DNA of 36,999 nucleotides from a candidate division WOR-3 bacterium. Lineage in GTDB: Bacteria > Hydrothermota > Tepidihabitantia > Tepidihabitantales > CAIPLT01. The translations under genes and the position numbers were made by a program. Of the stretch, positions 1 through 36,999 are shown piece after piece. The notes below the pieces were generated by a model that saw nothing but the letters and a program-made list of their open reading frames with translations, had not been told where the DNA came from and made no database searches. Numbering within the stretch: position 1 is the stretch's first letter; every line of letters begins with the position of its first letter. The stretch is from contig JBDRUV010000010.1 in assembly GCA_039801505.1 (NCBI GenBank), positions 1-36,999 of the forward strand, in the 5' to 3' direction.

Positions 1-1
1 C

Positions 2-142
2 GGGATGAAAGATACTGGTATCTATGAGGTGCTCTGGGATGGAAGAGATGAAACCGGCAAGAGAGTCGCTGAAGGCATCTACTTCTATAACCTCGAAACA
101 CCTAACTACAAAGAGACAAAAAAACTGATTTATACAAAATAA
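2..142 (+). CDS. C-terminal end of a secreted protein with FlgD-like sorting domain (partial)
   Basis: Reading frame 2 is open from the window edge to a TAA at 140-142; the start lies outside the window. The 46 visible residues contain YEVLWDGRDETGKRVAEGIY and end in KKLIYTK. This is the usual end of the FlgD-Ig-like or type IX-like C-terminal sorting domain: a W-D-G-x-(D/N) turn, then G-x-Y-F-Y, then a short basic tail. The subtilase ending at 23192 finishes the same way (VWDGTNYHG, NGIYF, RKAIILK). In related phyla such tails direct export across the outer membrane or surface attachment. The catalytic or binding part of this protein is not visible, so its function is unknown. tRNA-Thr follows after 8 nt, with no terminator between them. 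Confidence 0.8.
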   Translation, partial: GMKDTGIYEVLWDGRDETGKRVAEGIYFYNLETPNYKETKKLIYTK

Positions 143-150
143 GCTTTTAA

Positions 151-223
<73 letters not shown>

Positions 224-232
224 TTTTATTTT

Positions 233-583
233 ATGCCGTGGACAATTATTGTAAGTATGAATTTTAGCGCAGCCCATTTTTTAAAAAATTATCGGAATAA
301 ATGTGAACGTGTTCATGGACATAATTATAAGGTTGTTGTACATATTAATGGCGATAAGTTAAACAAAAACGGCATTCTCTATGATTTTAAGGAAATCAAA
401 GAGTACCTTAAAAAAATAATACCAGACCATCAACATCTCAATGAACTTTTTCTGTTTAACCCGACGGCAGAAAATTTAGCTTATCATTTTTACTATGTAT
501 TAAAGAAAAAATATCCGATAAAAAAAATTGAAGTTTGGGAAGATGATACTCAAGGCGCAGTCTACGAAGAAAGCTCTGATTGA
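233..583 (+). CDS. queD: 6-carboxy-5,6,7,8-tetrahydropterin synthase (QueD/PTPS family)
   Basis: QueD converts 7,8-dihydroneopterin triphosphate to 6-carboxytetrahydropterin, the second step of queuosine/preQ0 synthesis. At 116 aa it has the family's usual length. The zinc site is visible as FSAAHFL near residue 11 and CERVHGHNY near residue 24, giving one His plus the HGH pair and the catalytic Cys. The later motifs are PTAENLA near residue 82 and VWEDDTQGAVYEE at the C-terminus, where the Glu contacts the pterin. The ATG at 233 has no Shine-Dalgarno sequence and lies 9 nt past the tRNA-Thr discriminator. A second ATG at 257 would remove the first beta strand, so 233 is preferred. No other queuosine gene is in view. 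The stop codon lies inside the -35 box of the next promoter. Confidence 0.93.
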   Translation: MPWTIIVSMNFSAAHFLKNYRNKCERVHGHNYKVVVHINGDKLNKNGILYDFKEIKEYLKKIIPDHQHLNELFLFNPTAENLAYHFYYVLKKKYPIKKIEVWEDDTQGAVYEESSD

Positions 584-607
584 CATTTATTCACATGGGC
601 TTATAAT
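580..607 (+). promoter_or_regulatory. Sigma70-type promoter for the 617-2118 gene pair
   Basis: TTGACA at 580-585, a 16-nt spacer, then TATAAT at 602-607, both perfect consensus. The start codon at 617 is only 9 nt beyond the -10 box, so the transcript should have almost no leader. The -35 box contains the queD stop codon (TGA 581-583). Confidence 0.75.
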
Positions 608-616
608 AATACTAGA

Positions 617-1432
617 ATGAGAAATGTTTTTCAACTAGCTAAAGCTATAACTGCTGCATTAGTAATAAGCAATTGTTTTACGCCAAAATCACCGTTAAAA
701 AGCAATGAGAAAAAAATAAAGTTGTTATATTTTCCCACTTGGACCGTCGATAAAGCTGCAAAAATTAGCACATTTATTAAACAAGAAAAAAACCAGAATT
801 CAACAATCGCATTAATAAAATATTGCCAAATTTTTCCTCCCCAGGAGCGTCCTTGCGATACTGCGAAAACTATTGAGTTAATAATGAAAATTTTCGAGCA
901 CTCAAATGTTGACGCAATTCTTTTCTCGGGCGATCTATTAAATGTAAGCAATCATATAACGGCGAATACCTCCACTAATAAATTCTTAGTGCTAGGTGCA
1001 AATGTCTTAAATAAACGTTCTACACGATTTTTTTGGCAAGATTATCTTATAAACAAAATCTGTGGTGTACGAATAGCTATATTGGGTGTCACTTTTGACA
1101 CTCTGAACCCTACGGTTAATTATCGCGACCCGAATTTTGTAATTCAAAAATTACTTCCAATCATTAAAAGCCGATCTGATTTTCAGTGTCTTATTACCAA
1201 TACCAATGATACTTTAGATTATCCTTTTAATGTTATTCTTGGAGCGCCGAGTAAAAATACCTTTTGGATTAATTCTTTTTCAGACAACATTGTATATGAG
1301 ATTTCACTTACATTTAATATTGAAAACAATCTTTCGTCAATTGTCTTTAAACAAATCGAATTAGACACAATATTCGAGGATCCAACAATTTCTAAGTTTA
1401 AAAATGAAATTTTCAACAACGACATAAAGTAA
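617..1432 (+). CDS. Degenerate 5'-nucleotidase/metallophosphatase-like exported protein
   Basis: The 271-aa product has a hydrophobic N-terminus (about residues 7-20) ending in ISNC, possibly an atypical lipobox because Asn precedes the Cys. The body keeps the outline of the UshA/5'-nucleotidase metallophosphatase fold: VDAILFSGDLL near residue 98 resembles the family's GD motif, FLVLGANV near 122 resembles the usual ANV segment, and GVRIAILGVTFD near 150 resembles the following strand. The N-terminal D-x-H motif is absent, with FPTWTVD in its place. The expected later His residues, including the GGH motif, are replaced (NVILGAPS). The protein therefore probably lacks a working two-metal site and may only bind a ligand. 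No Shine-Dalgarno sequence is present; the gene starts 9 nt after a strong -10 box. The next gene begins 2 nt downstream, so the two form an operon. The family call is tentative. Confidence 0.5.
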   Translation: MRNVFQLAKAITAALVISNCFTPKSPLKSNEKKIKLLYFPTWTVDKAAKISTFIKQEKNQNSTIALIKYCQIFPPQERPCDTAKTIELIMKIFEHSNVDAILFSGDLLNVSNHITANTSTNKFLVLGANVLNKRSTRFFWQDYLINKICGVRIAILGVTFDTLNPTVNYRDPNFVIQKLLPIIKSRSDFQCLITNTNDTLDYPFNVILGAPSKNTFWINSFSDNIVYEISLTFNIENNLSSIVFKQIELDTIFEDPTISKFKNEIFNNDIK

Positions 1433-1434
1433 CG

Positions 1435-2118
1435 GTGAAAACAATACAAACTGCAACGTTCAATAAAAGTTTACGATGGGGTCGGCTGTTATGGTGTTTA
1501 TTCGTAACTTGGTATTTTATTAATTTCAGTTACAACTTCTTCTCTTCTGTGATTCCGGATCGAGATCAAATTCCTATAATTTTCTTTATCTTATTAATTC
1601 TATGGATGGTAATTGAATATTATTTTGAATCCCCCTATTTTCAATCTGGGTTAGTGTCATACTCAAACATTATTAAAACATTTATTTCTTTTTTCTTTTA
1701 TTTAAATGGGTCTTATGCTATAGCTGATTATACATTTGGGCATAGGACTCAACTAATAAAACTATACCCGTTTTTAAATGTTTTCGGCTTACTTCTATTT
1801 AGCTATGGAACTTTTGTAAGATTAAATACGCTATTTGAATTACTTTTTTCCAAAGACAAACTTTATTTTAACCGCAATTGTTACCGGTATTGCCGACATC
1901 CGCGGCTTTGGGGAACCTTTGTACAATTCTTAGCCATTCCAATGGTCTTTGGTAGTTATCCAGGTATTATTCTAAGTAGTACCTTGGGATTGTTTTTAAT
2001 ATACCGCCAAGCACAACTTGAAGAGAATTTTTTTCTAAAAGAATATAAAGAACAATACCAAGCTTATCAATTGCAAACTCCATTTTTTATCCCCTTTTTT
2101 CGCAAAAAAGCAATTTAG
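1435..2118 (+). CDS. Isoprenylcysteine/phospholipid methyltransferase-like membrane protein
   Basis: This 227-aa integral membrane protein has about five to six hydrophobic segments, roughly at residues 14-33, 43-60, 75-95, 112-128 and 165-190. The C-terminal third carries the ICMT/PEMT signature: YRYCRHPRLWGTF near residue 147, where RHP and the following Gly bind S-adenosylmethionine, then EENFFLKEYKEQYQAYQ and a final FIPFF. Family members transfer a methyl group from SAM to membrane lipids or to the carboxyl group of prenylated substrates; the substrate here cannot be read from sequence. The start is GTG at 1435, two bases after the preceding stop, suggesting translational coupling. The gene ends 22 nt before the clpC promoter. 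Confidence 0.75.
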   Translation: MKTIQTATFNKSLRWGRLLWCLFVTWYFINFSYNFFSSVIPDRDQIPIIFFILLILWMVIEYYFESPYFQSGLVSYSNIIKTFISFFFYLNGSYAIADYTFGHRTQLIKLYPFLNVFGLLLFSYGTFVRLNTLFELLFSKDKLYFNRNCYRYCRHPRLWGTFVQFLAIPMVFGSYPGIILSSTLGLFLIYRQAQLEENFFLKEYKEQYQAYQLQTPFFIPFFRKKAI

Positions 2119-2139
2119 ATTCGCATACCCTAATTACTA

Positions 2140-2168
2140 TTGACATTACTAAAACTTCGTAATACAAT
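2140..2168 (+). promoter_or_regulatory. Sigma70-type promoter for clpC-bamA
   Basis: TTGACA at 2140-2145, a 17-nt spacer, then TACAAT at 2163-2168. The clpC ATG at 2176 is 7 nt beyond the -10 box, where transcription itself would start, so clpC should be translated from a leaderless mRNA. Confidence 0.75.
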
Positions 2169-2175
2169 TTAATAT

Positions 2176-4632
2176 ATGCAAGAAAGATTTACAGAACGCG
2201 TAAAAAAAATTTTAGCGATTGCCCGCCAAGAAGCCATAAGATTACACAACGACTACATCGGTACAGAGCATATCCTATTAGGAATTGTCAAAGAGGGGGA
2301 AGGTGTTGCGGTTATGGTTCTAAACGAATTAGGTGTAAACTTAGATGATTTGCAACGGACGATAGAAAATGCGCTCGAATATGGCACCAAAACTTTGATT
2401 TTAAATGAAATTCCATTAAATCATGAGGCTCGAGCCGCTATTAATTGGGCGGTTGAAGAAGCCCGACGGATGAATCATACATATATCGGCACGGAACATA
2501 TTCTGTTGGGGATTTTAAAAGAAGAAAAAAGTTTAGGCGCTCAAATTCTTCAATCTTTAGGATTAGAATTAGAAATTGTCCGGCAAGAGACTCTTAGATT
2601 ACTCAGTGGCCACGTAAAAGAAACAACCAAGAAATCAAAATCTAAAACGCCAGCATTGGACATGTATTCTCGTGATCTTACCCAATTAGCCCGAGAAGAT
2701 AAACTTGATCCAATAATTGGCCGTGAAAAGGAAATTGAACGCGTAATCCAAATATTAGTTCGCCGTAAAAAAAACAATCCGGTACTAATAGGCGAAGCCG
2801 GTGTTGGAAAAACCGCTATTGTAGAAGGTCTTGCCCAGCGTATAGTAGATGGTCGGATTCCCAGTGCACTAAAAAATAAACGCGTATTGGCACTCGACAT
2901 GGCAGCTATAGTTGCTGGCACTAAATATCGTGGCCAGTTTGAAGAACGTCTTAAGGCAATTATTAACGAAATTACTACTCAGGGAGATTGCATCATATTT
3001 ATTGATGAATTACACACAATTGTTGGGGCTGGTGCTGCCGAAGGTTCAATTGATGCTTCAAACATATTAAAACCAGCATTAGCCCGAGGCGAAATTCAGT
3101 GCATTGGTGCCACAACTTTAGAAGAATATCGTCGCTACATCGAAAAACATTCCGCATTAGAAAGGCGATTCCAGCCAATTATGGTAGAGCCCCCAACAGT
3201 TGAGGAAACAATCCGAATTCTTATGGGTCTTAAAGAAAAATATGAACTACATCATAAAGTTATTTATTCCGAAAAAGCAATAAGAGCGGCAGCATTTTTA
3301 GCTGATCGTTATATTACTGATCGGTTTTTACCCGACAAAGCCATTGATGTTATTGACGAAGCTGGTGCTCGTGTAAAATTGATTCGCTCTACGGTCAATC
3401 CGGAACTCGAAGAAATTGAGAAGAAAATTGAGAAAGTGCGTAAGGCAAAAGAAAATGCTATTGAGCAACAAAAGTTTGAACGTGCTGCAGAATTGCGTGA
3501 TGAACAACGCCGGTTAATTGAGTTACTCAAGAAGAAACGCATAGAATGGGAAAAAAGTGGTAATTTCCCAGTGGTAACTGAGGAAGATGTGGCGTACGTT
3601 GTAGCAACTTGGTCATCAGTTCCTGTAACCAAACTAGAAGAAAATGAACAACAACGGCTTCTAAACATGGAAAAAGAACTTGCTGAATATATCGTTGGCC
3701 AAGAACACGCAATTTCCGCTGTGGCAAAAGCAATTCGGCGAAGCCGAGCTGGTATTAAAGACCCACGTCGACCCATAGGTTCGTTTATCTTCTTAGGCCC
3801 AACCGGCGTCGGCAAAACTGAACTAGCTCGGGTACTTGCAAAATTTTTATTTGGGAATGAAGACGCTTTAATTAGGCTTGATATGAGTGAATATATGGAA
3901 AAATTCAACGTGTCTCGACTTGTTGGTGCACCACCGGGTTATGTTGGTTACGAAGAAGGTGGTCAGCTTACCGAAAAAATTCGTCGAAAACCATACTCAG
4001 TAGTTTTATTTGACGAAATTGAAAAGGCACATCCTGATGTGTTTAATATTCTTCTTCAAATTTTAGAAGATGGACAACTTACCGACTCCCTAGGTCGTAA
4101 AGTAAGTTTTAAAAATGCCGTAATTATTATGACTTCTAATATTGCCACTTCCGAAATAAAGAAAGCAGCAAGTTTAGGTTTTCGGTCATCATCAGAACTT
4201 GAAACTTATGAAAAAATAAAGGAAAAACTTCTTCAGGAAGTAAAAAAAGTATTCCGCCCGGAATTTCTTAACAGAGTCGACGAAATCATTGTATTCAGAT
4301 CGCTAGACCGTTCTCAAATGGAAAAAATTGTTGATATTCAGTTACGAAGCATTACTGAACGTTTGCGTGAACAAAAGCTCATTCTTCAAGTTGAAAAGAG
4401 TGCTAAAGAATTGCTTATTGAACAAGGCTTCGATCCGGAATTTGGAGCGCGACCAATAAAACGGGCGATTCGACGTCTGTTAGAAGATCCGTTATCCGAA
4501 GAACTACTTCGCAACTCTTATCCGCCGGGAACAATTATTCGGGTTGTTCGAAATAACGAAAGCCTAAAATTTATCCCTGAGCTTGCGATAACGGAACCTA
4601 TTGAATCCCAAGAAAGTAAAGAATCGGTATAA
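2176..4632 (+). CDS. clpC: ATP-dependent Clp protease ATP-binding subunit ClpC
   Basis: The product is an 818-aa Hsp100/AAA+ unfoldase that feeds substrates to ClpP. Domain order: two Clp_N repeats (residues about 1-70 and 80-145, each with a [11 protein letters not shown] core); AAA-1 with Walker A GEAGVGKT at 206-213 and Walker B IIFIDELH near 273; a central UVR-type coiled coil near 412-455 ([12 protein letters not shown]), which marks ClpC rather than ClpB or ClpA; AAA-2 with Walker A GPTGVGKT at 541-548; and the C-terminal small domain with [10 protein letters not shown]. Length and architecture are normal for ClpC. It is the first gene after a perfect -35 box, with a probable leaderless start. 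bamA begins 5 nt after the stop, linking protein quality control to outer-membrane assembly. No ClpP or McsA/McsB gene is in view. Confidence 0.97.
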
Positions 4633-4637
4633 ATCTT

Positions 4638-6860
4638 GTGATTCTAAGCTATTTAGCCCTACTTTTAACATGCACTCAGATTATAATAGGATTTGAAGTT
4701 GATGCGCCATTTACCGATCCGCAATTTATAATTCAAAATTCTGGATTAAATGTAGGATCGCAATACTCCGAATACGAAATTAATCAAGCCATTAAACGAC
4801 TTTACAATTTAAAATTATTCGAAATGGTCGCAGTAGAAACGAGCCAAGTGGCTGATGGAGTAAAAATTCGGTTTCGACTAAAGGAGTTCCCAATTATTAA
4901 AGATATTAAATTTTTTGGCAATCGAAAAATTAAAACCAAAGATATCCTTAGCAAAACTAAAATAAAAATCGGAGATGTTGTTACTAACGATAAGCTCTTT
5001 GACTGGAAATTAAATATCCAAGATCTGTATAAAGAAAAAGGATATTTTGTGGCAAATATAAACGTCGAACGGATCAATGTGGATAGTGGCAATAAAACAA
5101 CTTTAATTTTCCAAATAGATGAAGGCAATAGGATAGTAGTAAAGAAAATTTTGTTCACAGGTAATATTTTAATGTCTACGAGCAAACTAAAAACTCGAAT
5201 GTCAACTAAGGAAAAAACTTGGTATCGCAAAGGTTTTTTTAACGAAGAAACATTTAATGAAGATCTAGAAAAAATTGTCGATCTGTATCGTGAAAATGGT
5301 TTTCTAGATGCCAAAATCGTAAAATATGATTTACAACTTGATACAGTAGACAAGAAAACACCGGGTTTATTAATTTACGTCTTTGTAAATGAAGGTACTA
5401 GATATTATATTGGCAACATTACATTCGAGGGCAATAGTGTTATTACGGAAACTACATTTAAAGAATTTTTGGGAATTAAAAAGGGGCAAATTTATAATGT
5501 CAGCAAAGTAAACCGATTTTTAAATGAATTGTACAATTTATATTCTGAACAGGGTTATATTTATGCTCAAATTATTCAGCATGAAGATCTTAAAAATGAT
5601 ACTGTAGACATCAAATACCGCATTTCAGAAAATCAACCAGCTCGAATCAGATTGGTAATTGTTGAAGGAAACGAACGAACCAACGATAAAGTTATCCGTC
5701 GTCAAATTACAACTCTCCCCGGGTCGATTTTTAAGCGCTCCGAAGTAATTAGGAGTCAACGAAATATATTTAACCTCGGATACTTTTCTGATATTAAGTT
5801 GGACTATCGACGTGCCGACGAAGCAGGCAACATTGATTTAATCTATCAAGTTACAGAAAAAACCTCGTTCGGCACTATTGGGGCTGGGATTTCTTATTCA
5901 GCGCAAGACAAATTAACTGGCTACGTAGAACTATCTCAGCCTAATTTTATGGGACAAGGCCAGCAATTATCTTTAAAGTTAGAAAAAGGTGGTAAAAAAA
6001 CTAATGTCGAAATTGGCTTTACTGAACCAAATCTCTTTGATCAGCCATTAGCTTGTGGTTTTAATTTGACATATTTAACTAAAAATTACGATTATTACGA
6101 TAAAGAAGAAAAAGCTCTAGGAATAAATTTTGCATTCCCGATTTTTTTAGATTATACTAAACTTTACTCATCATTAAGACTCACCGATGCTTACATACCA
6201 CGGGCATCAATCAGTGCTACCTATCAACCTTCTGGTCCATATAATATTTATCGCGATACGATTCATAAAACAACCCTTGTTCCTATGCTTAATTTTGTCC
6301 GTGATTCTCGCGATTATATTTACAATCCCCTATCAGGTTCAGTAATTTCTTATTCGGCAGAATTATCAACTATTGACATTCTTTATTATCGGCAAATTTT
6401 TGATGGCAGTGTTTATTTACCATTTTTTAAAAAATTTTGCCTAATGATGCGCATGCGAATGGGGGCTATCGAAGGTTTAACAAATTGCGATACAGTACCA
6501 ATTTATGAAAGATTTTTTGCTGGGGGTACCGGCCTAGATGGAATCCGTGGATATCCGGACCGGTCAATAGGTATTTATGAAGGCGGCTATAATATTGGGG
6601 GCAAAGTCGTAAATCTTTATTCATTAGAATGGCGATTTCGTCCGTCGCCTCAAGTGGCATTTTTAGTGTTTTTTGATGCTGGTAATACCTGGAATTCTTT
6701 TAAAAATCTTAACCTTTCTACTCTTAAGCGAGGCGCAGGATTTGGAGTTCGGTTAGAAATTCCTATGCTCGGTCTCGTCGGTTTTGACTTGGGTTACGGC
6801 TTTGATCGTGAGGGAAAAAGTAAATGGGAACCGCACCTTCAAATCGGACGAACTTTTTAG
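4638..6860 (+). CDS. bamA: Outer membrane protein assembly factor BamA (Omp85)
   Basis: The 740-aa protein has an N-terminal signal segment (about residues 1-18). Five POTRA domains follow, roughly 28-85, 86-165, 166-254, 255-332 and 333-410, each ending in a (D/N)EG or equivalent turn and starting with an F-x-GN strand (FFGNRKI, FTGNILM, FEGNSVI, VEGNERT). The remainder is a 16-strand type barrel with the Omp85 motif GIRGYPDRS near residue 634 and a terminal aromatic (GRTF). BamA folds and inserts beta-barrel proteins such as the BtuB-like receptor encoded next. The start is GTG at 4638, 5 nt after the clpC stop; no ATG lies nearby in frame, and the signal peptide begins there. Five POTRA domains and the RGY motif separate it from two-partner secretion Omp85 proteins. 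Confidence 0.95.
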   Translation: MILSYLALLLTCTQIIIGFEVDAPFTDPQFIIQNSGLNVGSQYSEYEINQAIKRLYNLKLFEMVAVETSQVADGVKIRFRLKEFPIIKDIKFFGNRKIKTKDILSKTKIKIGDVVTNDKLFDWKLNIQDLYKEKGYFVANINVERINVDSGNKTTLIFQIDEGNRIVVKKILFTGNILMSTSKLKTRMSTKEKTWYRKGFFNEETFNEDLEKIVDLYRENGFLDAKIVKYDLQLDTVDKKTPGLLIYVFVNEGTRYYIGNITFEGNSVITETTFKEFLGIKKGQIYNVSKVNRFLNELYNLYSEQGYIYAQIIQHEDLKNDTVDIKYRISENQPARIRLVIVEGNERTNDKVIRRQITTLPGSIFKRSEVIRSQRNIFNLGYFSDIKLDYRRADEAGNIDLIYQVTEKTSFGTIGAGISYSAQDKLTGYVELSQPNFMGQGQQLSLKLEKGGKKTNVEIGFTEPNLFDQPLACGFNLTYLTKNYDYYDKEEKALGINFAFPIFLDYTKLYSSLRLTDAYIPRASISATYQPSGPYNIYRDTIHKTTLVPMLNFVRDSRDYIYNPLSGSVISYSAELSTIDILYYRQIFDGSVYLPFFKKFCLMMRMRMGAIEGLTNCDTVPIYERFFAGGTGLDGIRGYPDRSIGIYEGGYNIGGKVVNLYSLEWRFRPSPQVAFLVFFDAGNTWNSFKNLNLSTLKRGAGFGVRLEIPMLGLVGFDLGYGFDREGKSKWEPHLQIGRTF

Positions 6861-6886
6861 CGAGAAATTATTTTTATTATAGAATA

Positions 6887-6916
6887 TTGACACACACACA
6901 ATGGATTATTTATAAT
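6887..6916 (+). promoter_or_regulatory. Promoter of the cobalamin-riboswitch transcript
   Basis: TTGACA at 6887-6892, an 18-nt spacer, then TATAAT at 6911-6916. Transcription should begin near 6923, immediately before the riboswitch P1 helix. The -10 box lies inside a perfect inverted repeat: GGATTATT at 6903-6910, TAT, AATAATCC at 6914-6921. This could be an additional operator. Confidence 0.7.
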
Positions 6917-6923
6917 AATCCAA

Positions 6924-7146
6924 CTTCTGAAGGATGTCTGCAGTAAGCAGACTCAGTTCATTAAAAAACTGGGCAGGGAAGGCCGTGAAAATCGGCCACG
7001 GTCGCACCCACTGTAAACGGTAAGGGCTTCCAATATGCCACTGCCTTTAAGTACAAAGGTGGGAAGGCGGAAGCCTACGAAGCCGTAAGTCAGGAGGCCT
7101 ATCCTTCAGAAGAAACATAAATCACCTTGTGCGGAAAGGAGTGATT
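6924..7146 (+). promoter_or_regulatory. Cobalamin (B12) riboswitch with RBS-sequestering hairpin
   Basis: P1 is a perfect 12-bp helix, CTTCTGAAGGAT (6924-6935) with ATCCTTCAGAAG (7101-7112). Between the strands lie the B12 aptamer landmarks: a GGGAAGG...GTGAAAATC region, the ACTGTAAACGG segment, and the B12 box AGTCAGGAGGCCT at 7088-7100. The expression platform is a hairpin formed by AATCAC (7120-7125) and GTGATT (7141-7146). It places the Shine-Dalgarno AAAGGAG (7135-7141) in or beside the stem. Its loop GTGCG (7129-7133) is complementary to CGCAC (7003-7007) in L5, the classic L5-L13 kissing interaction. B12 binding should stabilise the hairpin and block translation of the receptor. Confidence 0.93.
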
Positions 7147-9189
7147 ATGAATAAGTTAAGATGTGAGTTTGTTTTAGTTATTATTTTTTTTGCAGTGGTG
7201 TACCCTCTTTTTTCAGAAAAATTAGTAGCTCAAAAACAGAACGATGCCGATAAATTAGTAAAAAAAGAAAGCGAATATACAACTGATACTATTATTGTTA
7301 CAGCTACCCGTTCCCATTGTTTAATGTCCAATCTACCACAAAATGTTTTGGTACTTACTAAGAAGGAAATAATGCGAAAATCTAACGGAGATATTCAATC
7401 GAGTCTAACAGGAACTTTAGGCCTTGATATCCGAAGCTGTTCTTTCTTGGGTAGTGTTTCATCAATTAGCATTTGGGGGAGCACAAGTCAACAAACTCTT
7501 ATATTATTAGATGGCATACCAATTAATTCACCTTCCGTGGGAATTCCCGATTTAGGCTTATATCCAGTTGGTAACCTAGAACGAATTGAAATTGTAAAAG
7601 GACCAGTATCAAGTATTTATGGTGCTAATGCCTTAGCCGGAGTAATCAATTTAATTACTAATTTTCCTGAACCGGTTTCGCAATCTCCTAACGTTCTTTT
7701 GCGGTTTAATTATGGTTTTTCAAGTGTTTATACGGGCGACGCCCACTTAATTGGACGTGTAGGAAGTCTTCGCTATCAGCTCTTTGGTTATCGTTTAAAA
7801 TCAAGCGGTTTTAGAACGAATGACGACCTGCTAACTCAAGGCGCATATTTTACCTCAGCATATCAACTCCTACCTTATCTAAAATTTCGTCTTGACTTGG
7901 GTTATGGTAACAAAAACTTAGGAACACCGGGACCAATGCCTGATTCTTCACAACATCCAATTTATGGTGATAGTACTTGTTTTAGCATTTATGACCGCCA
8001 AATTGACACTTTATTGATATTGAAATCACATGTAGAAGTAAAAATCGGATCGCGATTTACTTCTCATATAAAGGGAGCTAAAATTATCAATAATACTTTT
8101 TATCAATGGGTCGATCAATTTAATTCTTCTAATATATCAATAAATAAAGATCGCTATCACAATCATAATCTTTTCTTAAATATTACTAACACTCATATAC
8201 TATCATCTCCGCTAAATTTAAGTTGGGGACTAGATTTAGAGAAAAAAAACGTTTTGATAAATTCGAGCTATCCCCCATCAACTCAAGTAAACGCTCAAAT
8301 GAACAATTGCGGATTTTTTAATAACCTGGTTCTTAATCTGCGTAGTGTAACGTTTCTTAGTAATTTGCGTATTGATTACAACTCGGCGTTTAAGAATTTC
8401 ATAAGTTATGGAATGGGACTAACAAAACTAATAAGTACTAACTGGAAACTAAAAACTCATTGGGGGACCGGATTTCGGGCACCGACCTTATCTGATCTGT
8501 ATTGGCCTAATTCTGGCAATCCAAACCTAAAACCAGAGCACGCTAATACATTCCAGATCGGGACTGAATTCGTATTGGTGTCCAACTTAAGGTTTTCAAT
8601 AACAGGCTTTTACCGGCGGACTCACAATTTAATCAGTTGGATACCTGACACTAATAATTTTTGGCGTCCCACCAACATTGATTCCGCACAAGTTTCTGGC
8701 GTTGAGTTTTCTAGTGTTGCGCAAATATTTAAAAACTTTACTTTCCAAATTGGTGGAACAATTCAAAATCCAATTCAAATAAAGAAAGAACTAACCTATT
8801 ATGATTTTATAACCTCAGAAGCTCGTTTTGAATATAAAAGACGAAGACAAGCTTATCTACCTCAAATCATTGTTGTCGGTCAACTAAATTACGAAACCAA
8901 TTTTAATACCAATTTATCCTTGTGGGCACGGTTTGTCTCGGATCGAGTTAATTATTATCAATCATACGTGCAACTACCAGAGATTGTTTATGAAACCAAA
9001 AGGCTTAATTCTTATTTAATCCTTTCGCTAGACATTACCCAAGAAATTTTTCGTAAGCTAACTTTATCTTTTCGCGTTAACAATCTTTTGAATACTCGTT
9101 ACAGTGAGCAATTTGGTAACTCCATGATTGATCGAGACTATCCACAACCCGGGAGAACAATTTTTTTAGGAGTCGAATTAAAATCTTAG
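7147..9189 (+). CDS. btuB: TonB-dependent vitamin B12 receptor, BtuB-like
   Basis: The 680-aa protein has a signal peptide (about residues 1-29), a TonB box DTIIVTATR at 47-55, a plug domain (about 60-175; SISIWGSTSQQTLILLDGIP, then RIEIVKGPVSSIYG), and a long beta barrel ending in GRTIFLGVELKS. TonB-ExbB-ExbD energises such receptors for uptake across the outer membrane. Cobalamin or another corrinoid is the likely ligand because a cobalamin riboswitch directly controls the gene. The start is ATG 7147, preceded by AAAGGAG at 7135-7141. An in-frame GTG at 7129 lies in the riboswitch loop and is not credible. No btuF, btuC or btuD lies nearby. The TAG stop overlaps the stop codon of dut on the other strand. 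Confidence 0.9.
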   Translation: MNKLRCEFVLVIIFFAVVYPLFSEKLVAQKQNDADKLVKKESEYTTDTIIVTATRSHCLMSNLPQNVLVLTKKEIMRKSNGDIQSSLTGTLGLDIRSCSFLGSVSSISIWGSTSQQTLILLDGIPINSPSVGIPDLGLYPVGNLERIEIVKGPVSSIYGANALAGVINLITNFPEPVSQSPNVLLRFNYGFSSVYTGDAHLIGRVGSLRYQLFGYRLKSSGFRTNDDLLTQGAYFTSAYQLLPYLKFRLDLGYGNKNLGTPGPMPDSSQHPIYGDSTCFSIYDRQIDTLLILKSHVEVKIGSRFTSHIKGAKIINNTFYQWVDQFNSSNISINKDRYHNHNLFLNITNTHILSSPLNLSWGLDLEKKNVLINSSYPPSTQVNAQMNNCGFFNNLVLNLRSVTFLSNLRIDYNSAFKNFISYGMGLTKLISTNWKLKTHWGTGFRAPTLSDLYWPNSGNPNLKPEHANTFQIGTEFVLVSNLRFSITGFYRRTHNLISWIPDTNNFWRPTNIDSAQVSGVEFSSVAQIFKNFTFQIGGTIQNPIQIKKELTYYDFITSEARFEYKRRRQAYLPQIIVVGQLNYETNFNTNLSLWARFVSDRVNYYQSYVQLPEIVYETKRLNSYLILSLDITQEIFRKLTLSFRVNNLLNTRYSEQFGNSMIDRDYPQPGRTIFLGVELKS

Positions 9190-9614
9190 CCGGTATGACC
9201 AAAACCACCTTGATTACGTTTAGTTGGTTTCAATTTTTTTACGGATCGTAATGTTGCTCTGTATACGCGACTAAAAACAAGTTGAGCAATGCGGTCACCT
9301 TTTTTAATCACAAATGGTTTATTGCTAAAATTAAAAAGAATAACTTTGAGTTCACCACGATAATCGGAATCGATTGTCCCTGGACTATTAAGAACTCCAA
9401 TGCCCGAATTAGCAGCTAGTCCAGACCGGGCGCGGATTTGCCCTTCAAAACCTTTAGGGATTTCTAAGGCGATACCGGTGCCGACCACTTTGAATTCACC
9501 AGGAGCAATTGTTAGTTCGTCAGCCGCATATAGATCTAAACCTGAGGCACCTGGGGTTTGATATTTTGGGGGTGGTAAATCTCTTAGTTTACAATATTTA
9601 ACAATAAGCTTCAT
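9186..9614 (-). CDS. dut: dUTP diphosphatase (dUTPase)
   Basis: dUTPase hydrolyses dUTP to dUMP and pyrophosphate, keeping uracil out of DNA and supplying dTMP synthesis. All five trimeric-dUTPase motifs appear in order in 142 aa: GASGLDLYA (23-31), RARSGLA (62-68), SPGTIDSDYRGEL (77-89) with the catalytic Asp, GDRIAQLVF, and the C-terminal arm RNQGGFGHTG, which closes over the active site. The start ATG overlaps the TGA of the RNase H gene by 4 nt (ATGA), indicating translational coupling. It is the last gene of a three-gene minus-strand operon. Its stop overlaps that of the convergent receptor gene, leaving no room for a terminator between them. Confidence 0.96.
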   Translation of the reverse strand: MKLIVKYCKLRDLPPPKYQTPGASGLDLYAADELTIAPGEFKVVGTGIALEIPKGFEGQIRARSGLAANSGIGVLNSPGTIDSDYRGELKVILFNFSNKPFVIKKGDRIAQLVFSRVYRATLRSVKKLKPTKRNQGGFGHTG

Positions 9615-10105
9615 TGACCATCCAGTTTAGGCTGTCTTTTGACGGGAATCAAATGTTTGGTTCGCTCTACCACAACTCGCTTAGCTAAGCGATCACAAAC
9701 ACGGTTTTTTTCTCGAGGAATCAATTGAAAGGTAACCATTGGGAGTTTTCTTAAAACATTTTGGGCTTGGGCATATAATTTTTTAAGCTTACGGTCCCGC
9801 ACTCGGTATTGTCCGAGCATCTGATTGTATAATAATTCAGAATCGGTTCTAATAACAATTTCGGATATTTTAGCTTGAGAAGTTAAACTAAGTTGTGTTG
9901 CCAGAAACTCTAAGGCGTAAAGTAAGGCATAGTATTCGGCTTCATTATTGGTCCGAATACCTATATACCGAGCAAACCAATGCTTGGTATTAGAGCTCCG
10001 GGGCAATTTGCCATAGATATACACGCCAACTCCTGACGGACCAGGATTACCTTGCGAGGAGCCGTCGATATAAACAATGACCCTTTTTTCTAAATCCGTG
10101 GTCAA
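9611..10105 (-). CDS. rnhA: Ribonuclease HI-family protein
   Basis: The 164-aa protein has an RNase H fold, which cleaves RNA in RNA-DNA hybrids. The acidic catalytic residues are visible: D14 in YIDGSSQGNPGP, the Glu of NNEAEYYAL near 55-57, D88 in IRTDSELL, and D138 in RVCDRLAK. The N-N-x-A-E-Y form of the second motif resembles the archaeal/Bacillus YpeP-type branch more than E. coli RnhA, and the basic handle region is missing. The gene begins 3 nt after the zinc-ribbon gene's stop and overlaps dut by 4 nt. Grouping with dut is consistent with a genome-integrity role. Confidence 0.9.
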   Translation of the reverse strand: MTTDLEKRVIVYIDGSSQGNPGPSGVGVYIYGKLPRSSNTKHWFARYIGIRTNNEAEYYALLYALEFLATQLSLTSQAKISEIVIRTDSELLYNQMLGQYRVRDRKLKKLYAQAQNVLRKLPMVTFQLIPREKNRVCDRLAKRVVVERTKHLIPVKRQPKLDGQ

Positions 10106-10108
10106 AAA

Positions 10109-10831
10109 TTACGCCTCGATGTTATTAATCTCTTGAGATATTATGATCCGACCGCAATATTCACAAAAATGCAGTCGGTCGTTTTTCTTAACATCCAAAA
10201 TTTTTTGAGCCGGTATTGGATTAAAACAACCTTGACAGCGCTCAGCATTAATCGCTACCACCGCCAAACCGTTTTTGTTTTTTCGAATTCGTTCGTATAT
10301 AGCTACCGTCTCAGGACGCAATTCCTTAATAAGCGCTTGGCGGTTATGTTCCCGTTCGGTAATGGCCTGTTGGACCTCAGTGGCTTCTTTCTCAAGCATC
10401 TTAATTTTTTCGGCAGTAATGACTTCGGTCTCTTTAAGCTCAGTCTCCAGGTCCTTAAGTTCTTTTTCAGTTGTTTCTAAGTTTTCTAAAACTTCAATAA
10501 TTTTATCTTCAATTCGGGTTTTTTCTTTTTTCTGGGCGTCGATTTCTTTTAAGAATGCCTTATACTGTTCGTTGGTTTTCGCCGAATATAGTTGGGCTGA
10601 ATATTGCGCGATTTTATCTTCAACACTTTTTAGTTCAACTTCTAATAATTTATTTTCTTTTTTGAGTTTAATGATTTTTTCTTGATGGTCTTTAATCTCT
10701 TTCTTTTTATTCTCAATAATTAGTTTTAGCCCTTCAATCCGTTTGGGGATATCATTACTTTTATCCTGTAAAATTTTCAGCTCATTATCCAACCTCTGAA
10801 GTTTAACTAATTTTTCTAAGACCTCGCGCAT
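10109..10831 (-). CDS. Coiled-coil protein with C-terminal C4 zinc ribbon
   Basis: The 240-aa protein is mostly a long charged coiled coil (about residues 5-180, rich in E, K and heptads such as LKDLETELKETE). A compact zinc ribbon follows: CQGCFNPIP, then CEYCGRII, giving C-x2-C and C-x2-C about 20 residues apart. This is the zf-RING_7/C4-type family, present in most bacteria and often beside RNase H or NIF3-like genes; its biochemical role is not established. The frame is open 93 nt further upstream, but that stretch is a terminator and the 3' half of tRNA-Val, so ATG 10831 (MREVLEKLVKLQ) is the real start. It has no Shine-Dalgarno sequence and lies 8 nt after the terminator's T-run. It heads the operon with RNase H and dut. 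Confidence 0.88.
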   Translation of the reverse strand: MREVLEKLVKLQRLDNELKILQDKSNDIPKRIEGLKLIIENKKKEIKDHQEKIIKLKKENKLLEVELKSVEDKIAQYSAQLYSAKTNEQYKAFLKEIDAQKKEKTRIEDKIIEVLENLETTEKELKDLETELKETEVITAEKIKMLEKEATEVQQAITEREHNRQALIKELRPETVAIYERIRKNKNGLAVVAINAERCQGCFNPIPAQKILDVKKNDRLHFCEYCGRIIISQEINNIEA

Positions 10832-10839
10832 TTTCGGAT

Positions 10840-10875
10840 AAAAAAATTGGGGTATGTCGGAGCTCGACATACCCC
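10840..10875 (-). terminator. Rho-independent terminator after tRNA-Val
   Basis: Read on the minus strand, GGGGTATGTCG and CGACATACCCC (11 perfect pairs, 10875 down to 10849) enclose a 5-nt loop and are followed by AA and seven T residues (10846-10840). It lies 9 nt after the tRNA-Val gene. It ends only 8 nt before the zinc-ribbon start codon, so it may act as an attenuator for that operon. Confidence 0.9.
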
Positions 10876-10883
10876 AGGTTAAT

Positions 10884-10958
<75 letters not shown>

Positions 10959-10981
10959 ATTTTTTCTAGTCATTAATATTA

Positions 10982-11009
10982 AATATAACTAATTTTAGCC
11001 AAAAGTCAA
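10982..11009 (-). promoter_or_regulatory. Promoter of tRNA-Val
   Basis: On the minus strand: TTGACT (11009-11004), a 16-nt spacer, TATATT (10987-10982). The tRNA 5' end at 10958 follows after 23 nt. Confidence 0.6.
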
Positions 11010-11342
11010 GGACAATTTTTATTCGCCGACGATATTTGACCAAAACCAAAATATTTAGGCATCTATATATTTAGAGCAATCAAAATCAATTGATGAGAGT
11101 CCTGCTTCCCGGTAGCGTCTAGGGGACGGCCTGGGGCGGTTTACGGCTTGTAGCCAAGAAGATAAAACCTATTGGAAGAACAAAATACACATTACCATAA
11201 AACTTTTCTGCGGAACTTTAAGTATATGCTTCATATGATCTTGAATGAATCTGGGCCAGCTAATGATAATTATTGTAAGTTTCTAATTCACAATCAATGT
11301 CGTTAGTCTAACGGGCTAATTTATTTTTCGAAATAATTTTAA
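11010..11342. other. Long intergenic region without a gene
   Basis: There is no convincing open reading frame on either strand between the divergent tRNA-Val and HDAC-like transcripts. It holds a GC-richer island at about 11100-11161 (the intergenic repeat listed separately) within AT-rich DNA. It also holds a small hairpin CGTTA-GTC-TAACG at 11301-11313 followed by a T-rich stretch, which could be a weak terminator reading rightward. A small RNA is possible, but no clear promoter for one is visible. Confidence 0.5.
11107..11161 (+). repeat. Intergenic repeat, copy A
   Basis: Aligned by eye with copy B (18519-18569), 39 of 50 aligned positions are identical, with small gaps. Shared blocks are TCCC, TAG, GTCTA, GGACGG, TGGGG, TTACGG and AAGAAG. 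The 27-nt core at 11108-11134 matches copy C, read on the minus strand, at 21 of 27 positions. The core can form a hairpin CGTC-TAGGG-GACG. It matches no family I recognise. Confidence 0.6.
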
Positions 11343-11370
11343 TTGACAAGATTTTTATTTTTATTATAAT
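11343..11370 (+). promoter_or_regulatory. Promoter of the polysaccharide operon
   Basis: TTGACA at 11343-11348, a 16-nt spacer, TATAAT at 11365-11370. The HDAC-like gene starts at 11385, 14 nt beyond the -10 box, giving a leader of about 7 nt. This is the only clear promoter before the genes at 11385-18425. Confidence 0.75.
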
Positions 11371-11384
11371 GTAAGGTTACACCT

Positions 11385-12281
11385 ATGAAATTTATTTATT
11401 CAGATAAATATGAGGTCGATCTTGGGGCCCATGTGTTCCCTACAGAAAAATATCGCTTAATCAAAGAACGCCTAATCAAAGAAAAATTAGCCACCGAGGC
11501 TGATTTTATTACCCCAGGGCCAGCCCCAATCGAGGACATTAAATTAGTTCATACCCCAGCTTATGTTGATGATATGATTAATCTCCGCTGGAGTGCTCGG
11601 ACCGTCCGATCTGAACTGCCGCTGACCTGTGAGATTATAACTAGTGCCTTTATCCATGCCCAGGGTACAATTCTTGCGGCTCAGGAGGCCCGAAAATCCG
11701 GTTGTGCGATCCATTTGGGCGGTGGGTTTCACCACGCGTTTGCTGATCATGCCGAAGGATTCTGTTATGTAAATGATGTTGCGGTTGCTATTAAGAAACT
11801 TAAAAGCCTTAATCTGATTACCCGGGCTGCGGTGATTGACTGTGATCTACACCAGGGCAACGGTACGGCACGGATCTTCCAAAATGATGAGACAGTTTTT
11901 ACCTTCTCTATTCATCAGGAACATCTATATCCAATTAAAGAGCAATCAGATTGGGATATTGGATTGGACGATTATACCACCGATGCCGAGTATTTAGAGC
12001 TCCTAGCCGGTGCCGTAAACAAAATTATACCCGAACATCAACCGGACTTGGTAATTTATCTGGCTGGTGCTGACCCTTACCAACATGATCAGCTTGGCGC
12101 TTTGCGTCTTACTAAAGAAGGGCTAATAAAACGGGACCGATTAGTGCTTGAGACTTGTCATAAATATCAGGTACCGGTCGCGGTGACCTTGGCTGGTGGT
12201 TATGCTTATGACCTAAATGATACTGTAGAAATTCATTTTAATACTTGCCGTGTGGCAATTCAAGTCTTTTCGCAAAAATAA
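11385..12281 (+). CDS. Histone deacetylase-family (AcuC/HDAC-like) deacetylase
   Basis: The 298-aa protein has the arginase/deacetylase fold of the HDAC superfamily, zinc enzymes that remove acetyl groups from lysine, polyamines or other acylated amines. Visible active-site elements: GGGFHHA at 112-118 (the His-His dyad), DCDLHQGNG at 152-160 (zinc ligands Asp154 and His156), GADP at 228-231 (third zinc ligand, Asp230), and GGY at 271-273 (transition-state Tyr). The enzyme should be active. It heads the polysaccharide operon, 22 nt before a glycosyltransferase, so an acetylated sugar or acylated amine is a plausible substrate. AcuC-like protein deacetylation cannot be excluded. It has a near-leaderless start after a consensus promoter. 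Confidence 0.9.
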   Translation: MKFIYSDKYEVDLGAHVFPTEKYRLIKERLIKEKLATEADFITPGPAPIEDIKLVHTPAYVDDMINLRWSARTVRSELPLTCEIITSAFIHAQGTILAAQEARKSGCAIHLGGGFHHAFADHAEGFCYVNDVAVAIKKLKSLNLITRAAVIDCDLHQGNGTARIFQNDETVFTFSIHQEHLYPIKEQSDWDIGLDDYTTDAEYLELLAGAVNKIIPEHQPDLVIYLAGADPYQHDQLGALRLTKEGLIKRDRLVLETCHKYQVPVAVTLAGGYAYDLNDTVEIHFNTCRVAIQVFSQK

Positions 12282-12303
12282 CACCAGCCGGTAAGTTAAC
12301 TTA

Positions 12304-13497
12304 ATGCCCAAGCCAATCAAGATTATTCACATCCTCCATCATTCACCATCCTGGACCTCAAAATTTGTGATAGAAGACATTTTTGACGGCTGGCATACCC
12401 GAACCGTCAAGGCCTTAAGAAAAGAAGCCAAGTTTGACTACCAATTCGAAGTTTGGACCCCAGAAAGACACATCTCTAAGGAAATTAGCTTCACCGAAGA
12501 TGATATTTTATATCGGGTAATTCCAAGCAGGGCGCTAAATTACGGCCGAGAAGTTTCCTGGCCGCTTATTAGTCAATTACACAAAGAACAAAATAGTTAT
12601 CTCATAATCCATTTGCATGGTATTTTTAATTATCAGAGTTATGTAATCGCTCAGAAATTTCCGCATCGGCCAATTGTTGCCCAGCATCACGGTGACGCTC
12701 CAGCTCTTTATCTTTTAGAACGCCGGACATTATTGTTTACAATCGCACCGCTGCTGGCAGCTGAACACCTTATCGCGCCACGCTTCTTAAAAAATATTGA
12801 CTGGTTTTTCTGCCTAACTAACTCTTGTATTCAGATCCTAAAAAATTTAGGCATAAATCGCCCGATGTATATCCAAACTATGGGTGTCGATTTTAATAAA
12901 TTTACGGCACTTCCGAAGAATTTAGCCAAGGATAAAATGAAAATTCCAAATGATCGAAAAATAATTCTGTATGTCGGGCGCCTGACAAAGTATAAAGGTG
13001 CCGACAAATTAATCAGTGCGATTCGAGAACTAAAAAATCAAATACAACTTAGCTGTTTGGTAATCGGGGCTGATGAAAATGACGAATATTACGCTGAAGC
13101 TCAAAAAATCGGCCTCGAAATTCTAAATCGAGTAGCCCATGACTTACTAGTGAGTTATTACCAAGCGGCCGACGTCTTTGTCTTACCAGGTTCGCATGGA
13201 TTTAATAAATGGGGCGGCATCGGTGTCGCAACCATTGAGGCCTTAGCGACCAATACGCCAGTAATTACCGGCACCCTACAACATTTTCCCGGCGATTATC
13301 ACAGACTCGGCATATGGGCTAATACAACCAAGGAGCTTGTCATAGGAATTAAACAAATTTTATCTAATCCTGCGACTTATAATCAGTGTCGAATTTTTGC
13401 TCAACAATATTACGATTGGAAATATATTGCTTACAATACCTTTTCGGTTTATAATGAACTATTAAACAAATACTATCGACTAAATATAAAGAACTAA
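12304..13497 (+). CDS. Glycosyltransferase family 4-type (GT-B fold)
   Basis: The 397-aa protein has two Rossmann-like halves. The N-terminal half contains a HLHGIFNY segment near residue 99. The C-terminal half starts with ILYVGRLTKYKGAD near residue 220 (the VGR...KG nucleotide-sugar motif) and contains VFVLPGSHGFNKWGGIG followed by IEALATNTPVI near 300-315, the usual E-x7-E region with Glu kept only in the last position. Such enzymes transfer a sugar from an NDP or GDP donor to a growing glycan on the cytoplasmic face. It overlaps the next gene by one base (TAATG), so they are translationally coupled. Donor and acceptor cannot be inferred. Confidence 0.88.
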   Translation: MPKPIKIIHILHHSPSWTSKFVIEDIFDGWHTRTVKALRKEAKFDYQFEVWTPERHISKEISFTEDDILYRVIPSRALNYGREVSWPLISQLHKEQNSYLIIHLHGIFNYQSYVIAQKFPHRPIVAQHHGDAPALYLLERRTLLFTIAPLLAAEHLIAPRFLKNIDWFFCLTNSCIQILKNLGINRPMYIQTMGVDFNKFTALPKNLAKDKMKIPNDRKIILYVGRLTKYKGADKLISAIRELKNQIQLSCLVIGADENDEYYAEAQKIGLEILNRVAHDLLVSYYQAADVFVLPGSHGFNKWGGIGVATIEALATNTPVITGTLQHFPGDYHRLGIWANTTKELVIGIKQILSNPATYNQCRIFAQQYYDWKYIAYNTFSVYNELLNKYYRLNIKN

Positions 13498-14447
13498 TGA
13501 AGCAAGTGGTATTTATTGCCTGGCAAACTGCTACCCGATCTCAGAATTTGGCTCAGATTCTTAAAACCCCACTGGTAGACGGTAAGTTAAGCACCAATAA
13601 ATTTATTCGGCTTTTTCAGTATAAGTTTTTAATGTTATTTACTTTATTTTACTTATGCCACAAAACACCCCAAGTAGTATTTGTGCAACTTCCGCCATTC
13701 TATGCACTTCTCCCCTGTTTAATTTACAAGGCACTCTTTAAACGAAAACTGATCTGCGACTGCCATAGTGGTATTTTTTTACCGAAAAATTTTTATCAAA
13801 AGATTTATTTTATGGTTTGTCGCAAATTACTAGCACGTACGACTCTGATCATTATTCATAACGAAGACATCTTAGATTTAATTCCGGAATTGACTAGTAA
13901 AGTTTTTGTCTTAGAAGACCCAATCGTTTATCAACCAGCTCCTAAGGTGAATAATCCGCGATTAAAAGTCGTAATTATTTCTGGGGGCGGTCAAGATGAA
14001 CCTATCGACGAACTGCTAAAAGCAGCTAGTCAGCTAACCTCGATCGATTTTTATCTTACTGGGAGACATGATCGGCGAAAAATCAAACAACCCCCGGGGA
14101 ATTTTTTCGTCACGGGATATCTTCCTCAGAGTAAATATAAGGCATTGCTCTTAAGTGCCGATTTAATTATCGCCCTTAGTACTCGCGATCGTACGGTGCT
14201 TTGTGGTGCCTATGAGGCGGTGGCTCTCACTAAACCACTGGTTACCTCAAATACCCCAACTCTTAAAAAATATTTCCCTAAAGGGGCAGTATTTACCGAA
14301 AACAATTATCTGGCAATAGCTCAAGCAATAATAGATGTCCAAAAACACTTGTCACAGCTTAAAGAAAAAATGGCTGAGCTCCGTGCGATAAAACTCAAGC
14401 AATGGAACGAAAGGTTTAGCTTACTACAAAAAATTATTAGTGACTAA
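13497..14447 (+). CDS. Glycosyltransferase, short GT4-like
   Basis: The 316-aa protein is GT-B-like. The N-terminal half has a hydrophobic stretch near residues 40-60 (LMLFTLFYLCHKTP) followed by PQVVFVQLPP, seen in membrane-associated GT4 proteins. The C-terminal half keeps VVIISGGGQDEPIDELLKAA near 157, YLTGRHD, FVTGYLPQSKYKALLLSADL near 200, and CGAYEAVALTKPLV near 240, which corresponds to the donor-binding Glu region. The usual ADP/UDP-binding G-R-K motif is weak. The first base of its start codon is the last base of the preceding TAA. It lies inside the polysaccharide operon. Confidence 0.78.
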   Translation: MKQVVFIAWQTATRSQNLAQILKTPLVDGKLSTNKFIRLFQYKFLMLFTLFYLCHKTPQVVFVQLPPFYALLPCLIYKALFKRKLICDCHSGIFLPKNFYQKIYFMVCRKLLARTTLIIIHNEDILDLIPELTSKVFVLEDPIVYQPAPKVNNPRLKVVIISGGGQDEPIDELLKAASQLTSIDFYLTGRHDRRKIKQPPGNFFVTGYLPQSKYKALLLSADLIIALSTRDRTVLCGAYEAVALTKPLVTSNTPTLKKYFPKGAVFTENNYLAIAQAIIDVQKHLSQLKEKMAELRAIKLKQWNERFSLLQKIISD

Positions 14448-14448
14448 A

Positions 14449-15870
14449 ATGCGAGCAATTAAGAACTTTTTTCTACTGCTAATAAGTGAAGGCCTAAGCT
14501 ACATTCTAAATTTTTTAACCACAGTTTATCTAGCGCGCATCCTAAAGGTCACTGAATTTGGCAAAATAAATTTTGCCTTCGCCTTTTTCGCCTTCAGCTC
14601 AATCTTTACCAACCTCGGCTTACTTTCCGTTGGCACTCGAGATATTGCTCAGTTCCAAGTATCAATACCTAAAAAATCTGAAGCGCAATATATTATAAAT
14701 TTACTCTCACTACGCCTACTGATTGCTTTAGTCGTATTTGGGGTACTTTCCATAATATCTAGGATAATACCCTCAAGTCTAGAAATTAAGACCTTGATTG
14801 TGCTTTACGGTTTGTCGTTATTTCCCCTGTCCCTATCACTAGAATGGGTATTTTTAGGTTGGGAAAAAGCTGGCTATATCATGAGCAGTAAAATCGTCAC
14901 TGCTGTAAGCTATTTCCTATTAACCATAACTTTGATTAAAGATCCCACTGCGATAAACCGGATTCCCTTGTTTTTCTTCCTAAGCAATCTTTTAGGCGCA
15001 GGATTTTTACTTATTACCTATCTACAACACAATATCACACCCAATATTAATTTTGAATTTACTATATGGCTTAAAGATTGGATGCAGTTAATAAAAACTG
15101 CTCTACCCTTTGGCCTTGGTGCGCTGTTAGTTCAATTTTCTTTAAATTTTAATGTGATTTTTTTGGGTTTTGTCAAAAATTCTACCGAGGTCGGTTTTTA
15201 TAGCGCAAGTTTTAAGGTTTTAACTTTTCTTTTAATCTTCGATCGCGTAATTAACAATACAACTTTGCCGATAATTTCCCGATATGCTCAGCTGGGCGAA
15301 GAAAAATTATTATTTCTTATCAATAAAATCAACAAACTAATTTTCATCATTGGACTACCTCTAGCTGCAATTGTTCTGGTGCTTAACAGAGAACTAATTC
15401 TATTTATATACGGAGAAAATTACTTAAGGAGTGCCCAAATAATTCAGGTCCTTATCTGGTTTCTTTTAATTACAATGCTCAATAGTATTTTTACCACCGT
15501 GGTCATTGCTCAAAACGAACAGCGGATCTATATTACTACTATGATACAAGGTTTAATTGCCAACCTGATATTAAACCTTATCTTAGTCCCATTATTAGGT
15601 GCTTTAGGATCGGCAATTGTCTTGGTTACGCAAGAACTTATAATACTAAGTTTATTTTATATCAAGACCAAAATAATCACTTCCCTAAAGATATATTGGC
15701 AGAATCTTTATAAACCCCTGATGGCCGCCTCGCTGATGACGATATTTATGTTTCTTCTAAAAAAATTTAACTTTGTCCTAATTATTGGTCTCGCGTTACT
15801 TTTTTATTTAGGAATTTTAGTAATAATTAAAGGCATAACCAAGAAAGACTTTTTATTACAAGAAACCTAA
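14449..15870 (+). CDS. Oligosaccharide flippase, Wzx/MOP family
   Basis: About 473 aa with 12-14 hydrophobic helices in the polysaccharide transporter (PST/MOP) pattern. The N-terminus is typical: LYILNFLTTVYLARIL followed by EFGKINFAFAFFAF. It should flip undecaprenyl-linked oligosaccharide from the cytoplasmic to the periplasmic leaflet. The ATG at 14449 follows the stop of the upstream gene by one base; an in-frame GTG at 14440 overlapping that gene is also possible. The flippase sits between glycosyltransferases and the NodB-like gene, as expected for a Wzx-dependent pathway. No Wzy polymerase is recognisable in the cluster. Confidence 0.87.
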   Translation: MRAIKNFFLLLISEGLSYILNFLTTVYLARILKVTEFGKINFAFAFFAFSSIFTNLGLLSVGTRDIAQFQVSIPKKSEAQYIINLLSLRLLIALVVFGVLSIISRIIPSSLEIKTLIVLYGLSLFPLSLSLEWVFLGWEKAGYIMSSKIVTAVSYFLLTITLIKDPTAINRIPLFFFLSNLLGAGFLLITYLQHNITPNINFEFTIWLKDWMQLIKTALPFGLGALLVQFSLNFNVIFLGFVKNSTEVGFYSASFKVLTFLLIFDRVINNTTLPIISRYAQLGEEKLLFLINKINKLIFIIGLPLAAIVLVLNRELILFIYGENYLRSAQIIQVLIWFLLITMLNSIFTTVVIAQNEQRIYITTMIQGLIANLILNLILVPLLGALGSAIVLVTQELIILSLFYIKTKIITSLKIYWQNLYKPLMAASLMTIFMFLLKKFNFVLIIGLALLFYLGILVIIKGITKKDFLLQET

Positions 15871-17409
15871 ATGATACTTGGAGTATTAAACGCTAATGCC
15901 CAAATAATTCAAATTTTTACACAAGAGGGTATTTATTATCAGGTTCTTCAAGAACTACCAACTTATTATTTGAGTCCAATAATTATTAATCGGAAACTTT
16001 CTGTTCCTGAGTTAATTAATCTTAGGAAATTACTAAATAACGGCGGGGCAATTCTAATTGATGCTAAAAATATCGGACAAATATCTCTTGATAAATTTAA
16101 GCGACGGCGAATCTCGCATTTAATAAATGACCGCTCTGAAGCGTTTAATAATATTTTAGGGGTTGAACTAGAATTACCAGGTTTTGTTACTAAAAATCAA
16201 ATATTAGCTGTCGAATATGCCAATGGCTATCTTGCCGTGTTGCCATTTGATCTTAATCAGGCAATTGCTGACTACCGGGCCAAACGAAAACCATTTCTAA
16301 CTAATATAGGTAAGCGCTATCCAAATGAAATTGTAGCTACAATAAGTAAGGGCGCACTCCGGCAATTGATAATAAACCTGGTCCGCTGGCTTTATAAAAA
16401 ACTTAATTATCCCTATGTTCATCTTTGGTATTACCCTCATAACCATCAAAGCATTTTCGGTTTCCGAGTCGATACTGATTTCGGCAGCCACGTAACAATC
16501 GAAAAGACTTTTGAACTCGAGGAGAAAACCAATGTTAAATTTACTTATTTTGTTCACACCCAATATCTGTTTGATTTACCACGAGAAACGAAAGATTTTC
16601 AAATTCACTGCGATCGCCACCAAGTGTATAAGGATTATTTAAGAAACTATAATAATATCGCTACTGCTAAAAAAATATTAGAGTCTTTGGGGCTAAGTCC
16701 GATTGGTTTTGCCGCACCATATGGTTTTTGGAACATAAATCTCCAACGTGCCCTTGAGGCTAATTGCATAAAATACTCATCGGAGTTTAGTCTCGCCTAT
16801 GACGATTTGCCATTTTTCCCGATAGTCAACGGTGAACCATCAACGGTATTACAAATACCCATTCATCCAATTTGTATCGGTCGGCTGCTTCATGCTGGGG
16901 TTGCACCGAAAAACTGTGTAGAATATTATTTTAAATATTTTACTACCCAACTCGTGAAACGAGAGCCAATGATCATCTATGACCATCCACACCGAATAGC
17001 TGAATTCTTTGAAATTTTCGGTGAGATTCTTAACCGTGCCCAAAATTTACCAAATGTCTGGCTGACGACTTTAACTAATTATTATTACTGGTGGGTAGAT
17101 CGACTGCGAGTACTTGAGAATTCCTCCTGGCAAATCGACGGAGATATGCTTAAAGTTTATACCACTAATGTTGATCCCAGTTTTACATTACATATTGTCT
17201 TACCCAACGATACAGAAGCTTTCATTCCTCTTAGATCCGGTGTCTACAACTTAAACGAACTTAAAAAAACCAAAATAAAATATCTTAATTTTACTGACCG
17301 GGACATTGAAGAGTATAAAAAACTCCACTCCCTTAAAACTAAAAGCCTATTGATTTTATTTTCCTCTGCGAATAAAATCCTTAAAATAATTACCGGGAGA
17401 AAGAAATGA
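15871..17409 (+). CDS. Polysaccharide deacetylase-like (NodB-homology) protein
   Basis: In the 512-aa product, the middle (about residues 190-400) is a NodB-type (carbohydrate esterase 4) domain. FRVDTDFG at 198-205 supplies the catalytic Asp and metal Asp, HCDRH at 246-250 supplies the two metal His, FAAPYGFWN is the third motif, and IYDHPHR near residue 370 the late His motif. These enzymes remove N- or O-acetyl groups from glycans. The first 150 residues match no family I recognise and may form a separate Rossmann-like module. The C-terminal 90 residues look like a small beta domain. There is no signal peptide, unusual for an enzyme acting on exported glycan, so it may act in the cytoplasm. 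Start and stop abut or overlap both neighbours (ATGA with the next gene). Confidence 0.82.
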   Translation: MILGVLNANAQIIQIFTQEGIYYQVLQELPTYYLSPIIINRKLSVPELINLRKLLNNGGAILIDAKNIGQISLDKFKRRRISHLINDRSEAFNNILGVELELPGFVTKNQILAVEYANGYLAVLPFDLNQAIADYRAKRKPFLTNIGKRYPNEIVATISKGALRQLIINLVRWLYKKLNYPYVHLWYYPHNHQSIFGFRVDTDFGSHVTIEKTFELEEKTNVKFTYFVHTQYLFDLPRETKDFQIHCDRHQVYKDYLRNYNNIATAKKILESLGLSPIGFAAPYGFWNINLQRALEANCIKYSSEFSLAYDDLPFFPIVNGEPSTVLQIPIHPICIGRLLHAGVAPKNCVEYYFKYFTTQLVKREPMIIYDHPHRIAEFFEIFGEILNRAQNLPNVWLTTLTNYYYWWVDRLRVLENSSWQIDGDMLKVYTTNVDPSFTLHIVLPNDTEAFIPLRSGVYNLNELKKTKIKYLNFTDRDIEEYKKLHSLKTKSLLILFSSANKILKIITGRKK

Positions 17410-18425
17410 AAATTCTTTTCGGCAGTTATCAGGCAATCTCAATTTTAGAAGGCGGCGTAAAAACTCAGGTTTGGGCCTTAAAAACCGAGCTTGAAAAATT
17501 AGGTCATGAAGTCACACTGTTTAACAGCTGGGAAAACATTCAATTACGCGACTATGATTTCGTACATCTTTTTTGCGCTCATATTGGCACTTATCATTTA
17601 GCCCAAGCCATCTCAGCCCTGGGCGTTAAAATCATCTTAACCCCAATCGTTTTTAGTCGACGCCACCCGACTTTTATTAAGCTCATGCTACCGTATACCA
17701 AATTAGCTGCCAAATTCGGTGGATTTTATCACTATTATATCGTTTCGGAATTGTCTCGCCAAGCTAAACTGATCTTAGCCAATACCCAAGCCGAATGTGA
17801 TTTGATTCACCGGGCATTTGGGGTCTCAAGAAATAAGATTAAATTCCTACCTAATGGCGTTGAGGAACGATTCTATTTTGCCGAGCCGGATTTATTTACT
17901 CAGAAATATGGTCTAAAAGATTTTATGTTATATGTGGGTCATATTGGCTGGCCGCGGAAAAATCTTTTGCGGTTTTTAGAGGTATCTTGCGAATTTGATG
18001 TGCCGTTAGTCCTAATCGGTAAGATTTTAGAAAATTCCTACGCCCACGCTTGTGTGGAATTAATCAAAAAACGCCGCCATACCCTTGTGATCTCCGATCT
18101 CGATTATCAAAGCCCGATACTAGCCTCGGCATATGCGGCTTGTGATCTCTTTATACTGCCTTCATATTATGAAACGCCCGGGCTTGCCGCTTTAGAAGCC
18201 GCTCTAGCTGGAGCTAAAATTGTGATCACTCAATACGGCGGGACCAAGGAATATTTTCGCGAGTATGCGCATTATCTTAATCCCTATTCTAAAAGTTCGA
18301 TCCGGGCTGCAATTACTCAGACGCTAAGTAAGAAAAAAGAGCCGCAATTACGTGAGTATATCCGTCAAAATTACTTGTGGCGAAGGTGTGCTGAAGACCT
18401 AGTAGAAATTTATAAAAGTGTCTAA
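17406..18425 (+). CDS. Glycosyltransferase family 4-type (GT-B fold)
   Basis: A 339-aa retaining GT4 protein. The N-terminus has the glycine-rich acceptor-side turn ISILEGGVKTQVWAL near residue 12. The C-terminal half shows LYVGHIGWPRKNLLRFLE near residue 176 (the VG...KN motif) and LPSYYETPGLAALEAALAG near 256, the full E-x7-E signature with both Glu residues. The start overlaps the previous stop as ATGA. It is the last gene of the operon. The following 215 nt are non-coding and contain repeat copy B; no clear terminator is seen. Confidence 0.9.
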   Translation: MKILFGSYQAISILEGGVKTQVWALKTELEKLGHEVTLFNSWENIQLRDYDFVHLFCAHIGTYHLAQAISALGVKIILTPIVFSRRHPTFIKLMLPYTKLAAKFGGFYHYYIVSELSRQAKLILANTQAECDLIHRAFGVSRNKIKFLPNGVEERFYFAEPDLFTQKYGLKDFMLYVGHIGWPRKNLLRFLEVSCEFDVPLVLIGKILENSYAHACVELIKKRRHTLVISDLDYQSPILASAYAACDLFILPSYYETPGLAALEAALAGAKIVITQYGGTKEYFREYAHYLNPYSKSSIRAAITQTLSKKKEPQLREYIRQNYLWRRCAEDLVEIYKSV

Positions 18426-18518
18426 TTACTAATAGTGCGTTTATAATTGGCCACCCAATAGTCTCAACTTCATAACTGTTTATAACTGAAACACGCCGCA
18501 TTCAATGATTTACGATAA

Positions 18519-18569
18519 TCCCTAATAGGTCTACCGGACGGTATGGGGATGCTTACGGGTACGAAGAAG
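18519..18569 (+). repeat. Intergenic repeat, copy B
   Basis: This is the second copy of the element at 11107-11161, on the same strand. It keeps the blocks TCCC, TAG, GTCTA, GGACGG, TGGGG, TTACGG and AAGAAG. Its core hairpin is weaker (GTC-TACCG-GAC). The surrounding intergenic DNA (18426-18640) has no gene; a small ATTGG-CCAC-CCAAT hairpin lies just after the glycosyltransferase stop. Confidence 0.6.
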
Positions 18570-18640
18570 TTAAATTAGTATCAGACTTGGCGTAATAATC
18601 AAAAATACTATTAAATGCAACTAAAAAGTTAAATCAAGAC

Positions 18641-18668
18641 TTGACAGATTTTAAATCTTAATTATAAT
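18641..18668 (+). promoter_or_regulatory. Promoter of the fmdB-like/HU/tRNA-Arg transcript
   Basis: TTGACA at 18641-18646, a 16-nt spacer, TATAAT at 18663-18668, both perfect. The ATG at 18676 is 7 nt beyond the -10 box, so a leaderless message is expected. Confidence 0.78.
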
Positions 18669-18675
18669 TTTGTAG

Positions 18676-18888
18676 ATGCCGATTTACGAATACGAATGCA
18701 GTGATTGTAAAGAGCACTTTGAAGAGCTTGTTTTAAGTCAAGACGCCTCAAGAAAAATAAGGTGTCCAAAATGCGCGAGCCGCCGAGTAAAAAGATTATT
18801 TTCGGCATTTGGTATCTCAGGCACCGATAAACCGGTAAGTAGTTGTGGCACTTGTAGTGCAAAAACCTGTAAGAGTTGTCGAACCTAA
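18676..18888 (+). CDS. FmdB-family zinc ribbon protein
   Basis: A 70-aa protein opening with MPIYEYECSDCKEHFEEL and continuing with IRCPKCASRRVKRLFS. This is the two-CxxC FmdB/CxxC_CXXC_SSSS regulatory zinc ribbon, here followed by a flexible Cys-rich tail (CGTCSAKTCKSC). The family was named as a putative regulator of formamidase and amidase genes; the molecular function is not established, and most bacteria use it in unrelated settings. It starts without a Shine-Dalgarno sequence, 7 nt past a consensus -10 box. It lies 10 nt before the HU gene, so both share a transcript. Confidence 0.9.
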   Translation: MPIYEYECSDCKEHFEELVLSQDASRKIRCPKCASRRVKRLFSAFGISGTDKPVSSCGTCSAKTCKSCRT

Positions 18889-18898
18889 AGGGAGTCAC

Positions 18899-19198
18899 AT
18901 GACCTTAACCAAATATCAGATTGTTAATAAAATATATAAACAGTTAAAACCCAAATATTCACGTAACGACATCTTAAAAATTGTTCAGATGTTTATTGAT
19001 GAGATTACCGATGCGATTCTGGATGGTAATCGAGTGGAATTACGGGATTTCGGGGTTTTTGCCACAAAATTGCGCAAACCAAAGCTTGGGCGTAATCCTA
19101 AAACTAACGAGCCGGTACCAATTCCCACCCGGCTGGTGATGACTTTTAAGCCAGGGCGCAACCTAAAAAATAAATTAGCCAGAATGAAAACTGTCTAA
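18899..19198 (+). CDS. hup: HU/IHF-family DNA-binding protein
   Basis: A 99-aa histone-like protein with the HU fold: an N-terminal helical dimerisation part (LTKYQIVNKIY, IVQMFIDEITDAI), the conserved RVELRDFGVFATKLRKPKLG, then the DNA-binding arm GRNPKTNEPVPIPTRLVMTF and the final FKPGRNLKNKL. HU homodimers bend and compact DNA. The Arg-Asn-Pro arm tip that intercalates in DNA is present. ATG 18899 has a Shine-Dalgarno AAAGGGAG at 18887-18894, unlike the leaderless first gene of the transcript. An earlier in-frame start at 18845 would run back into the fmdB-like gene and is not needed. Confidence 0.95.
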   Translation: MTLTKYQIVNKIYKQLKPKYSRNDILKIVQMFIDEITDAILDGNRVELRDFGVFATKLRKPKLGRNPKTNEPVPIPTRLVMTFKPGRNLKNKLARMKTV

Positions 19199-19204
19199 AA
19201 ATAT

Positions 19205-19294
19205 ATGCCTTGTGGACGAAAAAGAAAACTTAGAAAAATTAAACGACACAAATATAAGAAACGTCGCAAGGCCATGCGGCATAAGAAAAAGTAA
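19205..19294 (+). CDS. 29-residue AURKAIP1/COX24-domain basic protein (small ribosomal subunit type)
   Basis: The product begins MPCGRKRKLRKIKRHKYKK and ends AMRHKKK; 19 of 29 residues are Lys, Arg or His. Sequences of this shape (MPSGKKRKRHK... in Bacteroidota) carry the AURKAIP1/COX24 domain, related to the C-terminus of mitochondrial ribosomal protein mS38 and to the actinobacterial small-subunit protein bS22. It probably binds small-subunit rRNA. The gene lies 6 nt after HU with no obvious Shine-Dalgarno sequence and before tRNA-Arg. Its middle pairs with DNA just upstream of the tRNA (see the inverted repeat). Confidence 0.82.
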   Translation: MPCGRKRKLRKIKRHKYKKRRKAMRHKKK

Positions 19295-19321
19295 CGCGTG
19301 GCCATAAGTTTGTGTCGTTTA
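19240..19321 (+). repeat. Long-range inverted repeat between small basic-protein gene and tRNA-Arg
   Basis: AAACGACACAAA at 19241-19252, inside the small basic-protein gene, is the exact reverse complement of TTTGTGTCGTTT at 19309-19320. One more A-T pair extends it (19240 with 19321). The 56-nt loop contains the 3' half of the gene and its stop codon. The right arm ends 10 nt before tRNA-Arg. The RNA could fold into a 13-bp stem affecting tRNA processing or translation of the small gene. Confidence 0.6.
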
Positions 19322-19330
19322 GAGAATTAG

Positions 19331-19403
19331 GCGCCCGTAGCTCAGTGGATAGAGCGGCGGACTCCGGATCCGCAGGTCGAGTGTTCAAATCACTTCGGGC
19401 GCT
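19331..19403 (+). tRNA. tRNA-Arg (anticodon CCG)
   Basis: Cloverleaf: acceptor GCGCCCG/CGGGCGC, D arm GCTC/GAGC, anticodon stem GCGGA/TCCGC with loop CTCCGGA (anticodon CCG), T arm GAGTG/CACTT with loop TTCAAAT. Base 19403 (T) is the discriminator; no CCA is encoded. It reads CGG. It lies in the same run as fmdB-like, HU and the small basic-protein gene, with no separate promoter visible. Confidence 0.96.
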
Positions 19404-19415
19404 TTTAAGCGTTTT

Positions 19416-19937
19416 ATGGAATTTTACGAAGTAATTAAAAAACGGCGTAGTATTCGCGCTTATAAACCGGATCAAATTCCCGATGAGGTCTTAGCGCGCA
19501 TTTTAGAGGCCGCGCGGTTAGCACCGTCGGCGAAGAACATTCAGCCCTGGAAGTTTATCGTAATCAAAGATCAACAACTTAAAGAAAAATTGGTCGCTGC
19601 TTGCCGAAATCAGACCTTTATCGCTCAGGCCCCGGTGGTCATCTGCGCGGTGGCTTTAAAAAATATCGCATTCGGCCGCATGGGTGGCTATTGGAACTCC
19701 TATCCGGTTGATGTTGCCATTGCCTTAGAACATATTGTCCTAGCTGCAGCCAATGAAGGTTTAGGAACTTGTTGGATTGGCGCCTATGACGAGCAGGCAG
19801 TTAAAGAACTCTTAAAAATTCCTGATAATGTGCAGGTGATCGCCTTAACTCCCTTGGGTTATCCAGAAGAAATTCCTGAACCTCGACCGCGCAAAACACT
19901 CTCAGAGATAGTTTCATTGGACTATTTTACTGATTAA
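19416..19937 (+). CDS. Nitroreductase-family FMN oxidoreductase
   Basis: A 173-aa protein with the complete nitroreductase fold: EVIKKRRSIRAYKPDQIPD at the N-terminus (the RRSIR FMN-phosphate site), AARLAPSAKNIQPWKFIVI near residue 33, and GLGTCWIGAY near residue 110, followed by LTPLGYPEE and PRKTLSEIV. Members use FMN and NAD(P)H to reduce nitro compounds, quinones or enones; the native substrate is unknown. The ATG at 19416 lies 12 nt past the tRNA-Arg discriminator with no Shine-Dalgarno sequence, so translation probably starts on an RNA freed by tRNA 3' processing. It ends 5 nt from the convergent rimI. Confidence 0.93.
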   Translation: MEFYEVIKKRRSIRAYKPDQIPDEVLARILEAARLAPSAKNIQPWKFIVIKDQQLKEKLVAACRNQTFIAQAPVVICAVALKNIAFGRMGGYWNSYPVDVAIALEHIVLAAANEGLGTCWIGAYDEQAVKELLKIPDNVQVIALTPLGYPEEIPEPRPRKTLSEIVSLDYFTD

Positions 19938-19942
19938 AACAT

Positions 19943-20374
19943 TTACAAGTCTAGTTTATAAATAAGGGCATCTTCGCCGTTGGAATAATAGCGCGGTCTG
20001 GTATAAAAGTGATAAAATCCTAACTTTTCGTAAAACATCTGAGCTCCGATATTACTGCGTCGCACCTCTAAAATGATATACTTAGCACCTTGCTGACGTC
20101 CAATTGCCATAATTTTTTTAATAAGCTTAGTGCCAACCCCCCGACGCCGAAATTCTTGATCAACGGCAATATTGGCTAAATGTAACTCATCCCCTAATAA
20201 CCAAGCATCAATGTAACCGATAACTTTCGAACCAATTTTAGCCACTAATAATATCGTCCCGGATCGTGATAAATCCGACAGGAAAAAACTTCGCCGCCAT
20301 GGATCCTTAAATGCCGTAGTCTCAATGGCCATCACCTGATCTAAATCGTCGGGCGTCATTTTACATATGCGCAT
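19943..20374 (-). CDS. rimI: Ribosomal-protein-alanine N-acetyltransferase (RimI-like GNAT)
   Basis: About 143 aa with a GNAT fold: an N-terminal ICKMTPDDLDQVMAIE segment, DPWRRSFFLSDL (typical of RimI), the acetyl-CoA pyrophosphate loop RRRGVGTKLI near residue 75, and SNIGAQMFYEKLGF near 108. RimI acetylates the N-terminal Ala of ribosomal protein bS18; single bacterial paralogues may act more widely. Two adjacent ATG codons exist (20377 and 20374). The second is 7 nt beyond the -10 box, matching other leaderless starts in this window, and is chosen. The gene is divergent from the subtilase gene; their -35 boxes lie within one palindrome. Confidence 0.9.
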   Translation of the reverse strand: MRICKMTPDDLDQVMAIETTAFKDPWRRSFFLSDLSRSGTILLVAKIGSKVIGYIDAWLLGDELHLANIAVDQEFRRRGVGTKLIKKIMAIGRQQGAKYIILEVRRSNIGAQMFYEKLGFYHFYTRPRYYSNGEDALIYKLDL

Positions 20375-20381
20375 CATAAGG

Positions 20382-20447
20382 ATTATCCCTAAAAACTGCT
20401 ATTGCTGTCAAGATAAATCTTGACTTTTAAGAAAATTATTTTATGAT
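20382..20447. promoter_or_regulatory. Back-to-back promoters with 18-bp palindrome
   Basis: The minus-strand promoter for rimI is TTGACA (20411-20406), an 18-nt spacer, GATAAT (20387-20382). The plus-strand promoter for the subtilase is TTGACT (20420-20425), a 16-nt spacer, TATGAT (20442-20447), with transcription expected near 20454. The two -35 boxes largely lie in a perfect inverted repeat, GTCAAGAT-AA-ATCTTGAC, at 20407-20424. A dimeric regulator bound there would control both genes. Confidence 0.65.
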
Positions 20448-20486
20448 ATTTCCATGCGACCAATTAAAATTTTAAGGAGGCCCAAT

Positions 20487-23192
20487 ATGGATAAAAAGGT
20501 TGTTGGCTTATTGTTAGTAATATTCAGCCTGGCAGTAGCCGATAAATATCTGCCCGGAGAAATTGTGGTGCAATTCCACGAAAACTACCGAAGTCAAATT
20601 AGCGTCTCAGTCGAGAATGGCTTTGTTAAAACAAACATTCCTTCAGTTGATGAACTTATCAGAAAATGGCAGATAACCAAGTTTTATAGGTTAATCTCGC
20701 CCCCGGACCCAACACGGGCTGATCCGGAAGTTCTAAATCACTACGAACGCGCCAAAGATTTTGGATTAGATTTACTATATTTATTTTATTTCCCCAAAGA
20801 AACTGACGTGTGGACAGTTATTAAAGAATTCGAAAAAGTTCCGGCCATAACATTTGCCGGACCGAATTACCTATTACCAGTAGATATCGTGCCGAACGAC
20901 CCCCTTTTCAGTGCGCAATGGCACCTAGCTCGAACCCAGTGCCCGTTAGCCTGGGATGCCACAACCGGTAACCCGGAAGTTTCAGTAATGGCGATTGACC
21001 AAGGGGTTGATTATAACCATGATGATCTACGAAATTCCTTTAAAATAAATATTCGAGAAGATATTAATAATAACGGTTATTTCGACCCCTGGCCGGCTAG
21101 CCAAGGTGGCGACTTGAATGGAATTGACGACGATGGCAACGGTTATGCCGACGATGTAATCGGCTACGACTTTGTCGGTAATGATCCGAACCCTATCCCA
21201 GAGGGTGGGGACGACCATGGCACCCTCTGCTCTGGAGTCGAAGTCGCCACAACCAACAATAATATCGGAGTGGCAAGCTTCGGTTGGAACTGTAAACAGG
21301 TTGTGGCTCGCGCCGGTTCAGGTGGTAGTATATATATGGCTCAAGCAATTTCCTCAAAATACTATGCGGTAATTCGTGGCGTTAACGTAATTAGTATGTC
21401 GTATGGTGGTTCAAGCTATTATGGTCCAGCTGACCAAGCTGTTCAGTACTGTTGGCAAAGTGGTATCGTATTAACCGCATCAGCGGGAAATAACTATTCC
21501 TATGGGGCGCCTCGTTATCCGGCCTGTTATAATAATGTTATCGCCTGTGCAGCCTCAGATCAAAATGATATGAGATCAGTGTGGGGCGGTGGCTATGAGT
21601 CTAATTATGCTCCCTGGGTTGATGTGACCGCCCCAGGAACTGCAGTATTAACCACTGGAAACAATAATAGCTATCAGGCACCAGATGGTACATCATTTTC
21701 TGCACCGTGCGTTGCCGGATTAGCCCTTCTTCTAAAGTCAATGTATCCGACAATGACTAATGCCCAGTGCACATTACGAATTTTCCAGTCCTGTGACTCG
21801 ATGCCTGACCCGCAATATCTTGCTGGTAATTTAGGTCGGGGCCGAATTAATGCCACAAAGGCAATTTATCAGCCAATTCGCAGTAATCTAAAAACTATCA
21901 GCTATCGTTTAAATGATGGAAATAATAATTATCCTCAAGCTGCAGAGACGGTAGCAATAATTACTACTTTATTAAACGAACGGGGATACCAAAATGCCAA
22001 CAATGTTACGAGCACAATTACTACAGATGATCCAGGAATAAACATTATTAAAAATACCGCAACTTATCCGCCGATCCCGGCCGGGCAAACCGCTAGCTGT
22101 TCCGGTGATTCATTTTTATTTGTAGTCGCGGCGAATTTTATCCCCCATCGCGTAAGATTTATTCTGACCCATTCTGCAACACCGCCGACATTACGAACTT
22201 CGGATACCATATTTATAAATGTCGGAACCCCAAGAATTTTACTAGTTGATGACGATGACGGACAAAACTATGAGCGATGGTATAAAGAAGCGATAGATTC
22301 ATTAAGGACGTTTTATTCCATCTGGACAGTAGCCACTAGTGGTTCACCACCTCTTGAAACATTACTTAATTATCCGGTGGTTGTCTGGTTTACCGGTCTT
22401 GACAGCTTAAACACTTTAACTCCAACTGACCAGAATAATCTGACAAGTTATCTAAACCAAGGGAAAAATTTATTTATCTGTGGCCAGAATATCGGACAAA
22501 ACATTGGAACAACCCCGTTCTATACTAATTACCTCCATGCCGAATATGTAACAACTCATACCGGACAATTATTTGCGGTCGGGGTAGCCGGTGATCCGAT
22601 TGGCGGTACAAACGGCGACACGATAGTTTTAGGTGGTGCTGGCGGTGCTGCCAATGCTAGTTCTTGTGACGGTATCAGACCAGTTGGCGGGGCCTATGGT
22701 TCGTTTCGTTATCGCGGATATGCCGATACCACGGTTTATGGAGCAATTCGGTATTCTGGAGCCTACAAAGTTGTATACTTCGGCATGCCCTTCGAAGCTA
22801 TTAACCATTCGCCAACTCGATATGTCCAGAAGTGGGAGATAATGCGTCGCATTCTGACATTTTTCAATGAGCCATTACCGCAATATATTAGCGAGGATAA
22901 ACATCTTGCAAAAACTGCCACAACCGGACCTATTAGATTTACAATCTATCCAAATCCATTTTCCGATAAGCTTTATTTCCGATTCGAAAATTCTTTGAGA
23001 ACCGAACGGGTAATTATAAGGATTTATGACATCAATGGGTCACTTGTGCAAACGCTTGATATCAACACCAATGCTAACGCAGTCTGGGATGGAACTAACT
23101 ATCACGGAACCAAGTTACAAAACGGTATCTACTTCTGTGAAGTAAGCACCTCTCGTCAGACGCTAATCAGGAAAGCAATTATTCTTAAATAA
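20487..23192 (+). CDS. Secreted subtilisin-like (S8) serine protease with C-terminal sorting domain
   Basis: The 901-aa protein has a signal peptide (about 1-19). A propeptide-like region follows (about 20-135; GEIVVQFH, FAGPNYLL). The S8 domain spans about 140-460, with Asp171 in AIDQGVD, His244 in DDHGTLCSG, Asn335 in SAGNN, and Ser403 in DGTSFSAPCVAG. After the protease come a beta region and a flavodoxin/GATase1-like Rossmann module from about 585 (RILLVDDDDG, FICGQNIGQ). A FlgD-like sorting domain from about 820 ends in RKAIILK. It is exported and probably anchored at, or released from, the surface. The start is ATG 20487, six bases after a perfect AAGGAGG (20474-20480). An ATG at 20454 sits at the predicted transcription start and would only add 11 residues before the signal peptide. 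Confidence 0.93.
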   Translation: MDKKVVGLLLVIFSLAVADKYLPGEIVVQFHENYRSQISVSVENGFVKTNIPSVDELIRKWQITKFYRLISPPDPTRADPEVLNHYERAKDFGLDLLYLFYFPKETDVWTVIKEFEKVPAITFAGPNYLLPVDIVPNDPLFSAQWHLARTQCPLAWDATTGNPEVSVMAIDQGVDYNHDDLRNSFKINIREDINNNGYFDPWPASQGGDLNGIDDDGNGYADDVIGYDFVGNDPNPIPEGGDDHGTLCSGVEVATTNNNIGVASFGWNCKQVVARAGSGGSIYMAQAISSKYYAVIRGVNVISMSYGGSSYYGPADQAVQYCWQSGIVLTASAGNNYSYGAPRYPACYNNVIACAASDQNDMRSVWGGGYESNYAPWVDVTAPGTAVLTTGNNNSYQAPDGTSFSAPCVAGLALLLKSMYPTMTNAQCTLRIFQSCDSMPDPQYLAGNLGRGRINATKAIYQPIRSNLKTISYRLNDGNNNYPQAAETVAIITTLLNERGYQNANNVTSTITTDDPGINIIKNTATYPPIPAGQTASCSGDSFLFVVAANFIPHRVRFILTHSATPPTLRTSDTIFINVGTPRILLVDDDDGQNYERWYKEAIDSLRTFYSIWTVATSGSPPLETLLNYPVVVWFTGLDSLNTLTPTDQNNLTSYLNQGKNLFICGQNIGQNIGTTPFYTNYLHAEYVTTHTGQLFAVGVAGDPIGGTNGDTIVLGGAGGAANASSCDGIRPVGGAYGSFRYRGYADTTVYGAIRYSGAYKVVYFGMPFEAINHSPTRYVQKWEIMRRILTFFNEPLPQYISEDKHLAKTATTGPIRFTIYPNPFSDKLYFRFENSLRTERVIIRIYDINGSLVQTLDINTNANAVWDGTNYHGTKLQNGIYFCEVSTSRQTLIRKAIILK

Positions 23193-23201
23193 AAATAATT
23201 C

Positions 23202-23939
23202 TTAGCGACCAACACTTAATCGGGAAGCCAGAAAAAGTGGAAGCCCGGTGCGTCGAATTTTCTGTTGAGCACGTTTAATGTTGTATGTAACACGTCTAAA
23301 CTCAATCGTTTGGTCTTGAACATTCCATATAACAAATGAAGCGCGGGGATCGCCGTCGCGAGGTTGACCAATACTACCGACATTAATAAGATACCGACAA
23401 TGTGCATCCGCAATTGAAAATTTTTTATCTCTTATTATCTTTAATTCGTCGGTTGTTTCGTTTAATTCGAATGCCATAGGTACATGTGAATGTCCCACAA
23501 AACATATTTTTTCGTTAAAATGCTGAAATTGTCGCCTGGCGTCATAAACATCTACAAGATAATTCCAATCAGCCGGTGCCTCAGGCGTTGCATGGACTAA
23601 GAATGCTCCTGAAGCAATGGAAATTAACGGAAGAGAACCCAAGTAATCTTTTGCCTTTGAATTCAACTGGTTTTGAGTCCATATTATTGCAATTCGGGCA
23701 ATTTCATTAAAACAACTAAGGTCAGTTTTCCCTAAAACTCCCCAGTCATGATTTCCAGATACTGCGTAAAGATTAGGCGACTTAGAAATTACCTCAACAC
23801 ATTCATTAGGCGACGCACCGTACCCTACAATGTCTCCTAAACAAATAAATTTATTAATTTTTTCTTTACAAATACAGTTAAGAAATGCCTCTAGAGCTTC
23901 TAAATTGCTGTGAATATCAGCCATTACTGCGATTTGCAT
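23202..23939 (-). CDS. Metallophosphoesterase (YfcE/MJ0936-type)
   Basis: About 245 aa with the calcineurin-like two-metal centre: ADIHSN near residue 7, GDIVGYG near 36, SGNHDW near 64, VHATPE near 115 and GHSHVP near 148. These are all five metal-binding motifs, so the enzyme should be active. Family members hydrolyse phosphodiesters or act as protein or sugar phosphatases; the substrate is unknown. ATG 23939 (MQIAVMADIHSN) is preferred over a start six codons earlier, reducing overlap with nusB to 23 nt. It is the last gene of the operon that begins with the RmlC-like epimerase. Only 9 nt separate it from the convergent subtilase stop. Confidence 0.9.
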   Translation of the reverse strand: MQIAVMADIHSNLEALEAFLNCICKEKINKFICLGDIVGYGASPNECVEVISKSPNLYAVSGNHDWGVLGKTDLSCFNEIARIAIIWTQNQLNSKAKDYLGSLPLISIASGAFLVHATPEAPADWNYLVDVYDARRQFQHFNEKICFVGHSHVPMAFELNETTDELKIIRDKKFSIADAHCRYLINVGSIGQPRDGDPRASFVIWNVQDQTIEFRRVTYNIKRAQQKIRRTGLPLFLASRLSVGR

Positions 23940-24336
23940 ATTTTTTATAAATCGCATCTAAAACACCGTTAACAAAATTGGGTGAATTTTCAGTACCATA
24001 TTTTTTGGCAATTTCAATTGCCTCATTTATTGCAACCTTGGGAGGAATATCTTTAGAAAATAATAGCTCCGAACATCCTACCCGTAAAATTGCTCGGTCG
24101 ACACCCGTCAAACGTTCAAATGTCCAATGTTTAAGGACTGCTTTGATCGTATTATCGATTTTGTTCAAATTTTTAATTGTTTGCTCGACGAGTTCAATAA
24201 AAAATTTCCGTCCTTCTTCAGAAATTTTTTGAAATTCTAGTATTTCTCCTAAAACTTTTTGAGGGTCTTCACTGCCGATATCGTATCGATACAAAATCTG
24301 AAACACCCACTCACGGATTTTATGACGTTCTCTCAT
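23917..24336 (-). CDS. nusB: Transcription antitermination factor NusB
   Basis: A 139-aa all-helical protein with family landmarks: N-terminal RHKIREWVFQILYRYDIG, then FERLTGVDRAILRVGCSELLF near residue 72, PPKVAINEAIEIAKKYG near 97, and FVNGVLDAIYKK at the C-terminus. NusB with NusE (uS10) binds boxA RNA and supports antitermination and processing of rRNA transcripts. It follows ribH by 34 nt; ribH-nusB is a very common bacterial pairing. No Shine-Dalgarno sequence is evident, so translation may depend on the upstream gene. Confidence 0.95.
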   Translation of the reverse strand: MRERHKIREWVFQILYRYDIGSEDPQKVLGEILEFQKISEEGRKFFIELVEQTIKNLNKIDNTIKAVLKHWTFERLTGVDRAILRVGCSELLFSKDIPPKVAINEAIEIAKKYGTENSPNFVNGVLDAIYKKYANRSNG

Positions 24337-24370
24337 TTAAAACAATGATTTACTTGGAAAAAGTTGTTTT

Positions 24371-24844
24371 TCAGCCGTTCAATCTAATTTTTGCAATTAA
24401 GTCCGCCATTTCAATAGCCGAATGTGCGGCTAAATATCCCTTATTACCGGCTTTTGTTCCGGACCGTTCGATCGCCTGTTCAATAGTATCAGCAGTGATA
24501 ATCCCAAATACCGTTGGTACTCCAGTATCATAATTAATTTTTGCGAGACCTTTAGAGACTTCTGCAGCAATGTATTCAGCGTGGGGTGTATCGCCACGAA
24601 TAATGACACCTAAAGCAATGATTGCTGAATAACGTTTAGTTAGCGCAAGTTGCTTTGCGACACCTGGTATTTCAAAACAGCCTGGGGTCCAGAAAATATC
24701 ACAACCTTGAGCGTTGTGCCGTTCTAAACAATCTAAGGCGCCCGAAAGTAGTTCTTTACTTAAAAATTCATTAAATCGAGATATGATGATTGCAAAATAT
24801 TTATCTTGAGCAGAAAGAAAACCTTTAAATTCTTTAGTTTGCAT
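24371..24844 (-). CDS. ribH: 6,7-dimethyl-8-ribityllumazine synthase
   Basis: RibH condenses 5-amino-6-ribitylaminouracil with 3,4-dihydroxy-2-butanone 4-phosphate, the penultimate step of riboflavin synthesis. At 157 aa it has the usual length. Substrate motifs are visible: ISRFNEFLSKELLSGAL near 21, TPGCFEIPGVAKQLA near 53, and GVIIRGDTPHAEYIA near 78 with the catalytic His. It has an AAGGAGG Shine-Dalgarno sequence and begins 9 nt after the ribBA stop. The lumazine it makes normally goes to riboflavin synthase (RibE), which is not in the window; nor is RibD. Confidence 0.97.
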   Translation of the reverse strand: MQTKEFKGFLSAQDKYFAIIISRFNEFLSKELLSGALDCLERHNAQGCDIFWTPGCFEIPGVAKQLALTKRYSAIIALGVIIRGDTPHAEYIAAEVSKGLAKINYDTGVPTVFGIITADTIEQAIERSGTKAGNKGYLAAHSAIEMADLIAKIRLNG

Positions 24845-24853
24845 ACATCCTCC

Positions 24854-26086
24854 TTATGATAATTTCTCTTCAATTGAGCCTAAAATATGGCCTAAACGAT
24901 CCCGTTTAGTTACTAGATACCTCAAATTCTGTTTAGTTGGTTTTATTATAATCGGTACTCGTTCAGTAATCCTAAGTCCAAAACCTTGTAGCCCAATAAT
25001 TTTCCTGGGGTTATTGGTTAAAAGACGAATGCTACTTAAACCTAAATCACATAGAATCTGTGCACCAACCCCGTAATCACGAAGATCCGGCTCATAACCT
25101 AAGGCTATGGCTGAGTCGACCGTATCTAAACCGCGATCCTGTAATTCATAGGACTTAAGTTTACCTAAAAGACCTATCCCCCGACCTTCTTGGCGCATAT
25201 ATAATAGAACCCCTTGTTTTTCCTGAGCAATCTTTTTAAGTGCATAGTGCAGTTGTTCTCCACAATCGCATCTTAGCGAATGAAATACATCTCCGGTAAG
25301 ACATTGAGAATGGACTCGAACCAGGACATTCTCCTCGTTTTGTACCTTACCTTTGACTAACGCTAAATGAAGATAGCCTTCAATAGTGTCCTCATAAACA
25401 AGAAGTTTAAATTCGCCATATGGAGTTGGCAAAAAAGTTTCTACAACTTTTCGAACCAATTTCTCAGTGGCCCGCCGATATTGGATCAAATCAGCAATTG
25501 TAACGATTTTAAGATTAAACTTTTTGGCCAACTTGAGAAGATACGGTAATTTTGCCATCTTACCGGTTTGGTCCATAATTTCACAGAGCACCCCAGCTGG
25601 AAAACATCCAGCTAGGCGTGCCAAATCAACTGCGGCTTCGGTGTGGCCGGCTCGTTGGAGCACACCTCCAGGTTGTGCCCGTAGGGTAAAAATATGGCCC
25701 GGCCGAGCTAAATCCTGAGGTTTAGTTTTAGGGTCAATTAAAGTTTTAATAGTCACAGCTCGATCGTATGCTGAACTCCCGGTAGTAGTGCCTTTAACAG
25801 CATCTACTGGGATCGCAAAAGGTGTACCAAGCTTTGCCGTATTTTCACTAACCATCATGGGCAGTGCCAGTCGCTCAAAGAGATCGGGTAGCCCAGCAAA
25901 GCAAATAAGTCCCCGCCCGTATTGTGCCATAAAATTAATCTTCTGCGGGGTGATTTTTTCAGCGGCACAAATAAAATCGCCTTCATTTTCCCGATCTTCA
26001 TCATCAACTACAATTAAAATCTTACCCTCTCTGATTAGTTTGACAGCTTCAGGAATTGTTGCGAAGAACTTAGACTTTATCGCCAT
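24854..26086 (-). CDS. ribBA: Bifunctional DHBP synthase / GTP cyclohydrolase II
   Basis: The 410-aa two-domain enzyme makes both riboflavin precursors. The N-terminal RibB domain (about 1-205) forms 3,4-dihydroxy-2-butanone 4-phosphate; it shows VVDDEDRENEGDF near 26, TTTGSSAYDRA near 99 and RAGHTEAAVDLARLAG near 140. The C-terminal RibA domain (about 206-410) opens GTP and shows the zinc site SQCLTGDVFHSLRCDCGEQL near 258, RQEGRGIGLLGKLKSYELQ near 297 and NNPRKI near 355. The residue before the first zinc Cys is Gln, where Glu is usual. Its ATG directly follows the stop of the dehydratase gene (TAA then ATG, no gap), so the riboflavin genes are translated from the sugar-operon message. Confidence 0.96.
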   Translation of the reverse strand: MAIKSKFFATIPEAVKLIREGKILIVVDDEDRENEGDFICAAEKITPQKINFMAQYGRGLICFAGLPDLFERLALPMMVSENTAKLGTPFAIPVDAVKGTTTGSSAYDRAVTIKTLIDPKTKPQDLARPGHIFTLRAQPGGVLQRAGHTEAAVDLARLAGCFPAGVLCEIMDQTGKMAKLPYLLKLAKKFNLKIVTIADLIQYRRATEKLVRKVVETFLPTPYGEFKLLVYEDTIEGYLHLALVKGKVQNEENVLVRVHSQCLTGDVFHSLRCDCGEQLHYALKKIAQEKQGVLLYMRQEGRGIGLLGKLKSYELQDRGLDTVDSAIALGYEPDLRDYGVGAQILCDLGLSSIRLLTNNPRKIIGLQGFGLRITERVPIIIKPTKQNLRYLVTKRDRLGHILGSIEEKLS

Positions 26087-27121
26087 TTACTTAATTTTGT
26101 TTTTTAAAAGTTTTCCGTACCATTGTCGGTAGAATGCTTGATACTCTTTTCGAGCCCGAATTTTCTGCCACCACCATTTGTTTTCTAAATACCACTCAAT
26201 TGTCTGTTTTAACCCAGCTGGAAAATCAGTTTGTGCCTGCCATTTAAGTAGCCGTTTGATTTTTTCTGTGCCGGCTACAAGCCGTTCCACATGACCAGGT
26301 CGATCCGCAACTTTTTTAATCAACTTTTTAGGCTTATTTAGATAGTCTAAGATCATCTCGGCAATTTCTAAAACATTATACTCCTTACCAGAACCCAAAT
26401 TAAAAACCTCGCCTTTTATCTGATTAATATCAGCCTCAACTAGTGCCGTAAGAGCTGAAACACAATCCTTAACATAAAGCCAATCACGGGTATTTTTGCC
26501 TGTGCCATAAACATATAGTGGCTTATTTTCCCAGGCGTTAGTGATAAAAAACGGAATTAACTTCTCAGGATATTGATTAGGTCCATAATTATTAAACGGT
26601 CGAACAATAACAATCGGTAGATCATAAGTCTTGTAAAATGCGTAAGCCATCCGATCAGCTGCCGCCTTAGTTGCAGCATAAGGACTTTGAGGCGCGATTG
26701 GATGGTCTTCAGCCATCGGAACTACTTGGGCTGAGCCATACACCTCACTAGTAGAAATCTGAATAAACCGTTCTCGGCGCGCCTGCCGAAATTCGTCTAA
26801 AAGCACATAGGTGCCGATAAAATCGGTATGAACAAAGGGATCATAATTAACAATCGAACGATCAATATGAGTTTCGGCTGCAAAATTAATCACTATGTCG
26901 ACCTTCTTCATAAGTTTCCGGACTAAAGATCGGTCAGCGATATCGCCCTTAACAAAAGTAAATCGTGAACTCTTTTTGGTCTCGTCTAAAAAGTTGTCTA
27001 AATTACCTGAGTAAGTTAATTTATCTAAAACAATAAGTTTATACTTCGGATTCTTAATAAGCTCGTTAGTAAAATTAGAACCGATAAACCCAGCGCCACC
27101 GGTAACTAAAATTGTTTTCAT
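26087..27121 (-). CDS. rfbB: NDP-sugar 4,6-dehydratase (RmlB/RfbB-like)
   Basis: A 344-aa extended SDR with NAD-binding TGGAGFIGSN at 7-16 and the Y-x3-K pair in PYAATKAAADRM near 148-159. RPFNNYGPNQYPEKLIPFF, YGTGKNTRDWLYV, and the C-terminal GLKQTIEWYLEN tail are all typical of dTDP-glucose 4,6-dehydratase. Where RmlB normally has the catalytic Asp-Glu in TDEVYG, this protein reads STSEVYG. That form is seen in other NDP-sugar dehydratases and decarboxylases, so the exact nucleotide sugar is uncertain. It lies 8 nt after an RmlC-like epimerase, which fits a deoxysugar pathway feeding the neighbouring glycosyltransferases. RmlA and RmlD are not in view. Confidence 0.85.
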   Translation of the reverse strand: MKTILVTGGAGFIGSNFTNELIKNPKYKLIVLDKLTYSGNLDNFLDETKKSSRFTFVKGDIADRSLVRKLMKKVDIVINFAAETHIDRSIVNYDPFVHTDFIGTYVLLDEFRQARRERFIQISTSEVYGSAQVVPMAEDHPIAPQSPYAATKAAADRMAYAFYKTYDLPIVIVRPFNNYGPNQYPEKLIPFFITNAWENKPLYVYGTGKNTRDWLYVKDCVSALTALVEADINQIKGEVFNLGSGKEYNVLEIAEMILDYLNKPKKLIKKVADRPGHVERLVAGTEKIKRLLKWQAQTDFPAGLKQTIEWYLENKWWWQKIRARKEYQAFYRQWYGKLLKNKIK

Positions 27122-27129
27122 AATTAACT

Positions 27130-27585
27130 TTAACCGTGTTTTAAATTCCAGTCGTAGGGAATACGTTCATCAAATGGTGGTATTCGGTATTCATCAGGCG
27201 CGTTATAATTATAGAGTTCGGTGGGGCAATTAATCACATAAGTTGGTTCAGTGCTAATTCCCTTGATACCATGAAGGACCATCGGTGGTATCACCACTAA
27301 GCACGGATTCTGCTCGCCAATAAAAAACTCATTAACCTCTCCATAGGTCTTGGAATCATTACGTTGATCATATAGTACCAGTTTTCCCATGCCTTTAATC
27401 ACAGCTATATGATCGGTTTGCAGTTTGTGATAATGCCAAGCCTTAATCACCCCGGGATTGACGACTGAAAGATAACATTGGCCAAATTTTTTATAAAAAC
27501 TATCATCGGATCGCAAAATTTCCATGACAAATCCCCGTTCATCGGGAATCACTCGGAGTTTTTTTACTTCAACGCCCTCGATCAT
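27130..27585 (-). CDS. dTDP-4-dehydrorhamnose 3,5-epimerase-family cupin (RmlC-like)
   Basis: A 151-aa cupin of the RmlC family: a DERGFVMEI opening near residue 13, the catalytic His region VIKAWHYHKLQTDHIAV near 48, VVIPPMVLHGI near 95, and a C-terminal YNAPDEYRIPPFDERIPYDW resembling the RmlC tail. RmlC epimerises C3 and C5 of 4-keto-6-deoxy sugars; some homologues epimerise one carbon only. The ATG at 27585 is chosen because a promoter (-35 at 27621-27616, -10 at 27598-27593) ends 7 nt before it. The longer frame to 27699 would run across that promoter. It heads a six-gene operon. Confidence 0.82.
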   Translation of the reverse strand: MIEGVEVKKLRVIPDERGFVMEILRSDDSFYKKFGQCYLSVVNPGVIKAWHYHKLQTDHIAVIKGMGKLVLYDQRNDSKTYGEVNEFFIGEQNPCLVVIPPMVLHGIKGISTEPTYVINCPTELYNYNAPDEYRIPPFDERIPYDWNLKHG

Positions 27586-27592
27586 AAAATTA

Positions 27593-27621
27593 AGTTTACC
27601 GAAGAGCCCCTTAAAAGTCAA
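27593..27621 (-). promoter_or_regulatory. Promoter of the RmlC-like/riboflavin/nusB operon
   Basis: On the minus strand: TTGACT (27621-27616), a 17-nt spacer, TAAACT (27598-27593), then 7 nt to the ATG at 27585. The message is predicted leaderless. Confidence 0.6.
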
Positions 27622-27651
27622 GCAGTTAATCGAAATAAAACAAACCAAAAC

Positions 27652-27680
27652 TTGACTAACATTTTTAAAAATTATATAAT
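27652..27680 (+). promoter_or_regulatory. Promoter of the methyltransferase/GT-C pair
   Basis: TTGACT at 27652-27657, a 17-nt spacer, TATAAT at 27675-27680. The start codon at 27693 is 12 nt further, so the leader is about 5 nt. It is divergent from the RmlC-like promoter. Confidence 0.7.
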
Positions 27681-27692
27681 TATAGCATTTAT

Positions 27693-28577
27693 ATGCCACT
27701 GGAAAGTATATCCTGTTGTTTCTGCGATAATAATGACACTAAGGTTCTTTACCAAATTGGCGACTTTAAAATTGTAAAATGTAAAAATTGTGGATTAGTG
27801 TATACCAACCCAAGACTTTCCTGTGCTGATTTGAACCAACTTTACAACGATCACTATTTTCGAAGTCAAAATCCATTAACTTTAGGCTATGAAAATTATC
27901 TAAATGATGCCGAAAATATTATTAAAACATTCCAAAAACGCTGGGCGTTAATTGAACGACACTTGACAACTAATGGCCGACGAATTTTAGATATTGGTTG
28001 TGCCTACGGATTTCTATTAAACTATCTTCAGAAAAAAGGTTACGAAACCTACGGAATTGAACTCTCGAAAAATGCCGCTGATTATGCTATCAGGAATTTT
28101 AAATTAAAGGTTTTCACCAAACAATTGCGGGAAATTAAGTTTGAAGATAATTATTTTGATGTCATAACAATTTGGGATGTAATTGAACACTTTCCTAATC
28201 CTAAACTGGAGCTTTTAGAAATAAAGCGAATTCTAAAGCCTGGTGGAATTTTATCAGTTATTACTCCAGACTCTGGAAGTTTTCAAGCTAGATTTTGGGG
28301 TGGACGGTGGGTTGAGTATCTTCGTCCCGCGGAACACCTCTATTTTTTTTCAAAAAAGATATTAATTAAAAAAATATCTGAGCTCGGCTTTGATGTTATT
28401 ACCATTGGAACGGCCGGGAAATTTGTCAGTATAAGATTTGTTCTTGACCGACTGAAAGCATATAATAAATTCTTATTTACTGCCATTGAAAAAATTGGCA
28501 GTTATTTAAAAATAAACGAAAAGATCTTTTATGTTGATCCCAAAGACAAAATGTTTATAAACTTCCGAAAACGATGA
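27693..28577 (+). CDS. Class I SAM methyltransferase with N-terminal zinc-binding motif
   Basis: In the 294-aa protein, residues 8-40 hold two Cys pairs, CCFCDNND and CKNCGLVYTNPR, a small zinc-binding head common in methyltransferases of glycan clusters. The SAM-binding domain follows: ILDIGCAYGFLLNYL near 95 (motif I), IELS after motif I, FDVITIWDVIEHFPNP near 154, and LKPGGILSVITPD near 183. It probably methylates a sugar or glycan terminus, given that the next gene is a GT-C glycosyltransferase overlapping by 4 nt (ATGA). The start lies about 5 nt from a predicted transcription start. Confidence 0.88.
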   Translation: MPLESISCCFCDNNDTKVLYQIGDFKIVKCKNCGLVYTNPRLSCADLNQLYNDHYFRSQNPLTLGYENYLNDAENIIKTFQKRWALIERHLTTNGRRILDIGCAYGFLLNYLQKKGYETYGIELSKNAADYAIRNFKLKVFTKQLREIKFEDNYFDVITIWDVIEHFPNPKLELLEIKRILKPGGILSVITPDSGSFQARFWGGRWVEYLRPAEHLYFFSKKILIKKISELGFDVITIGTAGKFVSIRFVLDRLKAYNKFLFTAIEKIGSYLKINEKIFYVDPKDKMFINFRKR

Positions 28578-30157
28578 AAAATCAATCCAGGGCAAAAGCA
28601 GAATCTCGCTCGGTATTTAACTTTATACCTCAAAATTTTCTGAAGTTACTTCTTGTTATTATTGGTTTGAATTTTCTTTTTAATCTTTTGCTTTTTGATC
28701 CCAAATTATTTACCGGGGGTGATAATGCGGTCTATATAAGTCTTGCCGAATCAATCGCCTCAGGTAATGGTTATAAAGATATTTTTGACCCGGATAATCC
28801 ACCACATACTCAGTATCCTTTTGGCCTGCCTTTGCTATTAACGCCGATTGTTTATGTTTGGGGTCATAATTACATTTTAATGAAGTTGTTAATTATCTTC
28901 ATAGGCTTAGGGCTAATTTATTTTCTCGGGAGACTTCTACAACAAATTTCTACTTGGGAAATTACGCTTTTTGTGGTGTTACTTACCGCTTTAAATCCCT
29001 ATATCATTGAGTATTCACACTGGATTTTAACCGAAATTCCCTATCTCTTTTTTTCTATCTTAGGAATTTACTTACTTGAAAGAGCCTTAAACAGTCAAAA
29101 TCGCGGTCTGGTTTATTTAATAGCTGGAGCCGGTGCTATTGTCTATTCTTACTTTATAAGACCCACCGGTTTAGCATTAATTGCTGCTGGTTTTTTAATC
29201 TTACTTATAAAAAAGCGTTACAAATATGCGCTAATTTATTCTGCGGTAATTCTTATCTGCGTCTTTCCTTGGTTTTACCGTAATGCCCGAATTGGCGAAG
29301 TCTTGGGGCTATCTCAAAAGATGTTAATGATGCGTAGTGTCTACAACATGGAAAGCGGCACGATGACATTTTCGGAGCTGATTAATCGGGTTTTAGCAAA
29401 CTTAAGAATATATAGTTTTACAATCATACCGCAAAGTATTTTCTATAACATTCCTGAACACGATTTAGGTAAATTGTTATTAGCCCTGATACTTATTTTG
29501 CCTTGGTTATTGGGATTTGGTCATCAAATTATCAAAAAATTTAGCCTCAGCCATCTGTATTTTCTGAGCTATTTCTTAATTGTGCTCCCCTGGCATGAGT
29601 ATGTTAGTACCGAACGATATTTCCTGCCGGTCCTACCCTTATTTTTATACTTTGTAGCTAACGGGTTAATAACGATAAGTAATAAACTTAAAATCTCAAA
29701 ATCTTGGCTTTTGGGACCATATCTGGTGGTTATAAGTTTTATAAGCGTCTTTAATATTGTTAAGATGGCACCGACCCAGCTTAATAATCTAATTCTTTAT
29801 CTGAAAGGTGACAAATATGCTGGCTATAGTCCGGACTGGGTGCGATTTTTTGAAGCGGCTGAGTGGATCAAGGCCAACACCCCAGAAAATAGTGTCGTCA
29901 TTTCTCGGAAACCCCCATTTGTGTATCTGGTAGCACGTCGCAAAGGCAAGATTTATCCTTTTACCTTTGACCGAGAAAAAGTAAAATCGTTTTTATTCGA
30001 TAGTAAAGCCAAGTATATCTTAGTTGATCATTTTTATTGGACGGGCACAACCCCGAAATATTTAATTCCGGTTCTCCAAGAGTATCCTGACAAGTACGAG
30101 ATCCTTTTTATCTCCAAACCACCGGAAACCTTGGTCCTAAAAACAAAATCAGATTAA
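28574..30157 (+). CDS. GT-C family membrane glycosyltransferase (GT39/ArnT-like)
   Basis: A 527-aa protein with about 10-12 transmembrane helices through residue 410 and a soluble C-terminal tail of about 110 residues. The first periplasmic loop carries GGDNAVYISLAESIASGNGY near residue 49, the catalytic Asp region of GT-C enzymes, followed by TQYPFGLPLLLTP. Such enzymes use polyprenyl-phosphate sugars to glycosylate lipids, glycans or proteins on the periplasmic side. It follows the methyltransferase with an ATGA overlap. The acceptor is unknown. The tail has EAAEWIKANTPENSVVISRK, typical of these proteins. Confidence 0.87.
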   Translation: MKNQSRAKAESRSVFNFIPQNFLKLLLVIIGLNFLFNLLLFDPKLFTGGDNAVYISLAESIASGNGYKDIFDPDNPPHTQYPFGLPLLLTPIVYVWGHNYILMKLLIIFIGLGLIYFLGRLLQQISTWEITLFVVLLTALNPYIIEYSHWILTEIPYLFFSILGIYLLERALNSQNRGLVYLIAGAGAIVYSYFIRPTGLALIAAGFLILLIKKRYKYALIYSAVILICVFPWFYRNARIGEVLGLSQKMLMMRSVYNMESGTMTFSELINRVLANLRIYSFTIIPQSIFYNIPEHDLGKLLLALILILPWLLGFGHQIIKKFSLSHLYFLSYFLIVLPWHEYVSTERYFLPVLPLFLYFVANGLITISNKLKISKSWLLGPYLVVISFISVFNIVKMAPTQLNNLILYLKGDKYAGYSPDWVRFFEAAEWIKANTPENSVVISRKPPFVYLVARRKGKIYPFTFDREKVKSFLFDSKAKYILVDHFYWTGTTPKYLIPVLQEYPDKYEILFISKPPETLVLKTKSD

Positions 30158-30186
30158 ATCGCCGAAATTTAGGCTAATTTCAATAT

Positions 30187-30213
30187 CAAGACCGTCCCCG
30201 GGACGCTATCGGA
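30187..30213 (-). repeat. Intergenic repeat core, copy C
   Basis: Read on the minus strand, this 27-nt core matches copy A (11108-11134) at 21 positions, with TAGCGTC and GGGGACGG intact. It forms a perfect hairpin CGTCC-CGG-GGACG. It lies between two convergent genes. About 15 nt to its right, ATTACTAATAGT also occurs just after the glycosyltransferase stop near copy B. Confidence 0.55.
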
Positions 30214-30340
30214 TACGAGGAGTGGTTGGTATTACTAATAGTAGCTTACAAACTAAACAGCTCCGGATCTTTAAACGTTGTCTTCTCATATCTAATATCT
30301 AGATGCTAAATTGTAATCAAATGGGGAAAGAATTTTTAAC

Positions 30341-32494
30341 TTAGCTTATGCGTTCGGCCGTAAATACATTTTGAGTATCAAAACGCACCGTGATTTTTCT
30401 GATTCCGTAAGTTTGATCAAATTCCACATCGCTTTGATAGTTCTTTAACTTAAACTTCATAAAATATAGTCCGATATCGCCCGAGATTTTAATTGTCTCG
30501 TCAGAAACTGGACTTACTTGATAGCGAGCGCTAAACCTTAGTGGTCGGGTTAGAAAACTTAAGGCGTCGTGTAGGATTCTAATGCCTAGGGGTAAACTAC
30601 TAATAATCGGAGGTTGGTCAGTAAATGTATAACTTTTATGACGCACATAGCCAAAGCTTGGTAAGGCTAAGGCTAAGGCGTAAAGTGCACTATTGGGTCG
30701 TCCCTCAAATTTTAATAGATAAAAAATTCCGTGATTAACACTAAAATACGCTCGGGCGCGATTATTGGCTTCCAAATATAAATTGCCCCAAAAATCAAGC
30801 TTTACTTCCCAGGCTTCATAAAATATCTTGTGATTGGTGACAACCTTATATTTGAGCTGATTTCCTAAGCGAAAGTTAAGTAGTTCTTGAATATGCGCCT
30901 CAGCTGGAAAATTACTCACCACATCATTTTTCTGAGGACAGCCGATTTTTATCCAAACTAAACCTGGCTGATTAAGGGTGCGTTGCAAATAGTTAACAAT
31001 ATCGGCTCGAATCGTCCGAGAACCAACCTCAGGATTAGCTTGAATGTGAAAATGCAAATGGGGTATTAAGGAGCGACCAGAATTACCACAACTAGCTAAA
31101 ACCTGACCGGCCTTGACATATTCGCCTTCTCGAACCTTAATGCTATTATATTTCAGATGCGCTAGTAACGAGTAAACTCGTCCTTGATGTTCTAGAACAA
31201 TAAAATTACCCCAATTCTCTTTAGTATTAACGACCCCAATCGGATTGTCTAAAATCCAATCCACTATCTTAACTACAACACCATCAGCCGGCGCCAAGAC
31301 CGGCTTATCATACGCATAATAATCTTCTAATTCTTGACCGTTTCGGATAAATCTTCGACCTTCCTCATCAGCAACTTCAAAATCCCAGGCATATTGCCAG
31401 TCGTATCGATGAGTAATTTGGTCTTTATTACCCTGGCTTACAATCCATTCGCCATTAAATGGCAGATAAAATTGATAATAACTTTGACCTGGAAATCGGA
31501 CAATTCGAATATTATAATACTCTAAATTTTCTTCCGGGGAACCCATATAAAATGGGACGAGATACGGCCGAAGATTACTCAAACGATGCTTAAACCCATA
31601 AAGAATTACCAGCACCACTAAATTGAAAGGAATTGCCACAACCGGCAGTTGCCAAGGAGCTAGGAGATTTTGAAACCCTAAACCTAAGATCACACCTACG
31701 CCACTGGCGATAACGGCCAAGAGTACTGATGTAATATCAGGCACAAAAAACACCCCACCAATTGCAATGGCCGTTAATATCGTATTAAATCCCAAAAGCA
31801 TTAGTGCATCAGGATCGAAAACACCCAAGGCTCTTATAACGCCACAACCGACAAAAAATCCAACAAGGGAAAGCAATCCCATAATTCGAGAGTAGATTAG
31901 GATTACTAAAAACACCAAAGCACCGGCTACGAGATTTGGGCTAAAAATAATACTACCAAGACTTTTTAAATATAAATTAAGCCAAGTTGGTAAAAATTCC
32001 CCTCCGAGCACGAAAGTTTTAAAAGCCCATATTGGGTTAATTCGATTGTTATATATTGCTAATGTAAGAAGCAAAATTAAAACAAAGGGCAGACTCAAGA
32101 CAGGCAGTGCTAAATAATTCCGCAAAAAGTTTTCTAAACTAACCGAAAGAATCGTCACAAAAATCGCTAGTAAGAATATTATTCCCAAAAGTATTAAATA
32201 ATTGTCAAACGATCGACCAAGAAAATACCCAACTCCTAACGAAACTAATAAGCTATTAAAACTGTAATAACTAGTGGTTCGCACAAAATCAGTTAACCGT
32301 ACTAACCAAGCGAAAGCTAGCGAAATCAAAACTCCCCAAAGCCCAGAGAGTCCAACGACTGGATTAGTAAAACTGGCGAGCAAAATAATTAGCCCAAGAA
32401 GTGTGCTGTGGGTTGATTTTTTATTGTCGATAAAAAAAATTACCGAATAACTATCTAAGATTGAGCTTAAAATTATTGTAAGACAATTCTTCAC
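30341..32494 (-). CDS. Urea-transporter-like membrane domain fused to M23 (LytM) peptidase
   Basis: A 717-aa fusion. Residues about 25-305 form a urea-transporter-type channel with two homologous halves, each showing an FN-x-LL/IL segment (SYYSFNSLLVSLGVG near 76; LLGFNTILTAIAIGGVFF near 233) and an LP-V-x-PF segment (LALPVLSLPF near 128; LPVVAIPF near 283). Residues about 350-500 form an M23 zinc metallopeptidase: THRYDWQYAWDF with zinc ligands His362 and Asp371, His446 in LLAHL, and PHLHFH with His479 and His481, all intact. The last 210 residues are a beta-rich domain I do not recognise. M23 enzymes usually cut peptidoglycan cross-bridges or Gly/Lys peptides. The start overlaps the PLP decarboxylase stop (ATGA). 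The fusion implies that channel and peptidase act on one substrate. Confidence 0.85.
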   Translation of the reverse strand: MKNCLTIILSSILDSYSVIFFIDNKKSTHSTLLGLIILLASFTNPVVGLSGLWGVLISLAFAWLVRLTDFVRTTSYYSFNSLLVSLGVGYFLGRSFDNYLILLGIIFLLAIFVTILSVSLENFLRNYLALPVLSLPFVLILLLTLAIYNNRINPIWAFKTFVLGGEFLPTWLNLYLKSLGSIIFSPNLVAGALVFLVILIYSRIMGLLSLVGFFVGCGVIRALGVFDPDALMLLGFNTILTAIAIGGVFFVPDITSVLLAVIASGVGVILGLGFQNLLAPWQLPVVAIPFNLVVLVILYGFKHRLSNLRPYLVPFYMGSPEENLEYYNIRIVRFPGQSYYQFYLPFNGEWIVSQGNKDQITHRYDWQYAWDFEVADEEGRRFIRNGQELEDYYAYDKPVLAPADGVVVKIVDWILDNPIGVVNTKENWGNFIVLEHQGRVYSLLAHLKYNSIKVREGEYVKAGQVLASCGNSGRSLIPHLHFHIQANPEVGSRTIRADIVNYLQRTLNQPGLVWIKIGCPQKNDVVSNFPAEAHIQELLNFRLGNQLKYKVVTNHKIFYEAWEVKLDFWGNLYLEANNRARAYFSVNHGIFYLLKFEGRPNSALYALALALPSFGYVRHKSYTFTDQPPIISSLPLGIRILHDALSFLTRPLRFSARYQVSPVSDETIKISGDIGLYFMKFKLKNYQSDVEFDQTYGIRKITVRFDTQNVFTAERIS

Positions 32495-33849
32495 GACTTT
32501 TTATCTAATCGGAGTTGTCGAGGTAAAATTTCTGGTGCGGTAAGATATTCAAAATCTTCTTTCTTTCTTATTATCACGCTCTTTTTATCCGCGGTAATTA
32601 AAACCACGTTAGGTCGATATGTGATAAATTGCATCCACTGGGTCACATTATAAGCACCGACAGGATTAATAATAATTAAATCACCTGATGAAAGATTCGG
32701 GAAACGAATATATGGTCGCAACACATCAATATTCATACATAATGGACCATAAATAACGGTATTTTCTAAAGACCCGGAGAACGGCTGAGCTGGAATAAAA
32801 TTATGTTTATACCAATTGGCTGTGTATAGAAGATTAACGCCGGCATCAACAATTAATGCCCGGGTGCCATCTGGTAATACTTTATTGGCTAGAACCGTGG
32901 TAATTAAATATCCGGCCTCATCAATTAAGGCACGCCCGGTCTCTAAAATTAAGTGCGGTTGATTCTTATAAACAAATCGTGATTCGTTAAATGCTTCGCC
33001 AATTGCTTTGGCGTACTGACTAATATCCGGTGAACCGATATTACCAGGTAAATACTCTTCATACAAAGTATTACTTGACGCAAAACCGCCACCCAGGTCA
33101 ATAAAATTAATCTTGATATTAAAATTCTGTTCGATACTCTCGGCCAACCGCAAAAGTTTCGAGGCCGCTTGGTAATAAGCCCGAGGTTCTAACACAAATG
33201 TTCCAATATGCGTGTGAAGCCCAACAAGCTCTAATTTTTTTGCGGCGACGATACGCTGCACCACGCGATAAGCTTCGCCATTTTCATAATTAAAACCAAA
33301 TCGTAGCCACGGTGGATATATGCCGGTGTCCATATTCACCCGAATACCAACTTTGGGCTTAACTTTTAACTCTCGGGCCACTTCTTCTAGTAAGATAAGT
33401 TCATCAAAATTATCAAGATTAATTATTGCCGCATCGCGAATTGCTATGGCTAAATCGACTTTAGTTTTGGCTGGACCGTTAAATATAATTTTTTTACCCG
33501 GAATCCCCAAATGTCGCGCCCGTTCGTATTCCATACCACTGACAACTTCGGCCCAGGCGCCTTCTGAATGAAAAATCGCACAGATTGCTAAAAGATAATT
33601 TGTTTTATATGACCAGGCAAAAGTTATCTTAGGATAATGGAGCGAAAAAATCCGCTGGGCTTCCCGGAATTTGGTGCGAATGTGAGATTCAGAAAAAACA
33701 AAAAGAGGCGAACCATATTCTTTAACCAGTTCTTTTACCAAAAAGCCTTCGATTTGCTCTTGGTATTTAGGCACTGCCGCCACAAACTTACCACCTAGCC
33801 CAGCCGTCTTTCGCTCAATAAACGGTGCTTCGTATTTCTTTTTAGGCAT
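32491..33849 (-). CDS. Fold-type III PLP-dependent decarboxylase (DapDC/ODC-like)
   Basis: A 452-aa member of the LysA/ornithine decarboxylase superfamily. The PLP lysine is K82 in AWSYKTN. Other cofactor residues are visible: EVVSGMEYERARHLG near 101, LHTHIG at 211-216, DLGGGF at 251-256 (phosphate loop), and LETGR at 302-306. A C-terminal barrel bears GPLCMNIDVL near 368, with catalytic Cys371 from the second subunit, and GAYN near 398. In true DAP decarboxylases the Cys is followed by Glu-Ser (CES-x-D); here it is Met-Asn, so the substrate is probably not meso-DAP. It has a Shine-Dalgarno AGGAG and begins 13 nt after the ATP-grasp gene. It likely decarboxylates the amino acid used, or added, by the ATP-grasp ligase; this is inference. 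Confidence 0.85.
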   Translation of the reverse strand: MPKKKYEAPFIERKTAGLGGKFVAAVPKYQEQIEGFLVKELVKEYGSPLFVFSESHIRTKFREAQRIFSLHYPKITFAWSYKTNYLLAICAIFHSEGAWAEVVSGMEYERARHLGIPGKKIIFNGPAKTKVDLAIAIRDAAIINLDNFDELILLEEVARELKVKPKVGIRVNMDTGIYPPWLRFGFNYENGEAYRVVQRIVAAKKLELVGLHTHIGTFVLEPRAYYQAASKLLRLAESIEQNFNIKINFIDLGGGFASSNTLYEEYLPGNIGSPDISQYAKAIGEAFNESRFVYKNQPHLILETGRALIDEAGYLITTVLANKVLPDGTRALIVDAGVNLLYTANWYKHNFIPAQPFSGSLENTVIYGPLCMNIDVLRPYIRFPNLSSGDLIIINPVGAYNVTQWMQFITYRPNVVLITADKKSVIIRKKEDFEYLTAPEILPRQLRLDKKS

Positions 33850-33862
33850 AAATTACTCCTAC

Positions 33863-34933
33863 TTATGTGGATAAGTTATGTAACTCACCTTTAGCCATTA
33901 GTTCACCAATTTTATAAATATCAACTATTAAGTCTTCAGCATGTCTGATAAAGGCTGTACCGACTTTATAACTAGTATACGGCGAGACCTTCTCGCCTAA
34001 GGCTAATCGCACTAAAATTTCAGCAAAGTTCTGACCGGCACCGGATGATACACCAATCCAGGCTGGAAGACGGGGGTTGATTTCTAAAAGATAAAATTTC
34101 TCCTTAGATGTCTTTCTAATTTCTAACTCTAATGGACCACGCCACTTTAAGGCCTTCATAATCTTAGCTAAAAAACGATTCAATTTTAAATCTTTTATTA
34201 CCACACCGGCAAAACCTTTACCCTTTTCGGTGATTACTATTTTCTTTATTGGAATCATCGCTAAGGTTTTACCAGTGCCGTCGCCAATTGCGCAGACATT
34301 ATACTCCTCACCTGCTAGATATTCTTGAATTAATACGGGTGTCCCCCATTTCCAACTTACCAAATTAAAATATTTTATTAGTTCGTCAAAATTATTAGCA
34401 ATATAAGCCTCGTAAAATCGCCCTTTAACAACTACGGGAAATTTTAGTTCTTTTTCGATTTTACTTAATGCGACAATGTTATGAGCTTGGTAGGTTTTTG
34501 GAACCGGAATTTTAAAACGTCGCCCAAAATCATTTAGTTGAGTTTTATCCCGCATCAAAAATTGTTCTTTACTCGGTAAATACATTTTAATACCAAAATC
34601 TCGAAGCACATCGGCAATTGTAATATATAGCAAAAGTTCCGTATCTAGAGTGGGCATCAAGACATCAATTTTTGTGGTCTGTAAAATCTGCTTAATTCTT
34701 GTAAGCAAGACCTCAACGCCACTCGATGGAAATGGCATCAGATAAACTTCGTCAACTAAATCCCCCCGATAAATACCGGATTCATAGGCATCATAAACTA
34801 GCCCAATAATCTTACCAGAAAAACCGGCCCGACGTAATAATCGGGCAAATGGCACACCAGGCTGCGGATTCTCACCAGCATTAAGTCCAGAAACCGCAAT
34901 GACTAAATCTTTGGTCTTTAGAGAAAAAGGCAT
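33863..34933 (-). CDS. ATP-grasp ligase (carbamoyl-phosphate synthase-like branch)
   Basis: A 356-aa ATP-grasp enzyme. It has an N-terminal Rossmann-like pre-ATP domain (DLVIAVSGLNAGENPQPG, then a TKIDVLMPTLDTELLL segment near residue 88). The ATP-grasp fold has the ATP-binding lysine in FPVVVKGRFYEAY near 165, an EYLAGEEYNVCAIGDG segment near 200, and the magnesium site LELEIRKT...LLEINPRLPAW near 280-300. ATP-grasp ligases activate a carboxylate as acyl-phosphate and join it to an amine, thiol or other nucleophile. The specific ligation is unknown. The start codon shares its first base with the PqqD-like stop (TAATG), so the two proteins are made together. Confidence 0.88.
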   Translation of the reverse strand: MPFSLKTKDLVIAVSGLNAGENPQPGVPFARLLRRAGFSGKIIGLVYDAYESGIYRGDLVDEVYLMPFPSSGVEVLLTRIKQILQTTKIDVLMPTLDTELLLYITIADVLRDFGIKMYLPSKEQFLMRDKTQLNDFGRRFKIPVPKTYQAHNIVALSKIEKELKFPVVVKGRFYEAYIANNFDELIKYFNLVSWKWGTPVLIQEYLAGEEYNVCAIGDGTGKTLAMIPIKKIVITEKGKGFAGVVIKDLKLNRFLAKIMKALKWRGPLELEIRKTSKEKFYLLEINPRLPAWIGVSSGAGQNFAEILVRLALGEKVSPYTSYKVGTAFIRHAEDLIVDIYKIGELMAKGELHNLST

Positions 34934-35187
34934 TAGATTAAACCATATTGTTTGAGGCGTAATAAAAATGCCTCATAATCGCGCATAAGCTCTTCTAACG
35001 AAACGTCATAGTTTTCAAGAATGTATTTAAAAAGATCTTTTTCAGTAACCCCATCTCGAAGTCGAATAATTATTTCTCGGCCTAATTCGTTGGTGACATA
35101 ACTATTACCAGTTTGGGGATCAAATATAAAACCACTTTCACTTATTGCCAATTCTTTAAGGTAGGAGAAATTTTCTTTCTTAGCCAT
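34933..35187 (-). CDS. PqqD-like peptide-binding protein (RiPP recognition element type)
   Basis: An 84-aa PqqD-family protein: a beta part with FIFDPQTGNSYVTNELGREI (the LDP-x-TG-x-x-Y-x-LN motif), then IIIRLRDGVTEKDLFKYIL and a C-terminal helix YEAFLLRLKQYGLI. PqqD and related RREs hold a leader or substrate peptide and present it to a modifying enzyme. Here the partner encoded next, with a one-base overlap, is an ATP-grasp ligase rather than a radical SAM enzyme. The gene begins 2 nt after the small secreted protein's stop. No classical precursor-peptide gene was recognised next to it. Confidence 0.85.
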   Translation of the reverse strand: MAKKENFSYLKELAISESGFIFDPQTGNSYVTNELGREIIIRLRDGVTEKDLFKYILENYDVSLEELMRDYEAFLLRLKQYGLI

Positions 35188-35189
35188 AC

Positions 35190-35633
35190 TTACTTTGAAA
35201 GGATAGTGTTAAAATACCCAGTTTTGTAGAATATGAGCTCATCAAGGTGATAACCTCGAGTCTTACACCAATAGCAGTCTTTAATTTTGCAGTCTTTGGC
35301 TAAAATCTTCTTGCCCCAGAAGGCCAGTTCATACGAGTAGCGATAATTTTCAAGGTCTGGCTCAGTAAGAGAAATTGTGATGTTAAAACTGTCTTTCGGA
35401 CCTGGCTTGATCTCTTTAACTAAATGGTAACCATCTGCGATCGGGTCTTTGACTTCAGCTGAATATAACGAAACCCCCAGATAAACTGTGCGGTCGATAA
35501 GACCGTTCAGAATAATTTTCGTAGGCTTATTATTCTCATAGTCAAACGCGACCGTAAATGAGCTTTTTGAAAATCCTGCTGAAATAAAAAACAAAACACT
35601 AATTAAAGAAATTGATACTTTTTTGGCAATCAT
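35190..35633 (-). CDS. Small secreted protein, unknown function
   Basis: A 147-aa protein I do not recognise. A clear signal peptide (about residues 1-22, VSISLISVLFFISAGFS) is followed by a beta-rich body (alternating hydrophobic strands such as TVYLGVSLYSAEV) resembling a single immunoglobulin-like or beta-sandwich domain. Its only three Cys residues are clustered near the C-terminus (C115, C120, C123 in KDCKIKDCYWCK). They could bind metal, form a disulfide or be modified. It has a good Shine-Dalgarno sequence (AAAGGAG) and sits between the outer-membrane protein and the PqqD-like gene. It could be a partner or a substrate of the system; nothing in the sequence decides this. Confidence 0.65.
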   Translation of the reverse strand: MIAKKVSISLISVLFFISAGFSKSSFTVAFDYENNKPTKIILNGLIDRTVYLGVSLYSAEVKDPIADGYHLVKEIKPGPKDSFNITISLTEPDLENYRYSYELAFWGKKILAKDCKIKDCYWCKTRGYHLDELIFYKTGYFNTILSK

Positions 35634-35648
35634 TGTTCACTCCTTTAA

Positions 35649-36395
35649 TTATTTATTAGACTGATAACTGATACCCAACGTTGCATAGTTTATATTATAG
35701 GAACTGAAAATATCTCGGGTAATAGCTCCAACAAGAGAAATTTTACTAAAGAGCGCATATTTCAGGGTAATATTAAACTTCGCCTTTTGAATATCTGCAC
35801 GATTACAGACAATTATTTTCTGATCGTCGATAAAATGGTAAACTTTTCCGTAAAAACCACTAAACTCCACCAGCAAAGACTTAAGAATATTTAAGCCCAA
35901 TGTAGCTTTGCTGAGTAGATAATTGCTCTCGAGGTTTTTGGTATACCCTAAACCGAAGCTAACATGCGGTGAATACTTAATCCGCTGGAAGCTATAGTGA
36001 AATTCTGGGACTAGATGCGTAATCCAATATGTTTTTGGACCGGTGGCGAGATTTTGAGTGTATATTGTGTAGAAATACCCTAAGGTATACCAGGGATTAT
36101 ACCCGTAATAAGCTCGGGTTGCTACTACTAATCCGAAATTTTCTAGGTTATTTTCATAACCCAAAAGGGTAGTGCGGAAAAACACTTTATTAAATAAAGT
36201 TCTTCCCAACCCGGTTGAAAACAAATTCTGCCTAAAGCTTTCTTCTCGATAATGTTCATAACCCCAAAATAAATACTCGGTCTGTTCTGCAATAGTTAAG
36301 TATCCCGAAAATGTATAGCTTGAATATCCGCCATGACCTAAAGTAAAATAAGCTGCGGGTGAGATCGTGGCTGCGATAATTAGTACCAGAATCAT
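35649..36395 (-). CDS. Predicted outer-membrane beta-barrel protein
   Basis: A 248-aa protein with an N-terminal signal segment (about 1-16). It then shows many short alternating amphipathic strands rich in Tyr, Phe and Gly (TLGYFYTIYTQNLATGPKTY, HVSFGLGYTKN), ending in YATLGISYQSNK. This pattern fits a 10-12 strand outer-membrane barrel. There is no plug, POTRA or TonB box. No family could be assigned. Its start shares a base with the upstream Ig-repeat gene's stop (TAATG). It may be the outer-membrane component of the operon. Confidence 0.6.
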   Translation of the reverse strand: MILVLIIAATISPAAYFTLGHGGYSSYTFSGYLTIAEQTEYLFWGYEHYREESFRQNLFSTGLGRTLFNKVFFRTTLLGYENNLENFGLVVATRAYYGYNPWYTLGYFYTIYTQNLATGPKTYWITHLVPEFHYSFQRIKYSPHVSFGLGYTKNLESNYLLSKATLGLNILKSLLVEFSGFYGKVYHFIDDQKIIVCNRADIQKAKFNITLKYALFSKISLVGAITRDIFSSYNINYATLGISYQSNK

Positions 36396-36999
36396 TAGTT
36401 ATCAACCCTCACAGTTATTAAACTGTTCGCCCAATTGCCAGCAAAATCATAAGCTTTAGCCAGCAAGGTATGATAGTCATTAGTTAAGTTGGTGGTGTTC
36501 CATGAATAATTAAAAGGGGCACTGGAAACGGTTGCCACCGAATCCCCATCAACATAAAAAACAACCCTACTGACACCCCGATTATCCGAAACCTCACAGC
36601 GCACAAGGACCGTCCCCCAGACCCTACCCCAGGCGGCTGGGGACACGATGGCAATTTGCGGCGGCTCGCGGTCTGTGGTATCATTACTGACCCGCACAGT
36701 GATTAAGGCATTTGCCCAGTTACCGCCGACATCATAAGCCTTCGCCAAAATTGAATGATAATCGTCGCTAAAATTATTAGTATTCCACAGATATTCAAAC
36801 GGTGCGTCAAGATCACTGGCTAAGGAATCGCCATCAATATAAAATACTACCTTGCTCACGCCGATATTATCAGAGACCTGCGTCCGGATCAATACATTAC
36901 CGGATACTATGGACCAGGCAGCTGGGGAAATAATTCCAATCAGTGGCGGTTCGGTGTCAGTAGTATCAACCAACATCACGGAGACCAAATTCGAAAGCC
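36395..36999 (-). CDS. Tandem Ig-like repeat surface/secreted protein (5' end missing)
   Basis: The frame is open to the window edge, so only the C-terminal 200 residues are visible. They contain two repeats with a 95-residue period, each beginning EPP-x-I-x-I-x-SPAAW, running through VSDN-x-GVS-x-VVFY-x-DGDS and AK-AYD-x-x-GNWAN, and ending ITVRV. The first residues at the edge (LSNLVSVMLVDTTDT) match the end of a preceding repeat, so at least three existed. Such Ig-like repeats (Big_7 type) occur as stalks in exported adhesins and enzymes. A TTG at 36988 is an artefact of the cut edge, not a start. The last repeat ends the protein with no sorting domain. The stop overlaps the next gene's start. 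Confidence 0.75.
   Translation of the reverse strand, partial: LSNLVSVMLVDTTDTEPPLIGIISPAAWSIVSGNVLIRTQVSDNIGVSKVVFYIDGDSLASDLDAPFEYLWNTNNFSDDYHSILAKAYDVGGNWANALITVRVSNDTTDREPPQIAIVSPAAWGRVWGTVLVRCEVSDNRGVSRVVFYVDGDSVATVSSAPFNYSWNTTNLTNDYHTLLAKAYDFAGNWANSLITVRVDN

Follow-up and report, generated by a model that had tools for sequence, protein, structure and literature searches.

A conserved four-gene bacterial cassette joins a PqqD-like protein, an ATP-grasp ligase, and a fold-III decarboxylase to a urea-channel/M23 peptidase fusion

What might be made by an operon whose parts each defy the usual expectation: a peptide-binder-like protein with no linked peptide, a LysA look-alike that appears not to be LysA, and a urea-channel fold joined to a cell-wall-type peptidase? 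These genes close the window, the whole 36,999-nt stretch of DNA that was analysed, which makes up the whole of contig G000:C10 in a 1.94-Mb genome (96% complete). Seven tightly packed minus-strand open reading frames (ORFs) occupy its last 6.7 kb (36997-30341), three of their junctions being overlaps (1, 1, and 4 nt) and three being short gaps (2, 13, and 15 nt). A preliminary description of this DNA had reported seven overlapping or closely spaced minus-strand genes, and the layout is confirmed, with no overlap above 4 nt and no gap above 15 nt. From the 5′ end of the operon, the genes are as follows.

36395..36997, minus strand: Ig-repeat protein with two Big_7 domains (Pfam), 5′ end open at the contig end; accessory
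35649..36395, minus strand: outer-membrane β-barrel, 1-nt overlap with the Ig gene; accessory
35190..35633, minus strand: small secreted all-β protein, 15-nt gap to the barrel gene; accessory
34933..35187, minus strand: core gene 1, PqqD/RRE-like protein, 84 aa (PqqD PF05402, 1.6e-10), 2-nt gap to the secreted-protein gene
33863..34933, minus strand: core gene 2, ATP-grasp ligase of the ATPgrasp_Ter/carbamoyl-phosphate-synthase-like branch, 356 aa (ATPgrasp_Ter, 6e-13), 1-nt overlap with the PqqD-like gene
32491..33849, minus strand: core gene 3, fold-III (alanine-racemase-fold) PLP decarboxylase, 452 aa, 13-nt gap to the ATP-grasp gene
30341..32494, minus strand: core gene 4, UT/M23 fusion, 717 aa, GTG start, 4-nt overlap with the decarboxylase gene; UT channel at residues ~10-330, M23 at ~343-490, then a C-terminal domain without a recognised fold

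The decarboxylase matches the Pfam families Orn_Arg_deC_N (2e-32) and a C-terminal sheet domain (4e-12), and the fusion matches UT (2e-48) and Peptidase_M23 (4e-17); neither the barrel nor the small secreted protein has a family match in Pfam or NCBIfam. Since the window is a whole contig, the operon is truncated at its 5′ end. In relatives, the region immediately ahead of the Ig gene encodes proteins bearing type IX secretion sorting tails (L035:4402-6033 and L034:10823-13021), one of them with 13 LVIVD repeats; the operon may therefore begin beyond the contig end.

An alignment of the decarboxylase was scanned against ~85,000 species genomes, yielding at least 569 confirmed relatives, of which the best 80 were analysed. 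By record title, these best 80 of at least 569 belong to the Bacteroidota, Cloacimonadota, Riflebacteria, Ignavibacteria, Chlorobiota, Myxococcota, Marinimicrobia, and one deltaproteobacterium; most carriers are metagenome bins, and individual phylum labels may therefore be wrong. The ligase gene precedes the decarboxylase in 79 of these 80 best-matching loci and the UT-M23 fusion follows it in 79, the exception in each case falling at a contig end. The PqqD-like gene is present in 77 (65 called and 12 recovered from upstream frames), with one probable true absence (L050). Order and strand are the same in 223 of 223 adjacent core pairs from the best 80 of at least 569 loci, with median gaps between core neighbours of 0, 32, and 9 nt. 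Because the loci were picked by decarboxylase similarity only, this linkage was unselected. The adjacency of the PqqD-like, ATP-grasp, and decarboxylase genes described earlier for the window thus recurs in related genomes across phyla.

A less biased sample was provided by 296 evenly drawn Bacteroidota genomes. The cassette-type decarboxylase was found in 27 of them (~9%), set apart by an E-value gap (1e-169 versus 1e-50), and in all 27 it is adjoined by both the ligase and the UT-M23 fusion. Among 33 decarboxylase-negative Bacteroidota genomes, the fusion was found in none (27/27 versus 0/33, Fisher p 1e-17) and the search for the ligase gave one weak ligase-like match. The PqqD-like gene lies upstream in 27 of the 27 positives, with E-values beyond any in the negative genomes, so that in the 60 Bacteroidota genomes examined the fusion occurs only alongside the other three genes. 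This is the co-occurrence for which the preliminary description had called. Across 71 loci, pairwise distances of ligase, decarboxylase, and UT-M23 fusion correlate at 0.87-0.93, as expected if the unit is inherited together. The association is far beyond chance, and the cassette is a real conserved pathway whose core is four of the seven genes: PqqD-like, ATP-grasp, decarboxylase, and UT-M23. Kept intact in so many species, it must make something useful, and its cultured carriers (Algoriphagus, Draconibacterium, Mariniradius, Rhodonellum, and Prolixibacter) make the system testable. We found no described pathway with this gene set in the open-access literature, in agreement with the earlier statement that none with exactly this set was known.

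In the decarboxylase tree, the clade of the window is placed next to the Cloacimonadota. A search of 147 genomes of the window's phylum detected full-length or near full-length UT-M23 fusions in about a dozen, with the PqqD-like, ATP-grasp, and decarboxylase genes directly upstream wherever the contig reaches; two carriers (G096 and G043) are without cassette neighbours because the fusion lies at a contig edge. Ten of the 147 genomes, overlapping almost entirely with these carriers, encode the cassette-type decarboxylase, and the phylum decarboxylase profile separates cassette enzymes (E ≤1e-162) from ordinary relatives (E ≥1e-50). Two further contigs (G034:C120 and G040:C22) end in a decarboxylase and a short N-terminal piece of UT, being cassettes broken by assembly. 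Another contig (G294:C1) has two equal-scoring cassette matches, one at each end, which probably reflect circular-chromosome overlap rather than duplication.

The decarboxylase, which is easily misannotated as LysA, bears on the nature of the substrate. Its closest solved protein is the N-citrylornithine decarboxylase 7kh2 (E 6e-60), followed by LysA (8.5e-43), and BtrK ranks below 7kh2 among its solved relatives. In N-citrylornithine decarboxylase, the specificity-helix Arg of LysA and the acidic residue after the catalytic Cys have given way to Thr/Tyr and Met; the FigC residues fitting the amide-linked substrate are T327, Y331, M355, and Y383, and docking predicts H357 and R387 as citrate contacts (PMC7857480). 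The cassette enzyme has Thr343, Tyr347, Met372, and Tyr400 at the positions of the four FigC pocket residues, invariant in 86 of 86, whereas the citrate readers are replaced by Ile374 and Gln404, again in 86 of 86. With the Thr/Tyr/Met/Tyr pocket kept and the citrate readers lost, the substrate would be expected to carry an acylated, uncharged distal amine, the acyl part being something other than citrate. Judged by these residues, the decarboxylase is FslC/FigC-like and not LysA, although its FslC model score of 238 bits is below the cut-off of 500.

With LysA the enzyme shares its fold, the PLP lysine, and the catalytic cysteine. If it were the LysA of lysine synthesis, the operon would be a lysine/cell-wall housekeeping cluster, as might be suggested by a match to the LysA model (E 5e-67) and by the window's genome, in which it is the sole LysA relative and there is no canonical LysA. 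The match of about 226 bits is nevertheless below the curated cut-off of 297.9, and the DAP-reading Arg and acidic residue of LysA are Thr343 and Met372 in 86 of 86. Most of the cassette genomes checked (20 of 24) also encode a separate LysA-like enzyme, which exceeds the curated cut-off in 16 of them. The lone relative in the window's genome has a context in its phylum: the decarboxylase profile, by which LysA-like enzymes are picked up as well, finds nothing in 79 of 147 genomes there, and lack of LysA therefore seems to be common. On the basis of the residues, the cut-off, and the additional LysA-like enzymes, we rejected the lysine reading, which we consider very improbable.

Ligation of an amino acid followed by its decarboxylation has precedents in FigA/FigC and BtrI/BtrK (PMC7857480); for the assembled system, we found none in the open-access literature. 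The rhizoferrin pathway (FslA/FigA with FslC/FigC) likewise ligates an amino acid first and then decarboxylates it with the closest solved homolog of the cassette enzyme, sharing its four pocket residues. It differs in the citrate readers, in using an NIS synthetase where the cassette has an ATP-grasp enzyme, and in having an MFS exporter where the cassette has a PqqD-like protein and the UT-M23 fusion. Butirosin biosynthesis (BtrJ/BtrI/BtrK) shares a small protein of ~85 residues and a PLP decarboxylase of fold III whose amino-acid substrate is tethered, and BtrJ, like the cassette ligase, is an ATP-grasp enzyme. BtrI, however, belongs to a carrier-protein family, whereas the small protein of the cassette is PqqD/RRE-like (PF05402); there are no aminoglycoside genes here, and FslC is matched better than BtrK. 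The cassette belongs to neither the rhizoferrin nor the butirosin pathway, from which it departs in ligase class, in carrier class, and at the citrate contacts.

A different precedent is raised by the 84-aa protein, which shares the PF05402 domain with PqqD and lasso-peptide RRE proteins. Its profile finds the discrete lasso-peptide RRE TbiB1 as the best solved relative (E 1.2e-9), and it has no match to any carrier-protein family in Pfam or NCBIfam. The earlier placing of this protein among PqqD/RRE-like proteins is upheld to that extent. A RiPP pathway could then be envisaged in which the RRE binds the leader of an unlinked precursor, the ATP-grasp enzyme and decarboxylase modify the peptide, the M23 domain cuts off the leader, and the UT domain exports the product. 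Fused peptidase-transporters recall leader-cleaving exporters, which would be in keeping with such a pathway. MccE, a decarboxylase of this fold, has a peptide as its substrate during the maturation of microcin C (PMC7857480). Yet the 781 small ORFs around the best 80 of at least 569 cassettes include no family present in more than two loci, so the conserved small peptide gene for which the preliminary description had proposed a search was not found nearby; any peptide bound by the PqqD-like protein would be encoded elsewhere, and a standard RiPP cluster is unsupported. Neither are there matching maturation enzymes, since the recurrent neighbours in the same 80 best loci are only TPR, barrel, and AraC-type genes, with no radical SAM, YcaO, or ABC exporter gene. 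The best matches of the ATP-grasp enzyme are carbamoyl-phosphate-synthase-like and not graspetide ligases, with no close relative among solved structures, and a peptide would not fit through a pore of urea size. We therefore regard a RiPP pathway as unlikely. Assignment to the graspetides or another known RiPP class was separately rejected, there being no precursor and no graspetide-type match, and the gene set being missing from the text of a graspetide survey.

The fourth core protein has a complete UT domain, as in urea channels (dvUT, 3k3f), and the complete catalytic set of M23 endopeptidases, here fused in one protein. The M23 zinc and catalytic residues H362, D371, H446, H479, and H481 are intact in all members covering them. 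In the UT domain, the slot Phe, Leu, and Asn residues are kept, E187 is changed to Ala/Ser, T130 to Ser, and T294 to Ser/Ala, and Q24 is kept in 66 of 86 and altered in the window; these positions are presumably the functional residues of the dvUT urea channel. Both domains of the urea channel/M23 fusion described earlier are thus confirmed, but its selectivity residues are altered, and because the pore residues are partly changed, transport is something that we only infer. The gene is not fused everywhere: at G175:C1:2246024-2248182, the UT and M23 parts are in two separate reading frames.

On which side of the membrane does the M23 domain lie? The N-terminus of the fusion has a charge of +2, the middle loop −1, and the C-terminal linker +4, the linker being positively charged in 95% of 82 sequences, and there is no membrane span after the UT C-terminal linker. 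The middle loop of UT proteins is on the outer side (PMC4357013). Together, the charge pattern and the usual UT orientation, with both ends inside, would make the M23 domain cytoplasmic, a puzzling position that we consider somewhat probable and one at variance with the earlier suggestion of handling at the envelope. An outward position keeps some probability because M23 domains related to this one but mounted on other anchors seem, by eye, to face outward. Two of these, from the same phylum (L014:1033-2067 and L018:1393-2388), have multi-span anchors without UT and look periplasmic, and together with the intact M23 active site they are consistent with peptidoglycan remodelling, in which the enzymes would make an amine or amino-acid wall adduct and a UT-anchored M23 would act on periplasmic peptidoglycan. 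An HtrA/DegP-like PDZ protease and a D-Ala-D-Ala ligase directly downstream of one cassette (L037:877-3287, in G041) point the same way. The predicted cytoplasmic placement of M23 argues against such remodelling, as does the lack of any Mur- or Fem-type gene in the core, and we judge it improbable.

The reading that we prefer, and to which we give about even credence, is that the four core genes form a ligate-then-decarboxylate biosynthesis module with transport through a UT pore. The ATP-grasp enzyme would form an amide between a carboxylate and an amino acid, the latter probably a diamino acid reacting through its side-chain amine. In the manner of an RRE or a carrier, the PqqD-like protein may hold one of the two partners or present it to the enzymes. 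The FslC/BtrK-type decarboxylase would then strip the α-carboxylate, giving an acylated (poly)amine or amine-tailed conjugate. The small product would be carried over the inner membrane by the UT-like pore, possibly by uptake instead of export; the fused M23 zinc peptidase may trim or free a conjugate, and barrel and TPR partners could handle the product at the outer membrane. In this scheme, the gene set, its linkage, the catalytic residues, and the absence of LysA's substrate readers are observed, whereas the substrates, the part played by the PqqD-like protein, transport and its direction, and the product are inferred. The earlier proposal of a conjugate made inside and handled at the envelope is supported insofar as outer-membrane partners recur, but not in its peptide form, as no linked precursor was found; M23, for its part, is predicted to be cytoplasmic. 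In a more specific and rather doubtful version of the module, the conjugate would be built and decarboxylated on the PqqD-like protein in the cytoplasm, M23 at the cytoplasmic pore mouth would cut it, and the small product would exit straight through the UT-fold pore. Such a peptidase-gated exporter on a urea-channel chassis would, if true, be a new kind of biosynthesis-export coupling.

Are the three envelope genes upstream of the core part of the same system, as was first thought? The Ig, barrel, and secreted genes were found beside the cassette in only three other genomes (G095, G137, and G138, all of the window's phylum) and are a lineage-specific add-on, not core. Homologs of the Ig-repeat protein begin with a lipobox (LSTAC or LLTGC), so it is probably a lipoprotein. 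The secreted protein has a signal peptide by eye, a conserved C-x4-C-x2-C motif, and an all-β model (pLDDT 79) with no significant fold match in the PDB. Considered as a modified substrate, this 147-aa protein was rejected, since it lies beside only three further cassettes and is hence not general. The AlphaFold model of the barrel has about 14 strands at moderate confidence (pLDDT 70) and resembles the porin-type folds NanC/Omp33/OmpG/KdgM in the PDB (E 1e-5 to 1e-4).

Outer-membrane partners are more widespread than the trio itself. Among the best 80 of at least 569 relatives, a protein of ~445 aa, whose N-terminus looks TPR-like by eye and whose remainder is barrel-like, usually follows the fusion in Bacteroidota (55 loci), and a TPR protein of ~208 aa is encoded downstream of the fusion in 67 loci. 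The profile of the Bacteroidota TPR-barrel family (fam5) finds the window's barrel (E 4e-9), and this homology and the porin-type model suggest that an outer-membrane barrel is a recurrent partner whose position differs. The link to envelope proteins noted at the outset holds in this broader form, membrane and outer-membrane partners recurring with the core. An AraC-type regulator is encoded ahead of 24 of the best 80 of at least 569 loci.
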